A stretch of 64,000 nt of DNA from Candidatus Eremiobacteraceae bacterium (lineage in GTDB: Bacteria > Vulcanimicrobiota > Vulcanimicrobiia > Eremiobacterales > Eremiobacteraceae). The notes beneath the pieces were generated by a model. The model was not told the origin of the DNA. It was given only the letters and a program-made list of their open reading frames with translations, and made no database searches. The DNA is taken from positions 1-64,000 of the forward strand of contig DATFYX010000066.1 in the NCBI GenBank assembly GCA_035314825.1. The letters are read 5' to 3'. Positions 1 to 64,000 of this stretch are shown here, piece after piece (positions within the stretch are counted from its first letter, which is position 1; each line of letters begins with the position of its first letter). Position numbers and translations under genes: made by a program.

Positions 1-37
1 CTACGGACGATGAATGTTTGAGAGAGGCGACAGTCGT

Positions 38-1483
38 ATGCTCCCGAAGTTCCGGCCGATGGTTCCGCGCCTGATCGCGATGCGATTTGGTATCACCATG
101 GGTTCCTTGGTGTTACTCGCGATTCTTATTGTCTCGTGCGCGGGCGGCGGCGGCTCAAGCCCCGCTGCTGTTGGTCCTCAGCAGGTCGTGCCGACGCCAA
201 CACCGCATCCAACGCCGACTCCCTCCGGACCCGCCGACTGCACGACGTCAAAGGCCGTCCGGTACGCGCACGCGATGGCACGCCTTATGGAGGCGGCCCG
301 TATCCCGGCGCGTCGGCTTATGACCGCTCGCGTAGGCCGCGGACCGGCGTCGCGCGTTTGCCCGGATCAGGCCGTCGGTCGCATGAGTTGCCGGTCTTGG
401 GTCCGCACCGATCTTTCGCCGAGACTCCCCATGGGTTACGGGCCGAATGAGCTACAGTCGGCTTATAATCTTACCTCTGCGTCAAGCTCTAAAGGCGTGG
501 GTCAAGTCGTCGCGATCGTGGACGCCTTCGACGATGTCAATGCCGAAAGCGACCTCACGTTTTACAGATCAGCCGCCGGATTGCCCGCGTGCACGACAGC
601 TAACGGCTGCTTCATCAAGGTGAATCAAATTGGAATCGCTAGCAACTACCCGTCTGGAAATGGGGGATGGGCGCTAGAAGAATCTCTTGACCTCGACATG
701 GTGTCTGCCGTGTGTCCGAAATGTGACATCATCCTCGTCGAAGCGAATACGAACAACAACTCGGATCTCTACACAGCTGAGGACACGGCTGCGACGACGT
801 GTGGAGCAAATGTCATTTCCAACAGTTGGGGCGGCGGAGAGTATCCCTCAGAGACAAGTGATGAACTCCACTTCAATCGTCCGGGAATCATGATCACCTT
901 TGCAAGCGGCGACAATCAGGCGCAAGCGAGCTATCCGCCGGCTTCCCAGTACGTGACATCTGTTGGTGGAACGACCTTGAATCTTGGCCCATACAGCGAA
1001 ACAGTTTGGCCGGACTCTGGAAGTTGGTGCAGCCAATATATCGCGCAACCGTCATGGCAGGCGTTACTTGGTTCGTCATATACCAGCGTTTGTAGCGGGC
1101 GGATGTATAACGATGTCGCCGCGGTCGCAGATCCCGGCACCCCTGTAGCTGTGTATGACACCGCACCCGGCGGTTGCGGGGGCTGGTGTGGCGTGGGTGG
1201 CACTAGTGCGGCGACTCCGATCATTGCAGGCGTGTACGCTCTAGCTGAAAACGAAGGCTCGATCACATCCGGGTCATATTCATACAGCCACGCCGGCTCG
1301 CTGAACGCAATCACGATGGGGAATAACGGTCCCGAAACCCCCACGCCACCGACCCCGACTCCACCGGGAACCCCGCCACCGAACGGTTGCCCGCCGTATA
1401 CCGGAACATTCATATGCAATGCCGGACCCGGCTACAATGGGCCCGCAGGCAATGGCTCGCCGAACGGGATCGGCGGGTTCTAG
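38..1483 (+). CDS. Sedolisin-type (S53) exported serine-carboxyl peptidase, probable lipoprotein
   Basis: This is an acid-type serine endopeptidase of family S53 acting outside the cytoplasm. Numbering from an upstream ATG at 14, the Glu-Asp pair is E222 and D226 (WALEESLD), the oxyanion Asp is D300 (FASGD), and the nucleophile is S398 in GGTSAATP, with Gly where Ser is common before the motif. A hydrophobic N-terminus ends in a lipobox-like IVSC, followed by a Pro/Thr-rich linker. The C-terminal 45 residues are again Pro/Gly rich. There is room for only about 70 residues between linker and catalytic domain, so the usual large activation prodomain is missing or very short. I chose ATG 38 because AGAGAGG lies 10 bases upstream. 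The family assignment is secure; the substrate is unknown. Confidence 0.88.
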   Translation: MLPKFRPMVPRLIAMRFGITMGSLVLLAILIVSCAGGGGSSPAAVGPQQVVPTPTPHPTPTPSGPADCTTSKAVRYAHAMARLMEAARIPARRLMTARVGRGPASRVCPDQAVGRMSCRSWVRTDLSPRLPMGYGPNELQSAYNLTSASSSKGVGQVVAIVDAFDDVNAESDLTFYRSAAGLPACTTANGCFIKVNQIGIASNYPSGNGGWALEESLDLDMVSAVCPKCDIILVEANTNNNSDLYTAEDTAATTCGANVISNSWGGGEYPSETSDELHFNRPGIMITFASGDNQAQASYPPASQYVTSVGGTTLNLGPYSETVWPDSGSWCSQYIAQPSWQALLGSSYTSVCSGRMYNDVAAVADPGTPVAVYDTAPGGCGGWCGVGGTSAATPIIAGVYALAENEGSITSGSYSYSHAGSLNAITMGNNGPETPTPPTPTPPGTPPPNGCPPYTGTFICNAGPGYNGPAGNGSPNGIGGF

Positions 1484-1815
1484 CTCCCCGAACAGGACAT
1501 CTTGGTGTTGATGGTGCTCGCGCTCTCGGGCCAGCGAGCATAGAGCGTCGTCGAACCCTTGGGCTTGATCGGCCCGATTACCAATCTTGGGCCCTCGCTG
1601 CTCGTGCCGTTGTCATTGACGTAGGTCAATTGTAGGCTCGCTTTGGGCGACGGCGCATTGTCACTCGTGTTCTTCACGACGATCTCGACCGTGCCGGCGC
1701 CGGTCGGCTTCATGCTTGCAACTTGGGGGTTAGTGCAGACCGCATCGTCTGCGAAGGCCACGTTCGAGAGTCCCAGCAAAAGCGCGGCGAGCAACAAGCC
1801 CATAAGTACTTTCAT
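1480..1815 (-). CDS. Small exported protein of unknown function
   Basis: A 111-residue protein with a clear Sec signal peptide (Lys, then a Leu/Ala-rich core ending FADDAV). The mature part is about 88 residues with two cysteines, one near each end (VCTNP and MSCSGS), that could form a disulfide. The alternating polar/hydrophobic pattern (VEIVVKNTS, ASLQLTYV, STTLYARW) looks like an all-beta immunoglobulin-like domain, which is inference. Its 3' end overlaps the protease gene by four bases in convergent orientation. No family is recognised. Confidence 0.7.
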   Translation of the reverse strand: MKVLMGLLLAALLLGLSNVAFADDAVCTNPQVASMKPTGAGTVEIVVKNTSDNAPSPKASLQLTYVNDNGTSSEGPRLVIGPIKPKGSTTLYARWPESASTINTKMSCSGS

Positions 1816-1888
1816 GGTCCATCCTTTGAGCCGTTTCGACGAAGTCCTGGTGATCGGTCACCGCTTGGCGGGTGACTAAGGCGGCAAG

Positions 1889-1918
1889 CTTGGAACGCCG
1901 ATATCCAAGCCATATCAC
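1889..1918 (+). promoter_or_regulatory. Candidate promoter with embedded inverted repeat
   Basis: TTGGAA (1890-1895) and TATCAC (1913-1918) are 17 bases apart, a weak match to a sigma70-type promoter reading toward the lipoprotein gene. A perfect inverted repeat CTTGGA-N9-TCCAAG (1889-1909) covers the -35 and spacer, as an operator might. A second hairpin, GGTGA-TCGG-TCACC, lies at 1849-1862 in the same 120-base divergent spacer. The promoter call is inference; the repeats are directly visible. Confidence 0.35.
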
Positions 1919-1938
1919 TTGTAACGTTGGAGAAGGAT

Positions 1939-2913
1939 ATGATCGTTTCGCGCTCCCGCATTGCCTTCGTGCTCGTCATCGCTGCCGCAACGCTCGTTCA
2001 GGCCTGCAGCTCCTCGTCGACGTCTCCCTCTGCGACGGCCCCACCGGGAGCGACGACGATCTACGTCGCCAACCGCAACGGCGCTGACGTTCTTGAGTTT
2101 CCCATCACCGGAAACGGCAACATTCCGCCGACCGCCACGATCTCAGGCGCGAATACGCTGCTCACCGATCCCGATTCGCTGGCCGTGGACAGCAATGGGC
2201 TCGTCTACGTCCAAAATGACAGCGGCACGGATATCATGATCTTCAATGCGACAGGCAACGTCGCGCCGAGCGCTCAGATCGCAGGATCAAATACGGGGTT
2301 GGCCGCCTCGGTGGGATTGGCGGTTGACAGCGCGCTCAACATCTACGCGACGTCATACACGGCCAACACGCTCACGGAGTTCCCGCCCGGATCAAACGGC
2401 AACGTCGCGTTCTCCCACCAAGCCGTCGGGGCTGCGACCGGGCTCACGGGTGCGACGACGGTCGCCATATTCCAAGGCACTGCATACGTGACGAACCCGT
2501 CCACCGATACAGTGGTGGGGCTCACCGTTCCCGCGAGCGGCAATCAGGCGTACGTGTCCCTGCTCAGCGGGGCTGCCACGGGTTTGAACCAGCCATTCGG
2601 GATCGCGTTCGACACGTCTGGCAATATGTACGTCGCGAACGAGTCGGGCAACAGCATCACGGTCTTTGCACCGCCGTACAACGGCAATGCCGCGCCGATC
2701 CGAACGATTTCGGGTGCGGCCACTGGGCTCAATGCGCCGGACGCGGTGGTCCTGGACATTTCAAACAAACTCTACGTCGGCAACTACCCAGGGGCGGGCA
2801 ACAGCTCGATCACGGTGTACGCGCCCGGCGCGACGGGCAACGCCGCACCGATCGCGACGATCAGCGGTTCGAACACGACGCTCGCCGGCCCATCGGGTAT
2901 CGCACTGCACTAG
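1939..2913 (+). CDS. Repeat-containing lipoprotein, predicted beta-propeller
   Basis: A 324-residue lipoprotein: signal peptide, lipobox LVQAC, a Ser/Thr-rich tether, then about six repeats of roughly 50 residues. Each repeat carries variants of NGNAAPI-TISG, a Leu-Pro step, a short D-x-x-G segment, YVAN and ITVFAP. Spacing and turn residues resemble NHL/SMP-30-type propeller blades, so the body is probably a surface beta-propeller; ligand and role are unknown. ATG 1939 is preferred because GGAG (1929-1932) is six bases away; an in-frame TTG at 1927 overlaps that site. A gene of the same type lies at 12923-13858. Confidence 0.75.
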   Translation: MIVSRSRIAFVLVIAAATLVQACSSSSTSPSATAPPGATTIYVANRNGADVLEFPITGNGNIPPTATISGANTLLTDPDSLAVDSNGLVYVQNDSGTDIMIFNATGNVAPSAQIAGSNTGLAASVGLAVDSALNIYATSYTANTLTEFPPGSNGNVAFSHQAVGAATGLTGATTVAIFQGTAYVTNPSTDTVVGLTVPASGNQAYVSLLSGAATGLNQPFGIAFDTSGNMYVANESGNSITVFAPPYNGNAAPIRTISGAATGLNAPDAVVLDISNKLYVGNYPGAGNSSITVYAPGATGNAAPIATISGSNTTLAGPSGIALH

Positions 2914-2925
2914 GGTCCGCGGCCA

Positions 2926-4437
2926 CTAAGCTTGTTTGGCATGGCCACGCAGGTCGCGTATTCTTAGCTCTTTCATCTGCGTGTCTAAGCCGAGACGCTC
3001 TTCGAGCTGCTCGAGCGGCAGCACTTCAATCCGGTTGGGCGACACCTCCGTATCGTTGAGGACCTTGCGGGCGACCTTCTCCTTGATCGCCGTGTGATCG
3101 ACGTGCGCCGCGACCGCGATGTACAGATCGAGCTCGTCAAGATCGTTCGGATCGTCGTTGTGTTTCTTGACGATGAGCTGCCACTCCAGCACTTCCGGTA
3201 TGCCGGCCATCGCGGGCAAAAAGTTGTTGAGATCGACCAGCGTGCCGCGGATCTTGGTGAGGTTCAGCTCGCCCATGTCGCTGCGCCGCGACAGCGTGGT
3301 TGACACCCGCGGCACCACGCGCCCGCAGCCAGGGCACGGGTCGTACACGACGCCGGTCTCGGCGATATCGCCGGTGCGATAGCGCAGCACGCACGAGCCT
3401 CGACCCTCAAGGTTCGTGTACACGATCTCGCCGCGCTCTCCCGGCTTGACCGGTTCTCCCGTGTCCGGATTGACGATCTCGAAGACGTCCAGCTCAGGAT
3501 AGGTGTGGAAGCCGTACGACCTGTCGTAGTCGGGCGGCGGGCACTCGGCCCAGCATTGACGCGCCTCAGTAAAACCGTAGATGCTGTGCACCCGCACGCC
3601 CGGGCGGCCCATCTGCGCGCACATCTCGCCCAGCCGGGCGCGCAGCGGAGCGGGCACGCGCTCGCCGCCCAGCGCAATGCACTCCAAGTTCTGCAGCTTC
3701 AGGCCGTCGCTTGATGCTTGACGCAACATGTGATAGACGTATCCGGGGACGCCGATAAGCACGTTCGGCTGCATGCGCATCAGCGCGGTGATGTTGCCCG
3801 CGGTGCCGAGCACCTTGCCGCCGCCGGTGTGCAGCATCAGGCTGCCGCCAGCCGTACCCACGGCGTAGGTCTGCCAGAACGCGAGGTGCGGCGCAAACGG
3901 GAAGACGTTGAGCGATCGTCCGTCTTCAGCGATGCCCACGACGTCTTGAATGCGCCGGCCGACCCGGTAGAAGCGATCCATATCGCCGCCGGCATAGACG
4001 AACTGCGTCGGCAGCGCCGTGCGACCAGTCGTGAAGATGATCTGCACCGGCGCATATTCCGAGCGCACCTTGTGGGTCATGGCGGCCTCGCCGCGCATCA
4101 GCCGGGTCAGCGCGAGATCGAGCACTTTCATCTTCGGCGCGTAGCGGCGGATCTTCTCGGCGTCGGGCTGCAGGATCAGATCGAGGTGGCGCGTCGGATT
4201 TTCGGCGGTCGGCGCTATGTCCATTTTGGTGGTGAACGGGATGCGCCGCAGGTCTTCGAGCGAGCGGATGCTGCGCGGGTCGATCTTATTGGCGTCGAAC
4301 AGCCGACGGTAAAACGGGCTGTAGGGATAGAGCTGCTCGTTGATGTGCCGGTGCAGGCGCGCGTTGCGTTCCGCCTGCCAGTCTGTCCATGGCCGCGTCG
4401 GCTTCCAGAGCGGCGCGTCGCGGATCTCGTCGAGCAT
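2926..4437 (-). CDS. Phenylacetate-CoA ligase-like adenylate-forming enzyme
   Basis: A 503-residue member of the PaaK-like branch of the ANL superfamily, which activates carboxylic acids to acyl-CoA through an acyl-adenylate. Visible motifs are the phosphate-binding loop variant FTTGRTALPT, the adenylate motif YGFTEAR, and the hinge region GRGSCVLRYRTGDIA followed by a Cys pair (CPGCGR). It is longer than classic PaaK (about 430). It diverges from the PadR/beta-oxidation operon, so it may supply the acyl-CoA that operon degrades. The true substrate (phenylacetate or another acid) cannot be read from sequence. Confidence 0.8.
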   Translation of the reverse strand: MLDEIRDAPLWKPTRPWTDWQAERNARLHRHINEQLYPYSPFYRRLFDANKIDPRSIRSLEDLRRIPFTTKMDIAPTAENPTRHLDLILQPDAEKIRRYAPKMKVLDLALTRLMRGEAAMTHKVRSEYAPVQIIFTTGRTALPTQFVYAGGDMDRFYRVGRRIQDVVGIAEDGRSLNVFPFAPHLAFWQTYAVGTAGGSLMLHTGGGKVLGTAGNITALMRMQPNVLIGVPGYVYHMLRQASSDGLKLQNLECIALGGERVPAPLRARLGEMCAQMGRPGVRVHSIYGFTEARQCWAECPPPDYDRSYGFHTYPELDVFEIVNPDTGEPVKPGERGEIVYTNLEGRGSCVLRYRTGDIAETGVVYDPCPGCGRVVPRVSTTLSRRSDMGELNLTKIRGTLVDLNNFLPAMAGIPEVLEWQLIVKKHNDDPNDLDELDLYIAVAAHVDHTAIKEKVARKVLNDTEVSPNRIEVLPLEQLEERLGLDTQMKELRIRDLRGHAKQA

Positions 4438-4456
4438 ATCGAATCGCTGTTCGCCC

Positions 4457-4485
4457 TTGACCCGGGCGACCCTGGGAGCTATACT
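4457..4485 (+). promoter_or_regulatory. Promoter of the padR/beta-oxidation operon
   Basis: TTGACC (4457-4462) and TATACT (4480-4485) are spaced by exactly 17 bases, a near-consensus housekeeping promoter. Transcription would begin near 4491-4492, leaving only about 11 bases before the padR ATG at 4503 and no Shine-Dalgarno sequence. The message is therefore nearly leaderless. The site lies in the 65-base divergent spacer with the CoA ligase gene, where PadR could control both directions. Confidence 0.7.
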
Positions 4486-4502
4486 CGCATCGTGCTATTT
4501 GT

Positions 4503-4961
4503 ATGATTATTAAAAGTAATAGTGTCCCGGCCCAAGACGCCGTCTTCGGCTCGGCGATTTTCCGCGGCCCGGTCAAGACCAAGACCATCGTGCCGCTGCT
4601 GATCCTGCATCTGCTCTCCAAGGGGCCCGACCACGGCTACGGCCTCATCGAGCGCATCGACCGCATGACGGCCTCGGTCATGCCGGTGAATCCCAACACG
4701 ATGTACCCCTTGTTGCGCCGCCTTGAAGAGCGCGGCTTCGTCATCGGGACATGGGAGCACCCTGACCGCCGCAGCCGGCGCATCTACCGCATCACCCGCG
4801 CGGGCCTGGAGCGCTACGAACAGATAAAAATCCGCACCCGTCCCCATTTGGACGCCCTTATTGAAGCCATGCTGCGGCTGCGCAGCGAAGTGCTTAACTC
4901 TCCCCCGCCAAAGACGGCGCGCCGGCGCAAGGTCCGTGCCGCCTCGGAGTCAGCATCGTGA
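4503..4961 (+). CDS. PadR-family transcriptional regulator
   Basis: A 152-residue winged-helix regulator. The PadR N-terminal domain spans about residues 28-105: LLILHLLSKGPDHGYGLIERI, then NTMYPLLRRLEERGFV and the wing with GTWEHPDRRSRRIYRITRAG. The C-terminus is basic. PadR proteins typically repress neighbouring genes and release DNA on binding small acids or acyl compounds. First gene of an operon, it shares four bases (GTGA) with the thiolase start, so translation is coupled. Likely function: effector-controlled repressor of the beta-oxidation operon and the divergent CoA ligase (inference). Confidence 0.88.
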   Translation: MIIKSNSVPAQDAVFGSAIFRGPVKTKTIVPLLILHLLSKGPDHGYGLIERIDRMTASVMPVNPNTMYPLLRRLEERGFVIGTWEHPDRRSRRIYRITRAGLERYEQIKIRTRPHLDALIEAMLRLRSEVLNSPPPKTARRRKVRAASESAS

Positions 4962-6166
4962 AGAACGGAACCCTCAAAGACCGCGACGTCGTCGTCCTCA
5001 GCGCCGCGCGCACCCCAGTCGGCAATTTCGGCGGCGCGTACCGCGAATACGACGCGTTGCAGCTGGGCACGACTGCGGCCAAAGCCGCGATCGAGCGCGC
5101 CGGCATCGCTCCCGAGCAGATCGACGAAGTCATCATCGGCAGCGGCGGCCAGCCGATCGAGTTCGCCAACATCGCGCGCCAGATCTCGCTCGAAGCCGGC
5201 ATCCCGATCGGCACGCCCGCATACAGCGTGCAGCGCAACTGCGCGAGCGGCGTGCAGTCGATCGCCAACGCGATGCAGGCAATTGCGTCAGGCGACGGCG
5301 ACGTGTATCTCGTCGGCGGCACCGAGAACCAGTCGATGGCACCATATGTCATCCCGTCGGCGCGTTGGGGCGCGCGCCTACGTCCGGCAGAGATGCTCGA
5401 TCCGATCTGGACCGGGCTGACCGACCATCACACCGGCATGCTCATGGGCGCCACCGCCGAGTTGCTCGCCGACGAGTTCGGCATCACGCGCGAACAACAG
5501 GACCAACTCGCGGTCGAAAGCCACAACAAGGCGTTTCGCGCCCAGCGCACGGGCAAGTTCAACGACGAGCTCGTGCACGTCCAAGTCCCAAAGAAGCACG
5601 GCGAACCCGAGACGGTGGCCAAAGACGAGGGCCCGCAAGCCGGACTCTCGGTGCAAAAGCTTGCGCTCTATCCCGCCGTTTTCAAGAAAGGCGGCACGGT
5701 CACGCCGGGCAATTCGTGCCCCATCAACGATGCGGGCGCGGCGCTGATCGTGTCGAGCTACGCCAAAGCGCGCGAGCTCGGCAAGACGCCGCTTGCCGTC
5801 ATCCGCTCGTATGCATTCTCGGGCTGCGATCCGCGCACCATGGGCCTGGGCCCGACCGTCGCCACGCCCAAGGCGCTGGCGCGTGCGGGCATCACGCTCG
5901 ACGACATCCAACTCGTCGAGTTCAACGAAGCGTTTGCCGCCCAATACCTCGCCTGCGAGAAGATCATGGAGCTTGACCGCAGCATCGTCAACGTCAATGG
6001 CGGGGCGATCGCTCTTGGCCATCCGATCGGAGCCACGGGCTCGCGCCTGACCACGACGCTGGTCTTCGAGATGCGCCGCTCCGGCAAGCGCTACGGCCTG
6101 GTGACCATGTGCGTCGGCGGCGGTCAAGGCGGTTCACTGGTCATCGAGAACACGGAGGCCGCGTAG
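4958..6166 (+). CDS. Acetyl-CoA C-acyltransferase (thiolase)
   Basis: A 402-residue thiolase catalysing thiolytic cleavage of 3-ketoacyl-CoA (or the reverse condensation). The nucleophilic Cys is C95 in NCASGVQS. The His of GGAIALGHPIGATG and the second Cys in CVGGGQGG complete the usual catalytic set. Length is typical. It starts at GTG inside the padR stop (GTGA) with GGAG eight bases upstream. Last step of the beta-oxidation cycle encoded by the following genes; chain-length preference is not predictable here. Confidence 0.9.
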   Translation: MKNGTLKDRDVVVLSAARTPVGNFGGAYREYDALQLGTTAAKAAIERAGIAPEQIDEVIIGSGGQPIEFANIARQISLEAGIPIGTPAYSVQRNCASGVQSIANAMQAIASGDGDVYLVGGTENQSMAPYVIPSARWGARLRPAEMLDPIWTGLTDHHTGMLMGATAELLADEFGITREQQDQLAVESHNKAFRAQRTGKFNDELVHVQVPKKHGEPETVAKDEGPQAGLSVQKLALYPAVFKKGGTVTPGNSCPINDAGAALIVSSYAKARELGKTPLAVIRSYAFSGCDPRTMGLGPTVATPKALARAGITLDDIQLVEFNEAFAAQYLACEKIMELDRSIVNVNGGAIALGHPIGATGSRLTTTLVFEMRRSGKRYGLVTMCVGGGQGGSLVIENTEAA

Positions 6167-6170
6167 TCAG

Positions 6171-7031
6171 ATGTACATCTTCAAGTGCGCCGTCGTCGGC
6201 GCCGGCGCCATGGGCGGCGAAATCGCGCAAGTCGTCTCGTGGGCCGGCTTGCCGGTGCTGCTCAAAGACGTCGACCAAAAAGCGCTCGACCACGGCATCG
6301 CGACCGCGCGCGCGGTCTACGAGCGGCGCGTCAAAGCGGGCAAGCTCACCCAGGCCGAGATGGACGAGAAGATGGCGCTCATCACGCCGACGCTCAGCTA
6401 CGATGAGTTCGGCGACGTCGACTTCGTCATCGAAGCGGTACCCGAGAAACTCTCCATCAAGCAAGCGGTCTTCGGCGAGCTCGATAAGGTCTGTCAAAGC
6501 ACCGCGATCCTGGCCAGCAACACCTCAGCGCTCTCGATCACCGCGCTGGGCGCCGCCACCAAACGTCCGGGGCAAGTCGTCGGCTTCCACTTCTTCAATC
6601 CGGCGTCGGTGATGAAACTGATCGAAGTCGTCGCGGGCCAGCAGACGAGCAAGGACACGATGGACACCGCGGTGTCGTTCGCCGAAGAGCTGCGCAAGAT
6701 CCCGGTCAAGGTCAAAGAGTGCGCGGGCTTCGTGGTCAACCGCGTGCTGATGGCGTCGATGGTCGAGATCATCAAGGCGCGCGAGGAGCTGGGCGTGGAT
6801 CACGAGGCGGTCGACAAGATCGTCGTCGAGCGCGGCGGCGTGCCGATGGGCCCGTTCCTGTTGTCCGATATGTTGGGACTCGACATCGCGGCCGACGTCG
6901 CGTCGACGCTCGAAAAGGCGTACGGGCCGCGCTTTGCGGCTCCCAAGGAGTTGGCCGACCTCGTCGCCGCGGGCGATCTCGGCGTCAAGACCGGCAAGGG
7001 CTTCTACACGCACACCAAGGCGGAGGTCTAG
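6171..7031 (+). CDS. 3-hydroxyacyl-CoA (3-hydroxybutyryl-CoA) dehydrogenase
   Basis: A 286-residue NAD(P)-dependent dehydrogenase of the PaaH/Hbd type. The Rossmann motif GAGAMGGEIAQ is near the N-terminus, the catalytic His lies in GFHFFNPASV, and the C-terminal dimerisation domain contains KECAGFVVNRVLM and a final GKTGKGFY. It oxidises L-3-hydroxyacyl-CoA to the 3-keto form used by the upstream thiolase. It starts four bases after the thiolase stop. The following short gene repeats its C-terminal domain. Confidence 0.9.
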   Translation: MYIFKCAVVGAGAMGGEIAQVVSWAGLPVLLKDVDQKALDHGIATARAVYERRVKAGKLTQAEMDEKMALITPTLSYDEFGDVDFVIEAVPEKLSIKQAVFGELDKVCQSTAILASNTSALSITALGAATKRPGQVVGFHFFNPASVMKLIEVVAGQQTSKDTMDTAVSFAEELRKIPVKVKECAGFVVNRVLMASMVEIIKAREELGVDHEAVDKIVVERGGVPMGPFLLSDMLGLDIAADVASTLEKAYGPRFAAPKELADLVAAGDLGVKTGKGFYTHTKAEV

Positions 7032-7037
7032 GGGACC

Positions 7038-7355
7038 ATGGCGATCACACAAGACAAAGAGACGGCGCTGGTCGAGCGTTTCAGTTACGCGGCAATCGCG
7101 GAAGCGGGCCGGCTGCTCGACGAGCAGATCGCTAGCGCTAAGGACATCGATCTGGCGATGCGCGCCGGCGCAGGCTTTGCGACCGGTCCTCTCGAGCAGG
7201 CCGACACCATCGGGCTCGATACGGTGCTCGAGACGCTGCGCCGCCTACACGCGCAGTACGGCGACAACTACAAGCCGAGCGCGACGCTCGAGGGACTCGT
7301 CGCCAAAGGCGCGCTCGGCAAGAAGACCGGCCGCGGCTTTTTGGAGTATTCGTGA
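7038..7355 (+). CDS. Stand-alone 3-hydroxyacyl-CoA dehydrogenase C-terminal domain protein
   Basis: A 105-residue protein that matches only the C-terminal helical domain of 3-hydroxyacyl-CoA dehydrogenases: ALVERFSYAAIAEAGRLL, IDLAMRAGAGFATGPLE, and the closing GALGKKTGRGFLEYS, parallel to the end of the preceding gene. It has no Rossmann fold or catalytic His. In many long-chain dehydrogenases two such C-domains occur in tandem, so it may be the second domain split off as a separate subunit (inference). It sits between the dehydrogenase and hydratase genes; its TGA overlaps the hydratase ATG (TGATG). Confidence 0.8.
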   Translation: MAITQDKETALVERFSYAAIAEAGRLLDEQIASAKDIDLAMRAGAGFATGPLEQADTIGLDTVLETLRRLHAQYGDNYKPSATLEGLVAKGALGKKTGRGFLEYS

Positions 7356-8152
7356 TGGCTGATACCGCGACGGCGACCTATTCGAACATCCTGGTCGACA
7401 TCCAAGGCGGCGTCGCGCTCATCACCATCAACCGGCCGCCGGCCAACGCGCTCTCCAAGGCGACGCTCGAGGAGCTCAAAGCCGCGTTCGATGCGCTCGA
7501 GGGCGACGCCAATGTCCGCGCGATCGTGATCACGGGCGCGGGCCAGTACGTCTTCATCGGCGGCGCGGACATCACCGAGTTCGTGGGGCTCGACGAAGCC
7601 GGTGCGCGTGCATCGGTGCAGCGCGGCCACGACCTGTTCAACAAGATCGAGCATTATCCGAAGCCGGTCATCGCCGCGATCAACGGCGTGTGCGTCGGCG
7701 GCGGCAACGAGCTGGCGATGGCGTGCGACATCCGCATCGCCGCCGAGAGCGCGAAGTTCGGCCAGCCAGAAGTCAACTTGGGCATCATCCCGGGTTGGGG
7801 CGGCAGCCAGCGTCTGCCGCGCTTGGTCGGCAAGGGCCGCGCGCTCGAGATGATGCTGACCGGCGACCTCGTGAAGGCCGATGACGCCGCGCGCTACGGC
7901 CTGGTCAACAAGGTCGTGCCCGACAACGAAGTCCTCACCCACGCGCGCAACCTCGCGCGCAAACTCGCCATGGGCGCACCGCTGGCGATGAAATACATCA
8001 AGGCCTCGACCAACATCGGACTCGAGCAGGGCACCGCGGCGGGCCTCAAGGCCGAATCCGAGGCCGTGGGCACCATCTTCGCAAGCAATGACGCCAAGGA
8101 AGGCGTCGCGGCGTTCCTCGGCAAGCGCCGGCCCAAATTCACCGGCACATAA
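7355..8152 (+). CDS. Enoyl-CoA hydratase/isomerase family protein
   Basis: A 265-residue crotonase-fold enzyme hydrating 2-enoyl-CoA to 3-hydroxyacyl-CoA. The acyl-CoA oxyanion-hole segments are GAGQYVFIGGADITEF and INGVCVGGGNELAMACD; the second catalytic region is FGQPEVNLGIIPGWGG, whose Glu is a usual acid/base. ATG 7355 overlaps the previous stop by one base, with GGAG eight bases upstream (7343-7346); an in-frame GTG three bases earlier is less likely. Beta-oxidation operon member. Confidence 0.9.
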   Translation: MADTATATYSNILVDIQGGVALITINRPPANALSKATLEELKAAFDALEGDANVRAIVITGAGQYVFIGGADITEFVGLDEAGARASVQRGHDLFNKIEHYPKPVIAAINGVCVGGGNELAMACDIRIAAESAKFGQPEVNLGIIPGWGGSQRLPRLVGKGRALEMMLTGDLVKADDAARYGLVNKVVPDNEVLTHARNLARKLAMGAPLAMKYIKASTNIGLEQGTAAGLKAESEAVGTIFASNDAKEGVAAFLGKRRPKFTGT

Positions 8153-8166
8153 GGAAAGGCATCATC

Positions 8167-9336
8167 ATGGCTATCGCCACCAAACCCGAAGGTCTCAACT
8201 ACGAACTGCCTGAGGATCTCAAGCTGCTGCGCCGCTCGATCCGCGAGTTCGTCGAAAAAGAGCTGTGGCCGGTCGGCCAGCAGGTCGAGGACACCGACGA
8301 GATACCGAAGGCGACCATCGACAAACTCAAAGAGATGGGCATGTTCGGCTTGCCGTTCTCCGAGGAGTACGGCGGCGCCGGCGTCGGCGAACTCGGGTAT
8401 TGCATCGCGCTCGAAGAGCTGGGTCGCGCCAACGCGTGCTTCTCCAACCTCATCGGCGCGCATTGCAGCATCGGCGCGATGGCGCTGTATCTCGACGGCA
8501 GCAAAGAGCTCAAGGACAAGTATTTCCCAGATCTGTGCGCCGGCGAGAAGATCGCGTGTTTCGCGCTGTCCGAACCCGCCGCCGGTTCGGATGCCGCCAA
8601 CATCCAGACGAGCGCCGTGCGACAAGGCGACGCCTTTGTGCTCAACGGCGTCAAGCATTTCATCACCAACGGCGACCTGGCGGATTTCGCGACGGTGTTC
8701 GCCGTCACCGACAAGAGCCTAGGCGCGCGCGGCGGCATCACCGCGTTCTGGGTCGATCTCAATCAGCCGGGCGTCAAGCGCGGACCCAACGATAAGAAGA
8801 TGGGCCTGTACGGCAGCCATACGTGCGAGTTGATCTTCACCGATGCCAAGGTGCCGGCCGATCACGTCATCGGTCAGGTCGGGATGGGCTTCATCACCGC
8901 GATGAAAACGCTCGACATGGGACGGCTTTCGTTGGGTGCCGGCTGCGTCGGCGCGTCGCAGTTCGCGCTCGAGCGCGCGATCGGGCACGCGAAGGAGCGC
9001 GTGCAGTTCGGCAAGCCGATCGCCAAGCAGCAAGCGGTGCAGTTCATGCTCGCGGACATCGCGACCGAGATCTACGCCGCGCGCAACATGGTGTATAACG
9101 GCGCGTGGAAGGCCGATCGGGGCGAGCGCTTCTCGATGGAAGCCGCGATGGTCAAACGCTACTGCTCCGACATGGCGATCCACGTGGTCGACCGCGTGCT
9201 GCAGATCTTCGGGGGCATGGGCTTCATGAAAGAGACGGGCATCGAGCGCGGCTATCGCGATGCGCGCATCCTCGCCATCTACGAAGGTACGAACGAGATC
9301 CAACGCATGATCATCGCCGAGGAACTGCTCAAGTAG
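8167..9336 (+). CDS. Acyl-CoA dehydrogenase
   Basis: A 389-residue flavoprotein catalysing alpha,beta-dehydrogenation of acyl-CoA. Family signatures are ACFALSEPAAGSD (FAD/substrate loop), the QFGKPIAKQQAVQFMLADI helix, the FGGMGF segment, and YEGTNEIQRMIIA near the C-terminus, whose Glu fits the catalytic base of the short/medium-chain type. It lies directly upstream of the electron-transfer flavoprotein genes, its expected acceptor. AAGGAAAGG precedes the ATG. Confidence 0.92.
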   Translation: MAIATKPEGLNYELPEDLKLLRRSIREFVEKELWPVGQQVEDTDEIPKATIDKLKEMGMFGLPFSEEYGGAGVGELGYCIALEELGRANACFSNLIGAHCSIGAMALYLDGSKELKDKYFPDLCAGEKIACFALSEPAAGSDAANIQTSAVRQGDAFVLNGVKHFITNGDLADFATVFAVTDKSLGARGGITAFWVDLNQPGVKRGPNDKKMGLYGSHTCELIFTDAKVPADHVIGQVGMGFITAMKTLDMGRLSLGAGCVGASQFALERAIGHAKERVQFGKPIAKQQAVQFMLADIATEIYAARNMVYNGAWKADRGERFSMEAAMVKRYCSDMAIHVVDRVLQIFGGMGFMKETGIERGYRDARILAIYEGTNEIQRMIIAEELLK

Positions 9337-9337
9337 C

Positions 9338-10102
9338 GTGCGCCTCGCGGTCTGCGTCGCAGCGGTCCCAAATCCCGCAAAGGTGAAATGGGATCGCTTT
9401 CGTCAGTTGCTCGACGTCCAAGACGCCGAGCCGGTGCTCAACCCGGCCGATCGCAACGCGCTCGAACTGGCTGCGTCGCTTGCCAAAGCGACAGGCACGA
9501 CCTTTGATGTCTATTGCGCCGGGCTGGGCGCGTCGGCAGCGCTGCGCGAGGCTGCGGTGTTCGGCGCTGACCGCTTGGTCGCGATCGGCGACCCGCGCCT
9601 CGAAAGCGCCGATGAAGCCGGGATCGCGGCTGCACTGTCCGACTCGATACGGCACGATGGCGGTGCGGACGTCGTCTTCTGCGGCGCTGCGACTGCGTCG
9701 CTCGGCAGCGGCGCCGTGCCCGGCTACTTGAGTTCGTCGCTTGAGGCCGGCCTGCGGTCAGATGTCGTGGACGTGCGCGCCGAAAGCGATGCGTTAAGCG
9801 TGGTGCTCATCGATGGTCCTTCGCTCGTGCGTTCGGACGCCGCGACCCCGCTGGTCATCGCTGCGGCGCGATACGGCATCCAGGTGCGTGCCGTGTCGCC
9901 GATCCTGCTGATGCGCGCGTCGAAGAAGCCGATCGAAGAGGTCTTGCTCGACTACCCCGCTCCGTTGCCCAGCACGGGCGCGACCGATGGACCGCTCGAA
10001 TCCAATCGCAAGCGCCGCTTGAATGAGACCGTCGACGGCCCCGACGTTACCGCCCGCGCGATCACGCTCGTCTCCGCACTGCGCGAGCGCCAACTGGTCT
10101 GA
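9338..10102 (+). CDS. etfB: Electron transfer flavoprotein beta subunit
   Basis: A 254-residue EtfB-type protein that accepts electrons from acyl-CoA dehydrogenase together with EtfA. The N-terminal strand (LAVCVAAVPNP), the nucleotide-binding NPADRNALELAASLA and the Ala/Gly-rich helix after FDVYCAGLG fit the family. The C-terminal half (GVRSD, KKPIEEV) is more divergent than in textbook EtfB. GTG start one base after the dehydrogenase stop; the downstream EtfA start follows its stop by one base. Assignment is good from order and motifs, less so on sequence identity. Confidence 0.78.
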   Translation: MRLAVCVAAVPNPAKVKWDRFRQLLDVQDAEPVLNPADRNALELAASLAKATGTTFDVYCAGLGASAALREAAVFGADRLVAIGDPRLESADEAGIAAALSDSIRHDGGADVVFCGAATASLGSGAVPGYLSSSLEAGLRSDVVDVRAESDALSVVLIDGPSLVRSDAATPLVIAAARYGIQVRAVSPILLMRASKKPIEEVLLDYPAPLPSTGATDGPLESNRKRRLNETVDGPDVTARAITLVSALRERQLV

Positions 10103-10103
10103 T

Positions 10104-11060
10104 ATGCCGGTCACCGTCGACCTCGAGAAATGCATCGGTTCGCGCGACTGCCTCAACGCCTGCGCGTTCAACGCGATCGACGTCATCGACGGCAAGGCGG
10201 TCATCTACGAGAACTGCGTCGACTGCGACGCGTGCGTGCGCGCCTGCCCGACGCACGCCATCATCTCGGCCACGCCCGCAGAAGCGGCCGGCGGCGCCAT
10301 CCTCGTCGTCGACTTCGCCGAGCGTTCCGGCATCAATCCGATCGTCGACCGGACCGCAAGACGAGCGAACGCAAACGCGGCGGGTGTGCGCGTCGACCCG
10401 ACGGATGCGGGCGCAGCCAGCACGGCGATCATCCAAGAAGCGCAGACCAACGAAACGGGTCTGATCGTCTTGCCGCACGATGGTGCCGGCTCTGCCGTCG
10501 CGGCCCGCGTGGCGGCCGGTTTGAACGCTGCGCTGCTCAGCGGCTGCAGCGATTTCACGGTCGATGATGCCGGCGGCGTGCGAGCGACTCGGCTGCGCTA
10601 CGGCGGCATCGTCAAGACTTCAAGCCGCACCGGCCCAGGCAAGACCGTCGTCACGTTGGTGCCTCGAGGACCCGCGCAATTTGCTGGGCGCCCGCTTGAC
10701 GCCGGCGCCCCGGCGGAACGGATCGGCGACGCACCGAGTCCGCCGGTAGAGCTGGCTCGCATCGTCGTCGCGCTCAGTCCGGATCTTCCGCCAGAAGCGC
10801 TTGAAGCAGGCCGCGCGATCGCGCGTGCGCTCGGCGCGGAGACGATCGATGCAACCGCGCTTCCCGGGAACGCGCTCTCACCCGAACTGTATGTCGCGAT
10901 TGGCGTCGCCGGCTCCACTGAGCATAACGCGGCGATCAGCGGCGCGGGCACCGTGGTCGCGCTGGTCGCAGACGCGAACGCTCCCATCGCCCAAGCGGCC
11001 GACTACCTACTGGTCGGCGACGTGAGCGCGCAGGCCAAGGCGTTGTTGTCCGCGCTTTAG
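10104..11060 (+). CDS. etfA: Electron transfer flavoprotein alpha subunit with N-terminal ferredoxin domain
   Basis: A 318-residue fusion. Residues 1-55 form a ferredoxin domain: motif I has C10, S13, C16, C20 and motif II C38, C41, C44, C48 followed by Pro. Position 13 is Ser, so cluster I lacks one Cys ligand. The remainder is an EtfA-like body ending LSPELYVAIGVAGSTEHN and ANAPIAQAADYLLVGDV, the FAD-domain end of EtfA. The usual SR and GQTG-type FAD motifs are not recognisable. Ferredoxin-EtfA fusions occur in anaerobic and bifurcating ETFs; here it probably passes dehydrogenase electrons to an iron-sulfur carrier (inference). ATG 10104 lies just after the etfB stop. Confidence 0.82.
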   Translation: MPVTVDLEKCIGSRDCLNACAFNAIDVIDGKAVIYENCVDCDACVRACPTHAIISATPAEAAGGAILVVDFAERSGINPIVDRTARRANANAAGVRVDPTDAGAASTAIIQEAQTNETGLIVLPHDGAGSAVAARVAAGLNAALLSGCSDFTVDDAGGVRATRLRYGGIVKTSSRTGPGKTVVTLVPRGPAQFAGRPLDAGAPAERIGDAPSPPVELARIVVALSPDLPPEALEAGRAIARALGAETIDATALPGNALSPELYVAIGVAGSTEHNAAISGAGTVVALVADANAPIAQAADYLLVGDVSAQAKALLSAL

Positions 11061-11614
11061 CGCTGATCGGCTTTGAGCCACACGTCCTCGAGCGGCATGT
11101 GGGCAACGCCCGCCGGGTAGTCTCCTTGGGGATGGTTGACCGTCCATTCCTGGCAGATGCGTGCGAGATATTCGAACTGATCCCATAACGCTGGACCGTC
11201 GACGCGCCGCATGATCGCGAGCGCCGGGCCCAAGGCTTGCCAATTGCGCACCACGACGGCCGCCCACAGCGATGTGCAGATCTCGCGGTCGATGATGCCG
11301 TGGCGGACGAACGTTCCCAAGGATTCGAAGAAATTGCCGACGACCGTCACCGGGCGCAGCTGCTCGTCGATCGGGCTTTTCAAGAGCCGGTGGCGCACCT
11401 CGGGGTCCTTGAGCAGCTCGGGCAGATCGTAGGCCACGAAGCGCTGCGCCTCGGCGAACTCGGGCGACTCGAGCACCTCGCGGCTTTCCGTCAACGCGGA
11501 AATAGAGTTCGAACCGCTCAGATGGCGCAGCTGCACGAACGCAGCCACAGCGGTCGCCGCGATGACCAAGAGCGTGCCGATCGATGCAAGCGTCGTGATG
11601 AGTTCGAGACTCAC
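11057..11614 (-). CDS. Single-pass membrane protein, DUF4760-like, unknown function
   Basis: A 185-residue protein with one N-terminal transmembrane helix (about residues 5-27, LITTLASIGTLLVIAATAVAAFV) and a soluble helical domain rich in Trp and acidic residues. The arrangement resembles the DUF4760 group of short membrane-anchored proteins; this is pattern similarity only. It overlaps the upstream acyltransferase by four bases (same strand), suggesting co-transcription, and overlaps the end of etfA by four bases in convergent orientation. Confidence 0.6.
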   Translation of the reverse strand: MSLELITTLASIGTLLVIAATAVAAFVQLRHLSGSNSISALTESREVLESPEFAEAQRFVAYDLPELLKDPEVRHRLLKSPIDEQLRPVTVVGNFFESLGTFVRHGIIDREICTSLWAAVVVRNWQALGPALAIMRRVDGPALWDQFEYLARICQEWTVNHPQGDYPAGVAHMPLEDVWLKADQR

Positions 11615-12852
11615 GTCTTCACCTCGACGCCCGGTTTTGCCCTCACCGCCGGCTTCGCCTTGAGCCGGAACGGCGTTCTAAGAACCGCCCAACCATGGTC
11701 CAAGAACGGACGCTCGATCAAGTACGTCGTCGCGATCGCTACCAGAATGGCGGCGCACAGCGGCAAGAGATTGGCGATGAGCGTCGAGTGCGGCCACGCA
11801 CGGAAAAACGGCAGCACGTGGACCGCGACCCAGACGATGACGAACTTATTCCACAGATACAAATTGTACGAGATGAACGCGAAGTAGACGAACACGGGAT
11901 TGGCGATGATGCGTTGCCACGCGGACGCACCGAGCATGCCGCTGACCGCGAAGACGGCCAGCAGAAGGCCGAAGATCGATCGGTACGTGTTCTGCCACTG
12001 CCACGCGGCCGGCCCTGCGCCGGTGTGGATCAGGTTCGCGAACATCGCGTTGATCCCGAAAGCCGCAAGCAGCGAGATCGCGGTGAAGAGCGGCCACCAG
12101 CGGTGCAGCTGCGGAAAATGGGAGCGGAACATGACGATGAGGTACGAGCTGCCCATGCCGAACGCGAAGAGATCGAGGAAGCCCGGCAGTTGATACACAT
12201 AGAACGAATCGCCCGCACCGCCGTGCAGCGCCAAATGCAGGCGATACGCCTGCGCCGCGGCGATCAACGAGAGCGGCGTGGCCAGCGGCCAGCGACGGAA
12301 CGCCCATGCGATCGCTGGGAAGAGCACGTAAAATTGGATCTCGACCGCAAGCGACCAGAGCGGGCCGTTGATCGCGAAGAACGTGCTCTTGTAAATCGAA
12401 TGCGCGAAGACGAGATGTAAGCCGTAGCTCTGCAGCAGCTTGAGGGCCGCGTCCATCGCCGCGGGCCTGGGAAGCTCCAATGCCAGCACGGCGGTCATGA
12501 ACGTCAGCGAAAAAAGGTAGCTTGGCAAGATCTTGAGCGCCCGGCGGTCCACGAAATGCGCCACCGTCTGAAGCGGCTTGCCCTCGAACAGCGTGCGCGC
12601 ATACGGATAGAACAGCACGAAGCCGCTGATGAAGAAAAACACCTCGACGCCGAGGAAGCCCGCGCCCGCAAACGTGTTGATTCCAAAGGACACCGCGCCG
12701 AGGCGCAGGTGGAGATCGGTCGCCAGCGCTTCCTTGAGATGGTAGATCAGCACCATGAGCACGGCAACGCCGCGCATGCCGTCCATGAAGGCGATGTGCT
12801 GCGTGCCCTGACCCCCACGCGGCAATGCAGCGGCTTGAGATGACGCCATCAT
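11611..12852 (-). CDS. Acyltransferase-3 family membrane protein (OafA/YrhL type)
   Basis: A 413-residue integral membrane protein with about ten hydrophobic segments. The N-terminal FMDGMRGVAVLMVLIYH gives the family's R-x-x-A-x-x-x-V/M-x-x-x-H pattern, including the catalytic His, and FLGVEVFFFISGFVLFYPY is the second signature. These enzymes O-acylate exported sugars, polysaccharides or lipids at the membrane. Its C-terminus is basic. Partner: the DUF4760-like gene translated from its overlapping end. Substrate unknown. Confidence 0.85.
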   Translation of the reverse strand: MMASSQAAALPRGGQGTQHIAFMDGMRGVAVLMVLIYHLKEALATDLHLRLGAVSFGINTFAGAGFLGVEVFFFISGFVLFYPYARTLFEGKPLQTVAHFVDRRALKILPSYLFSLTFMTAVLALELPRPAAMDAALKLLQSYGLHLVFAHSIYKSTFFAINGPLWSLAVEIQFYVLFPAIAWAFRRWPLATPLSLIAAAQAYRLHLALHGGAGDSFYVYQLPGFLDLFAFGMGSSYLIVMFRSHFPQLHRWWPLFTAISLLAAFGINAMFANLIHTGAGPAAWQWQNTYRSIFGLLLAVFAVSGMLGASAWQRIIANPVFVYFAFISYNLYLWNKFVIVWVAVHVLPFFRAWPHSTLIANLLPLCAAILVAIATTYLIERPFLDHGWAVLRTPFRLKAKPAVRAKPGVEVKT

Positions 12853-12922
12853 TGAAGATATCGGCAGAAAGGCCGCTTGCCGCCCCTAGGAATCGGCGTG
12901 CGCCGCGACGCACAGGGTCCAT

Positions 12923-13858
12923 ATGCTGGTGCGTCGCTTCATACCGATCATCGCGCTCGCGCTGCTCGTCGGCTGCAGCCAAAACTCGACGAGCCCGCTG
13001 CCGCAGGCACCGTCGAACCTGTACGTGGCGGATTTCTTCGACGGTTTCGCCGTGTACGCGACGCCGTTCTCCGCCGCATCGATGCCGTCCGCAAAGCAGA
13101 CGATCACGGGCGGCGGAGGCGACGTGGCGCTCGATGCCAACGGCGATTTCTATGTCACGGCGCCATCGTCGGTGGAGATGTTCGTGCCGCCGGTCTCGAG
13201 CACGAGCACGCCGTCGCTGACCATCGGGCCGATCGCCGGCGCGCTCAACGTCATCGGACTGGCATTCGACTCAGCGGGCGGCCTGTACGTCGCGGACGCC
13301 TTTTCGAAACAGATCTTCTATTTCGCGCGGCCGCTCGGCTCGGCGATCCCGACGACGACGTTCACGGCCACGCAGCCATTCGATCCCACGTATCTCACCT
13401 TTGACGCCGCCGGCAGCCTGTACGTGTCCAACTTCACCGGCAGCGCGATCGACGTGTTCCACCCGCCGTTCACCGGCGGCGTCAACGCGCCGGCCGCGAT
13501 CATCGCGATCACCAAGTCACCGCCGTTCGGCGTCAAGCTCGACAACGCTGGACAGCTCGTCGTCGGTCTTGTCGACGGCGAGCTTGCGGTTTTCAATCCG
13601 CCGTTTGCCACCGGCTCGACGCCGGCGTTCTACATCGCGGCGCCCACGATCAATGGCGCCGCCGCGGCCGAGGCCGGCGGTGAGACGATCGACTCGTTCG
13701 GCAACTTCTACGTGCCGTATGGCTCGAACGGCGGAGCGAACTCTGGCGCGAACGCGGGTGTGGGCGTGTTCGCCGCGCCCCTGAGCCCGGCCAGCACGCC
13801 GTCTCTGGTCATCAGATCAGGTCTGATCCAGCCGACCGGCACCGCCTTCGGGCGTTAG
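12923..13858 (+). CDS. Repeat-containing lipoprotein, predicted beta-propeller
   Basis: A 311-residue lipoprotein with signal peptide and lipobox LLVGC. The mature part has about six repeats of 40-45 residues built on LYVADFF-like strands, a short inner sequence such as VYATPFS or VFHPPFT, and D-x-x-G-x-L/F-YV turns (FDSAGGLYVAD, FDAAGSLYVSN, IDSFGNFYVPY). It is the same architectural class as the lipoprotein at 1939-2913, with different repeat sequence. Surface location is likely; binding partner unknown. Confidence 0.75.
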   Translation: MLVRRFIPIIALALLVGCSQNSTSPLPQAPSNLYVADFFDGFAVYATPFSAASMPSAKQTITGGGGDVALDANGDFYVTAPSSVEMFVPPVSSTSTPSLTIGPIAGALNVIGLAFDSAGGLYVADAFSKQIFYFARPLGSAIPTTTFTATQPFDPTYLTFDAAGSLYVSNFTGSAIDVFHPPFTGGVNAPAAIIAITKSPPFGVKLDNAGQLVVGLVDGELAVFNPPFATGSTPAFYIAAPTINGAAAAEAGGETIDSFGNFYVPYGSNGGANSGANAGVGVFAAPLSPASTPSLVIRSGLIQPTGTAFGR

Positions 13859-13869
13859 CGTCCGCCGAA

Positions 13870-14796
13870 CTACACGAGCGAAGCGTCGGCGACCGCGATC
13901 GAACCGTCGATCTGGTGCACCGTCACGTCGCGGATCCCGAGGTAGCTCGCGAGCTGACCGGCAGGCACCGTCAGCGGTCCAGGTTTGGGCCGGCTGCCGG
14001 GCGTGGGCTGGGGGAACGCGGTCGACGCGGCGGTGTAGAACTGCACCTTGCCATCGTTCTTCTGGAAGACCTGATGGATGTGGCCGTTGAGCACGGTGAC
14101 CGACTCGAAGCGCTGCAGATGCGCGAGCAGCTCCGCGTAGTCGTCCGTCGTCCAGCCCCAGTCAGGATAGACCGCGGCAAGCGGGATGTGCGCGAAGACC
14201 ACGATCGGAGTTGACGGCTTCTGCGCGGCTAGATCGGCTCTAGCCCACTCGAGCTGATCGCGTCCGAGAAAGCCGCCGGCCGTGATGTCGATGACGTTGG
14301 TCAGCGCCAGCGCGTGCACGCCGGCCATGTCGAACGAGTACCATGGCGTCGGCGACCCGGCTTGGAACATCGAGAAGTACATCTTGCCTTTGTCGTTGAT
14401 GACGTCGTGCTCGCCCGGCACGCTGAAGAACGAGCCGGTCCTGATCGTTCCGAGCATCTGCTTGACCGTGTCGAACTCCTCGGGCTTGGACAAGTGGCTC
14501 AAATCGCCGGTGTGCATGACGAAGTCCGGCCGGCGCGGCAGTGCATTGATCTTGTCGATCGCCGCTTGGAATGTGCCGATCACATCGCCGTTGGCCTCGC
14601 CGTGAAAACCGATGTGCGTGTCGCTGATCTGCACGAAGGTCGCCGTCGAGCCCGGGATGTCCGCGGCGGCTGCGACGTCCACGGCGCCGAACGGTTTGCC
14701 CACCAGCCCAGCCGCGGTCAACCCGTAGACCACGCCCGTGCCGCACCAGGCCATGCACTCGAGGAATTTGCTGCGATCGATCGTCGGCTCGCTCAT
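13870..14796 (-). CDS. Exported or membrane-attached metallophosphoesterase
   Basis: A 308-residue calcineurin-like phosphoesterase. Metal-binding motifs are clear: QISDTHIGFHG (DxH), MHTGDLSH (GD), PGEHDV (in place of GNHD), VFAHIPL and LNGHIHQVF (GHxH). The N-terminus has a hydrophobic stretch (GTGVVYGLTAAGLVG) before the domain, so it may be exported or anchored. I set the start at ATG 14796, sharing ATGA with the upstream cupredoxin stop and with GGAG upstream; a longer ORF reads through the cupredoxin gene out of frame and is spurious. Substrate unknown. Confidence 0.82.
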   Translation of the reverse strand: MSEPTIDRSKFLECMAWCGTGVVYGLTAAGLVGKPFGAVDVAAAADIPGSTATFVQISDTHIGFHGEANGDVIGTFQAAIDKINALPRRPDFVMHTGDLSHLSKPEEFDTVKQMLGTIRTGSFFSVPGEHDVINDKGKMYFSMFQAGSPTPWYSFDMAGVHALALTNVIDITAGGFLGRDQLEWARADLAAQKPSTPIVVFAHIPLAAVYPDWGWTTDDYAELLAHLQRFESVTVLNGHIHQVFQKNDGKVQFYTAASTAFPQPTPGSRPKPGPLTVPAGQLASYLGIRDVTVHQIDGSIAVADASLV

Positions 14797-15155
14797 TTGG
14801 ACGTCTCCACGATGACGACGCCCTTCATGTACGGATGCGCCGAGCAGTGATACGGGTACGTGCCGGGCTTGACGAACACGTAGCGGAACGTATCGCCTTG
14901 CCCAAGTCCTTTGGAATCGAACGATCCATCGTCCGCGGTGACCGTGTGCGGATCGTCGTCTTGATTTTTCCACACGACGGCGGTGCCCGCGACGATCGTC
15001 ACCTTCGGCGCTTTGAACGCGTAGCCGTCGATCACGACATGCGTATCGGCGGCGGCGGTGGTGCTCGCGCCGTCTGCCAGGGCTGAGTTGCAGGCGAGCC
15101 CGACTCCGGCGATCAGCGCTCCGAGCGCGACCACGATGAATGTATTTCTGCGCAT
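14793..15155 (-). CDS. Exported cupredoxin (plastocyanin-like copper protein)
   Basis: A 120-residue type-I copper protein with signal peptide (LGALIAGVGLACNSALADG). The single cupredoxin domain carries the ligands His in DDDPHTVT and Cys-His-Met in YHCSAHPYMKG, matching small soluble amicyanin/plastocyanin-like proteins. It probably carries electrons in the periplasm. ATG 15155 is preferred because GGAG is six bases upstream; an ATG at 15167 is possible. It shares four bases with the metallophosphoesterase. Confidence 0.85.
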   Translation of the reverse strand: MRRNTFIVVALGALIAGVGLACNSALADGASTTAAADTHVVIDGYAFKAPKVTIVAGTAVVWKNQDDDPHTVTADDGSFDSKGLGQGDTFRYVFVKPGTYPYHCSAHPYMKGVVIVETSK

Positions 15156-15194
15156 GAACATCTCCATGACGACCGGCTAAAGGTGGCCGCCATG

Positions 15195-15230
15195 TGATGT
15201 ATGCCGCCGGCGCCCCGGCGGTTCACATCA
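15195..15230 (-). other. Strong intercistronic hairpin
   Basis: A two-part stem: outer TGATGT/ACATCA (15195-15200 with 15225-15230) and inner CCGCCGG/CCGGCGG (15204-15210 with 15215-15221) around a CGCC loop, separated by a three-base internal mismatch. It lies between the 38-residue membrane protein gene and the cupredoxin gene, both on the minus strand. There is no U-run, so it is more likely an attenuation, processing or stability element than a simple terminator. Confidence 0.5.
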
Positions 15231-15240
15231 AGAGGAGAGG

Positions 15241-15357
15241 TTAAGCGTCCTCGCCAGGCTCGGAGTCCGGCGGAAGCGGTACGAATACGAGCGCGATCGC
15301 GTACGCGATCACGATGAAAGCGATGAGCGAAATGGCGATGATCGCAAATGAGTCCAT
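15241..15357 (-). CDS. 38-residue single-pass membrane miniprotein
   Basis: A very short gene: Met-Asp-Ser-Phe, then an Ile/Ala/Val-rich helix of about 24 residues (IIAISLIAFIVIAYAIALVF), then a short acidic tail PPDSEPGEDA. Its ATG shares one base with the TGA of the preceding TPM-domain gene (TGATG), so it is translationally coupled. A transmembrane helix plus an acidic tail suggests an accessory subunit of the coupled TPM protein (inference). No family is recognised. Confidence 0.6.
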   Translation of the reverse strand: MDSFAIIAISLIAFIVIAYAIALVFVPLPPDSEPGEDA

Positions 15358-15938
15358 CAGGCGGCACCTCGACGAGCAAAGACGATGCGCAAGAGCACGA
15401 TGACGACGATGAACCCGAGGATCCACCAGATCCAGCTCACGTCGGCCCCATCCGCGTCGAAGCGCCGCTGCGCGGCCGCCACTTGCGCAGGTGCGGGGCC
15501 GTGGCCGCCTGACGGACCGCCTTCGATGACGTCGGCGATCGTGCTGACGGCCTCGATGACGCCGCCGTCGACATCCCCCGACTTGATCGCGGATCGCAAG
15601 GAGCGCCGTACGGCCCCTGGGAGCGCGGGCGGCACGAGCCCAGCGGTCTGCGGATCGAACAGGATAGCTTGATCGCCGTCCTGCACGATATAGACAAGCG
15701 CGCCTTTGGGCGCGCGCAGGTGTGCCTCCCGTAGCACCGTCTCGATCGCAAGCACGCCACCATGAGACCTGACCGTCACGACCGCGACGCTCTTGCCGGT
15801 TCTTGCCGCGAGCGCGTCGTCGATCGAGTCGATGCGCACGATCGCAGTTTGACTTAGCATGTGCGCGCCGTCGTCGACGTGACTCGCCGCCGCGGCGAGC
15901 GCCAGCACGGCGCCAAAGACGCGCATGCACGTGAGCAC
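15357..15938 (-). CDS. TPM-domain exported membrane-anchored protein
   Basis: A 193-residue protein with an N-terminal signal segment, a TPM-like domain over roughly residues 30-140 (IDDALAARTGKSVAVVTV, APKGALVYIVQDG, then two helices), and a C-terminal transmembrane helix (WIWWILGFIVVIVLLRIVF). TPM domains face the periplasm or lumen and occur in proteins linked to envelope and photosystem repair; exact activity varies. GTG 15938 or ATG 15926 may be the start. It lies in the tsaE-rsfS run, six bases after the 45-residue membrane protein gene. Confidence 0.7.
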   Translation of the reverse strand: MLTCMRVFGAVLALAAAASHVDDGAHMLSQTAIVRIDSIDDALAARTGKSVAVVTVRSHGGVLAIETVLREAHLRAPKGALVYIVQDGDQAILFDPQTAGLVPPALPGAVRRSLRSAIKSGDVDGGVIEAVSTIADVIEGGPSGGHGPAPAQVAAAQRRFDADGADVSWIWWILGFIVVIVLLRIVFARRGAA

Positions 15939-15943
15939 GGGGA

Positions 15944-16081
15944 TCAGCGCGTTGTGACCGGTTGGAAGATCATCACGGCGGCCGCTGCGACGACCGACAG
16001 CACGAACGCGACCAAGAACACGAGCGTGAACCCGCGGTAGATCTTCTCACGCGTGCTCTTCTTGAACTTGCCGAATATCAT
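15944..16081 (-). CDS. 45-residue single-pass membrane miniprotein
   Basis: The short protein starts with a basic amphipathic segment (FGKFKKSTREKIYRGF) followed by one hydrophobic helix (LVFLVAFVLSVVAAAAVMIF) and a short tail. Its ATG overlaps the rsfS stop by four bases (ATGA), giving clear translational coupling. The positive-inside charge predicts a cytoplasmic N-terminus. No family is recognised; it could couple ribosome silencing or the next TPM protein to the membrane, but that is speculation. Confidence 0.6.
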   Translation of the reverse strand: MIFGKFKKSTREKIYRGFTLVFLVAFVLSVVAAAAVMIFQPVTTR

Positions 16082-16617
16082 GAGGCGGCTCGCTTCGCCG
16101 CCGAAGCCGGCTTGCCCCACAACCGTTCCAGATTGTAGAACTCGCGCGTCTGCGGCAAGAACACGTGCACGATGACCGGTCCGTAGTCGACGAGGATCCA
16201 ACCGCCATCGGCGTAGCCTTCGGTGCGGATCGGCGAACCGAAGCGGTCCTCGCACGCTTCGACGACCGCGTCGGCGACCGCGCGGGCCTGGATGAGCGAG
16301 CGGCCGGTCGCGAGCACGAAATAATCGGCGAAGTTGGCAAGCTTGCGGATATCGAGCATGACGACATCCTCGGCCTTCTTGCCCTGCGCGGCGTCGCGGC
16401 ACAGGCGCGCCAGCACGAGCACATCGGCATCGTCAAGCAAGCCGATGGTCGCGCGCGTGCTCGCGATGCCGTTGCGCTGCGGCGCGAGCAATGCAGCGGG
16501 TACCGCCGCGCGCGCGACGGGTTTGTGCTTGGCGCCGATCGCCGTGCGCGGGCGCCCGGCTTTGGTTCGACCCGGCTTGGCTCGGCCGGGCTTGCCGCGC
16601 TTAACTCGTTTGGCCAT
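16078..16617 (-). CDS. rsfS: Ribosomal silencing factor RsfS (Iojap) with basic extension
   Basis: RsfS binds ribosomal protein uL14 and blocks subunit joining when nutrients are low. The conserved domain runs from about residue 60: VLVLARLCRDAAQGKKAEDVV, LANFADYFVLATGRS, EGYADGGWILVDYGPVIVHVF. The last 15 residues end NLERLWGKP. Before it lies a 50-residue Lys/Arg/Gly/Pro-rich tail (GKPGRAKPGRTKAGRP) not usual in the family, likely disordered and RNA-binding. The gene overlaps yqeK by 17 bases, a common pairing. Confidence 0.92.
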   Translation of the reverse strand: MAKRVKRGKPGRAKPGRTKAGRPRTAIGAKHKPVARAAVPAALLAPQRNGIASTRATIGLLDDADVLVLARLCRDAAQGKKAEDVVMLDIRKLANFADYFVLATGRSLIQARAVADAVVEACEDRFGSPIRTEGYADGGWILVDYGPVIVHVFLPQTREFYNLERLWGKPASAAKRAAS

Positions 16618-17293
16618 GTAGTCGTACCAAGTCGTTATAAACCTCCAGCGTTTGCGGCGCGATCGGGACTCCGCGCGCGAGCAGATATTCCATGGATGCT
16701 TTCACGCACGCAAGCATGCCCTCGTCGAGCGAGCGCATGGCGGCAGCTTCGAGCGAGGCGCGGCCGGCGAAGGTGCGCGACGGCTCGAACGAATCGGCCA
16801 AGAAGACGACCTTCTGCAACGGCGACATGCCGGGCACGGCGACGGTGTGTGTCGCGATGGCGGCGAGCACGTCCTCGTCCATCACGCCGAACTCGCGACG
16901 AGCGATATCGGCGCCGACCGCAGCGTGCAGCAGCACCGGAGCGGCGGCCTCGATTTCGCTGATGGCGATTCGGTGTTCGCGCGCGTATGCGAGCAGATCG
17001 TCTGCGGTCCATTCACGCGCAAGATCGTGCAGCATGCCGGCGGTGCGAGCCGCTTGCATGGACAGTCCGTGGCGGCGCGCGAGCTTCTCGCCCATACGCG
17101 CGACGCCGAGCACGTGTTTGTAGCGTGCACCGGCCAGCCGCGAGCGCACGATCGCGCATAGACGGATGAAGCGGATACCGGCTCCGGCGGTCTGCGTCGT
17201 GGCACGCGGTTCCAGGTGGGCCGTCAGCGCAAGCTCTCTTTCAGCGTGGCCAGCCGGTTCCGATAGATCGTGCCTTTGAGATTGCCCGCCCAC
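16601..17293 (-). CDS. yqeK: YqeK-type HD-domain dinucleoside tetraphosphatase
   Basis: An HD-superfamily hydrolase that in related YqeK proteins cleaves diadenosine tetraphosphate symmetrically. Seen: YKHVLGVARMGEKLARRHG, AGMLHDLAREW (HD), HAAVGADIARREFGV, ATHTVAVPGMSPLQKVVFLADSFEP. The start is uncertain. The longest frame begins at GTG 17293, inside rimI, and its first 40 residues look non-native; a CTG overlapping the rimI TGA (about 17227) would give a more usual length. Neighbour rsfS follows as in many genomes. Confidence 0.85.
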   Translation of the reverse strand: MGGQSQRHDLSEPAGHAERELALTAHLEPRATTQTAGAGIRFIRLCAIVRSRLAGARYKHVLGVARMGEKLARRHGLSMQAARTAGMLHDLAREWTADDLLAYAREHRIAISEIEAAAPVLLHAAVGADIARREFGVMDEDVLAAIATHTVAVPGMSPLQKVVFLADSFEPSRTFAGRASLEAAAMRSLDEGMLACVKASMEYLLARGVPIAPQTLEVYNDLVRLHGQTS

Positions 17294-17736
17294 ATGACGA
17301 GCGCGTTCTCGTCGTTATCCGAATAATAGCCGCGGCGCGTGTTCACGACGGTGAAACCGTACTTCTTGTAGAGCTTCTGCGCGGTCAGATTCGATTCGCG
17401 CACCTCGAGCGTGACCCACGACGCGCCGCGATCGATCGCTTCGTCGAGCAGCCATACGAGCATGCGCTCGCCGTAGCCGCGTCCTTGGAACGCCGGATCC
17501 ACGGCGACGGTCGTGATGTGCGCGTCTTCGAGGATGACCCAGAGGCCGCCGTAGGACACGATGGCGTCCTCGAAGCGGCCGACGAAGTAGTGCGCGAGCT
17601 TGTTCTCGGTCAATTCGTTCTGAAACGCGTTCCGCGGCCACGTCGTGGAGAAGCACTGCGCTTCCACGCGCAGGACCTCGCCGACGTCCTCGACCCGCAT
17701 CGCCGTGATGTCGAGGGTCCGGGATAGCGATTTCAT
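17224..17736 (-). CDS. rimI: Ribosomal protein alanine N-acetyltransferase RimI
   Basis: A 170-residue GNAT enzyme. It carries the acetyl-CoA loop in VDPAFQGRGYGERMLVWLL and the strand/helix VTLEVRESNLTAQKLYKKYGF, the family signature of RimI with the Asn-Ala/Gln-Tyr end. RimI acetylates the N-terminal alanine of ribosomal protein bS18. It sits 36 bases downstream of tsaB in the common tsaE-tsaB-rimI order, which supports the specific name. Confidence 0.88.
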   Translation of the reverse strand: MKSLSRTLDITAMRVEDVGEVLRVEAQCFSTTWPRNAFQNELTENKLAHYFVGRFEDAIVSYGGLWVILEDAHITTVAVDPAFQGRGYGERMLVWLLDEAIDRGASWVTLEVRESNLTAQKLYKKYGFTVVNTRRGYYSDNDENALVMWAGNLKGTIYRNRLATLKESLR

Positions 17737-17772
17737 GGGGTCAGGTTCGCGCCCGCGTACACCCCTCCATTC

Positions 17773-18453
17773 TTAAGGGCGCGCCCGGGTCGCTTCCCAG
17801 TTGATGACGGCGTTGGGACGCTGGCCGTAGTCGATGGCGATGCGCCGCCAGTCGGCATCGGCGCCGTCGCGCAGGCGTGCCGCACCGAGGCGCGCGACCG
17901 CCCGCGCTCGGTCGCCTGGGCCGCGCGATGCGAAGCTGCCCGCGGTGACGGCATCGCGCCGCGACGAGACCGCGTCGCACTCGCCGTGGAGCATGACCGG
18001 CCGGCCGCTCTCGCGCGCGAGCGCTTCGACCGCCTGCGAAATCGCGGGCGCGTCGCCGCGCGCGAAAATCGTTTCAGCCTCTTCGCCGGCGCGCAGCCGA
18101 GCATAGTAGTAGCCCTTCTTGCCGGTCACGATCGCCGCACGCGGATAGAGCGCCCGGCTGCCGGCCTCCGCCACGTCGTACGCAGACACGCCGATGCATG
18201 GCAGATCCCGCGCCTGCGCGAGCCCCTTCGCGAACGCGACGCCGATGCGCAAACCGGTGAACGATCCCGGGCCGGCGCACACCGCGATTGCGCCGACGTC
18301 TGCAAGCGCGGTCTCCGCCTCGCCGAGCGCGGCGGTGATGCAATCGAGCAGCGATGAAAGCGCCTGACCTGCACCGGCGATCGCGGACGAGCGCTCATCG
18401 CCGACGATCGCCGCCTCGACCGGCCCGGAGGTCGTGATGCCGAGGACGATCAT
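17773..18453 (-). CDS. tsaB: tRNA t6A37 biosynthesis protein TsaB
   Basis: A 226-residue ASKHA-fold protein needed, with TsaD and TsaE, for threonylcarbamoyl transfer to A37 of ANN-decoding tRNAs. The start ILGITTSGPVEAAIV, and ALADVGAIAVCAGPGSFTGLRIGVAFAKGLA, is the diagnostic TsaB segment. The start is ATG 18453, sharing ATGA with tsaE; a longer frame begins inside tsaE and is spurious. tsaD is not in this window. Confidence 0.92.
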   Translation of the reverse strand: MIVLGITTSGPVEAAIVGDERSSAIAGAGQALSSLLDCITAALGEAETALADVGAIAVCAGPGSFTGLRIGVAFAKGLAQARDLPCIGVSAYDVAEAGSRALYPRAAIVTGKKGYYYARLRAGEEAETIFARGDAPAISQAVEALARESGRPVMLHGECDAVSSRRDAVTAGSFASRGPGDRARAVARLGAARLRDGADADWRRIAIDYGQRPNAVINWEATRARP

Positions 18454-18908
18454 ACCGACACCGCGTCCGCGTGCACGCCGAATCCTTCGATGTGCGCCAC
18501 GCGGGCCTCGCCGTCGATCTGCAACTCGACCTCGATGCGATCGGCAGGCCACGCAGCGGGCGCGCGCTCGGGCCACTCGACCAGCGTGATGCCGTCCGCC
18601 GGCACGTACTGCGACAGCTCCAGATCTTCGACGTCGCGCGGATCTTCAAGCCGGTACAGATCGAGATGCGAGACCGGCATGGTTCCGCCGGCATAGTAAT
18701 GGGCGATCACGAACGTGGGGCTGGCAGCACGACCGGCGCCCAGCGCCTCAACGACGCCCTCCACCAATGTGGTCTTGCCGGCGCCAAGCGGGCCTCGCAG
18801 CAAGACAAGCGTGCCGGGCGTGCTCGAGGCCGCAAGGCGAGCTCCGAGCGCTCTTGTCGCGGCGGCGTCGGATAGTGATAGTGTCAGATGTCCCAAAGCA
18901 AGGCTCAT
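18450..18908 (-). CDS. tsaE: tRNA t6A37 biosynthesis ATPase TsaE
   Basis: A 152-residue P-loop protein of the t6A complex. Walker A is RGPLGAGKTTLVEG, followed by SPTFVIAHYY, the conserved HLDLYRLEDPRDVEDL and the DGITLVEWPERA strand carrying the catalytic region. I set the start at ATG 18908, giving the usual length; a frame 29 residues longer exists. First gene of the minus-strand run, divergent from gyrA across about 180 bases. No convincing promoter was picked out in that spacer. Confidence 0.92.
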   Translation of the reverse strand: MSLALGHLTLSLSDAAATRALGARLAASSTPGTLVLLRGPLGAGKTTLVEGVVEALGAGRAASPTFVIAHYYAGGTMPVSHLDLYRLEDPRDVEDLELSQYVPADGITLVEWPERAPAAWPADRIEVELQIDGEARVAHIEGFGVHADAVSV

Positions 18909-19088
18909 CTTCACCGACCATCCAGCGCGCCCTGCGGGAGGGTTTGGGGCCCAAATCGAACCCTGTCGTGTTGATCCTTTGCGCGTCGAAACCACGCGCT
19001 ACTACAGAAAAGGCGCACTCTATCCTTGTGTCCAGCTGACGACGACGCCCGCTCCAAAGACGGCGGCGGTAGGAAACCGCGCGCCGAC

Positions 19089-21557
<2,469 letters not shown>

Positions 21558-21570
21558 CATTAAGACAGTG

Positions 21571-21590
21571 GCGCGTTTTTCGAAACGCGC
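21571..21590 (+). other. Perfect UUCG hairpin between gyrA and trxA
   Basis: GCGCGTTT (21571-21578), a TTCG loop and AAACGCGC (21583-21590) form a perfect 8-bp stem with the very stable UUCG tetraloop. It starts 13 bases after the gyrA stop and ends 5 bases before the trxA Shine-Dalgarno AAGGAG. No U-run follows, so strong termination is unlikely; a 3'-end stabiliser, processing site or weak attenuator is more plausible. Confidence 0.55.
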
Positions 21591-21609
21591 TGAGTAAGGA
21601 GAAACCACG

Positions 21610-21942
21610 TTGAGTTCCGCACAAGCCGTCAACCAAGGCAATTTCGATGCCGAAGTCCTCAAGTCGTCCGAACCGGTCCTCGTAGATTTCTGGGCGGACT
21701 GGTGCGGACCGTGCAAGATGATCGCGCCGATCGTCGACAAGGTCGCCGACCAGTACAAGGGCCGCCTCAAAGTCGTCAAGCTCGACACCGATGACAATCC
21801 GAACCTCGCCGCGCAGTACGATGTGTCCGGCATCCCATGCCTCATCCTGTTCAAGGGCGGAGCGCCGGTCGACCGCATCGTCGGCTACGTGCCGGAGAAA
21901 CATCTCTCCGCGATGGTCGAAAAACACCTAGCCGCGGCTTAA
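21610..21942 (+). CDS. trxA: Thioredoxin
   Basis: A 110-residue cytoplasmic thioredoxin with active site WCGPC (C32, C35), the preceding VDFWADW strand, the cis-Pro segment SGIPCLILF and [16 protein letters not shown] at the end. It reduces disulfides and recycles enzymes such as the MsrA proteins encoded nearby. TTG start with AAGGAG (21596-21601) eight bases upstream. An extra Cys follows the cis-Pro (IPC). Confidence 0.95.
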
Positions 21943-21955
21943 CCGCGCGCGGACG

Positions 21956-23311
21956 ATGCGAGAGATCCCGGCCGTCCATCGTCTTACCACCGACCCTGCG
22001 ATCGCGACGTACGCGCCGCTCCTCGGACGCGGCGCCGTGCGCGAACACGTCCAAGCGGTGCTCGACCAGGCGCGCGAGGGTACCGATGTCCCTGCGTTTG
22101 ATGCGTTGCGGGCCGGCGTGCTCGCGCGGCTGGCGGCCGCACAAGCCGAAGGTCTCATCGGCGTCATCAACGGCACGGGCGTGCTTCTGCACACCAATTT
22201 CGGCCGTGCGCCCTTAGCGGCCGGCGCGCTCGCAGCGGTCAGCGCACTTGGCGCGGGCTATACCAATCTCGAGTATGATGTCACCACGGGCGAACGCGGC
22301 AGCCGTCACGATCGCGTGTCGTCATTGCTGCGCGAGGTCTCGGGCGCGCAGGCGACGCTGGTCGTCAACAACTGCGCCGCCGCGGTGCTGCTCGTACTCG
22401 ACACGTTCGCACGCGGCCGCAACGTCGTCGTCAGCCGCGGCGAGCTGATCGAGATCGGGGGCGGGTTCCGTCTGCCCGAGGTGCTCGCCAAGAGCGGCGC
22501 GACCTTGGTCGAGGTCGGCACGACCAACAAGACCTACGCGCGCGACTATCGCGACGCCTGGACTTCAAACACCGCGCTGTTCATGCGCTCACATCCGAGC
22601 AATTATCGCGTCACAGGCTTCACCGCCAGCGTGCCGGCGCCGGCGTTGGCCGCGCTCGCGCGCGAGCTCGACGTCATCTCGTTCGAAGATCTCGGCTCCG
22701 GCGCGTTGGTCGATCTGTCGCAGTTCGGTCTGCCGGCCGAGCCCACGCTCGCGCAGACGATCGCAGCGGGGCTCGACCTGGTCAGCGTTTCGGGCGACAA
22801 GCTGCTGGGCGGGCCGCAGTGCGGCATCATCGCCGGGCGCGCGGACCTCATCGCGACACTCAAGCGCAATCCCCTGCTGCGCGCGTTGCGCGTCGACAAG
22901 ATGACGCTGGCCGCATTGGGCGCCACGCTCGCGGCGTATGTGGACGGGCGTCTCACGGATATTCCATTGTTCGCGATGCTCGCGCTCGCGCAGGATACGT
23001 TGCTCGAGCGCGCGCAGCGTTTGTGCTCGGCGGTCACCACGCGTACACCGGCCGCTCGGATCGAAAGCGTACGCACCTGCGCGACCACCGGCGGCGGCAC
23101 GCTGCCTGACGTCGAGATCCCGTCGGCCGGGGTCAGCGTGCGCAGCGGCGACGGACCTGACGCATATGCCGCGCGCCTGCGCGCGGCTCGGCCGCCCGTC
23201 GTGGGCCGCGTCGAAAACGACCGCTTCGTCGTCGACTTGCGAACGGTACGGGAGTCCGAGCTCGAGGTGCTAGCCGCCGCGCTGGCGAGCGCCTTCACAT
23301 GCACATCGTAG
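21956..23311 (+). CDS. selA: L-seryl-tRNA(Sec) selenium transferase
   Basis: A 451-residue PLP enzyme that converts Ser-tRNA-Sec to Sec-tRNA-Sec using selenophosphate. Recognised by VINGTGVLLHTNFGRAPL, NLEYDVTTGERGSRHDR, NNCAAAVLLVL and the PLP lysine K282 in SVSGDKLLGGPQCG. It begins 13 bases after trxA and overlaps selB by 13 bases. With selB and selC in the window only selD is missing locally. Confidence 0.95.
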   Translation: MREIPAVHRLTTDPAIATYAPLLGRGAVREHVQAVLDQAREGTDVPAFDALRAGVLARLAAAQAEGLIGVINGTGVLLHTNFGRAPLAAGALAAVSALGAGYTNLEYDVTTGERGSRHDRVSSLLREVSGAQATLVVNNCAAAVLLVLDTFARGRNVVVSRGELIEIGGGFRLPEVLAKSGATLVEVGTTNKTYARDYRDAWTSNTALFMRSHPSNYRVTGFTASVPAPALAALARELDVISFEDLGSGALVDLSQFGLPAEPTLAQTIAAGLDLVSVSGDKLLGGPQCGIIAGRADLIATLKRNPLLRALRVDKMTLAALGATLAAYVDGRLTDIPLFAMLALAQDTLLERAQRLCSAVTTRTPAARIESVRTCATTGGGTLPDVEIPSAGVSVRSGDGPDAYAARLRAARPPVVGRVENDRFVVDLRTVRESELEVLAAALASAFTCTS

Positions 23312-25197
23312 GCACTGCCGGACACGTCGATCACGGCAAGAGCTCGCTCGTCATCGCGCTGACCGGCCACGATCCGGACCGGCTCATCGAGGAACGCGAG
23401 CGCGGCATGACGCTCGACCTCGGCTTTGCTCCGCTGCACCTGCCCGACGGCGCGGAGGCCGGCATCATCGACGTGCCCGGCCACGAGCGTTTCTTGCACA
23501 ACATGCTGGCCGGCGCGGCAGGGATGGAACTGCTGTTGCTGGTCATCGACGCCGCGGAAGGGCCTCGGCCGCAGACCTTCGACCACCTGCGCATCCTCGA
23601 TTTCCTCAACGTCCGGCGTGCGATCATCGTCTTGACCAAGCGCGACCTCGTCGATGCCGAAAGTCTCGCGATAGCCGAAGCGCTCTCGCGCGAAGCGGTC
23701 GCGGGTACGGTCGCACAGGACGCGCCCGTCGTGGCGGTCTCCAGCCTGACCGGCGAAGGCATCGAACAGCTCAAGACATTGATAGGCCAGGCGTTGGCCA
23801 CATTGCCCTCTCGCGGTCCGGACGCGCCTGCGTATCTGCCGGTCGACCGCGTCTTCGCGCTGCCGGGTCACGGCACGATCGTCACCGGTACGCTGATGCA
23901 AGGCACGATCAAGGCCGGCGACATGTTGATGCTGCAACCCAGCGGGCTCGAGGTGCGGGCGCGCAGCATCCAGACCTTCGGACGCAAGGTCGAGTCGGCG
24001 AGCGGCGGCGCGCGCGTCGCGGTCAACCTGCCGGGCGTCGAAGTCCACGCCATACGTCGCGGCGAAGCGCTCGTCGCTCCGCGTGAGTTCGTGCCGTCGT
24101 CCGAGCTGCACGTCGAATTCACGCCGCTGCCGCAAGCCATCCGCCTGCTCAAACGGCGCACGCCGGTGCGCGCGCACATCGGTTCCGATGAGATTCCCGG
24201 CGTCCTCATCTTCGAGGGATCGGCGCCGACCGACACGACGCCGGTCGCCGCCCGTCTCGTGCTCACGCGCCCGACGGTGTTCTATCCAGGCAGCCGCCTC
24301 ATCGTGCGCCGGATGAGCCCGAAAGATCTGTTGGGTGGCGCGGTGGCGCGATCGCCCGGCGCACGTACGCCGGACGATAGACACGAGGTGCGAGATGGTG
24401 ACGGCGCAGCCGGACCGAGCCGCGCGCTTGGCGCGATCGAAGCGGCCGGCCTCGCGCCTCTCGATAGCGCGCACATCGCCGCGGCCCTCAACGTGGTGCT
24501 CGCCAAAGCCCAGGATGAGATCGACGAGCTCGTCGCCGCAGGCAGCGTCGTCGCGCTCTCCAAACCGAGCGCGTATGTCAGCCGAGCAGCAAGCGATCGC
24601 GCATTTGAGCGCGCCGCGCGTTTGCTCGAGGAACGCCGTCGCCGAGCGTCGTGGGTGCTGGGCGCCAGCGCCTCTGACATCGCGCACGATCTTGCCATAC
24701 CCGAACCGCTCGCGGCCCGGCTGTTGGCGGCGTGGCATGACGACGGCCGGCTTGCGTTGACCGGACGGTTCTGGCATCTGCCGGATGCGTCAGTCACGTT
24801 GACTGGAGAGCAGCGCGACTTCTTCCTGCGCGAACTGCGCGAGGATGCCGCCAACCCGCTCGTCCCCACCTCCTTCGATTCATTGATGGACCGCTCGCGC
24901 GCTGCGCGGATCGATGGTCTGCCCGAAGCGATCGAGACGCTGCTCGCAACCGGTGCGCTGGTGCGCATCGGCGACGACGTCTACCGGCGCGCGCAGATCC
25001 AACGCGCTCGCGCGCTGCTCGCAGACGTATTGAAGGATGGCGCGGGCGCCACCATGGCGCAGGTGCGCGATGCTTTCGGCACTTCGCGCCGCTACGCGTT
25101 GCCGCTGATGGAGTACTTCGACGGCGTCGGGCTCACCATCCGTGATGGCGACATCCGACGCCTGCGCAAAGTCACGCCGGTGAAGGCGGGCGGTTGA
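23299..25197 (+). CDS. selB: Selenocysteine-specific elongation factor SelB
   Basis: A 632-residue GTPase delivering Sec-tRNA-Sec to UGA codons with a SECIS element. G1 is GTAGHVDHGKSSL at residues 5-17, followed by ERERGMTLDLGFAPL, DVPGHERFLHNML and LTKRDL. Two EF-Tu-like beta-barrels follow, then the SelB-specific winged-helix repeats to the C-terminus (for example DAFGTSRRYALPLMEYFD), which bind SECIS. The 3' end overlaps the convergent flavin monooxygenase gene by 26 bases. Confidence 0.95.
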   Translation: MHIVGTAGHVDHGKSSLVIALTGHDPDRLIEERERGMTLDLGFAPLHLPDGAEAGIIDVPGHERFLHNMLAGAAGMELLLLVIDAAEGPRPQTFDHLRILDFLNVRRAIIVLTKRDLVDAESLAIAEALSREAVAGTVAQDAPVVAVSSLTGEGIEQLKTLIGQALATLPSRGPDAPAYLPVDRVFALPGHGTIVTGTLMQGTIKAGDMLMLQPSGLEVRARSIQTFGRKVESASGGARVAVNLPGVEVHAIRRGEALVAPREFVPSSELHVEFTPLPQAIRLLKRRTPVRAHIGSDEIPGVLIFEGSAPTDTTPVAARLVLTRPTVFYPGSRLIVRRMSPKDLLGGAVARSPGARTPDDRHEVRDGDGAAGPSRALGAIEAAGLAPLDSAHIAAALNVVLAKAQDEIDELVAAGSVVALSKPSAYVSRAASDRAFERAARLLEERRRRASWVLGASASDIAHDLAIPEPLAARLLAAWHDDGRLALTGRFWHLPDASVTLTGEQRDFFLRELREDAANPLVPTSFDSLMDRSRAARIDGLPEAIETLLATGALVRIGDDVYRRAQIQRARALLADVLKDGAGATMAQVRDAFGTSRRYALPLMEYFDGVGLTIRDGDIRRLRKVTPVKAGG

Positions 25198-26422
25198 CGT
25201 CGGGTGTCCGGATGTGCTCGGGCCGCACCCCGATGCCGACGAACGCGGCCGGGAGCCGGCGCAGCAGAGGCCAGCGGCCCAACAAGCGGATGGGCCACGG
25301 CGGTGACATCGGCTGGTCGACTCCGAGTACTCGGCGGATGACGTTGTTCTGGATGAGCACTTGTACCCGCTGAGTGACGCGCGTAGGGAACTCGCGGCGG
25401 CGCTGGACCTGCTCGAGCAGTTGCGCGGGCACACGCCGCTCGAGCAACGGCCGCCATAGCTCGTTCGCGGCAGCGACAGCGTCTTGAATCGCTAGATTGA
25501 TCCCGACGCCGCCGATCGGCGACATCGCATGCGCAGCATCGCCGATGCACAGCAGACCGGGCCGATACCAGGTGCGAAGTCTGTCGACCGCCACGGTCAG
25601 CAGGCTCACGCCGCTCCAGTCGCGGACTTCCACCATCCGCTCGCGCAGGAACGGCACCAAGCTCACGACATCATCGCGAAAAGCCGCCACTCCGCGCGCC
25701 ACGATCTCCTCGAACGCTCCCTTGCGTATCAAGAAACCGCACTGGTAGTAGTCGCCGCGATCGATCATGATGATCACTTTGCCGCGATCCATCCGTCCGA
25801 GGACCTGGCCCGGATCGCCGGGGGAGCGCGCGACGCGGAACCACACCACGTCCATCGGCGCGCCGAAGTCATCCGCGGTAAGGCCTGCTTTGGCGCGCAC
25901 GGTCGAATGCCGGCCGTCGGCGCCGATCACGAGATCGGCGCGCACCTCGAACGCGCCGCCGGCGCCGGAGCCGCGCACGCCGGCCACCCGGCCATCTTCG
26001 ATGATGAGATCGTCGACCTCGGCCTGCATGCGCAGCGTGAACACGCCGTACGATCGTGCTTGGGCCGCGAGGAAGTCCAAGAAATCCCACTGCGGCATGA
26101 ACATGAGGAACTTGCAATGCGTCGGCAGATGCGTGAAATCGCCGACCGGCGAATACATCGGCCCTATCCAGGCTCCGATCTCGCGCACTTCCTGGTGCGG
26201 CAGCGCCAAGAACTGATCCAGCAGGCCGAGCTCGTAGATGAGCTCAAGGGTCGACGGATGGATCGTGTCGCCGCGGAAATCGCGGAAGAAATCGGCGTGT
26301 TTTTCTAGGACGGTCACGCGCACGCCCGCGCGCGCCAGCAAGAACGCCAGCATCATGCCTGCGGGGCCGCCCCCGGCGACGCAGCATGCCGTCTCGATCT
26401 GCTGGGCGCCCGTCTGGGACAT
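25172..26422 (-). CDS. FAD-dependent aromatic monooxygenase-like protein
   Basis: A 416-residue flavoprotein of the UbiH/p-hydroxybenzoate hydroxylase superfamily. The FAD Rossmann motif [19 protein letters not shown] is near the N-terminus, the DG motif is [19 protein letters not shown], and GD is [26 protein letters not shown]. The C-terminal part is basic and hydrophobic. I start at ATG 26422, just before the Rossmann motif; a frame 19 residues longer has an implausible N-terminus. Substrate unknown. Confidence 0.85.
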
Positions 26423-26531
26423 CACGCCGAGCCTGTTGTGCGCGCGGCCCAGGGTAGACCTTCCCCCAAGGTCCGGCATCCGAAAACGCCGTACCCGACG
26501 TATCTATAGATGGAGTAGGAGACCACACGAC

Positions 26532-27017
26532 ATGCCAGACGGACTGCAGACAGCCACCTTCGGCGCCGGATGTTTCTGGGGCGTCGAATCCAATTTTCGC
26601 CAGATCCCCGGCGTCGTCGACGCGCGCGTCGGCTACCTCGGCGGCACGCTGGAGAATCCGACCTACGAAGACGTGTGCACGGATCGTACCGGGCACGCTG
26701 AAGTCGTGCAAGTGACGTACGACCCGCGGCATTTGACGTACGAGCAGCTGCTCGACGCGTTCTGGAAGATGCACGACCCGACGCAGCTCAACCGCCAGGG
26801 GCCTGATTTCGGGCGGCAGTACCGCTCGGCGATCTTCTTCTACACGCCCGAGCAAGAGGCCGCCGCCAAGCGTTCCAAGGAAGAGCTTGAGAAGTCAGGC
26901 CGTTTCCGCAAGCCGATCGTCACCGAGATCGCGCCGGCATCGAAGTTCTATGAGGCTGAGGACTATCATCAGCGCTACTTCGAAAAGCGCGGCATCGCCC
27001 CGACCTGCCATATCTGA
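26532..27017 (+). CDS. msrA: Peptide methionine sulfoxide reductase MsrA (cytoplasmic)
   Basis: A 161-residue MsrA that reduces Met-S-sulfoxide. The catalytic Cys is C14 in GAGCFWG, with [51 protein letters not shown] and YHQRYFEKR. No signal peptide. Regeneration by the thioredoxin encoded 4.6 kb away is likely. TAGGAG lies upstream of ATG 26532; an in-frame extension upstream overlaps the antisense monooxygenase and is rejected. Confidence 0.95.
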
Positions 27018-27021
27018 TCGC

Positions 27022-27966
27022 ATGACGATCGCGCCGCAGTTCCCAGACGAGCAGGCGGAGGACGGCAGTTTCGTACGGCAACAGGACATGTTCCGGGACT
27101 GCGTCACCGCGGACGGCCGTTCGGGCTATCCGGCGGAAGCCGGCCGATATCACCTCTACGTCTCGCTCGCCTGCCCGTGGGCCTCTCGCATGGTGATTCT
27201 GCGCAAGCTGCTCGGTCTGGAAGATATCGTCGGCATGACGGTCGTCGATCCGGTGCGCGATGAGCGCGGTTGGGCCTTTCGCGACGGCCCCGGCTATTCG
27301 AAAGACCCCATCAACGGCTTCGCGTACCTAAGCGAAGCGTATTTCGCCACCGATCCGGGCTATCGCGGTCGCTTCACGGTGCCGGTGCTTTGGGACACGA
27401 AGACCAAGCGCATCGTCTGCAACTCCGACGACGACATGATGCGCATGTTCGAGCTCGAGTTCTCGGCCTTTGTGAAACACGATCTCGATCTCTATCCGGC
27501 GGAGCACCGCGCCGAGATCGACGCGCTCAACGTCTGGATCTACGAGACGTTCAATGACGGCGTCTATCGCGCGGGGTTCGCCACCGCACAAGGACCGTAC
27601 GAACGAGCCGCGCGCAGCGTCTTCGAAACCCTCGATGCGCTCGAAGATCGTCTCGCCAAACGCCGGTACCTCTTCGGCCCGCGCCCGCTCGAGACCGATT
27701 GGCGGCTTTTCGTCACGCTGGTGCGCTTCGACCCGGTCTACTACGTCCATTTCAAGTGCAACATGCGGCTCGTCGCCCAGTATCCGAACCTTTTCGGGTA
27801 CCTGCGCGACCTCTACCAGATCGACGGCGTCGCCGACACGGTGAACTTCGACCACATCAAGCGCCACTATTACATCACGCACGACGACATCAACCCGACC
27901 CGGCTCGTGCCGATCGGTCCGGCGCAAGACCTCAACGCCCCGCACGGACGGGAGCGGCTGGCGTAG
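27022..27966 (+). CDS. Glutathionyl-hydroquinone reductase-like protein (Xi-class GST)
   Basis: A 314-residue protein of the YqjG/ECM4 (Xi-class) group. The catalytic Cys is in SLACPWASRMVILRKL. Conserved Xi features include RFTVPVLWD, the helical domain RLFVTLVRFDPVYYVHFKCN and the end HYYITHDDINPTRLVPIGP. These enzymes reduce glutathionyl-hydroquinones; in a bacterium without glutathione another thiol might be used. It is four bases downstream of msrA, so it is co-transcribed in a redox-repair cluster. Confidence 0.9.
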   Translation: MTIAPQFPDEQAEDGSFVRQQDMFRDCVTADGRSGYPAEAGRYHLYVSLACPWASRMVILRKLLGLEDIVGMTVVDPVRDERGWAFRDGPGYSKDPINGFAYLSEAYFATDPGYRGRFTVPVLWDTKTKRIVCNSDDDMMRMFELEFSAFVKHDLDLYPAEHRAEIDALNVWIYETFNDGVYRAGFATAQGPYERAARSVFETLDALEDRLAKRRYLFGPRPLETDWRLFVTLVRFDPVYYVHFKCNMRLVAQYPNLFGYLRDLYQIDGVADTVNFDHIKRHYYITHDDINPTRLVPIGPAQDLNAPHGRERLA

Positions 27967-28031
27967 GCGCGGCGTTGAGCTGGCGCCCGCTCGGGCGCAT
28001 CCATTTCAGCGCCTGGCCCGTATCAAGAGAC

Positions 28032-28694
28032 ATGCTACGCAAAGACTTTATCCGACCCGTTCTCGCCCTCGCGCTCGCCGCCTCATGCTTTGCCTCTGGC
28101 GGTCTCGCCGCGCGCGCAGCAGCCGCGCCGGCGCACCCCGCGCCTGCCCCGGCGACCCAGAAAGTCGTCCTCGCGGGCGGATGCTTCTGGGGAATGGAGT
28201 GGGTCTTCGAATCGCTCAAAGGCGTGACCGGCGTTGTCTCCGGCTATTCGGGCGGCAGCAAAGAGACCGCGCACTACGACATCGTGAGCACCGGCACGAC
28301 GGGCCACGCGGAGTCGGTGGAAGTCACGTACGACCCGGCGCAGGTCTCGTTCCAGCAGCTCCTCGAGGTGTATTTTCTCGTGGCGCACGATCCGACCCAG
28401 CTCAATCGTCAAGGGCCGGATGACGGTACGCAATACCGTTCCGCGATCTTCTATGCCACCGACGATCAGAAGCGCGAAGCGCAAGCGTACATCGCACAGC
28501 TGACGCAACAGAAGGTCTTCAGTGCGCCGATCGTCACACAGGTCGTGCCGCTCGTCGCCTTTTATCCTGCGGAGGCGTACCATCAGCACTTCGCGGCGAA
28601 GAACCCGTACTATCCGTACATCCTCTTCAACGACAAGCCGAAACTGGTCCATCTGCAACAGCAATTCCCGACGCTGGTCAAGACCCAGTCCTAG
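28032..28694 (+). CDS. Exported MsrA paralogue
   Basis: A second MsrA of 220 residues with an N-terminal signal peptide (ALALAASCFASGGLAARA) and an Ala/Pro linker, then the full MsrA domain: C51 in [44 protein letters not shown] and YHQHFAAKNPYYPYI. It probably repairs oxidised Met in periplasmic proteins, receiving electrons across the membrane by an unidentified carrier. The catalytic residue is Cys, not Sec. It follows the GST gene by 65 bases and precedes selC. Confidence 0.92.
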   Translation: MLRKDFIRPVLALALAASCFASGGLAARAAAAPAHPAPAPATQKVVLAGGCFWGMEWVFESLKGVTGVVSGYSGGSKETAHYDIVSTGTTGHAESVEVTYDPAQVSFQQLLEVYFLVAHDPTQLNRQGPDDGTQYRSAIFYATDDQKREAQAYIAQLTQQKVFSAPIVTQVVPLVAFYPAEAYHQHFAAKNPYYPYILFNDKPKLVHLQQQFPTLVKTQS

Positions 28695-28733
28695 GGGAAT
28701 TCCGCCCGGGCGATAATAATGGCCATCCACGCT

Positions 28734-28827
28734 GGGAGAAGCATGGGGCTGGTGCCCCTGCTGGTCTTCAAAACCAGATGGTCTTCGCAAGGGGACCGGT
28801 AGGTTCGATTCCTATCTTCTCCCGCCA
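28734..28827 (+). tRNA. selC: tRNA-Sec (anticodon UCA)
   Basis: A 94-base tRNA with encoded CCA. The acceptor stem is 8 bp (GGGAGAAG with CTTCTCCC), as required for tRNA-Sec. The D-arm GGGGC-TGGT-GCCCC is tight, the anticodon stem CTGGT/ACCAG encloses CTTCAAA with anticodon TCA at 28768-28770. A 5-bp long variable arm (TGGTC with GACCG) and T-loop TTCGATT follow. Acceptor plus T stem give the 13-bp pattern. selA and selB lie 3.5-6.8 kb upstream. A GATAAT element at 28712-28717 could be its -10. Confidence 0.97.
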
Positions 28828-28856
28828 GATCGAGCCAACACGTCGTGGGGGACCGC

Positions 28857-29618
28857 ATGCGAAATCTCCTCGCCCTGATCGGAGCCGTTCTTGCCGCCGG
28901 TGCTGCCGTTGTGGCGCTCACCCCGGCGCCCACCATGTCGGCGTCGTCGGCGGTGTCTGCGCCCGCAGACGAGTATTTCGGCAAGATGAAGCTGAGCTAT
29001 CTGGGCATCAACAACTCGCTAAAAGACGCGACGATCATGGCCGGCGACCATACGGATTTCGGCGGCGTGATCCAAAAGGTCCAGTTCGCCGAGAACGCCT
29101 TCCTCGATTGGCAGTCGAAATATCCCAAGGATCCGCAGCTTCCGCGCTCGATGTTCTTGATGGCCCGCGCATACGCGAAGATCTGGACCGCAGACGGCCA
29201 GCAGAAAGCGGCGCTCTACTATTTCACCTTGCGCGACCAGTATGCGGCGACGTACTTCGGCAAGCAAGCGAAGGCAGATACGAGCAAAGGTCTGACGCTG
29301 CACGTCTACTCGGCCATACAGCCCTGCTATCCGGTGCCTGGACAGCCCACGCCGACACCCGCGCCGGTGCCGACGGCTGATCCGAAGCGGAATATCAGCG
29401 TGCAGATCGAGCCCTACCCGAGCTGCTCGACGCCTGCGCCGACGCCGGCCGTGTCCATCCCGACCGTCGCGCCGCTCTCGACGTCCGCGCCCGCGACGCA
29501 CGCAACTCCGACCGCCGTGCCTGTGCCCACATCGGCGCCCGCGACACCGGCCACACCGGCCGCTCCGTCGGCGGCCCCGCCGGCGGCCAGTGCGTCAGCG
29601 ACGCCGGCGCACACCTGA
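28857..29618 (+). CDS. Exported protein with Pro/Thr-rich C-terminus
   Basis: About 253 residues: signal peptide (LLALIGAVLAAGAAVVAL), a helical domain of about 130 residues (FGGVIQKVQFAENAFLDW, RSMFLMARAYAKIWTADGQ, ALYYFTLRDQY) that looks TPR-like, then a 110-residue tail rich in Pro, Ala, Thr and Ser. The tail probably lies in the cell wall or outside. ATG 28857 has GGGGG six bases upstream; GTG 28845 is an alternative. Function unknown. Convergent overlap of 24 bases with the GNAT gene. Confidence 0.65.
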   Translation: MRNLLALIGAVLAAGAAVVALTPAPTMSASSAVSAPADEYFGKMKLSYLGINNSLKDATIMAGDHTDFGGVIQKVQFAENAFLDWQSKYPKDPQLPRSMFLMARAYAKIWTADGQQKAALYYFTLRDQYAATYFGKQAKADTSKGLTLHVYSAIQPCYPVPGQPTPTPAPVPTADPKRNISVQIEPYPSCSTPAPTPAVSIPTVAPLSTSAPATHATPTAVPVPTSAPATPATPAAPSAAPPAASASATPAHT

Positions 29619-30194
29619 CGAGCGCGGCCGCTTGCCTGCTCGGCGGGTAGCGGCCCACTCCTCGTGCAGCACGCTCATGAGCACGACGTCTGCATAGGAC
29701 CCGTTCTGGTAGATGTAGCGCCGCATCACGCCCTCGCGCGCGAACCCGGCCCGCTCGTAGCAGCGGATAGCCCGCGCATTTTCAGGTAGCACGGTCAGCT
29801 CGATGCGCACGAGCGGCCGCGCGCGGAACGCTCCGTCCACTAGCGTCCGCACCGCGTCGGTGCCCAGGCCGCGGTTCCAGTAGCGTTCTTCGTGGATCGC
29901 GATGCCCAGCGTGGCGCGCGCGCCTTCGATCTTCAGCGCGGTCGTGCCGATATCGATGCCGTCGAGCGTCTGGATCACGTAGCAGGGCGTGTTGGGGTTG
30001 ACCGCTGCGTTCGCGGCCCAGTCGCGCTCGGCTTCGAGCGACATCGGCATGCGCGTCAATATGAAATCACGCGCCGGACCCGCGTTGATCCAACGCTGCA
30101 GCATGTCCACGTCTGCGGGCTCGATCGGACGCAGGCGCACTTTATCGCCGACGAGCCAGGTCGGGGCCGCTTCGCGCGGCGAACGTTTGCGCAT
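29595..30194 (-). CDS. GNAT-family acetyltransferase (RimJ/RimL-like)
   Basis: A 199-residue acetyltransferase. Seen: VRLRPIEPADVDMLQRWI, the acetyl-CoA loop region YWNRGLGTDAVRTLVDGAF and ELTVLPENARAIRCYERAGF, ending with a basic tail. The pattern with RPIE and the ENARAIRCYERAGF stretch is typical of the RimJ/RimL-like subgroup acting on small molecules or protein N-termini. Its ATG (complement of 30192-30194) overlaps the ATG of the opposite-strand protease gene; see findings. Confidence 0.85.
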   Translation of the reverse strand: MRKRSPREAAPTWLVGDKVRLRPIEPADVDMLQRWINAGPARDFILTRMPMSLEAERDWAANAAVNPNTPCYVIQTLDGIDIGTTALKIEGARATLGIAIHEERYWNRGLGTDAVRTLVDGAFRARPLVRIELTVLPENARAIRCYERAGFAREGVMRRYIYQNGSYADVVLMSVLHEEWAATRRAGKRPRSSGVRRRR

Positions 30195-31818
30195 GATAGC
30201 CGTCTGGATTGGCGGCGGCCTTGCAGCGTCCATGCTGGCCGTTGCGACGCCGGCTCCGACGGCGTCGCCTCCGGCTCCGCCGCCGACGGCCGTCCGCTCC
30301 CCGCAACTCGACGCCCTCCTCGAGCGCCACAGGCGCGCGCTCGGCCATATGCAGTCGGAAAGCGCCTCGTGGAGCGGCGTGATCACCCAAGACGGCGCGG
30401 ACACCCCGTTCAGCGAGAGCGCCGACGGCGACGGGCGCTGGAAATCCAGCCTCACGCTCCCCTTCGGGCAGCACGTCGACGGCAACGACCTCGCCGTCCA
30501 GTGGGTCCAAGACCTTAACGGCAACGTCACGTTCATCCCGATCACGCGCCGGCGTTCGCTGCTCGCGCGCCTGCTCGGCTTCAACGCGGTGCTGCTGGAC
30601 CCCGACATCGCCTGGGTGATCGACGGCCCGCTCACGATCGACGGGCGCCCGGTCATCCGGCTGCACGCGAAGCTCGGCACAGCCGATGCGGTGGTCTATC
30701 TCGATTCGCAGACCGCGCTGGTCAACGGCGCCCAGCTCGGCGATCGCGCCATCCGCTACGTCCAATATCAGACCTTCGACCAGCTGGTCGTGCCGACGAA
30801 AATCGTCGAGACGCAGCAAGACGAACAGGTGGCGACCACGATCAGATCGGTCACCTTCCCGCCGCTGGCTGCTGCGGACTTCGCACCCCCGCCGCCGCGC
30901 AGGCCGCAGTTCCCGTCTGGGGCTACCGAAGTCGGACTGGACTTCGAGTCGCCGCACTCGTTGATCGTCGTGCACGCCAAGGTCAACGGCACGCTGGTCA
31001 ACTTCTTGCTCGACTCAGGCAGCTCGGCGTCGCTGATCGACCAGGACGAAGCGCGCGTGCTCAAACTGCCCACCGCGGGCAGCGTGCGGGTCGTCGGCGC
31101 GACCGTGCTGCGGGGCACCGTCGCACGCGCCGACGTGCTCGAGCTGGGCGGAGTGCGCTTCACGCCGTTCGTGCTCGAAGCGGTGCCGCTAGGGCTGCCG
31201 GCATCTCTGCGCGGCTTCGGCATCACGGGCATCTTAGGGTACGACGTATTCGCCCAAGTCGTGGCGCGCATCGACTATGGACGCGCGCACATCAGGCTCA
31301 TCCAGCCGAGTACGTTCAGCTACAACGGCACCGGCGCGGTGCTGGCGCTGGATGCTTCATCGCGTTTACCGCGCGTGCCGGCCACGCTTGGCGAGCAGGA
31401 CCCGACGACCTTCACGGTCGACACCGGCAGCGATTCGGGCCTCACCCTATATCAGGATTTCGCGCAGTCGCACGCGCGCGATTTCCTGCGCCCGGGCGAT
31501 CTCGCCTCGGAAGAGTCCTCCTATCCGCAATCCCCTCAGAATCCCCAACCGCCGAGCACGCCGGATCCGGCTAGCTTCTTCGGCGATCTGATGCAGGCCA
31601 GCGGCGCGGGCGGCGCGATCCACGTCAAGACCGCGTACATAACGCGCCTCAACCTGGGCAAGTTCTCGGTCGACCGCGTCTTCACGGAGATCGTGCTCAA
31701 TCCGAGCGGCGCGTTCACCCCGGCCACATCGGACGGGTTGCTGGGCGCCTCGGTCCTATCGAAGTTCGGCGCGGTGTTCTTGGATTATCCGGGCGGGCGT
31801 TTCATCTTAGAGCGCTGA
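30193..31818 (+). CDS. Exported aspartyl-protease-fold protein
   Basis: About 541 residues: signal-like N-terminus (GGLAASMLAVATPAP) and Pro linker, a beta-rich domain over residues 40-240 resembling outer-membrane lipoprotein-sorting folds, then two retropepsin-like lobes with active-site motifs FLLDSGSSASLID and FTVDTGSDSGLTLY, each followed by a hydrophobic G-I-L-G-type segment (GILGYDVF and LLGASVLSKFG). It could be a single-chain two-lobe aspartyl protease. An internal ATG at 30232 is another possible start. No Shine-Dalgarno is obvious. Confidence 0.72.
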   Translation: MIAVWIGGGLAASMLAVATPAPTASPPAPPPTAVRSPQLDALLERHRRALGHMQSESASWSGVITQDGADTPFSESADGDGRWKSSLTLPFGQHVDGNDLAVQWVQDLNGNVTFIPITRRRSLLARLLGFNAVLLDPDIAWVIDGPLTIDGRPVIRLHAKLGTADAVVYLDSQTALVNGAQLGDRAIRYVQYQTFDQLVVPTKIVETQQDEQVATTIRSVTFPPLAAADFAPPPPRRPQFPSGATEVGLDFESPHSLIVVHAKVNGTLVNFLLDSGSSASLIDQDEARVLKLPTAGSVRVVGATVLRGTVARADVLELGGVRFTPFVLEAVPLGLPASLRGFGITGILGYDVFAQVVARIDYGRAHIRLIQPSTFSYNGTGAVLALDASSRLPRVPATLGEQDPTTFTVDTGSDSGLTLYQDFAQSHARDFLRPGDLASEESSYPQSPQNPQPPSTPDPASFFGDLMQASGAGGAIHVKTAYITRLNLGKFSVDRVFTEIVLNPSGAFTPATSDGLLGASVLSKFGAVFLDYPGGRFILER

Positions 31819-32151
31819 GCGCGCTTCCACCAAAGCCGTCACGCGTTCGAGCTCGTCTTCGGTCATCGAGACGAATGCGACGCCGAACTCGCCGACCACC
31901 GACGTGCGCACGATCTGCGCGTTGACGTCGAGCCAGCCCCCGCCGCGCGCCGGCAAGTGCACGACGACGCGCGTGCCCTGCGCGAGCGCTTCGTCGGTCA
32001 GCAAGAGCACGCCGGCTAAGCTGATGTTATCGACCATCGCGCGGCAACGCCGCGACTCGTCCACGACTGTGAACTCGACGGGCAGCTTGATGTTGAAGCG
32101 CGGGTAACGGCGCCGGTCTACGTGCAGCTCGCCCGCGTCGCCATCGCTCAA
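31807..32151 (-). CDS. PilZ-domain protein
   Basis: A 114-residue PilZ domain that binds cyclic-di-GMP: RRRYPRFNIKLPVEF (the RxxxR motif) and MVDNISLAGVLL (the D/NxSxxG motif), with GTRVVVHLPARGG and VGEFGVAFVSM following. The only plausible start is TTG 32151, overlapping the stop of the upstream gene within TTTTGA. It probably works with the upstream membrane protein or in second-messenger control of envelope processes; the partner enzyme is not in this window. Confidence 0.85.
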   Translation of the reverse strand: MSDGDAGELHVDRRRYPRFNIKLPVEFTVVDESRRCRAMVDNISLAGVLLLTDEALAQGTRVVVHLPARGGGWLDVNAQIVRTSVVGEFGVAFVSMTEDELERVTALVEARSAL

Positions 32152-33095
32152 AACGACTGCTCGATCTGGTCGACGACCCATTCCGAGGACGAGGTGCGCA
32201 CCGGTGCGCTGCAGTACGAACACGCGCCGTTGACGAGCTTGAGCGGCGCACCGCACGATGGGCAGGTCGACGCAAGGCCGGTCTGGCCGACCGCGGTCTT
32301 GGCGTCGGCGCGGCGGATGAACGACCAGAATTCGGTGAACGTGGTCGGCACGCGCTGCCCGTCGACGAGCTGCTTGGTGTTCTCGTCGATCGTATAATCG
32401 GTCATGCTGGCCGTGAAAGCGACGACGATCGTGTCGTACGGGGTCGCTGCGGTCACATCGACCACTTTGGCGTGCCCGATGACGATGTTCTCGAGCATGT
32501 CGATCTGGTGCGCGGCGATGAGCTGGTCGGTCTGCATCTTGTGGCGCTCGTAGAGCGCGTCGCTCATGACGTCGCGCGCAAGGTCTTGGTTGCGCGCCAT
32601 CCACGCCTGTTGGATCTTGAAGAACGCGGTCTGAGCGCGGTCGAGGAACGAGCGCTCGTCGAAGCCGGGGTCGCGCGCCTTGATGGCCGCCTCGCCGGTC
32701 GCGATGACTTGGGGATCCACCGTTCGGGTAGGTTGGTCCATGTACTGCGTCGTGGCGGCGGGTTGGAACAGGGTTTGTGTGGCGGCCTGGCCGCCCATCT
32801 GCGATTGCGCGTTGGTTTGCGCGCGATTCCATAGGTAATAGATCACGACCAGCGCGATGATGACCCAAAAGCCTGTGCCGTGGCCCAAGAACAGCAGGGG
32901 CCAGAAGCTGAACCCGCCGCCAAAGCCGCCGCCGCCGTAATTGCCGCCGCTGCTGCCGCCGTGATATCCGCCGCCGCCATAGTGGCTGCCGCCGCCGGCG
33001 CGCGCAAATGCCTCCAGCGGCCCAGCCAAGACCAGAGCCGCGCCAGCAAGCGCAGACGCCGCAGCCGGAAGAGATGACGTCTTGAGAGCGTTCAT
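32148..33095 (-). CDS. Tim44-like domain membrane protein with C-terminal zinc ribbon
   Basis: A 315-residue protein: signal-like N-terminus, a Gly/Tyr/Ser-rich low-complexity segment (GGGSHYGGGGYHGG), a transmembrane helix (FWVIIALVVIYYLW), a Tim44-like domain from about residue 130 (DERSFLDRAQTAFFKIQQAWMAR, MSDALYERHKMQTDQL), and a Cys-pair ribbon CPSC...CSYC before the end. The layout is that of bacterial Tim44-like/YjgN-type proteins whose role is unclear. It overlaps the PilZ gene start. Confidence 0.75.
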   Translation of the reverse strand: MNALKTSSLPAAASALAGAALVLAGPLEAFARAGGGSHYGGGGYHGGSSGGNYGGGGFGGGFSFWPLLFLGHGTGFWVIIALVVIYYLWNRAQTNAQSQMGGQAATQTLFQPAATTQYMDQPTRTVDPQVIATGEAAIKARDPGFDERSFLDRAQTAFFKIQQAWMARNQDLARDVMSDALYERHKMQTDQLIAAHQIDMLENIVIGHAKVVDVTAATPYDTIVVAFTASMTDYTIDENTKQLVDGQRVPTTFTEFWSFIRRADAKTAVGQTGLASTCPSCGAPLKLVNGACSYCSAPVRTSSSEWVVDQIEQSF

Positions 33096-33142
33096 ACAGG
33101 AGCCTCTACTTCTGATATGCCCAAAAGGTCGCGTCCCGGCGT

Positions 33143-34003
33143 CTACGCTTTGGTTTTGCCCTGCCGGACACCCGCGAGGCGGCGGGCGGTTGCTATGTTC
33201 ATGCGATCGTCCTCCGGGGTCTTGGGCGTCTCGCAGATCACCGCGACGTGCGAGAATTCGGGACGGCGCAAGAGCGCGCGAAAGCCGGCTTCGCCGATCC
33301 GGCCTTGGGCGACGTGCCAGTGCAGATCGCGCTTGGCGCCGAGCGCGACCTTCGTGTCGTTGAGATGCAGCGCGCGCACGCGCGCGAAGCCGATGTGCGT
33401 GTCCACCGCCGCCATGAATGCGTCGACGCCCTTGCGGTCGTGGATATCGTATCCCGACGCCCACGCGTGCGCAGTGTCCAGACACACGCCGACCCGCTTG
33501 TCGCCGACCGCCTTGAGGATCGCGCCCAGCTCCTCCATCGTGCCGCCGCACAGGTTGCCGGCGCCGGCCGAGTTCTCCATCAGCAGCATCGGACCGGGTT
33601 TGGCGGCGGCGATGAGCTTGCCGATGGTGGCGCTCACGCGCGAGAGGCCCTTCGTGCGCGTCTGCGCGCCGTAACTTCCCAGATGCGTGTTGACGTACTC
33701 GATGCCGCCGCGCGCCGCCACCTCGAGGTCGTTGGCGACAAGCGTCGTGCTGTTCTTATGCAGGACGCGGTTCGTGGTCGTCAGGTTGACCAAATACGAG
33801 CTGTGGATGACCACGGGTTGGATGTCGTGCTCCTTGCGCAGCACCCGGAACTCTTGCCATGCGCGCGCGTCGTAGGGCGTGCGCCGCCAACCGCGCGGGT
33901 TGCCGGCGAAGATCTGGATGCACTGGCAGCCGGCTTCAAGCGCTTGTTCGATCGTCTTCTTCGGGAAGTTGCCGCCGATGCCGACGTGGACGCCGAATCT
34001 CAC
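33143..34003 (-). CDS. nfo: Endonuclease IV (AP endonuclease)
   Basis: A 286-residue AP endonuclease of the Nfo family, which cuts 5' of abasic sites. Metal and substrate segments are visible: GVHVGIGGNF, QIFAGNPRGW, VVIHSSYLVNL, EYVNTHLGS, LLMENSAGAG, VGVCLDTAHAWASGYD, LHLNDTKVALGAKRDLHWHVAQGRIGE and ETPKTPEDD. All expected metal-binding His/Glu/Asp positions are present. It overlaps the methyltransferase gene by four bases. Confidence 0.93.
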   Translation of the reverse strand: MRFGVHVGIGGNFPKKTIEQALEAGCQCIQIFAGNPRGWRRTPYDARAWQEFRVLRKEHDIQPVVIHSSYLVNLTTTNRVLHKNSTTLVANDLEVAARGGIEYVNTHLGSYGAQTRTKGLSRVSATIGKLIAAAKPGPMLLMENSAGAGNLCGGTMEELGAILKAVGDKRVGVCLDTAHAWASGYDIHDRKGVDAFMAAVDTHIGFARVRALHLNDTKVALGAKRDLHWHVAQGRIGEAGFRALLRRPEFSHVAVICETPKTPEDDRMNIATARRLAGVRQGKTKA

Positions 34004-34794
34004 GGCTTGCGCGCGCAGTACAAGAACTGATCTTGTTCGACTTCGAATTCGTGCGACGGCGGCGCGAGCTCGATGATGCGCTCGCGCGCTGCGGCGAGGA
34101 ACGCCTCTCGCTGGTCACCGAGCGCGATGCGCAGGTTCTCGCGCGAACGATGATAGCCGACGTATGAATCGACGGTGTAGTGCAGACCGAACCGCAGCAT
34201 GCGCAATTCGCCGTCGCGGAACAGCGCGTCGGGAGGCTGTTCCGCGCCGCGTTCGACCTGCGACCAGAAGCCCGCGAGCGAGTCGCGAAAACTGCTCTCG
34301 AGCGGCGCTTCGGCGCGGCCGGTCCATTCGGTGAACAGCGTGCGCACCGCGCGCGCGTAGGGATCGTCCGGACGCGCGTGCTTCCAGAAGATGGCGAGCG
34401 CACCGCCGCTGACCAGGACGCGCGAGAACTCCGCGAGCGCAGCGGCCTCGTCGAACCAGTGGAAGGCCTGGGCGCAGATGATGCCGGCGAACGCGTTATC
34501 GGCGAACGGCAGCGCCTCGGCGCGGCCGACGTAGAATGCTGCGTCGGCTCCTGCCGGCAGACTCGAGCGCGCCACTTCCAACATCCGTTGCGCGACGTCG
34601 ATGCCGGTCACGGCGAACCCGCGCTTGAGCATGCCGACCGCCGAGAGCCCGGTGCCGCAGGCGGCATCGAGGATGCGCTTGGCGCTCGGCGGCCCGATGA
34701 AGGCGGCCAGCGCGTCGAACAGCTCGTCTGAGTAGGAGGTGCGGTAGCGCGCGTAGTCTTCGACCAGCGTGTCGAAGTCCGAGGGATGTCTCAC
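34000..34794 (-). CDS. Class I SAM-dependent methyltransferase
   Basis: A 264-residue methyltransferase with SAM motif I RILDAACGTGLSAVGML, motif II GIDVAQRMLEVARSSL, and the later RAEALPFADNAFAGIICAQAFHWFDEAAALAEFSRVL typical of the UbiE/Methyltransf_11 group. The target (small molecule or lipid) is not predictable. It overlaps scpB by four bases and nfo by four bases in the same run. Confidence 0.8.
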   Translation of the reverse strand: MRHPSDFDTLVEDYARYRTSYSDELFDALAAFIGPPSAKRILDAACGTGLSAVGMLKRGFAVTGIDVAQRMLEVARSSLPAGADAAFYVGRAEALPFADNAFAGIICAQAFHWFDEAAALAEFSRVLVSGGALAIFWKHARPDDPYARAVRTLFTEWTGRAEAPLESSFRDSLAGFWSQVERGAEQPPDALFRDGELRMLRFGLHYTVDSYVGYHRSRENLRIALGDQREAFLAAARERIIELAPPSHEFEVEQDQFLYCARKP

Positions 34795-35462
34795 TCTTCG
34801 AGCGCGTGGGCGAGTTCGTCTGCGACGCTGTGCTCGAGTTTGGACTGGGAGTGCGGCACTTGATCGCCCTCGTGGCCCTCGACCGATTCGTGGATCTGGC
34901 CCAGCGATTCTTCGCGTGCGGCGCTCAGCGGCAGCGGGATGACCTGTCCGTTCACGCGCCGCGGCGCGCCTTCGGGCAGCGGCGGCAGCTCCGCAAGCGC
35001 GCGCAGCCCGAATGATTCGAGGAAGCGATCGGTCGTGCCGTAGATGATCGGCCGGCCCACGGTGTCCTTGCGGCCGAGCTCTTTGATGAGCCGGCGATCT
35101 TCGAGCGTCTGCATCACGCCGTCGACGTTGACGCCGCGCAGGCTTTCGACTTCGGCGCGCGTGACCGGCTGGAGATAGGCGACGATCGAAAGCGTTTCGA
35201 GCGCGGCTTGCGACATGTATGTCTTGGGCGGCAGCAAGAAACGCTCGACGTCTTCACGGCACTGCGGATCGGTCGACAGGCGCCAACCGCCCGCGACCTC
35301 GCGCAGCACGATACCGCGCCCTTCGAAAGACGCGGCGATCTCGCGCAGCGCCGCACGGACTTCCGCCGGCGGCGCCTTCGCCGCCTCGCAGATGTCGCGC
35401 TCGCTGGCCGGCTTGTCCGCGACCAGCAAGATCGCCTCGACGCGGTTACGCAGACTTGCCAA
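34791..35462 (-). CDS. scpB: Segregation and condensation protein B
   Basis: A 223-residue ScpB with two winged helices: VEAILLVADKPASERDICEA at the N-terminus, then YMSQAALETLSIVAYLQPVTRAEVESLRGVNVDGVMQTL, KDTVGRPIIYGTTDRFLESFGL. It forms the SMC-ScpA-ScpB complex that loads and organises chromosomal DNA. It follows scpA with a 17-base overlap. smc is not in the window. Confidence 0.94.
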   Translation of the reverse strand: MASLRNRVEAILLVADKPASERDICEAAKAPPAEVRAALREIAASFEGRGIVLREVAGGWRLSTDPQCREDVERFLLPPKTYMSQAALETLSIVAYLQPVTRAEVESLRGVNVDGVMQTLEDRRLIKELGRKDTVGRPIIYGTTDRFLESFGLRALAELPPLPEGAPRRVNGQVIPLPLSAAREESLGQIHESVEGHEGDQVPHSQSKLEHSVADELAHALEE

Positions 35463-36237
35463 GTTGATCCGTGGCTCCCTTGGGCGCGGGCGTGACGACG
35501 ATGTCGGAGAACAATGTGGGCTGCGCGCAGATCACCTTGCGCGTGCGCACGAGCTCGAGCAGCGCCAAGAACGTGACCACGACTTCGAGCCTGCGGCAGC
35601 CCGCGATCAACTCGGAGAAGGCGATGGTCGCGCGGTCGCGCACGAGGCGCAACACGTAGTTCATCTTGACGACCATCGAAAACGTCTCGCGCTTGACCAC
35701 CGCCGGTCGCGCTTCCGCGTTGGCGAACGCGCGCGCCAGCGCGATCGCGAGGCTGGGCGCCTCGAGCCGGTAGTGCTGCACGAGGCCGTCTTCGCGTGCG
35801 GGCGCGCCCGGATAATACGCCGCATTCTCGTCGAGGCGGATACGGAGCTGCTCGCCCAAACGCTTGAAGTGCGCATACGCGATCAGCCGCTGGCGCAGCG
35901 ACTCCTCGGCCAGCGCCGCCTCATCTTCGAGGTCATCGGAGAACGGCGGCGGCGGCGGCGGGAGCAGCTTCTTGGACTTGATGAACAGCAGGGTCGCGGC
36001 GATCACCAGATACTCGCTGGCGACGTCGATGTCCAGGCTCTCCATGACGGAGAGATACGCGACGTACTGGTCGCAGACGGCGGCCAAGCTGACGTTGGTG
36101 ATATCGAGGTCTTGCTCGACCACCAGGTGGAGCAGCAGATCGAGGGGGCCGTCGAAGACGTCGAGTTTGACCAGCAGCTTGGTGCGGTCGTGCGCTTGAG
36201 CGGCCGTCGCGGCCGCGGTCGCCGCGCTTGCGGTTAT
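35446..36237 (-). CDS. scpA: Segregation and condensation protein A, probable ATA start
   Basis: A kleisin-type SMC partner of about 263 residues. The conserved N-terminus KLDVFDGPLDLLLHL lies upstream of every in-frame ATG, GTG or TTG except a GTG at 36123, which falls inside this motif and would delete the SMC-binding helix. The best candidate is ATA at 36235-36237, eight bases after AAGGGGG (36246-36252). Later segments, SEYLVIAATLLFIKSKKLLP, the Pro run and the final winged-helix domain, match ScpA. A sequencing error making ATG into ATA is the alternative. Confidence 0.85.
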   Translation of the reverse strand: MTASAATAAATAAQAHDRTKLLVKLDVFDGPLDLLLHLVVEQDLDITNVSLAAVCDQYVAYLSVMESLDIDVASEYLVIAATLLFIKSKKLLPPPPPPFSDDLEDEAALAEESLRQRLIAYAHFKRLGEQLRIRLDENAAYYPGAPAREDGLVQHYRLEAPSLAIALARAFANAEARPAVVKRETFSMVVKMNYVLRLVRDRATIAFSELIAGCRRLEVVVTFLALLELVRTRKVICAQPTLFSDIVVTPAPKGATDQLGKSA

Positions 36238-36285
36238 TGCGTTAGCCCCCTTCGAACCCGAGCCGTGCCCAGGCGCTCCACGTGG

Positions 36286-37356
36286 TCAATGCGTGAAGCT
36301 CTGTTTCCCGATTTTCAAACTGCTGCCCTGCGGCATGATCTCGACGTAGATCTGGCCCGGCGTCAGACGCATCGGCGAACCCGAATCGTCTTCGAGTCGC
36401 GGCAGCGACGTTGCACCGCCCGCGACCCATTTGCCCGCGGTCGCGTGGCCGTCTTGCACCAAGACGGCAGGATAGGAGCCGTAGACGTCCATGCTCAGAT
36501 CGCCGATCGAGTCGAGCACCTTAGCGGGGATCCAGACCACGACGATGTCGCTGACCTCATACGGACGGTCGTCGTCGCGATCGTGCTGCGCCTGGCCGTC
36601 GATGAAGCGCTGATATGCCACGCCGTCCCAGACGAAATGGACGTCGTATTCCAGCCAGAACGACACGATCGCCTCAGGCACAAGGCCCGGCGTCGCGCTG
36701 GGCGACGGCTGCGGCGAGTCCACGGCGGACGGCGATGCGGTCGGTGTGCGGTCGGCGTACGAGAATTGATCCTCAAAGTGCGGTTTGTCGGCGTATCCGT
36801 ACGTGGGCCCGACCTTGCGGATGCGCACGACGCTGGTGTACAAGTTATGCGGCATGTCGCGCGTGTCGTCGCGCCAAAACGCTTCAGGCGTGTGTTGGAT
36901 CTCGTCCATGTCGGCGAAGCCGGCGGCGCGCAAGCCGGCCAGGAACTCGATCACGTCGTCGTTCTGACCGGCGTGCGCGAAGAACGGGTCGTACGGTCGC
37001 GCGAGGTCGACGAAATACGTGCGGGCGCTGCGCACCGGGCCGACCTCGGACGCGGGCGTGCCCAAGAACAGCGCGAGGTAGCGCGTGATGCCGCCCTCGG
37101 CCTCCACCTCGTACACGACGTCGGCGTCGTGCAGGCCGCTCTGCGGGCGCGCGTCGGGGAAATTGTCGATCATGACCGCCGCGATGCGGTGCGCGACCGC
37201 TGCCGGCGGCACGAGCGTGCCGTTGAGCGGATCCGCGACGGCGGGCGTCGGGACCGGCGAAGGCGACGCTGAGGGCGCTGGCGCGGCCGCATGTCGCGCG
37301 CAGCCGGCGCACAGCGCCATAAGCGCGACGAGCGCGCAAAGTCTGCGCGGGGTCAA
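36286..37356 (-). CDS. DUF3048 lipoprotein
   Basis: A 356-residue lipoprotein with lipobox ALCAGCARH, a Ser/Pro tether and the DUF3048 domain pair. Seen: VMIDNFPDARPQSGLHDADVVYEVEAEGGITRYLALF, PVRSARTYFVDLA, GYADKPHFEDQF and the later VSFWLEYDVHFVWDG region. The family is related to YerB of Gram-positive bacteria; function unknown. The start is TTG 37356 within TTTTGA, overlapping the nudix stop; a longer frame reading into nudix is discarded. Same architecture as the PilZ gene start. Confidence 0.8.
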   Translation of the reverse strand: MTPRRLCALVALMALCAGCARHAAAPAPSASPSPVPTPAVADPLNGTLVPPAAVAHRIAAVMIDNFPDARPQSGLHDADVVYEVEAEGGITRYLALFLGTPASEVGPVRSARTYFVDLARPYDPFFAHAGQNDDVIEFLAGLRAAGFADMDEIQHTPEAFWRDDTRDMPHNLYTSVVRIRKVGPTYGYADKPHFEDQFSYADRTPTASPSAVDSPQPSPSATPGLVPEAIVSFWLEYDVHFVWDGVAYQRFIDGQAQHDRDDDRPYEVSDIVVVWIPAKVLDSIGDLSMDVYGSYPAVLVQDGHATAGKWVAGGATSLPRLEDDSGSPMRLTPGQIYVEIMPQGSSLKIGKQSFTH

Positions 37357-37817
37357 AAGCCGAGTTCGGCGGCGGATTTCTCTTGGACGATCTTTTCCAC
37401 GAGGCCCACGAGGCGCCGTTCGTTGAGATGGGTCATGCGCTTGCCCATTTCGGCGAGCGGCACCCACACCACTTCGTCGACCTCACCCTCCTGCGGCACC
37501 GGCGTACCGCGCTTGTAGCGCATGAGATAGAAATGCACGATCTTGCTGTGCTTGAGCCGGCTGCTGTAGAACCAGTACTTGATGTCGGCGAGTTTGTCGA
37601 TGATCACACCCTCGACGCTTGTCTCTTCGAGCACCTCGCGCGTGGCGGTGTCCTCGACGCGTTCGCCGGGTTCGACGTGCCCTTTGGGCAGCGACCAGAT
37701 GCGCGGCGTCGCGCGCCCGATCACCAAGCCGCAATACGACGCACCGTTGCGCTTGAGCACGAAACCGCCCGCCGAGCGCTCGTGTTTGATCCTCGTCGGG
37801 CGGCGGCGCGGCTTCAC
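37353..37817 (-). CDS. Nudix hydrolase
   Basis: A 154-residue hydrolase with a complete Nudix box GHVEPGERVEDTATREVLEETSVEG (G-x5-E-x7-REVxEExG). The preceding RIWSLPKGHVEPGE and basic N-terminus (SAGGFVLKRN) fit the diadenosine polyphosphate or (d)NTP-like clades. It follows gcvPB by six bases and shares TTTTGA with the DUF3048 gene. Confidence 0.85.
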   Translation of the reverse strand: MKPRRRPTRIKHERSAGGFVLKRNGASYCGLVIGRATPRIWSLPKGHVEPGERVEDTATREVLEETSVEGVIIDKLADIKYWFYSSRLKHSKIVHFYLMRYKRGTPVPQEGEVDEVVWVPLAEMGKRMTHLNERRLVGLVEKIVQEKSAAELGF

Positions 37818-37823
37818 GGCGGG

Positions 37824-39290
37824 CTAGCTCTGGGCGTCCGAGGGCGGCGACCAGCGCAAGCCGATGCCTTTGTTCGCAAGCCTGCCGACCTGCGCTTCGT
37901 CCACCCGGCGCACCGGCGTGTGCAGCGGCATCTGCTGCACCGCGGCTGGATCCTCGTGCGCCCGTGCGACCAGCGCGCGCAGCGTTTCGACGAAGGCGTC
38001 GAGCGTGTAGCGGCTCTCGGTCTCGGTCGGTTCGATCATCAGACATTCGGGCACGACGTGCGGCCAGTACATGGTGGGCGCATGGACGCCCGCATCGAGC
38101 AATCCCTTGGCGAGATCGAGCGCGCGCACGCCGGTCTCTTTCTTGAGCTCCTCAGCGGAGCAGACGAACTCGTGGCGGCAGTAGTCCGCATACGGCACGG
38201 TGAGGAATTCTTTGACCTTGGCACGCAGATAGTTCGCGTTGAGCACGGCGAGCCGGCTGTTGGAGCGCAGCCCCTCTGCGCCATGGACGATGACGTACGC
38301 GTACGCGCGCACGATCGCGAGGAAGTGCGCAGGGAATGCGCGCACCGCGCCGATGCTCTTGGGCCGGTCTTCATCCCAGAAATACGTGCCCGACGCATCG
38401 CGCGCCATCAGCGGCGCAGGCAGATACGGCGACAGCCGCGCGCTCGCACCGACCGGACCAGAACCTGGGCCGCCGCCCCCATGTGGTACCGAGAACGTCT
38501 TGTGCAGGTTGAGATGCATGAGATCGAACCCCATATCGCCGGGGCGCGTCAGGCCGACGATCGCGTTCGCGTTGGCGCCGTCGTAGTACATAAGCCCGCC
38601 GGCGTCGTGCACGGCGCGCGTCATGTCGACGATCTCGTCTTCGAACAGACCGAGCGTGTTGGGATTGGTCATCATGCACACCGCGGCCGTACCGTCGAGC
38701 TTGGCCCGCAGCGTGGCAAGATCCGTGCGCCCGCGCGCGGTGGAGGGGATCGAGACCACCTTGTAGCCCACCATCGCGGCGCTGGCCGGATTCGTGCCGT
38801 GCGCGGTGTCGGGCACGAAGCACGTGAGCCGTTCGTGCTCGCCGCGGTCTTTGAAGTACTTCTTGGCCATGAGCATGGCGGTGATCTCGCCGTGCGCACC
38901 GGCGGCCGGCATGAGCGAGAACGCGTCCATCCCGAACAGACTCGACAGCGTGCGCTCCATGTGCCACAGCAGCCGGATGGCGCCTTGCGCCCCGTGGTCG
39001 GGCGCGAACGGATGCAGATCCGTGAAGCCGGCGAAACCCGACACCGCCTCGTTGAGCTTGGGATTGTACTTCATCGTGCACGAACCGAGCGGATAGAAAT
39101 TCGTGTCTACCGAGAAGTTGCGATGCGACAGCTCGGTGAAATGGCGCGCGACCTCGAGCTCGGTGAGATCCGGCAGCGGCAGGTCGGCGCGCAGCGCGTC
39201 CGGCTCCAAGAATTGCTTCGGAGCGCCTGCGTCGCGCACGAAGTCGCTGCCGCGCCCGGGCGCGCCTTGTTCAAACAGCAGCGACGGCAT
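37824..39290 (-). CDS. gcvPB: Glycine dehydrogenase (decarboxylating) subunit 2
   Basis: A 488-residue PLP-bearing half of split P-protein. Lys264 in HLNLHKTFSVPHGGGGPG is the PLP lysine; NFYPLGSCTMKYNPK and TDLHPFAPDHG are diagnostic. With GcvPA it decarboxylates glycine and passes aminomethyl to GcvH lipoate. It overlaps gcvPA by 20 bases and precedes nudix by six. Confidence 0.96.
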   Translation of the reverse strand: MPSLLFEQGAPGRGSDFVRDAGAPKQFLEPDALRADLPLPDLTELEVARHFTELSHRNFSVDTNFYPLGSCTMKYNPKLNEAVSGFAGFTDLHPFAPDHGAQGAIRLLWHMERTLSSLFGMDAFSLMPAAGAHGEITAMLMAKKYFKDRGEHERLTCFVPDTAHGTNPASAAMVGYKVVSIPSTARGRTDLATLRAKLDGTAAVCMMTNPNTLGLFEDEIVDMTRAVHDAGGLMYYDGANANAIVGLTRPGDMGFDLMHLNLHKTFSVPHGGGGPGSGPVGASARLSPYLPAPLMARDASGTYFWDEDRPKSIGAVRAFPAHFLAIVRAYAYVIVHGAEGLRSNSRLAVLNANYLRAKVKEFLTVPYADYCRHEFVCSAEELKKETGVRALDLAKGLLDAGVHAPTMYWPHVVPECLMIEPTETESRYTLDAFVETLRALVARAHEDPAAVQQMPLHTPVRRVDEAQVGRLANKGIGLRWSPPSDAQS

Positions 39291-40620
39291 GCGTATGTTC
39301 CTCGGTCAGGGCGCGCGCGAAATCGGCGATCTGCGCGGTGGTGGTCAGCTCGGTCGCGCATACGAGCAGCGCGTCGGTGAGCTCGGGGTAGAACTTGGAC
39401 AGCGGCAGGCCGGCGAGGATGCCGCGCTTTTCGAGCCGCTCGGCAAGTTCGGCTGCCGGCAGCGGCGTGCGCACGACGAATTCGTTGAAGAACGGCGCGC
39501 GATCCGCGACGCCGAAGCCCGGCACCGCGGCGATGGCGGACGCAAGCGCTCGCGCGTTGGCCATGTTGGCGCACGCGATCGAGGTGAGGCCCTTGCGGCC
39601 TACGGTCGCGAGATAGATCGTCGCGATGAGCGCGCACAACGCTTGGTTGGTACAGATGTTCGAGCTTGCAAGCTCGCGCCTGATATGCTGTTCCCGACCC
39701 TGCAGCGTCAGCACGTATGCCTTGCGCCCGTCGACGTCGTGCGTCTGGCCGACCAGCCTGCCCGGCAGCCGGCGCACGTGCTCTTTGGTGGTCGCCACGA
39801 AGCCCACGTACGGGCCGCCGTAGCCGACCGGCAGGCCGAACGATTGCGCGTCGCCGACCGCGATGTCGGCGCCCAACTCGCGCGGCGTCTTGAGCACCGC
39901 CAACGAGAGGGCCTCGGCGGTCACGTGCACTGTCAGGGCGCCGCTCGCATGCCCGGCCTGGGCCGCCGGCGCGACGGCGTCGATCGCGCCGAAGAAGTTG
40001 GGGCTTTGCACGATCGCAGCCGCGATGTCATCATCGAATCTAGCCGGTACCACGGTCAAACCGTCGCGGTCCAGCGGCAGCTCGACGATGCTGATGCCCA
40101 TGCCCTCGGCGTAGGTCGCCAGCACGCGGCGATAGAGCGGGTGCACGCCGCGGCTGATCGCGACGCGCCGCCGGCCGGTCGCCTGCGCCGCCATGATGAC
40201 GCTTTCGACCAGCGCGGTCGAGCCATCGTACACGGACGCATTGCTCACGTCCATGCCGGTGAGCAGACAGATGTAGGTCTGCCACTCGAAGATGGCTTGC
40301 AGGCTGCCTTGGCTCGCCTCGGCCTGATACGGCGTGTATGCCGTCAGGAACTCAGAACGGAAAGCGAAGTACGGGACCGCGGGAGGCTGGTAGTGGCGAT
40401 AGGCGCCGGCGCCGAGGAACGACGTCATGCGCGCCGCGCCATTCTCGTCGGCCATCGCGCGGATGTGCGCGAACGCCTCGGCCTCCGGCAGCGCCGGGGC
40501 GACGTCGATGTCTCCTTTGATCTTCAGACCCGCGGGCGGATCGGTCAGCGCTTCGAGCGAGGGCGCGCCGATGACGTCGAGCATCGCGCGGATGTCCTGC
40601 GGCGTGTGCGGGGTGTACAT
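39271..40620 (-). CDS. gcvPA: Glycine dehydrogenase (decarboxylating) subunit 1
   Basis: A 449-residue partner of GcvPB, the N-terminal half of P-protein. Recognised by YTPHTPQDIRAMLDVIG, GAGAYRHYQPPAVPYF, RSEFLTAYTPYQAEASQG and GKKAYVLTLQ-like segments such as DGRKAYVLTLQGREQHIRREL. It lies two bases after gcvH and overlaps gcvPB. Confidence 0.96.
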   Translation of the reverse strand: MYTPHTPQDIRAMLDVIGAPSLEALTDPPAGLKIKGDIDVAPALPEAEAFAHIRAMADENGAARMTSFLGAGAYRHYQPPAVPYFAFRSEFLTAYTPYQAEASQGSLQAIFEWQTYICLLTGMDVSNASVYDGSTALVESVIMAAQATGRRRVAISRGVHPLYRRVLATYAEGMGISIVELPLDRDGLTVVPARFDDDIAAAIVQSPNFFGAIDAVAPAAQAGHASGALTVHVTAEALSLAVLKTPRELGADIAVGDAQSFGLPVGYGGPYVGFVATTKEHVRRLPGRLVGQTHDVDGRKAYVLTLQGREQHIRRELASSNICTNQALCALIATIYLATVGRKGLTSIACANMANARALASAIAAVPGFGVADRAPFFNEFVVRTPLPAAELAERLEKRGILAGLPLSKFYPELTDALLVCATELTTTAQIADFARALTEEHTHAVAAV

Positions 40621-40622
40621 CG

Positions 40623-41012
40623 CTAGCCTGCCGCCGCGTCGACGACCTTTTGGTATGCCGCGGCATCCAGCAGATTCTTGGCCTGGCCCGCATCGGCAAG
40701 CGTCATCTTCACCAGCCAGCCGCCGCCGTAGGGCTCGCTGTTGACCTTCGCCGGATCGTTCTCGACATCGCCATTCACGTGCGTGATGGTGCCCGAGAGC
40801 GGCGCGAAGATATCCGACACCGCTTTCACCGACTCGATGACGCCCATCTGTTTGAACTGCTCGACCGTGACGCCGGCCTTGGGCATCTCGACGTACACGA
40901 TATCGCCGAGCGACGACTGCGCGTAGTCGGTGATACCGATGATGGCGCTGGTGCCGTCAAGCTTCACCCATTCGTGCTCTTTGGTGTACAGCAGGTCTTG
41001 CGGTAGCTCCAC
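40623..41012 (-). CDS. gcvH: Glycine cleavage system H protein
   Basis: A 129-residue lipoyl carrier. The lipoylated lysine is K63 in VIESVKAVSDIFAP; KEHEWVKLDGTSAIIGITDYAQ is the family start. It shuttles aminomethyl between P- and T-proteins. It sits between gcvT and gcvPA with short gaps; lipoate genes are not in this window. Confidence 0.96.
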   Translation of the reverse strand: MELPQDLLYTKEHEWVKLDGTSAIIGITDYAQSSLGDIVYVEMPKAGVTVEQFKQMGVIESVKAVSDIFAPLSGTITHVNGDVENDPAKVNSEPYGGGWLVKMTLADAGQAKNLLDAAAYQKVVDAAAG

Positions 41013-41032
41013 GCTCGTATCGCTTCCTTCTC

Positions 41033-42136
41033 TTATCGGGGGCGTTTGTAGAAGGGCAGCGACACCACGCTCGCGCGATGGCGCTGTCCGCGGATCTCGA
41101 CCTCAAGCACGGTGCCCGGCGCGCTCGCATCGGCGCGCACCAGTGCGGTGGCTATGTTCTTGCCGCCGAGCGCCGGTGCCGGGGAGCCGCTGCGGATCTC
41201 GCCGACGCGCTCATCGCCGCGCCACACGGAGTAACCCGCGCGCGCAGGCGCGCGACCGTCCATGGTCATGCCGACGATGCGGTCGTAGCCGCCGCCGGCG
41301 CGCTGGCGCGCCAGCGCCTCCTTGCCGACAAACCCTGGCTTGTCAAGTTTGACGAACGGATCGAGTCCGGCTTGCAGCGGCGTGATGTCTTCTTCCAACT
41401 CATGGCCGTACAGCGGCATGCCCGCTTCCAGACGCAATACGTCGCGCGCTCCCAGACCTGCGGGCTGCAAGCCGACGCGCGCGCCCTCGCGCGTCAATGT
41501 CTCCCACAACTGCTGCGCGGCGCCTGCCGCGATGAACAGCTCGAAACCGTCTTCGCCCGTATACCCGGTGCGCGCGATCTCCGCCGGCACGCCGGCGACC
41601 GTGCCTTCGGTCGCGTAATAGTACTTGAGGGCCGAGAGGTCGGCGTCGGTGAGCGGCTGGAGCAGTTCGAGCGAGCGCGGGCCTTGGATCGCGACGAGCG
41701 CGAAATCGGCGGTGCGGTCCACCAGCGTCACGTCGGCCGGCAGCCGGCTGATCAGCCAGCGCCACATCTTCTCGGAGTTGGCGGCGTTGACGACGATCAG
41801 CCAGCGTCCGTTCAGGCGGTAGATGATCGCGTCGTCGCGCGCCCCGCCGTGTTCGTTGGTGAAGATGTTGTAGCGCGCTTGGTTCGGCTTCATCGTCTCG
41901 ACCGCGTTGACGGTGAGACCGTCAAGCCAGCGCGCGACGCCCTCGCCCGTGGCGACGAACTGGCCCATATGCGACAGGTCGAACATGCCGGCGGCGGTCC
42001 TCACGGCGCGATGCTCGTCGAGGATGCCGGCGTACTGGATCGGCATCAGAAAGCCCCCGAACGGGGACATCTTCGCGCCGAGCCTTTCATGGACTGCGAA
42101 CAGCGGAGTCCGCAACAGGCTTTGGGTCGTGGTCAC
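41033..42136 (-). CDS. gcvT: Glycine cleavage system aminomethyltransferase
   Basis: A 367-residue T-protein transferring methylene from GcvH to tetrahydrofolate with release of ammonia. Seen: GAKMSPFGGFLMPIQYAG, GMFDLSHMGQF, GGARDDAIIYRL, RTGYTGEDGFELF and EAGMPLYGHELEEDITPLQAGL. Full length. It is the first gcv gene; the 56 bases upstream are too few for a glycine riboswitch. Confidence 0.95.
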   Translation of the reverse strand: MTTTQSLLRTPLFAVHERLGAKMSPFGGFLMPIQYAGILDEHRAVRTAAGMFDLSHMGQFVATGEGVARWLDGLTVNAVETMKPNQARYNIFTNEHGGARDDAIIYRLNGRWLIVVNAANSEKMWRWLISRLPADVTLVDRTADFALVAIQGPRSLELLQPLTDADLSALKYYYATEGTVAGVPAEIARTGYTGEDGFELFIAAGAAQQLWETLTREGARVGLQPAGLGARDVLRLEAGMPLYGHELEEDITPLQAGLDPFVKLDKPGFVGKEALARQRAGGGYDRIVGMTMDGRAPARAGYSVWRGDERVGEIRSGSPAPALGGKNIATALVRADASAPGTVLEVEIRGQRHRASVVSLPFYKRPR

Positions 42137-42192
42137 GACTCGCTTTTCGCGTTCCGGCGCAAACCGCCCTGGGCTGGTCTACGCCATAGGTC

Positions 42193-43440
42193 CTAGCCGG
42201 AACTCTCCGGATCGTAGATGGCGCCGACGAACAGCAATGCGTGGCTGCGGCGGTCTTCGATGGCGCAGAAGAACGGGCGGTCGACGATCATGCGAAACGG
42301 CGGAGGCTCGGGACGCACGGCCGTCATGGTGATTCCGATCGAGGTCACTGCGGCGGCCTCCGAGCCCTCCTCATCCACCTTCAGATAGGTCGCTTGCAGC
42401 ACGCTTGAGATGAAGAAATTCGGACCCGCGCTTTGCCCAGGAGCGGGCTCGAACAGCTCTTGGAACTGCGCCGCTCCGGCCTCGAACGCGCGCTTCATGC
42501 CGAGCGCCTGCAGCGGACCGTTGAGCACGTACTGCGCTTTGAGCTCGAATCGAGGCAGCGCGATCTCGCCGCGGCGTTCGGCGAACTGTCCCTGCCAAGT
42601 CTTCCAGTTCGGCGGCGAGAGCTCGGCTTCAAGTGCGGCTAGGTTCGACGTGGGCGCCGGCAGCAGGACCACCATCGCGAGGTCGCCCGTGCCGTACGGC
42701 AGGCGGATCGCTTGCATGTCCTTCGTCTCGAAGTAGTCGAACTTGGCGGACTGGTCCATGAGCGGCACTTTCTTCACCGAACCGTCCGCCAGCGTGAAGT
42801 CATGCGGCTGCGTCTTGGTCGCGTCGAACTTGGTGCTCCATTGGCCTTTGAAGTACAATGCGTTGAGCAGCAGCGCGACGTCTGCCGGGTTGATGCGGTC
42901 GATGATCTTGGGGATCTTGCCCTGCGTCTTCTTCTGGACCCAGGCGTTGATGCGCGCCGGCGTCGCGTCGCTGCCGAAATCGACGTCGGCGACTTCGGCG
43001 CCATAGAAGTGCTGCATCTGCTCGACGTACGCTTTGCGCAACGCCATGCGCCGGCTGTCGGCCCACAGCGAATCGGCGACCGAGAGCGTCACGTCTTTGA
43101 CCGGCGCCGCCAACGTCTGGACCAGTTGGGCATTGGCCGAGTTGATGGCGCTAAGATCCGAGCCGTCGAACGCGAGAAGCGCCTTCATCTGTTGCGCGGT
43201 CTCGCCCGAGGCGCCGTTGAGCGCCATCGAGAGGTCGAGGCTGGCGCTGACGGGAGAGAGGACGACGTTCTCGCGCGGGTGCTCTTCTTGCACCGCGTTG
43301 AGCAGACGAAAACCGAAATCGTTGCCGGCCGCGCCGACGTCGAGCGGCTGCGGGGGCTGCGAACCGCGCGCCGTTCCGCCGCCGACCAGCGCGAGGCAAG
43401 CGAGCAGTGCGGCAAGTGCCATCGGGCCTGACATGCTCAT
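42193..43440 (-). CDS. Exported serpin-family protease inhibitor
   Basis: A 415-residue serpin, uncommon in bacteria. Signal peptide core ALAALLACLALVGGG, then the whole serpin fold: NVVLSPVSASLDLSMAL, ALYFKGQWSTKFD, the hinge DEEGSEAAAVTS and FFCAIEDRRSHALLFVGAIYDP. The hinge has E-E-G-S-E-A-A-A, fitting the inhibitory consensus with small residues at P12-P9; the P1 position is near the Thr-Met-Thr of GITMTAV by spacing from the hinge. Possible targets are secreted proteases such as its own sedolisin or competitors (inference). ATG 43440 has AAAGGCGG upstream. Confidence 0.88.
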   Translation of the reverse strand: MSMSGPMALAALLACLALVGGGTARGSQPPQPLDVGAAGNDFGFRLLNAVQEEHPRENVVLSPVSASLDLSMALNGASGETAQQMKALLAFDGSDLSAINSANAQLVQTLAAPVKDVTLSVADSLWADSRRMALRKAYVEQMQHFYGAEVADVDFGSDATPARINAWVQKKTQGKIPKIIDRINPADVALLLNALYFKGQWSTKFDATKTQPHDFTLADGSVKKVPLMDQSAKFDYFETKDMQAIRLPYGTGDLAMVVLLPAPTSNLAALEAELSPPNWKTWQGQFAERRGEIALPRFELKAQYVLNGPLQALGMKRAFEAGAAQFQELFEPAPGQSAGPNFFISSVLQATYLKVDEEGSEAAAVTSIGITMTAVRPEPPPFRMIVDRPFFCAIEDRRSHALLFVGAIYDPESSG

Positions 43441-43465
43441 GAGTCGGTCCGCCTTTCGCGACGGT

Positions 43466-44374
43466 TCAGGTGAGCGGTGCGGCCGCGCCATACGCGTCGC
43501 GTAGGTAGCGCGGCAGGTTGAAAAGCCCGCAGTGCGATTCGGCGTCGTAGAAGCGCAGTCCGCCGCACGCGCGGGCGTGCTCGCCTGCCCGCACGGCGGC
43601 CGTCGACGCGCGAGGGTCGTCGTTCGCGCGCGCCTGTGCGCGGCACAGCGCGAATCCCCACACCGTGTCGAATGCGGGCACGTAGGCGCAATACGGCGCG
43701 ACGCTCGGGAAAGCCAAGCGCAGCGTCGCGATCATGCGCGCGTGCAGATGGAAGTTGTGCGGACCCGCCATCGACGTCTGCAGCGCGTACGCGCCGCCCG
43801 GCGCCAAGCGTGCCCGGATCGCCTCGTACATCGCGACCGAATGCAGCTCGTACGATGGCGAGTCTTCGAGCGGCTCGGTCAGATCGCCGATGATCACGTC
43901 GAACGACTCAGCCGAGCGTTCGACGTATGCTTTCGCGTCGCCGATGATGAGCTCGGCGCGCGCGTCTTCGAACGCGCCGGCGCTCCATTCGGGCATGTGC
44001 GTGCGGCACGCGTCGACCACGACGCCGTCGATATCGACCATCGTCACCTTGCGCATCGAGGGCACGCGAAGCAGCTCGCGCAAGCTGGCGCCCTCGCCGC
44101 CGCCGAGGATCAAGGCGCGTTTCGGTTCGCCCACATCCGCGCACGCGGGATGGACCAGCGCCTCATGGTAGATGAACTCATCCAGCGCGGCGCTTTGGGT
44201 ATCGCCGTCGAGAACCAGCATCTTGCCGAAGAGCTGACTGGTGACGATCGCGTAGCGTTGGAATTCTGATTGGCCAGAGGCGAGGGTGGCGGTAATGGCG
44301 TGGCCGTGGGTCTCGCCCGGGGCTACTTGCTCAACGTACCACTGAAAGTTTTCGGTTTTTGGCAACGGGTTCAA
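43466..44374 (-). CDS. speE: Spermidine synthase-like aminopropyltransferase
   Basis: A 302-residue enzyme transferring aminopropyl from decarboxylated SAM to a diamine. Seen: GKMLVLDGDTQSAALDEFIYHEALVHPA, the SAM-type loop LILGGGEGASLRELL, VTMVDIDGVVVDACRTHMPEW and IIGDLTEPLEDSP (family usually has DxxDP). The C-terminal tail is longer than usual. Gene order speD-speE, with a 44-base overlap, supports the role. Confidence 0.9.
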   Translation of the reverse strand: MNPLPKTENFQWYVEQVAPGETHGHAITATLASGQSEFQRYAIVTSQLFGKMLVLDGDTQSAALDEFIYHEALVHPACADVGEPKRALILGGGEGASLRELLRVPSMRKVTMVDIDGVVVDACRTHMPEWSAGAFEDARAELIIGDAKAYVERSAESFDVIIGDLTEPLEDSPSYELHSVAMYEAIRARLAPGGAYALQTSMAGPHNFHLHARMIATLRLAFPSVAPYCAYVPAFDTVWGFALCRAQARANDDPRASTAAVRAGEHARACGGLRFYDAESHCGLFNLPRYLRDAYGAAAPLT

Positions 44375-44777
44375 CTCCGGTCGTCTTATGCCCGACGCTG
44401 TGGCTATAGACGCCGTCTTCGTTGGTCATCCCGCGGCGCACTTCCGTGGTGAGCATCTGCTTGGCCTGGAACTCGGCGGCCGCGTAGCGGCAGGCCTTCC
44501 AAGGATCGGTCTTGTCGCCGCACGTGTAGATGTCCATGGCGGCGTAGCCGTATTCCGGCCAGGTATGGATGGAAAGATGTGACTCGGCTATGACGACGAC
44601 ACCGCTGACGCCTTGAGGCGTGAAGCGGTGAAACGCGGTCTGCAGGACTTCCGCATTGGCCTCTTTGGCCGCTGCGACGAGGATATTCGCTACTTTGTCG
44701 ACGTCGGCGAGGATCTTCGGATTACAGTCCGACAACTCGACGATGATGTGCGTTCCGAGAGCTCCGGGTGCTTTCAA
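44331..44777 (-). CDS. speD: S-adenosylmethionine decarboxylase proenzyme
   Basis: A 148-residue class Ib proenzyme that self-cleaves to form a pyruvoyl group. The cleavage site is E65-S66 in AESHLSIHTWPEYGYAAMD; FTPQGVSGVVVIAE and TCGD follow the family. TTG 44777 is preferred: GGGGGG (44786-44791) is eight bases upstream and the N-terminus then has normal length. A frame starting with GTG 44819 would overlap the AGGAGG at 44819-44824. Makes decarboxylated SAM for SpeE. Confidence 0.93.
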   Translation of the reverse strand: MKAPGALGTHIIVELSDCNPKILADVDKVANILVAAAKEANAEVLQTAFHRFTPQGVSGVVVIAESHLSIHTWPEYGYAAMDIYTCGDKTDPWKACRYAAAEFQAKQMLTTEVRRGMTNEDGVYSHSVGHKTTGVEPVAKNRKLSVVR

Positions 44778-44868
44778 TAATCTGACCCCCCACAGGGTGA
44801 ACGAGCAGGGAGATCCCACCTCCTAATGGTTGGGCTTTCACGCGGGTTGTCCCACGTACCAAGTACGA

Positions 44869-44897
44869 ATATTAGGCCATTTAACATCCTTTGTAAA
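44869..44897 (-). promoter_or_regulatory. Promoter of the speD-speE run, with palindrome at +1
   Basis: On the minus strand TTTACA (44897-44892) and TAATAT (44874-44869) are 17 bases apart, close to consensus. A palindrome CGTAC-CAA-GTACG at 44855-44867 covers the expected start point, as an operator or 5' hairpin might. The leader to the TTG start is about 85 bases and includes an extra AGGAGG at 44819-44824 that no start codon uses. Confidence 0.65.
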
Positions 44898-44932
44898 TAG
44901 TTTTCGGAACCCGTGATACGGGACACGTGCGT

Positions 44933-44962
44933 TTGACGGCATTGAGAGGCCTGTGATACGAT
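44933..44962 (+). promoter_or_regulatory. Promoter of rplU
   Basis: TTGACG (44933-44938) and TACGAT (44957-44962) are 18 bases apart, ahead of rplU. GTGATACG occurs twice, at 44913-44920 and 44953-44960, 40 bases apart; the second copy overlaps the -10. The first lies inside a small hairpin, CCCGT-GAT-ACGGG (44910-44922). Confidence 0.6.
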
Positions 44963-45007
44963 TCTCGCTTGTCATAAAGCCACTCCCGAACACCAAGAAA
45001 GGTCCGA

Positions 45008-45319
45008 ATGTACGCCGTCATCGAGGCCAACGGCCGGCAACTCAAAGTCAGCGAAGGCGACGTGATCCGCGTCGACAGCATCGCAGGTGCACCCGACTCG
45101 CAGATCGTCTTCGAGCGCGTGCTGCTCGCACACGACGGCGTGGAGCTGCGCATCGGCGCGCCGCTGGTCGAACGCGCGAAAGTCACTGCAACCATCGTGC
45201 GCCAGGGCAAAGACCGCAAGATCATGGTCTTCCACTATAAACCGAAGAAGCGCATCCGCAAGCGCCGAGGGCACCGGCAGCCGATCACCGAGCTGCGCAT
45301 TGAGAAGATCTCGCTCTAA
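45008..45319 (+). CDS. rplU: 50S ribosomal protein bL21
   Basis: A 103-residue large-subunit protein: MYAVIEANGRQLKVSEGDVI, DGVELRIGAPLVERAKVTATIV, the basic end YKPKKRIRKRRGHRQPIT. AAAGG lies six bases before ATG 45008. It is followed by prp as usual, but rpmA (bL27) is not next. Confidence 0.96.
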   Translation: MYAVIEANGRQLKVSEGDVIRVDSIAGAPDSQIVFERVLLAHDGVELRIGAPLVERAKVTATIVRQGKDRKIMVFHYKPKKRIRKRRGHRQPITELRIEKISL

Positions 45320-45692
45320 GGACGGATTAGCGGTCCGCGCGCAGCGCCGCGCGGGCCGGATCGTGCGCCTGCAGGTCAGCGGGCACGCGGGTTTCGCCCA
45401 TCCCGGAGAGGACATCGTCTGCGCGGGCGTGAGCGCGCTCGTGCAATCGGCTGCGCACGGGCTATCGGCGCATTGCGCAGCGGCCGCCACGGTGCGCGAC
45501 GACCCGGAGGGCGATTTTGTGATCGAGCTGCTTGAACCCGCCAACGCCCGGGCACAAGCGGTGCTGGAGACGGCGCTGAGCGGCCTGCGCGCGATCGCCC
45601 GCGAATATCCGGACCACCTCGCCGTGCGCGTGGAGCGCACAGGGGCCCGCCGCTCGCGGACGGAACACACTCGACCCCGAAAAGGAGCCTAG
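45300..45692 (+). CDS. prp: Ribosomal-processing cysteine protease Prp
   Basis: A Prp-family protease which in Firmicutes cuts an N-terminal extension from bL27. The catalytic His and Cys are in VSGHAGFAHPGEDIVCAGVSALVQS. The preceding strand is LAVRAQRRAGRIVRLQ. The start is uncertain: TTG 45300 (inside rplU) keeps the full strand; the next in-frame GTG, 45363, would remove it. It lies directly after rplU. Confidence 0.85.
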   Translation: MRRSRSKDGLAVRAQRRAGRIVRLQVSGHAGFAHPGEDIVCAGVSALVQSAAHGLSAHCAAAATVRDDPEGDFVIELLEPANARAQAVLETALSGLRAIAREYPDHLAVRVERTGARRSRTEHTRPRKGA

Positions 45693-45699
45693 GAAAACG

Positions 45700-45954
45700 A
45701 TGGAATCGCCAGCTGATCGCGAGGCACTCACCAACGGCGCAAGCCAGAACCCGGGCGGCGGCATCCAGCCGGACGACGGTTCGGGCGAGCTGCGCGGCGC
45801 GCTCGTGGCCGGTCTGATCGGCGCGGTGGTCGCAACCGCCGGCTTCGTCATCTACAACCGGCTCGAAGAAGAGCACCGCGAGGCCCTGCGCAAATCGGTG
45901 ACCAAATTCGTCGAGGAGCGCGTCGCGGAAGTACGGTCGCAGCTCAAGTTCTGA
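45700..45954 (+). CDS. Small membrane protein with coiled tail (YtxH-like layout)
   Basis: An 84-residue protein with a polar, disordered N-terminus, one transmembrane helix (GALVAGLIGAVVATAGFVIY) and a charged amphipathic helix (EEEHREALRKSVTKFVEERV). This layout resembles YtxH-type stress-linked proteins, but no signature is firm. It takes the place where rpmA would be expected after prp. Confidence 0.55.
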   Translation: MESPADREALTNGASQNPGGGIQPDDGSGELRGALVAGLIGAVVATAGFVIYNRLEEEHREALRKSVTKFVEERVAEVRSQLKF

Positions 45955-46050
45955 TGGGCCTGCCGACCGGCGTGCCCTGTGCGGTGAGCGCCGCCCCGAC
46001 GTGGGCGGCCTCTTCATTTCCGGGGCGCCAGCCGCCGATATAAAGCACAG

Positions 46051-46647
46051 ATGCAGCAAACGCCGCACCGCTTTTCCATGTCCCTCGCCGCGCTCGCTCT
46101 GGTCGCCGCCTTATGGCCCGGCCGGCCGGCGCTGGCGGCCACGCATGCGCTGCGCCCGCTCCAACCCGCCGAGGCTATGCACGCTTACGTCTCAGCCATC
46201 CGCTATTTCAATCCGGGCATCGACGAGCCCGAAGCGGAGCAGATCGTCGACGCCATCTTGCGCGAGTCCTGGGATCAGAAAGTCGATCCGCGCCTCGTCG
46301 TCGCCATCGTCGCCACCGAGAGCTCCTTCGACCGCACGGCGCGCAGCAGCGCCGGCGCGCGCGGCCTGGGCCAGCTCATGCCTGGCACAGCGTCGCTCGA
46401 CGGCGTGACCGACATCGAAGACATAGACCAGAACATCCACGGCACCGTGCTCACGCTCAAGGGCAACCTGGCGCATTACGCCTACCTGGACCCGCAGGAC
46501 CGGTTCGAGCGAGCGATCGCGGCGTATAACGCCGGCACCGGCGCGGTCGACCGTTACGGCGGCATTCCGCCGTACGACGAGACGGTGAACTACGTCTACA
46601 GAGTGATCTCGCTGTGGCGCCGTTTTGTGGGGCTTGACTCCAACTAG
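46051..46647 (+). CDS. Exported lytic transglycosylase (SLT domain)
   Basis: A 198-residue murein hydrolase with signal peptide (LAALALVAALWPGRPALA). The SLT domain holds the catalytic Glu in VATESSFDRTARSSAGARGLGQLMPGTA, followed by NLAHYAYLDPQDRFERAIAAYNAGTGAVDRYGGIPPYDETVNYVYRV, the usual AYNAG and YVxRV motifs. It cleaves peptidoglycan glycan strands. Convergent four-base overlap with tatA. Confidence 0.92.
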   Translation: MQQTPHRFSMSLAALALVAALWPGRPALAATHALRPLQPAEAMHAYVSAIRYFNPGIDEPEAEQIVDAILRESWDQKVDPRLVVAIVATESSFDRTARSSAGARGLGQLMPGTASLDGVTDIEDIDQNIHGTVLTLKGNLAHYAYLDPQDRFERAIAAYNAGTGAVDRYGGIPPYDETVNYVYRVISLWRRFVGLDSN

Positions 46648-47003
46648 TCCGTGGTTTCCGGTTTCGGTTCCATCTGCGGGAGCTCGAGCGCATCGTCGGC
46701 ATGCAGCGGCGCGTCGTCGGCGTGCAGCTCCGCGCCCGGCAGTTCGACCGCGATCGACTCTTCGATCGAGCGCTCGCGCAGCTGGTCCGGCGGCTGCGAC
46801 CACGGCGGCGGCGCTTGCGACGGATGCGGCGCGACGTCGGCCGCGGCCGCGGCGCGATCCATCTCCGCCATGAACGAATTCGTCGTGTTCTGGACATGAC
46901 GCATCGCATCGCCGAGCTGGCGCGCGATCTTCGGCAGATGCTCGGGGCCGAAGAGCAGCAGCGCGACCACGAAGATCAGGATGGTGTCGGACGGGCTCAG
47001 CAT
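46644..47003 (-). CDS. Twin-arginine translocase TatA/TatB-type subunit
   Basis: A 119-residue protein: transmembrane helix ILIFVVALLLFGPEHLPKIARQLG with the conserved FGP hinge and amphipathic helix, then a long acidic, Pro-rich tail. The tail length is closer to TatB, the helix features fit TatA; no tatC is seen here. ATG 47003 gives a normal N-terminus; a frame 21 residues longer is rejected. Confidence 0.88.
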   Translation of the reverse strand: MLSPSDTILIFVVALLLFGPEHLPKIARQLGDAMRHVQNTTNSFMAEMDRAAAAADVAPHPSQAPPPWSQPPDQLRERSIEESIAVELPGAELHADDAPLHADDALELPQMEPKPETTD

Positions 47004-47068
47004 GGTTTTCTCACGCGTGCGGACAAAGTTCGTCCAGCCCGTTTCATCGTCCCTCGTCCGCCGCACGA

Positions 47069-47593
47069 ATGGACGCCCATTCTCTCGAATCTTTCACCTT
47101 CCGGACGGTCCCGTTGAAGATCTTCTACACCAAGGGTCAGCGTGAGGATCCGGTCGCTTCGCTCGCGACCTTGAAGAAGATCCTCGCCCGTTTCGTGCGG
47201 CGCTACGTCTTCTATGAGATGTCGGCGCGGCATAGGACCACGCGCCAGCTCTTCTCGGTCAAGAACGTCTTCTTGCTGGGCCAAGTGGACGTCAGCGGCC
47301 AGAACGAGCTCATCGTGACGCTGTTCGACGCCGAGCATCCGGCGCACTCGATCGAGATCGTCAATCCCCACGCCATGCGCATCTATGACGAGGGCAAGGG
47401 CTACGCGGTCGCGTTCTACACCGAAGAGCACGGCGACTTCGACGTGCGCTACTACATGCGCGATGAAGGCGAAGAAGGCAAGTCGCCCAGGCACACCGCG
47501 CTCGAACGCATCTCGCTGCCGCAACTGTTCGAGTATCTGGAAGACATCAAGAAGGCCGAGGTGGTCGAGGTGCTCGAGCCCTCAAAGCACTAG
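47069..47593 (+). CDS. Conserved-looking protein of unknown function
   Basis: A 174-residue soluble protein starting FTFRTVPLKIFYTKGQREDPV. Regular alternation of beta strands and charged residues (ENELIVTLFDAEHPAHSIEIV, GKGYAVAFYTEEHGDFDVRYYM) and an ending DIKKAEVVEVLEPSKH suggests an alpha/beta domain, but I recognise no family. It starts 65 bases from divergent tatA and overlaps the TPR gene end by four bases. Confidence 0.6.
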   Translation: MDAHSLESFTFRTVPLKIFYTKGQREDPVASLATLKKILARFVRRYVFYEMSARHRTTRQLFSVKNVFLLGQVDVSGQNELIVTLFDAEHPAHSIEIVNPHAMRIYDEGKGYAVAFYTEEHGDFDVRYYMRDEGEEGKSPRHTALERISLPQLFEYLEDIKKAEVVEVLEPSKH

Positions 47594-48075
47594 GCGCGCC
47601 GGCGGCGGCCGGATAGGAAATCCCAGAACGAACCGTTCTCGAGCTTGGCGGCGCGGCGCAGCTCGCGCACGGATTCGCCGATGCGGCCTTCGCGTTTGAG
47701 CAGCACGGCATAGTTGTGATGGGCGAGCGGGTAGTCGGGATCGGCGGCGATGGCGGCTTCGTAGCGCGCTCGTGCTTCGTCTAAGCGTCCAGCCTCGAGC
47801 GCGAGGTTGCCGAGATTGGTCAACGCCGGGGCGTGCTTCGGGTCCGCGCGCAGCGCGGCCTCAAAATCCGCCGCGGCGGCCTGCGTATCGTTGAGACGCA
47901 GGTGGCACACGCCGCGCTTTGACAGCGCTTCTGCGGGGCGATCCGTGCCGCCGGCAGCGGCGCTGAACAATCCGATCGCGAGGTCGTATTGACGTTCGGC
48001 AAGCGCTTGCAAACCGCGTTCGAAGGGCGTCGCAGGTTCCTTGCGAAAGCCGCTGGACCCAATGCGCATCGACAT
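47590..48075 (-). CDS. TPR-repeat protein
   Basis: A 161-residue protein with three to four TPR motifs: FERGLQALAERQYDLAIGLF, AEALSKRGVCHLRLNDTQAAAADFEAAL, HAPALTNLGNLALEAGRLDEARARYEAAI, PLAHHNYAVLLKREGRIGESV, plus a basic C-terminus. TPRs mediate protein contacts; partner unknown. The ATG at 48075 (or 48069) overlaps the start of the divergent trmD gene on the other strand; a start further inside is possible. Confidence 0.7.
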   Translation of the reverse strand: MSMRIGSSGFRKEPATPFERGLQALAERQYDLAIGLFSAAAGGTDRPAEALSKRGVCHLRLNDTQAAAADFEAALRADPKHAPALTNLGNLALEAGRLDEARARYEAAIAADPDYPLAHHNYAVLLKREGRIGESVRELRRAAKLENGSFWDFLSGRRRRA

Positions 48076-48775
48076 CGTGACGCTGTTTCGTGGCTTTTTC
48101 GAGCCTATCATCTCCGGCAGCATCCTCGGCCGTGCGCAGGCCAAGAGCGCGGTCGACATCCGCGTGCACGATTTGTGGCAGCACGTGCCGGCGGGCGAGC
48201 GCGCCGATGACGCGCCGTACGGCGGCGGGGCGGGCATGGTCATGCGCTTGGGTCCGCTGATCGCGTGCCTCGAGGACGTGCTCGGCGGCGACTTGCGCCC
48301 GCCGGCCGGCGCGCGCGTCATCGTGCCGTCGCCGGCCGGTGCGCGTTTCGACCATGCGATGGCCGCGGACTGGTCGAGGCTGGCGCGCCTCGTCATCGTG
48401 TGCGGTCACTACGAGGGGATCGACGAGCGCTTCTTCGATCTCGTGCCGGCGGTCGAGGTCTCGCTCGGCGACTTCGTGCTCACCGGCGGAGAGATCCCCG
48501 CGCTGGCCTTCGTGGATGCCTGCGTGCGCCTGCTGCCGGGCGTGATAGCGGCGCAAAGCGCCGCGCAGGACTCGTTCGCCGAGGGCGCGCTGGATTGGCC
48601 GCACTACACGCGGCCTGCGGTCTTCCGCGGCATCGCGGTCCCTGAGGTGCTGATCAGCGGCGACCATGCCAAGATCGGCGCTTGGCGCCGCGAACAGTCG
48701 CGCGAGCGCACGCAAGCGCGCCGGCCGGACCTCGGCGTCCCAGAAGCCCACCTGAAGGGGCCTCCTGCAACCTGA
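48062..48775 (+). CDS. trmD: tRNA (guanine-N1-)-methyltransferase TrmD
   Basis: A 237-residue trefoil-knot SPOUT enzyme making m1G37. Seen: IDIVTLFRGFFEPIISGSILG, DDAPYGGGAGMVMR, LVIVCGHYEGIDERF and the knot VEVSLGDFVLTGGEIPALAFVD. ATG 48062 is preferred over a frame seven residues longer. Upstream rpsP and rimM are not adjacent. rplS follows. Confidence 0.95.
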   Translation: MRIDIVTLFRGFFEPIISGSILGRAQAKSAVDIRVHDLWQHVPAGERADDAPYGGGAGMVMRLGPLIACLEDVLGGDLRPPAGARVIVPSPAGARFDHAMAADWSRLARLVIVCGHYEGIDERFFDLVPAVEVSLGDFVLTGGEIPALAFVDACVRLLPGVIAAQSAAQDSFAEGALDWPHYTRPAVFRGIAVPEVLISGDHAKIGAWRREQSRERTQARRPDLGVPEAHLKGPPAT

Positions 48776-48779
48776 AGGC

Positions 48780-48809
48780 TTGTCGCGCTCGCAAGCCTCG
48801 TGTTATACT
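48780..48809 (+). promoter_or_regulatory. Promoter for rplS
   Basis: TTGTCG (48780-48785), an 18-base spacer and TATACT (48804-48809), with a TG upstream giving an extended -10. The -35 lies within an inverted repeat AGGCTTG/CAAGCCT (48776-48782 with 48792-48798) just after the trmD stop. Start about 48816, leaving a 93-base leader before rplS. Confidence 0.65.
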
Positions 48810-48846
48810 GGTTTGCGTTCGCATTCAGGCATCCAGTTATGGCTGC

Positions 48847-48882
48847 GGCGTCGAGCCTCGAACGTGAGGACGGCGCCTTTTT
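48847..48882 (+). terminator. Attenuator-like terminator in the rplS leader
   Basis: GGCGTC (48847-48852) pairs with GGCGCC (48872-48877) and an inner CCTC/GAGG stem (48856-48859 with 48866-48869) sits in the loop; five T residues follow at 48878-48882. This is an intrinsic-terminator form 27 bases before the rplS ATG. A competing pairing, GGCT (48841-48844) with AGCC (48854-48857), would block it. This fits transcription attenuation of a ribosomal protein gene. Confidence 0.55.
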
Positions 48883-48908
48883 CACGGCCCTAGAGGAACA
48901 TTGGTATC

Positions 48909-49265
48909 ATGAATCTCGCCAGCCTCGTGAGTCCGGGCAGCGCGACTAAGCGCACCGTAGATTTCGCTCCCGGCGACACGATCAAAGTGCACACGCGCGT
49001 CACCGAAGGCAATAAAGAGCGCATCCAAGCGTTCGAGGGCGTCGTGGTGGAGCGCCGCCTCGGCGGCCACAGCGCCAGCTTCACGGTGCGCCGCCTGTCG
49101 CATGGCGTCGGCGTCGAACGCTCGTTTTTGGTGCAATCGCCCAGGATCGAGAAGATCGAAGTCGTGCGCCGCGGCAGCGTGCGCCGCGCCAAGCTCTTCT
49201 ACTTGCAAGAGCGCGTCGGCAGCAAAGCCACACGGATCAAAGAGCAGAAGCAAACCACGCAGTGA
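48909..49265 (+). CDS. rplS: 50S ribosomal protein bL19
   Basis: A 118-residue protein: [84 protein letters not shown] lies upstream. It is at the 30S-50S interface. The stop overlaps lepB by four bases (GTGA). Confidence 0.96.
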
Positions 49266-49954
49266 GCCCAGGAGCTCTTTTCCTCATCATCGGGCTGCTG
49301 CTCGTCGCCCGTGTCGTCATCGGCTTGCGTCCGGCGACGATCCCCGACGACAAGCAGCGCGTGGCTATCCGCGAGTACCTCGACGCGTTCATCGTCGCAG
49401 GTATCGTCGCACTGGTCTTGATGCAATTCGTCGTGCGCACGTTTTGGATCCCGTCCGGATCCATGGAGCCGACGCTCGACGTCAACGACGTTCTGCTGGC
49501 GAACGAAGTCCAATATCATCTGTCGAATCCCAAGGACGGTCAGATCGCGGTGTTCGCGCCGCCCCCGCAGCTCGGCACGACCGATTTCATCAAACGCGTC
49601 ATGGCGGTGCCCGGCGACACGTTCAAGGTCAAAGACGGCGATGTCTATCGCAACGGCGTCAAGCTCGACGAACCGTATCTGCCCAAAGGCCAGCGCCCCA
49701 ACTACGATCTCGAGATCAAAGATTACAGCATCTACGTGGACGGCATGCCGCTGGATCCGCAGCGCTCGCAGCTTCCGCCCAAGTCGGCCTGGCAGGCGCC
49801 TGATCGAGTGCCTAACGGCTACTATCTCATGTTGGGCGATAACCGCAACGATTCGGACGACAGCCATTTGTGGGGATTCTTGCGGCGCGATCAATTCGTG
49901 GGCCACGCGTTCTTCGTGTTCTGGCCGCCCAAACACGTAGGCGCGCTCCGCTAA
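49262..49954 (+). CDS. lepB: Signal peptidase I (first paralogue)
   Basis: A 230-residue membrane protease. Two N-terminal hydrophobic helices, then the catalytic Ser in [11 protein letters not shown], the Lys in [13 protein letters not shown], and [20 protein letters not shown]. It removes Sec/Tat signal peptides from the many exported proteins here. GTG start in the rplS stop. A second paralogue is at 54137-54814. Confidence 0.95.
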
Positions 49955-49963
49955 CCCCGCGAA

Positions 49964-50008
49964 CCTCCTCGGCAACCCGGGGTTCCGGTGCTCGACCGGC
50001 CGAGGAGG
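49964..50008 (+). promoter_or_regulatory. Hairpin sequestering the Shine-Dalgarno of the next gene
   Basis: CCTCCTCGGC (49964-49973) and GCCGAGGAGG (49999-50008) are perfectly complementary over 10 bases. The 3' arm contains AGGAGG, seven bases before the ATG at 50016. The 25-base loop can form its own small AACC-CGG-GGTT hairpin. Folded RNA would hide the ribosome site, as in RNA thermometers or other riboregulators. There is no U-run. Confidence 0.6.
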
Positions 50009-50015
50009 ACCGCCA

Positions 50016-50330
50016 ATGCGCCCTATCGCCTTTGTCGTATGCGCGCTCATACTCGTCACTGCCGCTGTCTCGTTTTCCACCGCGCCTGCCCTCGCGGACA
50101 CCTATAGCGGCACTGTGACGCATGTCTCCACCAACAACATCAAGGTCAAGAACAGCGCCGGCATGGAGCTCAGCTTCCTGCTCGCGCCGTCGTTCGACCA
50201 GGTCTTCTCGACCGATGGGAAGACGACATATCAGATGAAGGACGTCAAGCCCGGCCGGCACGTCAAGATCGTGTACCACCAGCAGCTGGGCATCCGCTAT
50301 GCGGACAAGATCATCTTCTTAAGTTCGTAG
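50016..50330 (+). CDS. Small exported protein of unknown function
   Basis: A 104-residue protein with signal peptide (FVVCALILVTAAVSFSTAPALA) and a beta-rich mature part with DTYSGTVTHVSTNNIKVKNSAG and DVKPGRHVKIVYHQQLGI, an OB-like or SH3-like pattern. Its ribosome site is strongly buried in the upstream hairpin, which suggests regulated synthesis. Not recognised. Confidence 0.65.
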   Translation: MRPIAFVVCALILVTAAVSFSTAPALADTYSGTVTHVSTNNIKVKNSAGMELSFLLAPSFDQVFSTDGKTTYQMKDVKPGRHVKIVYHQQLGIRYADKIIFLSS

Positions 50331-50332
50331 GC

Positions 50333-50656
50333 TTAGGTCTTGCGCAGCTTCCAGATGTGCTCCGCCGGCCAGCGGCGCGCCCAGCCTAGGGGCACGTAGT
50401 CCCCGTACGTGGATTCGGCGTCATCCGGCGGCTGGATCTCGATGAGGTCCTCAGCCGTCAAGCCGCAATGCCGGAACAGCCGGATCCACTCCCCGTAGGG
50501 CAATTGGAACACGACGGTCTCCTCGTCTTCGCCGCCGCGCATGCCGAAGTAGGTGCGCTGCAGCGACTCTTGCACTTCGTCGGCCTCGTCGCTCCAGCAC
50601 AGCTCGAGGATCGGCGTCGCCATGTTGAACGCGAATAGGCCCCCGGGCCGCAGCAA
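50333..50656 (-). pseudogene. C-terminal fragment of a SAM-dependent methyltransferase
   Basis: The 107-residue frame begins at a TTG (MLRPGGLFAFNMATP), which is the middle-to-end part of a Methyltransf_11-type domain (the LRPGG step), and continues with FGMRGGEDEETVVFQLPYGEWIRLF and ending KLRKT. The SAM-binding N-terminal half is absent; the upstream 240 bases do not encode it in any frame. It is most likely a remnant. Confidence 0.65.
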
Positions 50657-50900
50657 AGGGCCAGCGGATCTCGATGTGATGCGCGTTCAAGTTCTCAAAC
50701 GTATGCCGCGCGATTCAGAATTCTTTGTCGTTCGGCTCGTCTCGCACATCTGAGAACATGTTCACCCACTCGATGCTCACGGAAAGAAGGTCCAGCGTGA
50801 CAGATGGATCTGGCGCAGAACCTCGCCCGTGTGTTCAGCGTCACATGGTTCCACGAACGTGGAGATGACGCCGGCGTGCTTCTCGTAGGCCAAGGAAGGC

Positions 50901-50930
50901 GGCCCGCTGCACTCAACGGTGCGGCGGGCC
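50901..50930 (+). other. Twelve-base-pair hairpin ahead of the GIY-YIG gene
   Basis: GGCCCGCTGCAC (50901-50912), loop TCAACG and GTGCGGCGGGCC (50919-50930) pair over 12 positions with one G-U. It resembles a bidirectional terminator stem or mobile-element end, though no U-run follows. Its 3' arm starts with GTG 50919, an otherwise possible start codon, making GTG 50946 the better start. The rest of 50657-50900 holds nothing I recognise. Confidence 0.5.
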
Positions 50931-50945
50931 GATATTCTGATTACC

Positions 50946-51488
50946 GTGTCAGCCGATTCAACCTACTGCATCATCAACCCGAACCGACTCATCGCGAAGA
51001 TAGGTCGCGCCAAGAACGTCCTGCGCCGGCTCGAGACCTTGCAAACCGATAGCGCGGATCAGTTGTATCTGGCCGAGGTCATCGGACCCCTTCCGGGCAT
51101 CAACGTCGAGCACTCGTTGCACAAGGCGTTGGAGCCGTGGCGCGTTTACGGCGAGTGGTTCGATGGGCCGATTGCGCTGTCGGTCTTCCAGCAAGTCAAA
51201 GCCCAACTCACGCACTCGCCAGTCGCCGCGACCATACGCCGCCAGAACGCATGGCTTCTCGCCGCCGTGATCATCGCCGCATTGGCCGCCGCTCTCAGCG
51301 CGTTCGTGGGCGACTACCGAAACACCGCATGGCTGACGCTCGGCGTCATAGTCGTCGCAGTTCTTGCGTTCGGCCAGCGCGATAAGGTCCTCGCCATTGC
51401 GCCCAGTGCGCCGACACCGACCATGCCGCCTGTGCCGAGCGTCGTCCGCGACGAGGTCGAGGAGGCCCGAGAGCGGCGGGGTCCGTAG
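50946..51488 (+). CDS. Membrane-anchored GIY-YIG (T5orf172-type) nuclease-domain protein
   Basis: About 180 residues. The N-terminal 85 residues fit the T5orf172/GIY-YIG domain: TYCIINPNRLIAKIGRAKNVLRRLETLQT (Tyr, KIG, Arg) and NVEHSLHKALEPWRVYGEWF (Glu of EHxLH, final GEWF). Two transmembrane helices follow (LLAAVIIAALAAALSAFV and AWLTLGVIVVAVLAF), then a Pro-rich stretch and an Arg/Glu-rich tail. The nuclease domain would face the cytoplasm. A membrane-attached nuclease of this fold points to a defence or DNA-uptake role (inference). The tail is repeated at 51915-51985. Confidence 0.65.
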   Translation: MSADSTYCIINPNRLIAKIGRAKNVLRRLETLQTDSADQLYLAEVIGPLPGINVEHSLHKALEPWRVYGEWFDGPIALSVFQQVKAQLTHSPVAATIRRQNAWLLAAVIIAALAAALSAFVGDYRNTAWLTLGVIVVAVLAFGQRDKVLAIAPSAPTPTMPPVPSVVRDEVEEARERRGP

Positions 51489-51496
51489 CCAAGACA
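51425..51496 (+). repeat. Direct repeat, copy 1 (intact gene tail)
   Basis: This 72-base stretch covers the tail of the GIY-YIG gene (PPVPSVVRDEVEEARERRGP) through its stop. It recurs 490 bases downstream with roughly 87% identity, including the stop codon and the following AAGACA. Confidence 0.8.
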
Positions 51497-51514
51497 AAGA
51501 AGCAGAGAGAGATC

Positions 51515-51694
51515 ATGGTTATGGATGATGGGGAAATGGATGAAATAAGACTTGCAATAAACGATATACAACGATCCAGGGCGGAAGTGCTAGAGTTTGC
51601 CTACCTCAGGCTGGGCAAGACGCTGGAGGGCGCACTCGCCGACGCAGACGCCAAGCTACGAGAACTCATCGCGAAGTGGCGTGTCCGGAAATAG
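51515..51694 (+). CDS. 59-residue acidic coiled protein, unknown
   Basis: A short gene below usual cut-offs: ATG 51515 follows GAGAGAGA. The product starts MVMDDGEMDEIRLAIND and continues as an Ala/Leu/Arg-rich helix (QRSRAEVLEFAYLRLGKTLE) ending KWRVRK. It starts 27 bases after the GIY-YIG gene stop and may be its partner (antitoxin or regulator is one guess). No family seen. Confidence 0.45.
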   Translation: MVMDDGEMDEIRLAINDIQRSRAEVLEFAYLRLGKTLEGALADADAKLRELIAKWRVRK

Positions 51695-51900
51695 AATCCG
51701 GCGAATCTTACGAATCCTGGACCATTCGAACCATCTTCGCGGAACAGATGCGGAGATGCGCCGACGAACTCGAAGTCCGGATACTACCGGAGCAATTCGG
51801 CGGGCGACGAGTTCGGCGCGCGCCACCCGGGGGAGAGGCCCGCCTCAGCGAGATCCCCATTGAGACTCTCGATCACTGTAATACACCGGCGGAAGAATAA
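51676..51900 (+). CDS. Doubtful small ORF
   Basis: A 74-residue frame from GTG 51676, overlapping the 59-residue gene. The first half (ESYESWTIRTIFAEQMRRCADELEVRILPEQF) looks helical and protein-like; the rest looks random. It may be a fragment of a longer gene damaged by the local duplication. Little else in 51695-52004 can be supported. Confidence 0.25.
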   Translation: MACPEIESGESYESWTIRTIFAEQMRRCADELEVRILPEQFGGRRVRRAPPGGEARLSEIPIETLDHCNTPAEE

Positions 51901-51978
51901 GTGGCTTGCTACGTGCCGCCTGCGCCGAGCGTCGTCCGCGATGAGGTCGAGGAAGCGCGAGAGCGCCGCAGTTCGTAG
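51901..51978 (+). pseudogene. Orphan tail of a second GIY-YIG-type gene
   Basis: From GTG 51901 the frame reads a short VPPAPSVVRDEVEEARERRSS and stops at 51976-51978. This is the C-terminal tail of the GIY-YIG protein without its nuclease and membrane parts, left by a partial duplication or deletion. Confidence 0.6.
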
Positions 51979-51985
51979 CAAGACA
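51915..51985 (+). repeat. Direct repeat, copy 2 (orphan tail)
   Basis: Second copy of the 51425-51496 repeat, with a few substitutions and one deleted base after the stop. After both copies an ATG follows the stop at 26-27 bases, so the duplication appears to include the start of the downstream ORF. Confidence 0.8.
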
Positions 51986-52004
51986 ATGGAAAGCCAGTGA
52001 AATT

Positions 52005-52400
52005 ATGGATGCTAGGGATGCTGAGCAAATGGGGCTAGATTCATCAAGGAGAACACGGCGCGCTTGGAGCTCATCGTCGCCGATGATTCCGCTCCCGAGG
52101 CCCACCGGGCCATCGCGCGCGCTACGCCGGCATTGTGTTTCATTTCTTGCCCGCTCCCTACATAACGCCAGCGGATCGGTAGGGGCGGGCCACGATTTGG
52201 AACGCCCAGGTAAACCCGAGCATCATACGGCGCGAACGCTGAAGGACCGCGCGGGGTTTCTTGTATGCATGACGATTGTGGGCGTCGGGATTCTATTGTT
52301 GCATTTGTATCGTCCAATGGGCGCGGATCTCGCCATGCTTGGTCTGTTCATTCTCGCGATACTCGCGGCCGAAGTGGCGGGTCGATGGCCCAGTGGATGA
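52005..52400 (+). CDS. Doubtful ORF with two membrane helices at its end
   Basis: A 131-residue frame, MDARDAEQM at the start. Its last 50 residues form two clear membrane helices (FLVCMTIVGVGILLLHLY and MLGLFILAILAAEVAG), similar in layout to the GIY-YIG protein. Between them, another frame (52034-52160) reads FIKENTARLELIVADDSAPE, more protein-like than this one, so a frameshift is likely. The real gene may be a short membrane protein starting near 52268, or a decayed relative of 51515-51694. Confidence 0.3.
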   Translation: MDARDAEQMGLDSSRRTRRAWSSSSPMIPLPRPTGPSRALRRHCVSFLARSLHNASGSVGAGHDLERPGKPEHHTARTLKDRAGFLVCMTIVGVGILLLHLYRPMGADLAMLGLFILAILAAEVAGRWPSG

Positions 52401-52408
52401 AGGCTAAC

Positions 52409-52612
52409 CTAGGCTATATTGACGATGTCCTCGATGCGGATGTCCGCCAACAGACCTCCTTGCACGACGCCCGAGAGGTCCGGTTGCGGCATGACATTGT
52501 AGATGCCCTCATCCGCTCGGGATAGCGCGCCGTCGAGAACCACGCCGCTCTTTAGCGTGACCTTCCTGCGTGTCGTGCCGTCAGCTAGTTTTCTAGCGTC
52601 TTCGTCTCTCAT
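52409..52612 (-). CDS. 67-residue protein, possible small beta-barrel
   Basis: ATG 52612 has GAGGTG five bases upstream, a good ribosome site. The N-terminus is charged, followed by RKVTLKSGVVLDGALSRADEG and ADIRIEDIVNIA, a pattern typical of SH3/Sm-like five-strand barrels. No family is named. It lies alone; the 207 bases toward the MFS gene hold nothing recognised. Confidence 0.5.
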   Translation of the reverse strand: MRDEDARKLADGTTRRKVTLKSGVVLDGALSRADEGIYNVMPQPDLSGVVQGGLLADIRIEDIVNIA

Positions 52613-52819
52613 AGTACACCTCGTCTGACCGGATCGCCGGTAAGCGGCTGCGCGATCGCGGCACCTCTTCGGCGCTCGCGTGAACGAGCGGAACATCTGC
52701 GCCGCGCCGCAGCCGAATTCCGGGATGTCCTCGCCGGCTTGGCTTGATACTGGGCGCTTGTCCGGTCCCAGAATTGCCGGTTCTTGAGCTCGTGATCGCG
52801 CAGCGTCATCAAGGTCCTC

Positions 52820-54046
52820 CTAACGCCGATCGTTTCGCAGAGCGGGCACGGCGGCGGCGCCCAGCGCGATGATGAGAAAACCAAAGGTCGAGACGATGAT
52901 CGCTGCGCGAGGCCCGTGCAGCTGCGCCAGCGCGCCGCCGATCAGCGTGCCCGGCACGACGCCGATCAGCGCGATCAGGCGCACCGCCGCGAAGACGCGC
53001 CCTATCTTCTCGTGCGGGGTCACGCGCATGCGCCAGCTGATGATCTGCGTCACCTCGAACGAACCGCCGGCGCTGGCGAACATCCAGAAGATGACCGCGA
53101 ACCACAAGGTGTGCGCGAAGATGACCGGCACGAAGATCAATCCGTCGATCGCGTACGCGATCAGCAAGGCCGGACCGAACGGCCATTTGCCGACCGTGGC
53201 GCCGCCGAGCAGCGAGCCGGAGATCGAGCCGAGCGCCAGCACCCCGTAGCTCAGGCCGACTTGCGCATCGCTGGCGTGGAACTCCAGTTTGATGAACGGG
53301 ATGTACACTACCATCGCCATCATGCCGAACAGGTTGAGCAAGAGGCTGCAGTACGCAGCGGCCAGCATCGCGCGATCGTCGTGCATGAGGCGGAAGCCCT
53401 CGGCGATGTCGGCCCAGATCTCGCGCATCGAAGGCAGCGAGCCGGGGTTGTCCGGCCCCATGCTGGGCACCAGCAGCAGTGAGATCTGCGATGTCAGATA
53501 GGTGAATGCGTTGACGATGAGCGCCGGCAGCGCGCCGCCCAGGGCGAACAGCAAGCCGCCCAAGGGCGGCGAGATGAGGTTCGAGGTCTGCTCGGCGGCG
53601 ATAAGCGCCGCCACCGCTCTCCCCGATCGCTCTCCGCCGACCAGATACGGGATGCTGGTGGATTGCCCGCCCAAGAAGATGGCGGCCGCGATCGAGACGA
53701 TGACGATGCCGACGTACAGCACGGGCAGCGTCAGCGCGTGGCGCCAGAACAGCACCGCGAAGAGCGCGATGATGGCGAAGCGCACGAAGTCGCAGCCGAT
53801 CATGAGCCGGCGCCGGTCCAGCCGATCGGCCAGCGATCCGCCGACCAATCCGAACAGCGAGAACGGCAAGAACTCGAGCGCGTAGGTGACGCCGAGCGTG
53901 AGCGCCGACCCGGTGAGATTGAAGACCAGCAACGGGATGGCAAGCGCGCGCAATCCATCGCCGAAATAGCTCAACAGCTGCCCCGCATAGTAGAGCGAAA
54001 AGCTTCGTTCGGCGAAAATGCTGCGTGCCGGGTTCGAAACCGCCAT
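52820..54046 (-). CDS. MFS transporter (enterobactin-exporter-like family)
   Basis: A 408-residue twelve-helix permease. The start SIFAERSFSLYYAGQLLSYFGDGLRALAIPLLVFNLTGSAL and the loop LVGGSLADRLDRRRLMIGCD (MFS motif A) match the MFS_3/EntS-type branch. Later SPPLGGLLFALGG and a final GTLIGGALAQLHGPRAAI are typical. Substrate unknown; often small-molecule efflux. ATG 54046 is chosen; a much longer frame is antisense to the signal peptidase. Confidence 0.85.
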   Translation of the reverse strand: MAVSNPARSIFAERSFSLYYAGQLLSYFGDGLRALAIPLLVFNLTGSALTLGVTYALEFLPFSLFGLVGGSLADRLDRRRLMIGCDFVRFAIIALFAVLFWRHALTLPVLYVGIVIVSIAAAIFLGGQSTSIPYLVGGERSGRAVAALIAAEQTSNLISPPLGGLLFALGGALPALIVNAFTYLTSQISLLLVPSMGPDNPGSLPSMREIWADIAEGFRLMHDDRAMLAAAYCSLLLNLFGMMAMVVYIPFIKLEFHASDAQVGLSYGVLALGSISGSLLGGATVGKWPFGPALLIAYAIDGLIFVPVIFAHTLWFAVIFWMFASAGGSFEVTQIISWRMRVTPHEKIGRVFAAVRLIALIGVVPGTLIGGALAQLHGPRAAIIVSTFGFLIIALGAAAVPALRNDRR

Positions 54047-54136
54047 CCGCGGGATGTTTGCCGCCACCCGCACGCGCGCCCTTCGCTGCGCGCCGCGACA
54101 AGGGCGCGCGGCCGCGCGCACGGAACACGTCATTCC

Positions 54137-54814
54137 GTGCGACAGCCGGCTCCTCGATGGCACGGTGGCGGTCAACTCGATCCGACCGCTGCGTATGCCA
54201 TCGTCGCGGACGCCAATGCCGTTCCCCAGCCGCTGCCGGGCGAGCTTGCAACCCCCTCTCCGTTCATCCGCGCGCTGGTCCGCGCCGCGAAACTCGCGGC
54301 AGAAGCGGCTGCGTTGCTCATCTTGCTCGCGCTGTTCTTCGTTCGCCTGCCGCAGGTCAGCGGGCACTCCATGGAACCGCAGTTGCGCGCCGGCGAACAC
54401 GTCGTCATCAACACGCTCGCGTACGATCTGCGCGTGGGCGGCGGCGATCGCCCGCTGTTCGACCACGCGCTCTACCCGATCGAGCGCGGCGACGTCGTCG
54501 CATTCATCCACGCAGGCGCCGACGGAGAAGAAGTCTATCTCAAACGCGTCATCGGTGTGCCCAACGAGACGGTCGCGATCACACGCGGCGCAGTCATCGT
54601 GAACGGCCTGCAGCTGCCCGAACCGTACCTATCCAAGCCCGATGCCGCGAATTCGCCCGCGCTGCGCGTGCCGGCAGGCTCGTATTTCGTGCTCGGCGAC
54701 AATCGCGCCGAGTCCGACGACTCGCGCGCGTTCGGCGCCGTGCCGCGCACGGCGATCATCGGCCGGGCCCAGCTGGTCGTATGGCCGCTCAACCGTGCCG
54801 CGCTCATCCGCTAA
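54137..54814 (+). CDS. Signal peptidase I (second paralogue)
   Basis: A 225-residue SPase I-type protease with one membrane helix (AALLILLALFFVRLPQ). Catalytic Ser in VSGHSMEPQLRAGE, Lys in VYLKRVIGVPNETV, and YFVLGDNRAESDDSRAFG. It is the first gene of a 5-kb operon. GTG 54137 is the nearest acceptable start; no good ribosome site was seen. Confidence 0.9.
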   Translation: MRQPAPRWHGGGQLDPTAAYAIVADANAVPQPLPGELATPSPFIRALVRAAKLAAEAAALLILLALFFVRLPQVSGHSMEPQLRAGEHVVINTLAYDLRVGGGDRPLFDHALYPIERGDVVAFIHAGADGEEVYLKRVIGVPNETVAITRGAVIVNGLQLPEPYLSKPDAANSPALRVPAGSYFVLGDNRAESDDSRAFGAVPRTAIIGRAQLVVWPLNRAALIR

Positions 54815-55607
54815 GGACAAGGCCGCCGCGAGCTGGTTCCCCGGCCATATGGCCGCGGGCATGCGCGCACTCGATGAGTTCGCCGGTCTTATCGACCTGG
54901 TCGTCGAGGTGCGCGACGCGCGCGTGCCCGCCGCCACGGCCGTCGCAGGATTGCACCCCAAGCTGCGCGCCAAGCCTCGTCTCATCGTGCTCAACCGCGA
55001 GGATCTCGCCGATCCGCGTGCGACCACGGCGTGGGTGCGCGCCTTGCGCGCGCAGTGGCCGGCGTACGCGACGATGGGCACCAATGCGGCGACGCTGCGC
55101 GCCGTGCGCACCGCTATCGCGAGCGCGCCGCGGCGCCGCGCCGTGCTGCACGTGGCGGTCGTCGGCGCTCCCAATACCGGCAAGTCGTCGGTCATCAACG
55201 GGCTGAGCCGGCGCAAGCGCGCGCGCGCGCAGGACCGGCCTGGCGTGACGCGCCACGCTCAGTGGCTCGCGCTTGTGCCGGGCACCGAGCTGCTTGATAC
55301 GCCGGGCGTGCTGCCGCCCAAGATCGTCGATCGCGATGCGGCGTGGCAGCTCGCCGCGTGCGGATGTCTGCCGGAGACCGCGTACGATCCCGAAGCGGTC
55401 GTCGAACGTCTGGGCGCGTGGCTGAAAGAGCATGGGCCCGCTCACGCCGCTGCGCGCGTTTCGATCGAAGAATTCGCGCGCGCGCGCGGGATGCTGCGCA
55501 AAGGCGGCGAAGTCGACCGCGCCGGGGCTGCCCGCACGCTGCTCGTCGAATTCCGCGCAGGCACGCTCGGCCGCTTCACGTTCGAACTTCCGAGAGAGGC
55601 TTCGTGA
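54795..55607 (+). CDS. rbgA: Ribosome biogenesis GTPase RbgA/YlqF
   Basis: A 270-residue circularly permuted GTPase for late 50S assembly. The start SWFPGHMAAGMRALDEF is characteristic; the G motifs come in order G4 LNREDLAD (NRED where NKxD is usual), then G1 VGAPNTGKSSVIN, then G3 ELLDTPGVLPPKI. GTG 54795 overlaps lepB2 by 20 bases. Genes rnhB and yraN follow as in many genomes. Confidence 0.92.
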   Translation: MPRSSAKDKAAASWFPGHMAAGMRALDEFAGLIDLVVEVRDARVPAATAVAGLHPKLRAKPRLIVLNREDLADPRATTAWVRALRAQWPAYATMGTNAATLRAVRTAIASAPRRRAVLHVAVVGAPNTGKSSVINGLSRRKRARAQDRPGVTRHAQWLALVPGTELLDTPGVLPPKIVDRDAAWQLAACGCLPETAYDPEAVVERLGAWLKEHGPAHAAARVSIEEFARARGMLRKGGEVDRAGAARTLLVEFRAGTLGRFTFELPREAS

Positions 55608-56263
55608 CCCCCAAAGAACGTCAGCGTCTTCGTCGGTTGCACGCCTACGAACGCGCCGCTTGGGAGAGCGGCGCTCGCTACATCTGCGGCGTGGACGAGG
55701 TCGGGCGAGGTCCCCTGGCCGGGCCGGTGGTCGCGGGCGCGGTGATCATCTCGGCGCCGCTGCGCTTGGAATTCCTCAACGACAGCAAGCAGGTGACCGA
55801 GCTGCGCCGCGTCGATCTCGACGCGGCCATCCGCGCGCAGGCGGTATGCGTCTCGCTTGGCTGGGTCGAGCCCGACGAGATCGACCGCATCAACATCTTG
55901 GCGGCGACCAAAGTGGCGATGAACCGAGCGCTGGCGGGCTTGAGCCAAGCGCCATGCCGCGTCTTCGTCGACGCGCTGTCGATCCCGGGCTGCCCGTTTC
56001 CCCAATCGCCGATCATCGGCGGCGACCGCAAGTCCGCCGCCATCGCCGCGGCGAGCATCGTCGCGAAAGTCGCGCGCGACGCCTTCATGTCGCGCATGGA
56101 GGCCGAGTATCCGGGTTACGGTTTCGCCGAGCACAAGGGCTACAGCACGGCATCGCACTTCGACGCGCTCGACCGGCTGGGTCCGTGCGCCATCCATCGC
56201 CGCTCGTTCATGCCGGTGGTCTCGCCGCGGCTCAAGTTCATGTACGAGAGCGATGCCTTGTGA
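55604..56263 (+). CDS. rnhB: Ribonuclease HII
   Basis: A 219-residue enzyme removing RNA from RNA-DNA hybrids. Active-site acidic residues are in ICGVDEVGRGPLAGPVVAGAV and VFVDALSIP, with IIGGDRKSAAIAAASIVAKVARD. GTG start shares GTGA with the rbgA stop; GAGAGG precedes it. The N-terminal extension (TPKERQRLRRLHAYERAAW) is typical. Confidence 0.95.
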   Translation: MTPKERQRLRRLHAYERAAWESGARYICGVDEVGRGPLAGPVVAGAVIISAPLRLEFLNDSKQVTELRRVDLDAAIRAQAVCVSLGWVEPDEIDRINILAATKVAMNRALAGLSQAPCRVFVDALSIPGCPFPQSPIIGGDRKSAAIAAASIVAKVARDAFMSRMEAEYPGYGFAEHKGYSTASHFDALDRLGPCAIHRRSFMPVVSPRLKFMYESDAL

Positions 56264-56637
56264 CGCGCGGCAAGGCTGTCTCGACCGTTGCCGCCGGCAG
56301 CGCAGCCGAAGCGGCCGCTGCGACGTTCCTGCGCGACCGCGGCTATCACGTGCTCGAGCGCAATTTCCGCTGCCGCGGCGGCGAGATCGATCTGATCGCG
56401 CTTGACGGCGGCACGCTGGTCTTCATCGAGGTCAAGATGCGGCGCACCCTGAGCCGCGGCGCGCCGATCGAGGCCGTCACGCCGCTCAAACAGGCGCGCG
56501 TCGCGCGCGCCGCGCAATCGTACCTCGCGTTCTCGGGGCGCGTCTTCCCGCGCATCCGGTTCGACGTCATCAGCGTCATGCGCACCTCGGCCCGGACCGA
56601 GATCACGCACTTCAAAGCGGCGTTCGAAGCGATCTGA
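56260..56637 (+). CDS. yraN: YraN/UPF0102 family nuclease-fold protein
   Basis: A 125-residue protein with the Holliday-resolvase-like fold: AAATFLRDRGYHVLERNFRCRGGEIDLIALDGGTLVFIEVKMRR gives E-I-D and E-V-K active-site residues. Function is debated in the family. It starts GTG within the rnhB stop (GTGA), and the kinase ATG overlaps its own TGA. Confidence 0.92.
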   Translation: MTRGKAVSTVAAGSAAEAAAATFLRDRGYHVLERNFRCRGGEIDLIALDGGTLVFIEVKMRRTLSRGAPIEAVTPLKQARVARAAQSYLAFSGRVFPRIRFDVISVMRTSARTEITHFKAAFEAI

Positions 56638-57647
56638 TGCAGCTGCAGCCCGGCGCGGTCTTGGCCGACCGCTATCGCATCGTCGAACGCATCGGCTCGG
56701 GCGGGATGGGCGAGGTCTACCGCGGCTACGACCACGGGCTCGAGCGCGAAGTTGCCATCAAGGTGCTCGCGGCGCACTCGGACGACGTCAATCGCCGGTT
56801 TCTCGCCGAGGCGCAGGCGATGGCTCGGCTCAACCATCCGAACATCGTCGCGGTCTATGACGTCGGCATGGACTCGCACATCTCGTACATCATCATGGAG
56901 TGCGTGCATGGCGCGACGATCCGCGACATCGACCGCAGCGCCTGCACCGTCGCGCGCGCGGTCGACCTCGTGCTGCAGGTCGTCGGCGCGCTCGCGTTCG
57001 CGCACGAGCACGACGTGGTGCATCGCGACATCAAGCCGGGCAACGTCATCGTCGGCGAGGACGGCGTCGTCAAAGTGACCGATTTCGGGCTTGCGCGGCG
57101 CATGTCCGACGTCGGCAATCTGTCGCAAAGCTCCGAGATCGTCGGCACGGTCGCGTACCTGCCGCCGGAGCGCTTCATGGGCAAGACCGGGGACCGCTCG
57201 AGCGATCTCTACTCGGTCGGCGTGCTGATCTACGAGCTGGTGACCGGATCGCTGCCGTTCGCCGAATCATCCGAGGATCTCGTCTCGACGATGATTGCGC
57301 ACGTGAACGAAGTGCCGCGGCCGCCGCGCCTGCTCAACCCGGCCATCCCGCCCGAGCTCGACCGCATCGTCGTGCGCCTGCTGGAGAGCGAACCCCAACG
57401 CCGCTTCCCGGACGCACCATCGCTGCGCGCCGCGCTCGAGGCAGCGCGCGAACGCGGCGGTCCCGGCTGGTCGACGACCTTGCCGCAGGCGACGTCGTCG
57501 CAGAACGCGCTCTCGCGCAGCACGTACGCGGAAGCGCTGGCGCTGATGGAACGCGGCATCCTGGCGGGGCGCGGCGGCGATGCGGACGGCGCGCAGCGCT
57601 CCTATCGCGAAGCGATCGACATCGTCATCGAAGAGCGCGAGCGCTGA
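56637..57647 (+). CDS. Serine/threonine protein kinase
   Basis: A 336-residue Hanks-type kinase without a transmembrane helix. The Gly loop is IGSGGMGEVYRGYD (residues 19-32), Lys42 in AIKVLA, the catalytic loop VHRDIKPGNVIV with D130, and DFGLARR with D148. After residue 272 the C-terminal part holds a short helical region (YAEALALMERGIL...GDADGAQRSYREAIDIV) resembling a MIT-type or TPR-like motif. Co-expressed with the UspA-like and membrane genes; targets unknown. Confidence 0.93.
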   Translation: MQLQPGAVLADRYRIVERIGSGGMGEVYRGYDHGLEREVAIKVLAAHSDDVNRRFLAEAQAMARLNHPNIVAVYDVGMDSHISYIIMECVHGATIRDIDRSACTVARAVDLVLQVVGALAFAHEHDVVHRDIKPGNVIVGEDGVVKVTDFGLARRMSDVGNLSQSSEIVGTVAYLPPERFMGKTGDRSSDLYSVGVLIYELVTGSLPFAESSEDLVSTMIAHVNEVPRPPRLLNPAIPPELDRIVVRLLESEPQRRFPDAPSLRAALEAARERGGPGWSTTLPQATSSQNALSRSTYAEALALMERGILAGRGGDADGAQRSYREAIDIVIEERER

Positions 57648-57648
57648 C

Positions 57649-57858
57649 ATGCTCGCGTCCGGCCGCCTGCGCTTCAAGATCTTCACCTCGTTCGCCATCG
57701 CCGCGCTGGGCATCATCGCGCTGGTGCGCTTGACCGTCATCGCACCGCCTTCGAGCGATACCGCCTTCGCCTATCTGGTCCTGGCCTTGCTCATCGCGGC
57801 CGCGCTGTGGCGTGGGCTCATCTACCTGCGCGCAGCGCGCGGACCGGCGCGCCCGTGA
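57649..57858 (+). CDS. Small two-helix membrane protein
   Basis: A 69-residue protein with two transmembrane helices (FTSFAIAALGIIALVRLTVI and FAYLVLALLIAAALWRGLIYL) and a basic end. It starts one base after the kinase stop. Function unknown; its position between a kinase and a stress-type protein may hint at shared signalling. Confidence 0.6.
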   Translation: MLASGRLRFKIFTSFAIAALGIIALVRLTVIAPPSSDTAFAYLVLALLIAAALWRGLIYLRAARGPARP

Positions 57859-57865
57859 GGCTCTC

Positions 57866-58483
57866 GTGATCACGCCGGACCCGCTCGGCATCGTCATCGC
57901 GCTGGTCGTCGTCGGCGCAGTGAGCTCGACGCTGTATTGGATGTTGCATCCGGCGCTGAGCCGCTCGGCGCTCATCGCGCAGACCGCGTCCACGCAGGCC
58001 AGTGAGATCTCAGGCAAGGTGCTGGTCGTCTTCTCGACCGACATCAACTCGCTCGTGCTGATGGCGCTTGCCGCCCGCATGGCCAAGCGGCAGCAGGCGA
58101 CCGTGGTCGCCATCTACGTGATCGAAGTGCCGTACACGCTGCCGATCGAGGCCGATCTGCCCCAAGCCGAGCGGCGTGCGCTCGCTTCGTTGAACGCCGC
58201 CGAGGAGGTCGCCCGCAAGGCGGGAGTCGACATCGAAACGCGCATGATTCGCGACCGCCAGACGGGAACTGCCATCCTCCGGGCGGCGCAGGAAGAGAGC
58301 GCTAGCCTTATCGTCATGGGCACGTATCGCGAACACGGCTATGCGGGCGCGCCGCTCGCCAAAGCGATCGAGTTCGTGACCACGCATACGACGACCGACG
58401 TGCTGATCGGCGTATCCAGCATCGACGCGAAAAGCATACTGAGCGTCGCGCCGGCCGACATGGTCGCGGATAAGGGGAAATGA
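57866..58483 (+). CDS. Membrane-anchored universal stress (UspA-like) protein
   Basis: A 205-residue protein with one N-terminal transmembrane helix (LGIVIALVVVGAVSSTLYWML) and a USP domain: KVLVVFSTDINSLVLMALAARMAKRQQATVVAIYVIEV, then EESASLIVMGTYREHGYAGAPLAKAIEFVTTHTTTDVLI, whose G-x2-G-x9-[ST] ATP-binding motif is altered. GTG start with GAGG upstream. It overlaps the next gene by four bases. Confidence 0.8.
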   Translation: MITPDPLGIVIALVVVGAVSSTLYWMLHPALSRSALIAQTASTQASEISGKVLVVFSTDINSLVLMALAARMAKRQQATVVAIYVIEVPYTLPIEADLPQAERRALASLNAAEEVARKAGVDIETRMIRDRQTGTAILRAAQEESASLIVMGTYREHGYAGAPLAKAIEFVTTHTTTDVLIGVSSIDAKSILSVAPADMVADKGK

Positions 58484-59178
58484 TGGCGATGAGACCTTTG
58501 GGCGTGATCGACGCTGCGGCCGGCCTGATGGCCGCTTCGGTCGTCCTCATGGGCGCCGCGTCGCCCGCGCCCTCACCCGCCGGTTCGCCCGGCGCGCCGA
58601 TGACCTCAGAACAGTGGATCGCGAAGTACCAAACCGCCTGGGATGCGCTCAAGACGTATCAGTGCACGATCACGTCGCGCGAGTACCTCAACGGCCGCGT
58701 CCAGGACCGGGTCTACGTCATCAAAGTCCAAAAGCCGACGTCGGTGCGGCTCGACATCGTCGGCGGCGACGGCAAAGGCAGCGCGGCCGTATGGCAGGGC
58801 GGCGACACGGTGAACGGGCATCAGGGCGGCTTCCTCTCGATCATCCATCTGAACCTGAACATCCACAACAAGATCGCCACCACTATGCGCGGGCGCACGA
58901 TCGCTCAGGCCAGCTTCGGCGCGGACCTCGACGAGATCAAGTCGATCAAATGGAAATCGACCGACGTCACGGTCGCCGGAGAGCGGTTCACGATGACGGG
59001 CGTACCGCAGGACCCTGCGCAGGACGACGGCATCGCCAAAGAGGTCATGACTCTTGGCGCGAACGGCCTGCCCGTCGAGCTCACCGAATACGACACCGCC
59101 GGGATGGTCGCGCGGCACGAAGTGTATACCGACGTGCAAGTGGACATCACGCTGCCGGACTCGACCTGGCACACCTGA
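58480..59178 (+). CDS. Exported LolA-like/DUF1571 protein
   Basis: A 232-residue protein with signal peptide (AAGLMAASVVLMGAASPAP) and a beta-rich body (YQCTITSREYLNGRVQDRVYVIKVQKPTSVRLDIVG) of the outer-membrane lipoprotein-carrier type fold, perhaps DUF1571. Four-base overlap with the UspA-like gene. Function uncertain; last gene of the operon. Confidence 0.65.
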   Translation: MMAMRPLGVIDAAAGLMAASVVLMGAASPAPSPAGSPGAPMTSEQWIAKYQTAWDALKTYQCTITSREYLNGRVQDRVYVIKVQKPTSVRLDIVGGDGKGSAAVWQGGDTVNGHQGGFLSIIHLNLNIHNKIATTMRGRTIAQASFGADLDEIKSIKWKSTDVTVAGERFTMTGVPQDPAQDDGIAKEVMTLGANGLPVELTEYDTAGMVARHEVYTDVQVDITLPDSTWHT

Positions 59179-59198
59179 TCCGCTAGGTTCGGCGCTGC

Positions 59199-59537
59199 CT
59201 AGACCTCGCCGGTCGCCGTGCGGTCGTCGAGCTCCGCGCCCGCGTCGCTGTACGCCTGGCGCAGCGCGAGCAGCGATTGGTGGCGCGTCACATCTTTGGG
59301 ATCGGGCGTTGCGTCCGCGCCGAGATCGCCGGTCTCGAACACGCCGTATTTCTTCTCCAGCGCGCTGACATAGGAGTCGATGTCGGTGCACACCTCGTCG
59401 AACTCTTTGAGCAGGCGCTGCAGCTCGGGCGTGAGCGAGTGCTCGACCGCCGCGAGGCGTTCGGCGTCGTCCGGACCGGTGAATTTCTTCCAGCGCGCTA
59501 CCATCGGGTCCAACCGCTCCCAGATATGTTCCGCCAT
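59199..59537 (-). CDS. Small helical protein of unknown function
   Basis: A 112-residue mostly helical, acidic protein (LTPELQRLLKEFDEVCTDIDSYVSALEKKYGVF) with one Cys. It ends near the rbsC-type gene start region, six bases after that gene's stop, so it is transcribed with the transporter. No family recognised. Confidence 0.5.
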   Translation of the reverse strand: MAEHIWERLDPMVARWKKFTGPDDAERLAAVEHSLTPELQRLLKEFDEVCTDIDSYVSALEKKYGVFETGDLGADATPDPKDVTRHQSLLALRQAYSDAGAELDDRTATGEV

Positions 59538-59543
59538 GTCTCC

Positions 59544-60602
59544 TTATCCTGACGCGAAGTAGCGCTTGCGCAGCTCGTCGAGCAGTACCGCTGCCAATAT
59601 CACCGCGCCCAGCACGACTTCCTGCGCGTACGACTGGACGTTCAGCAGATTCATGAGATTATACAGCATGCCGATGAGCAGCGCGCCGACGAACGTGCCT
59701 ACCAGCGATCCGCGCCCGCCCATCAGCGACGTGCCCCCGACAACAACGGCGGCGATCGACTGGAGCTCGTAGCCCTGGCCCGATTGCGGGATGCCCGAGT
59801 TCAGGCGCGCGGCGAGCAGCAGGCTGGCGACGCCGGCGAGCGCCCCGGAGATGATGTAGACGGACAGTTTGACGCCGAACACGTTGACGCCCGACAGCCG
59901 GGCGGCTTCTTCGTTGCCGCCGATCGCATAGACGTAACGCCCGAAGCGCGTGCGCGTGAGCACGAAGTTGCCGGCCAGCACGACGACCAGCATGATGATG
60001 ACCGGCACCGGGATGCCCGGGATATTGAAGATGTGTCCGATACCGATCAGTCCGCTGCCGATGAAGTTGAAGGCTTGATTGTCGATCTCGATCGGCCGGC
60101 CGCCCGTGAACAAGAACGCGGCGCCGCGCGCCATCAGCATCATCGCCAACGTCGTGATGAACGGCGGGAGGTTGAAGCGCACGACCGGCAGGCCGTTGAT
60201 GGAGCCGGCGGCACCGCCGACGCCGACGCCGACGAGCGTCGCCAGCACGACGCCGAGCGCAGCCGATGATTCTCCCGCCAGCACGCCCGCCATCAGCACG
60301 CCGGTGAGCGCGATGAGCGAGCCGACCGAGAGGTCGATGCCTGCGGTGATGATGACGAATGTCTGGCCGGAAGCCAGGATCGCGTTCACCGATATCTGGC
60401 GCAGCACGTTGATGACATTGCCGGGCGCGAGGAAGTCGCCGTGGGTCAGCGCGTTCAGCAGGCCCAGCAGCACCGCGAGGCCGGCGATGAGGCCGGCGGC
60501 GCGCCACGCCGCGTTGCGCCGGTTGACGGCCGCCGCTTTGGCAGCCGCTGTTTCGGCGGCTTGCGCGCTGGGCGGAGTTATCGGCGCAAGCGGTGTGCTC
60601 AT
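59544..60602 (-). CDS. rbsC: Sugar ABC transporter permease, RbsC type
   Basis: A 352-residue permease of the ribose/xylose/galactoside class with about nine to ten helices, QISVNAILASGQTFVIITAGIDLSVGSLIALTGV, GGNEEAARLSGVNV and QGYELQSIAAVVVGGTSLMGGRGS, all typical of the CUT2 permeases. It overlaps rbsA by four bases. Confidence 0.92.
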   Translation of the reverse strand: MSTPLAPITPPSAQAAETAAAKAAAVNRRNAAWRAAGLIAGLAVLLGLLNALTHGDFLAPGNVINVLRQISVNAILASGQTFVIITAGIDLSVGSLIALTGVLMAGVLAGESSAALGVVLATLVGVGVGGAAGSINGLPVVRFNLPPFITTLAMMLMARGAAFLFTGGRPIEIDNQAFNFIGSGLIGIGHIFNIPGIPVPVIIMLVVVLAGNFVLTRTRFGRYVYAIGGNEEAARLSGVNVFGVKLSVYIISGALAGVASLLLAARLNSGIPQSGQGYELQSIAAVVVGGTSLMGGRGSLVGTFVGALLIGMLYNLMNLLNVQSYAQEVVLGAVILAAVLLDELRKRYFASG

Positions 60603-62116
60603 GCGGCGCCCGTCGCCAGGCGGATCACCGTCTCGGGCGTGGCTTCGCCGCGCGCGAACTCGCGCACCAGCCGGCCGCCTCGCATGACGCCGATGCGCAT
60701 CGACATGCCCAGGACTTCAGGCAGCTCGGACGAGACCATGATGATGCCGGTCCCCGATCGCGCAAGCGAGACCATCAGCTCGTAGATCTCGGCTTTAGCG
60801 CCGACGTCGATGCCGCGCGTCGGTTCGTCGAAGCAGATGACGGTCGCCCGTTCCAACAGCCACTTCGCGAGCACGACTTTTTGTTGATTCCCGCCCGAAA
60901 GCGAACGCACGGCCTGTTCGATCGACCGCGCGCGCACGCGTAATTCAGCCGCCAGGCCTGCGACGGCGGCCGTCTCCTTTCCTCGCTCGATGACGCCGAA
61001 CTCGGAGAAGTCCGCTAGATGCGGCAAGGTGACGTTCTCGCGGATCGACATGCCCAGCACCAAGCCTTGCGTCTTGCGATCCTCGGTGACCAGCGCGAGT
61101 CCGGCGGCGATGCCGTCGTGCGGACTTTTCAGGTGCAGCGTCTTGCCCGCAAGCGTCAGCGTGCCCGAAGCGAAGCGGTCGGCGCCGCAGATCGCGCGCA
61201 GCAGCGAGGTGCGGCCCGATCCGACCAAGCCTGCGATGCCGTAGATCTCACCGGCATAGACGTCGAGGTCGACATCGGCGATGCGCCCAGGCATCGTCAG
61301 CCCGCGCACCGACAGCAGCGGCGTGTCGTGCGGCGGATCCGGCGGCAGCGCCGGGTAATGCGCGTCCAGCGCGCGCCCGACCATGAGCCTGATGACGTCG
61401 TCTTGCGTGAAGTCGGCACGCGGCCTGGTCTCGATAAGCCGGCCGTCGCGGAACACCGTGATGCGATCGGCGATCTGGAACACCTCTTCGAGCCGATGCG
61501 AGATGTAGACGATGCCGACGCCGTGCGCCGTGAGCGTGCGGATGATGGCGAAGAGGCGATCCACCTCCTGGCCGGTCAGCGCCGCCGACGGCTCGTCCAT
61601 GAAGATCACGCGCGCTTCGACCGAGAGCGCCTTGGCGATCTCGATCATCTGCTGCTGCGCGACCGACAGCGTGCGGATGGGTGCGTCGAGCGGCACGTCG
61701 ACGCCCAGGCGTGCGAGCGCGGCCGCGGCCAGCGCGCGCGCTGCGCGGACGTCGATCGCGATGCCGCGCACCGGCTCGTGACCTAAGATGATGTTCTGCG
61801 CCGCGGTGAGCTGCGGCACCAGGTTGAACTCCTGATGGATCACCGCGATGCCGAGCGCCTCTGATTGGCGCGGATCGGTGATGGTCACGTCGCGGCCGGC
61901 GACTTCGATGCTGCCGGCGTCCGCGCGCACCGCGCCCGACAGGACGTTGACCAGCGTGGACTTGCCGGCGCCGTTCTCGCCGACCAGTGCATGCACTTCG
62001 CCGGCGCGCACGTCGAAATCGATGCCGTCGAGCGCGCGCACGCCCGGATAGCTCTTCGAGATCCCGCGCAGGACCAGGTACGGCGGCGCCGCTGCGGAGG
62101 CGTCCGTTGTCGGCAT
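60599..62116 (-). CDS. rbsA: Sugar ABC transporter ATP-binding protein, RbsA type
   Basis: A 505-residue tandem ATPase. First domain: Walker A VGENGAGKSTLVNVLSG, LSVAQQQMIEIAKAL, Walker B VIFMDEPSAAL. Second domain: degenerate GLVGSGRTSLLRAI and RSLSGGNQQKVVLAKWL, CFDEPTRGIDVGAKAEIY. Typical CUT2 layout. Confidence 0.94.
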   Translation of the reverse strand: MPTTDASAAAPPYLVLRGISKSYPGVRALDGIDFDVRAGEVHALVGENGAGKSTLVNVLSGAVRADAGSIEVAGRDVTITDPRQSEALGIAVIHQEFNLVPQLTAAQNIILGHEPVRGIAIDVRAARALAAAALARLGVDVPLDAPIRTLSVAQQQMIEIAKALSVEARVIFMDEPSAALTGQEVDRLFAIIRTLTAHGVGIVYISHRLEEVFQIADRITVFRDGRLIETRPRADFTQDDVIRLMVGRALDAHYPALPPDPPHDTPLLSVRGLTMPGRIADVDLDVYAGEIYGIAGLVGSGRTSLLRAICGADRFASGTLTLAGKTLHLKSPHDGIAAGLALVTEDRKTQGLVLGMSIRENVTLPHLADFSEFGVIERGKETAAVAGLAAELRVRARSIEQAVRSLSGGNQQKVVLAKWLLERATVICFDEPTRGIDVGAKAEIYELMVSLARSGTGIIMVSSELPEVLGMSMRIGVMRGGRLVREFARGEATPETVIRLATGAA

Positions 62117-62121
62117 GTCGC

Positions 62122-63096
62122 CTATTTCGCCGTGCTTGGCCCCGTGTACGAACCGACGGCGACCGGTATCTTCGCCGGCGGCGTCTTGCCGGAGAAATAA
62201 TCGTGGATCGCGTCGATCGTCAGCTTGCCGATCTGATCGGGATGCTGTTCGGGGTCGCCCACCATCTGGCCGGCGTCGATCGCGGTCCTGGCTTCGGGGT
62301 TGGCGTCGTATCCGACGATCTTGATCGTGCCGACTTTGCCGGCAGATTTCACCGCGGCCAGCGCCCCGAGCGCCGAATCGTCGTTGATGCCGAAGATGCC
62401 GGCGAGACTCGGAAAACGCTGCAGCAGGTTGTCGGTGACCGACGCCGCCATCGCGCGTTCTCCGCCTGCGGGCTGGTCGGCGACGATATGCACGTTGGGA
62501 TACTTCGCGGCGAGCTCATCTTTGAAGCCTTTCACGCGATCTTGCACCGATGTGACTTCGGGCTCGTCGATGATCGCGATGGTTCCGCTTCCGTTGAGCG
62601 CCGCGCCGAGCAGATCTGCCGCGACTTGGCCGCCTTGGATGTTGTCGGACGCGATGTGCGAGACCACCGTGCCGCGCGACGCCGTGCTCGCGATGTCGGC
62701 GGTGAACACCGGCACCTTTGCGTTGTTCGCCTCGACGATCGCGGGTCCGACCGCTTTGGAGTCCGCGGGGGAGAGAATGATGACGTCGACGTGCTTGCTG
62801 AGGAAGTCCTCGACTTGCGACGTCTGCTTGGCCTGGTCGTGATTGGCGTCGGTGAAGACGATCGTGTAGCCGTACTTGCCCGCCTCGTCCTTCATGCCTT
62901 GCTCCATCGCTTGATAGAACTGGGCTTGCAGGTCGAGCAGGGAAACGCCGATGCTCTTCGAGCCGGACACGTTGCCGGCGGCGCTCGCCGTCGTGCCGGG
63001 GCTTTGCGCGGCCGTGGGCGACGAGCTCTTAGAGCAGCTCGCCAACGTCAGGATCGCCGCGGCGATCGCCAGAATCCGAAGGCCACGCTGTTTCAA
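62122..63096 (-). CDS. rbsB: Sugar ABC transporter substrate-binding lipoprotein, RbsB type
   Basis: A 324-residue periplasmic binding protein with lipobox LTLASCSKS. The body (KSIGVSLLDLQAQFYQAMEQGMKDEAGKYGYTIVFTDANHD, GTVVSHIASDNIQGGQVAADLLG) matches the ribose-binding RbsB fold; ligand is probably a sugar, not proven. TTG start with AGGAGG six bases upstream. First gene of the operon, downstream of the DnaA-box cluster. Confidence 0.9.
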   Translation of the reverse strand: MKQRGLRILAIAAAILTLASCSKSSSPTAAQSPGTTASAAGNVSGSKSIGVSLLDLQAQFYQAMEQGMKDEAGKYGYTIVFTDANHDQAKQTSQVEDFLSKHVDVIILSPADSKAVGPAIVEANNAKVPVFTADIASTASRGTVVSHIASDNIQGGQVAADLLGAALNGSGTIAIIDEPEVTSVQDRVKGFKDELAAKYPNVHIVADQPAGGERAMAASVTDNLLQRFPSLAGIFGINDDSALGALAAVKSAGKVGTIKIVGYDANPEARTAIDAGQMVGDPEQHPDQIGKLTIDAIHDYFSGKTPPAKIPVAVGSYTGPSTAK

Positions 63097-63174
63097 ATCA
63101 ACCTCCTGAGGCGGCCGCGTTCGTCCTGCCGAACGATACGGGTCGCATGCGCGTTCGAGAAAGCCGCGGCGCTC

Positions 63175-63217
63175 CTATCCACACGCTTCGCTCCGGTTTG
63201 TGTGGATATGTGGATAG
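63175..63217. promoter_or_regulatory. Cluster of three DnaA-box-like sites
   Basis: CTATCCACA (63175-63183) on the plus strand, and on the minus strand ATATCCACA (63209-63201) and CTATCCACA (63217-63209), each one base off the consensus TTATCCACA. The first and second form a 8-bp inverted repeat, ATCCACAC/GTGTGGAT, around a 15-base loop. They lie in the 253-base spacer upstream of rbsB, about 80 bases from its start. Apart from short A-runs near 63325, the spacer holds no other recognised feature. Confidence 0.5.
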
Positions 63218-63349
63218 AGAACGCGGGGATAGTTAAGCCCGCCTAAAGCCATTAAGGACACGTGCGCGAGCACCATCAGCGTGCGATTACGAGGCGCGGT
63301 GCTGCAATTCCCGGGAACCGGCCTTTCGAAAAAACCGCAAAAATCGGAT

Positions 63350-63793
63350 TCAACCCCGGGCGCGCAGGCGAGCGATCAGCCGGCGCGCCCGAGCTCTCTC
63401 CGCCGGGCTGCCACCTGCAAGCGCCTTGCTCACATGTCGGAGCGCTGCCGCCCGAAATCGCGCGTCGACGTCCGCCAACCCGCACAACGCCTGGAGCGCG
63501 CACACGCGCACGATCGCGCTTGGATCGGTATTGCACCAGCGCATGAGGACCCGCGCCGCATCGCGCCGTTCGGCCGCAGACAATGACAGCCGTGGCAGCA
63601 TTTGCGCAAGGTGCCAACGCACTTCTTTGCGCTGCTCGCGCGCGAGCAGTCGGAGCAGCGCCCGTTTGTGGCGCGCGAGCAGCTCGGGCCGTTTCGAGCT
63701 CGCCTTTTCAGCGGCGTCCGCGCTTCGGGCCCGTTGCACATCGTCGCCAAACGATAGCTTCTCGACGAGCCGGTCAAACGTCCGGGCTGTCAC
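63350..63793 (-). CDS. HEAT-repeat-like helical protein
   Basis: A 147-residue protein of repeated helices: ALLRLLAREQRKEVRWHLAQMLPRL, ARVLMRWCNTDPSAIVRVCALQALCGLADVD, a HEAT-like pattern. Very basic at the C-terminus (ERARARRLIARLRARG). GTG 63793 shares GTGA with the upstream gene. A longer frame starting at 63958 is spurious. Scaffold role is inferred. Confidence 0.6.
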   Translation of the reverse strand: MTARTFDRLVEKLSFGDDVQRARSADAAEKASSKRPELLARHKRALLRLLAREQRKEVRWHLAQMLPRLSLSAAERRDAARVLMRWCNTDPSAIVRVCALQALCGLADVDARFRAAALRHVSKALAGGSPAERARARRLIARLRARG

Positions 63794-64000
63794 CGGCGGC
63801 GCGTCGGGAGCGCGATCGCCAGGGCCAGCATCGTCTTGAACACGATGAAGTTCGGATTGGCGGCCGTCTGCACCAATGCGAGGCCGCTTGCCAGCCAGAC
63901 GGGCTGGCCCTGGAAATAGATCACTCTGACGGACTGGCCGGACTGTGACTGTTGCCACGCCGCCGCCGAGCTCAAGCCGAGCGCCACGTCGCGCGAGATC
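63790..64000 (-). CDS. Partial gene at the window edge, C-terminal part
   Basis: The frame is open to the window end, giving at least 69 residues ending IVFKTMLALAIALPTRRR. An aromatic-rich stretch (VRVIYFQGQPVWLASGLALV) precedes it. The beginning is outside the window; no family can be assigned from this piece. Its TGA overlaps the HEAT-like start. Confidence 0.5.
   Translation of the reverse strand, partial: ISRDVALGLSSAAAWQQSQSGQSVRVIYFQGQPVWLASGLALVQTAANPNFIVFKTMLALAIALPTRRR

Follow-up and report, generated by a model that had tools for sequence, protein, structure and literature searches.

The window considered here, a stretch of 64,000 nucleotides from a Candidatus Eremiobacteraceae bacterium, carries an insert of about 2 kb surrounded by housekeeping genes (trmD, rplS, lepB, MFS, lepB, GTPase, kinase and ABC transport), and the features recognised in and around it are collected in Table 1. 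Comparison with related genomes indicates that this insert is lineage-specific and interrupts a SAM-methyltransferase gene whose middle is lost, since remnants of the gene stand on both sides, whereas another member of the family, G006, possesses the gene intact (Methyltransf_11, E 3e-21) between the same flanking genes at the syntenic place. Similarity to the intact G006 gene ends at 50656. The flanking genes, a small ExtJ-like gene and the MFS gene, lie tail to tail at a distance of about 40 bp in the two genomes from the same genus, and a search of 147 genomes with the DNA of the insert returned short, chance-like matches only. The insert may be decaying; decay beside the nuclease gene had been seen in an initial annotation made from the sequence, and the methyltransferase gene broken on both sides, together with a partial duplication within the lineage-specific insertion, bears this out. 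As for the flanks themselves, two type I signal peptidase genes of the same housekeeping block stand on either side (49262-49954 and about 54190-54814), and the ExtJ-like protein (50016-50330), which is small and exported-looking with a weak similarity below the cut-off, was found once or twice in each of the 14 searched genomes of the group.

Table 1. Features in and around the insert, in window coordinates, with the evidence for each.
Feature	Coordinates	Strand	Evidence
3′ remnant of SAM-methyltransferase gene, left edge of insert	50333..50656	-	74% identity to intact gene in G006 (L042)
Frameshifted protein fragment, VEPCDAEHTGEVLRQIHLSRWTFFP / SIEWVNMFSDVRDEPNDKEF	50700..50900	-	no Pfam family
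GC-rich 13-bp stem-loop, no T-run	50901..50930		z = -3.6
GIY-YIG (MUG113/T5orf172) nuclease with C-terminal two-helix anchor	50946..51488	+	180 aa, GTG start; Pfam, AlphaFold2, conserved residues, codon usage
Nuclease domain core, residues ~6-75: Y7, K18-I19-G20, R28, E55, H59, R66, G69-E-W-F72	50961..51170	+	alignments, fold matches
Membrane hairpin (predicted); modelled helices 92-121 and 124-143	51219..51374	+	hydropathy, AlphaFold2 helices
Duplicated segment, copy 1: last 21 nuclease codons (predicted helix 165-177), intergenic stretch, first nucleotides of next ORF	51424..51539	+	self-comparison
59-codon ORF, proposed partner; probably no gene, or unrecognisable	51515..51694	+	no homologue, weak codon score, chance expectation
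Duplicated segment, copy 2: orphan tail PPAPSVVRDEVEEARERRSS*, no nuclease domain upstream	51914..52032	+	self-comparison
ORF with two hydrophobic stretches in C-terminal half; doubtful gene or fragment	52005..52400	+	hydropathy, codon score, pairwise comparisons
67-aa ORF within insert	52409..52612	-	distant homologue in G075
5′ remnant of the interrupted methyltransferase gene (rearranged), right edge of insert	52642..52809 (about)	-	comparison with G006

The nuclease ORF encodes a real member of the MUG113/T5orf172 GIY-YIG family by profile, residues and fold. In Pfam profile searches it lies above the cut-offs of both PF13455 (MUG113; E 2.1e-7, 31.9 bits, curated cut-off 22.3) and PF10544 (T5orf172; E 6.4e-6, 27 bits, cut-off 20), in agreement with the domain first assigned to it. 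When aligned with 60 viral relatives (61 sequences), the protein retains all of the family-invariant residues, namely K18, G20, R28, E55, H59, R66 and G69-E-W-F72, as well as the nearly invariant Y7 and I19, and a second alignment, built from plasmid and phage homologues, shows the identical set; neither alignment reveals any loss of catalytic residues. An AlphaFold2 model built on the 61 sequences (mean pLDDT 85) shows residues 1-80 as a GIY-YIG domain in the expected beta-beta-alpha-beta-alpha order at pLDDT 90-98 (about 95), followed by the two helices of the hairpin and a short C-terminal helix at 165-177; a single-sequence model was poor (pLDDT 49) and was set aside. Foldseek matched the fold to T5orf172/GIY-YIG proteins in the viral library BFVD (top E 2e-6, TM-score 0.78 over the target), and in the PDB both I-TevI and UvrC appear within the first five matches, weakly (E 1.7 and 2.8). 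Judged from these sequence features, the protein would be expected to cut DNA.

The start of this gene was initially placed at about 50901 or 50919, the latter as in the open-reading-frame list (50919-51488). This is probably too early, and the GTG at 50946 is preferred because it lies downstream of the stem-loop and leaves beta-1 complete; no clear Shine-Dalgarno sequence stands upstream of it. The stem-loop was recovered as first described; it has no match in Rfam and, lacking a T-run, is not a clear terminator. Codon usage of the nuclease gene is host-like (GC3 0.80, codon score 0.33): most of 16 reference frames score 0.42-0.66, and three of them, which may not be real genes, score lower (-0.13 to 0.08).

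Behind the nuclease domain, hydropathy averaged over 19 residues reaches 2.56 (residues 104-122) and 1.62 (residues 126-144), as fits the two transmembrane helices that had been proposed, and together with the predicted model these values suggest an inner-membrane location. RR stands before the first helix, R and K come after the second, and the loop between them is short with almost no net charge; by the positive-inside rule this charge pattern would put both protein ends inside, and the nuclease domain and the tail would therefore both face the cytoplasm. Matches of the hairpin to SLATT and holin-like profiles were weak and below significance.

This anatomy, a T5orf172 domain followed by a C-terminal transmembrane hairpin and a tail, is rare. 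Across 147 genomes of the phylum there are 29 T5orf172 matches, among which the window protein alone has a hydrophobic hairpin after the domain, and none of 80 viral relatives has a hydrophobic anchor. One of the 14 plasmid and phage proteins examined shows the same order in a weaker form. This protein, WP_331722594.1 (269 aa, from a plasmid of Streptomyces sp. NBC_00122; L087), has an N-terminal MUG113/T5orf172 domain, two hydrophobic segments and a proline-rich tail, but its segments are less hydrophobic (1.43 and 1.29) and spaced further apart, and its C-terminal half has no significant similarity to that of the window protein. A search of the open-access literature turned up no description of a T5orf172 protein whose C-terminal part is a transmembrane hairpin. 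In the phylum sample the gene occurs as a singleton, and it is absent from both same-genus genomes; among genome contigs no close relative appeared with the protein alone as query, and one soluble Sphingobium protein appeared with a two-sequence alignment as query.

Phages carry T5orf172 genes in abundance as mobile genes (PMC10448857), and the phage homing-type T5orf172/MUG113 nucleases share with the window protein the same catalytic domain and the KIG, R, E..LH and GEWF signatures (PMC10448857). This abundance, seen also in the 80 viral contigs found here, favours the main rival to the reading developed below, according to which a stray gene of this family, homing-endonuclease-like or accessory, came from a phage or plasmid into a neutral site, its hairpin being incidental and its product having no dedicated defence role. 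Such an origin accords with a lineage-specific insert that sits within a broken gene and holds other fragments. However, phage members have DNA-binding domains, of the Zn-finger or another type, no membrane anchor occurs among the viral relatives, and homing endonucleases have DNA-binding domains where the hairpin stands; the host-like codon usage also counts against a stray arrival. We regard this explanation as somewhat unlikely, though a serious contender.

A three-part module of nuclease, membrane part and small partner had initially been proposed, the partner being an acidic protein of 59 residues. An ORF of 59 codons does begin 26 nt past the nuclease stop, but its product is not markedly acidic, having 12 D/E and 11 K/R, a pI of 5.3 and a near-neutral charge. 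Its codon score is 0.06, with antisense controls at 0.04 and 0.11, and for 24.6% of positions in this GC-rich window an ATG ORF equally long or longer (59 aa or more) begins no more than 50 nt away. Searches of Pfam, NCBIfam, PADLOC and PHROGs gave no match to the ORF, and 100 related genomes yielded nothing but chance pieces of long frames. Viral contigs, plasmids and phages contain no homologue either, and hence there is no co-occurrence with nuclease homologues in any of these collections, which leaves the three-part module unsupported. Having no homologue, a weak codon score and a length expected by chance, it is unsupported as a partner of the nuclease and is probably not a real gene. One could also imagine a toxin-antitoxin-like pair with the nuclease as the toxic half and the 59-aa product as the antidote, given the fact that both ORFs lie on the same strand 26 nt apart and that a duplicated segment covers their junction. 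Nevertheless, the nuclease has relatives that exist without this ORF, and with chance alone providing such a frame at about 25% of positions, no homologue in the collections searched and a weak codon signal, such a pair is very improbable.

The duplicated segment is present in two copies that are 79% identical over 121 bp (E 3e-22), and it takes in nothing beyond the final 21 nuclease codons, the intergenic spacer after them and about 25 nt belonging to the following ORF. Read from the alignment, five of the eight differences in the codon part are synonymous, suggesting that both tails were once coding, although the number is too small for proof. Of the partial second copy that the initial annotation had reported, the orphan tail stands, whereas the two-helix ORF (52005-52400) was rejected as a second copy of the nuclease helices, the likeness not exceeding 10 residues; nor does this ORF resemble the 59-aa protein, and its codon score marks the first half as non-coding. 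Overall, the earlier observation is partly confirmed. The neighbouring 67-aa ORF has 43% identity over 49 residues (E 5.8e-4) to a protein of G075 (L105:1456-1665) whose gene directly precedes a DUF6680 gene, and these proteins of 67-69 aa are possibly an accessory small-protein family.

Surrounded as it is by a broken methyltransferase gene, an orphan tail and frameshifted fragments, and starting at a GTG with no clear Shine-Dalgarno sequence, the nuclease gene might itself be a recent pseudogene in a decaying insert, its product no longer made. The intact frame, the complete set of invariant residues, host-like codons with a GC3 of 0.80 and the predominance of synonymous differences between the tail copies (5/8) speak against this, and we hold it to be highly doubtful.

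The closest functional precedent is offered by SNIPE (PD-lambda-1). This GIY-YIG nuclease is bound to the membrane and cleaves phage DNA as it is being injected; mutation of E414 abolishes defence, and removal of the transmembrane part leads to toxicity (Saxton et al., 2026; PMC13190303). Both are single genes in which a cytoplasm-facing GIY-YIG domain is tethered to the inner membrane by a transmembrane part, for the window protein by prediction, and the catalytic glutamate of SNIPE may have its counterpart in E55, which is invariant across the 61 sequences. The order, in contrast, is reversed: SNIPE has an N-terminal transmembrane part, DUF4041 and a C-terminal nuclease, while the window protein has its nuclease N-terminal, beginning at residue 5, and its two-helix hairpin C-terminal. 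The window protein also differs in its size of only 180 aa and has no DUF4041 (no PF13250 match to E 1); a search for DUF4041 across the phylum gave no match, in which the control was likewise silent. Because DUF4041 is absent and the anchor stands at the other end, the window protein is not a SNIPE by membership, but by analogy it may work like one. The anchor is a variable feature even within SNIPE, since 34% of the homologues have no transmembrane part (PMC13190303). Another single-gene system with an N-terminal GIY-YIG nuclease, CMoRE (PD-T4-3), serves phage defence; its C-terminus is a modification-sensing domain, where that of the window protein is a membrane anchor (PMC12923530).

By analogy with SNIPE, we tentatively propose that the window protein is a membrane-anchored nuclease that cuts foreign DNA at entry, a reading that we favour while holding it a little short of probable. 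In this proposal the C-terminal hairpin would tether the 180-aa nuclease to the inner membrane, holding a weakly specific enzyme off the nucleoid and at the entry point of foreign DNA, where phage DNA might be nicked or cut while being injected; the 59-aa ORF would have no demonstrable part in this. The domain and fold, the conservation of R28 and E55, the hairpin, the codon usage, the insertion, the SNIPE precedent and the Streptomyces plasmid counterpart all point in this direction. Counting against it, Pfam finds neither DUF4041 nor any other recognisable DNA- or phage-sensing domain in the protein, the gene is a singleton in an insert that may be decaying, PADLOC gives the protein no significant match (best PDC-S57, E 0.037), and it finds no known defence gene around the insert. 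The label of a defence locus is unproven, because the island is an isolated insert among housekeeping genes and the PADLOC matches of the neighbours are generic (a Ser/Thr kinase, ATPases/GTPases); taken together, the earlier interpretation is partly supported, namely in its membrane-anchored GIY-YIG nuclease and the decay beside it. A membrane-facing position would equally suit a nuclease that processes incoming transforming or conjugated DNA, or one engaged in envelope-linked nucleic acid turnover, with no part in phage defence, and similar nucleases on Streptomyces plasmids lie beside plasmid genes. Yet the neighbourhood has no competence or conjugation genes and the nuclease is missing from the same-genus genomes, which leaves this alternative improbable.

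A bolder form of the entry-nuclease proposal would be a minimal counterpart of SNIPE without DUF4041, for which a GIY-YIG domain of 75 residues plus a C-terminal transmembrane hairpin would suffice to cut DNA as it enters, and which would have evolved independently, its anchor lying at the other terminus; this we consider distinctly unlikely. SNIPE tells self from non-self by place and not by sequence, through the membrane tethering of its nuclease (PMC13190303), and a much smaller protein that has both ingredients, nuclease and tether, but no sensor domain would test whether tethering is enough by itself. Should the gene instead be no more than a stray mobile nuclease, its locus would represent ordinary accessory-gene turnover.

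Two further groups of T5orf172 proteins came to light in the class to which the window genome belongs. The first, a conserved family whose members measure about 180-210 codons, occurs in several genera (L075, L079, L081, L066 and others), is unnamed in the libraries used and has NE.F or NELF in the position of GEWF. The second consists of proteins of about 420-460 codons, also from several genera (L060-L064), for which PADLOC gave weak PDC-S57 matches only (L062 and L063); their T5orf172 domain is C-terminal, and in some of them a single stretch of moderate hydrophobicity lies mid-protein.
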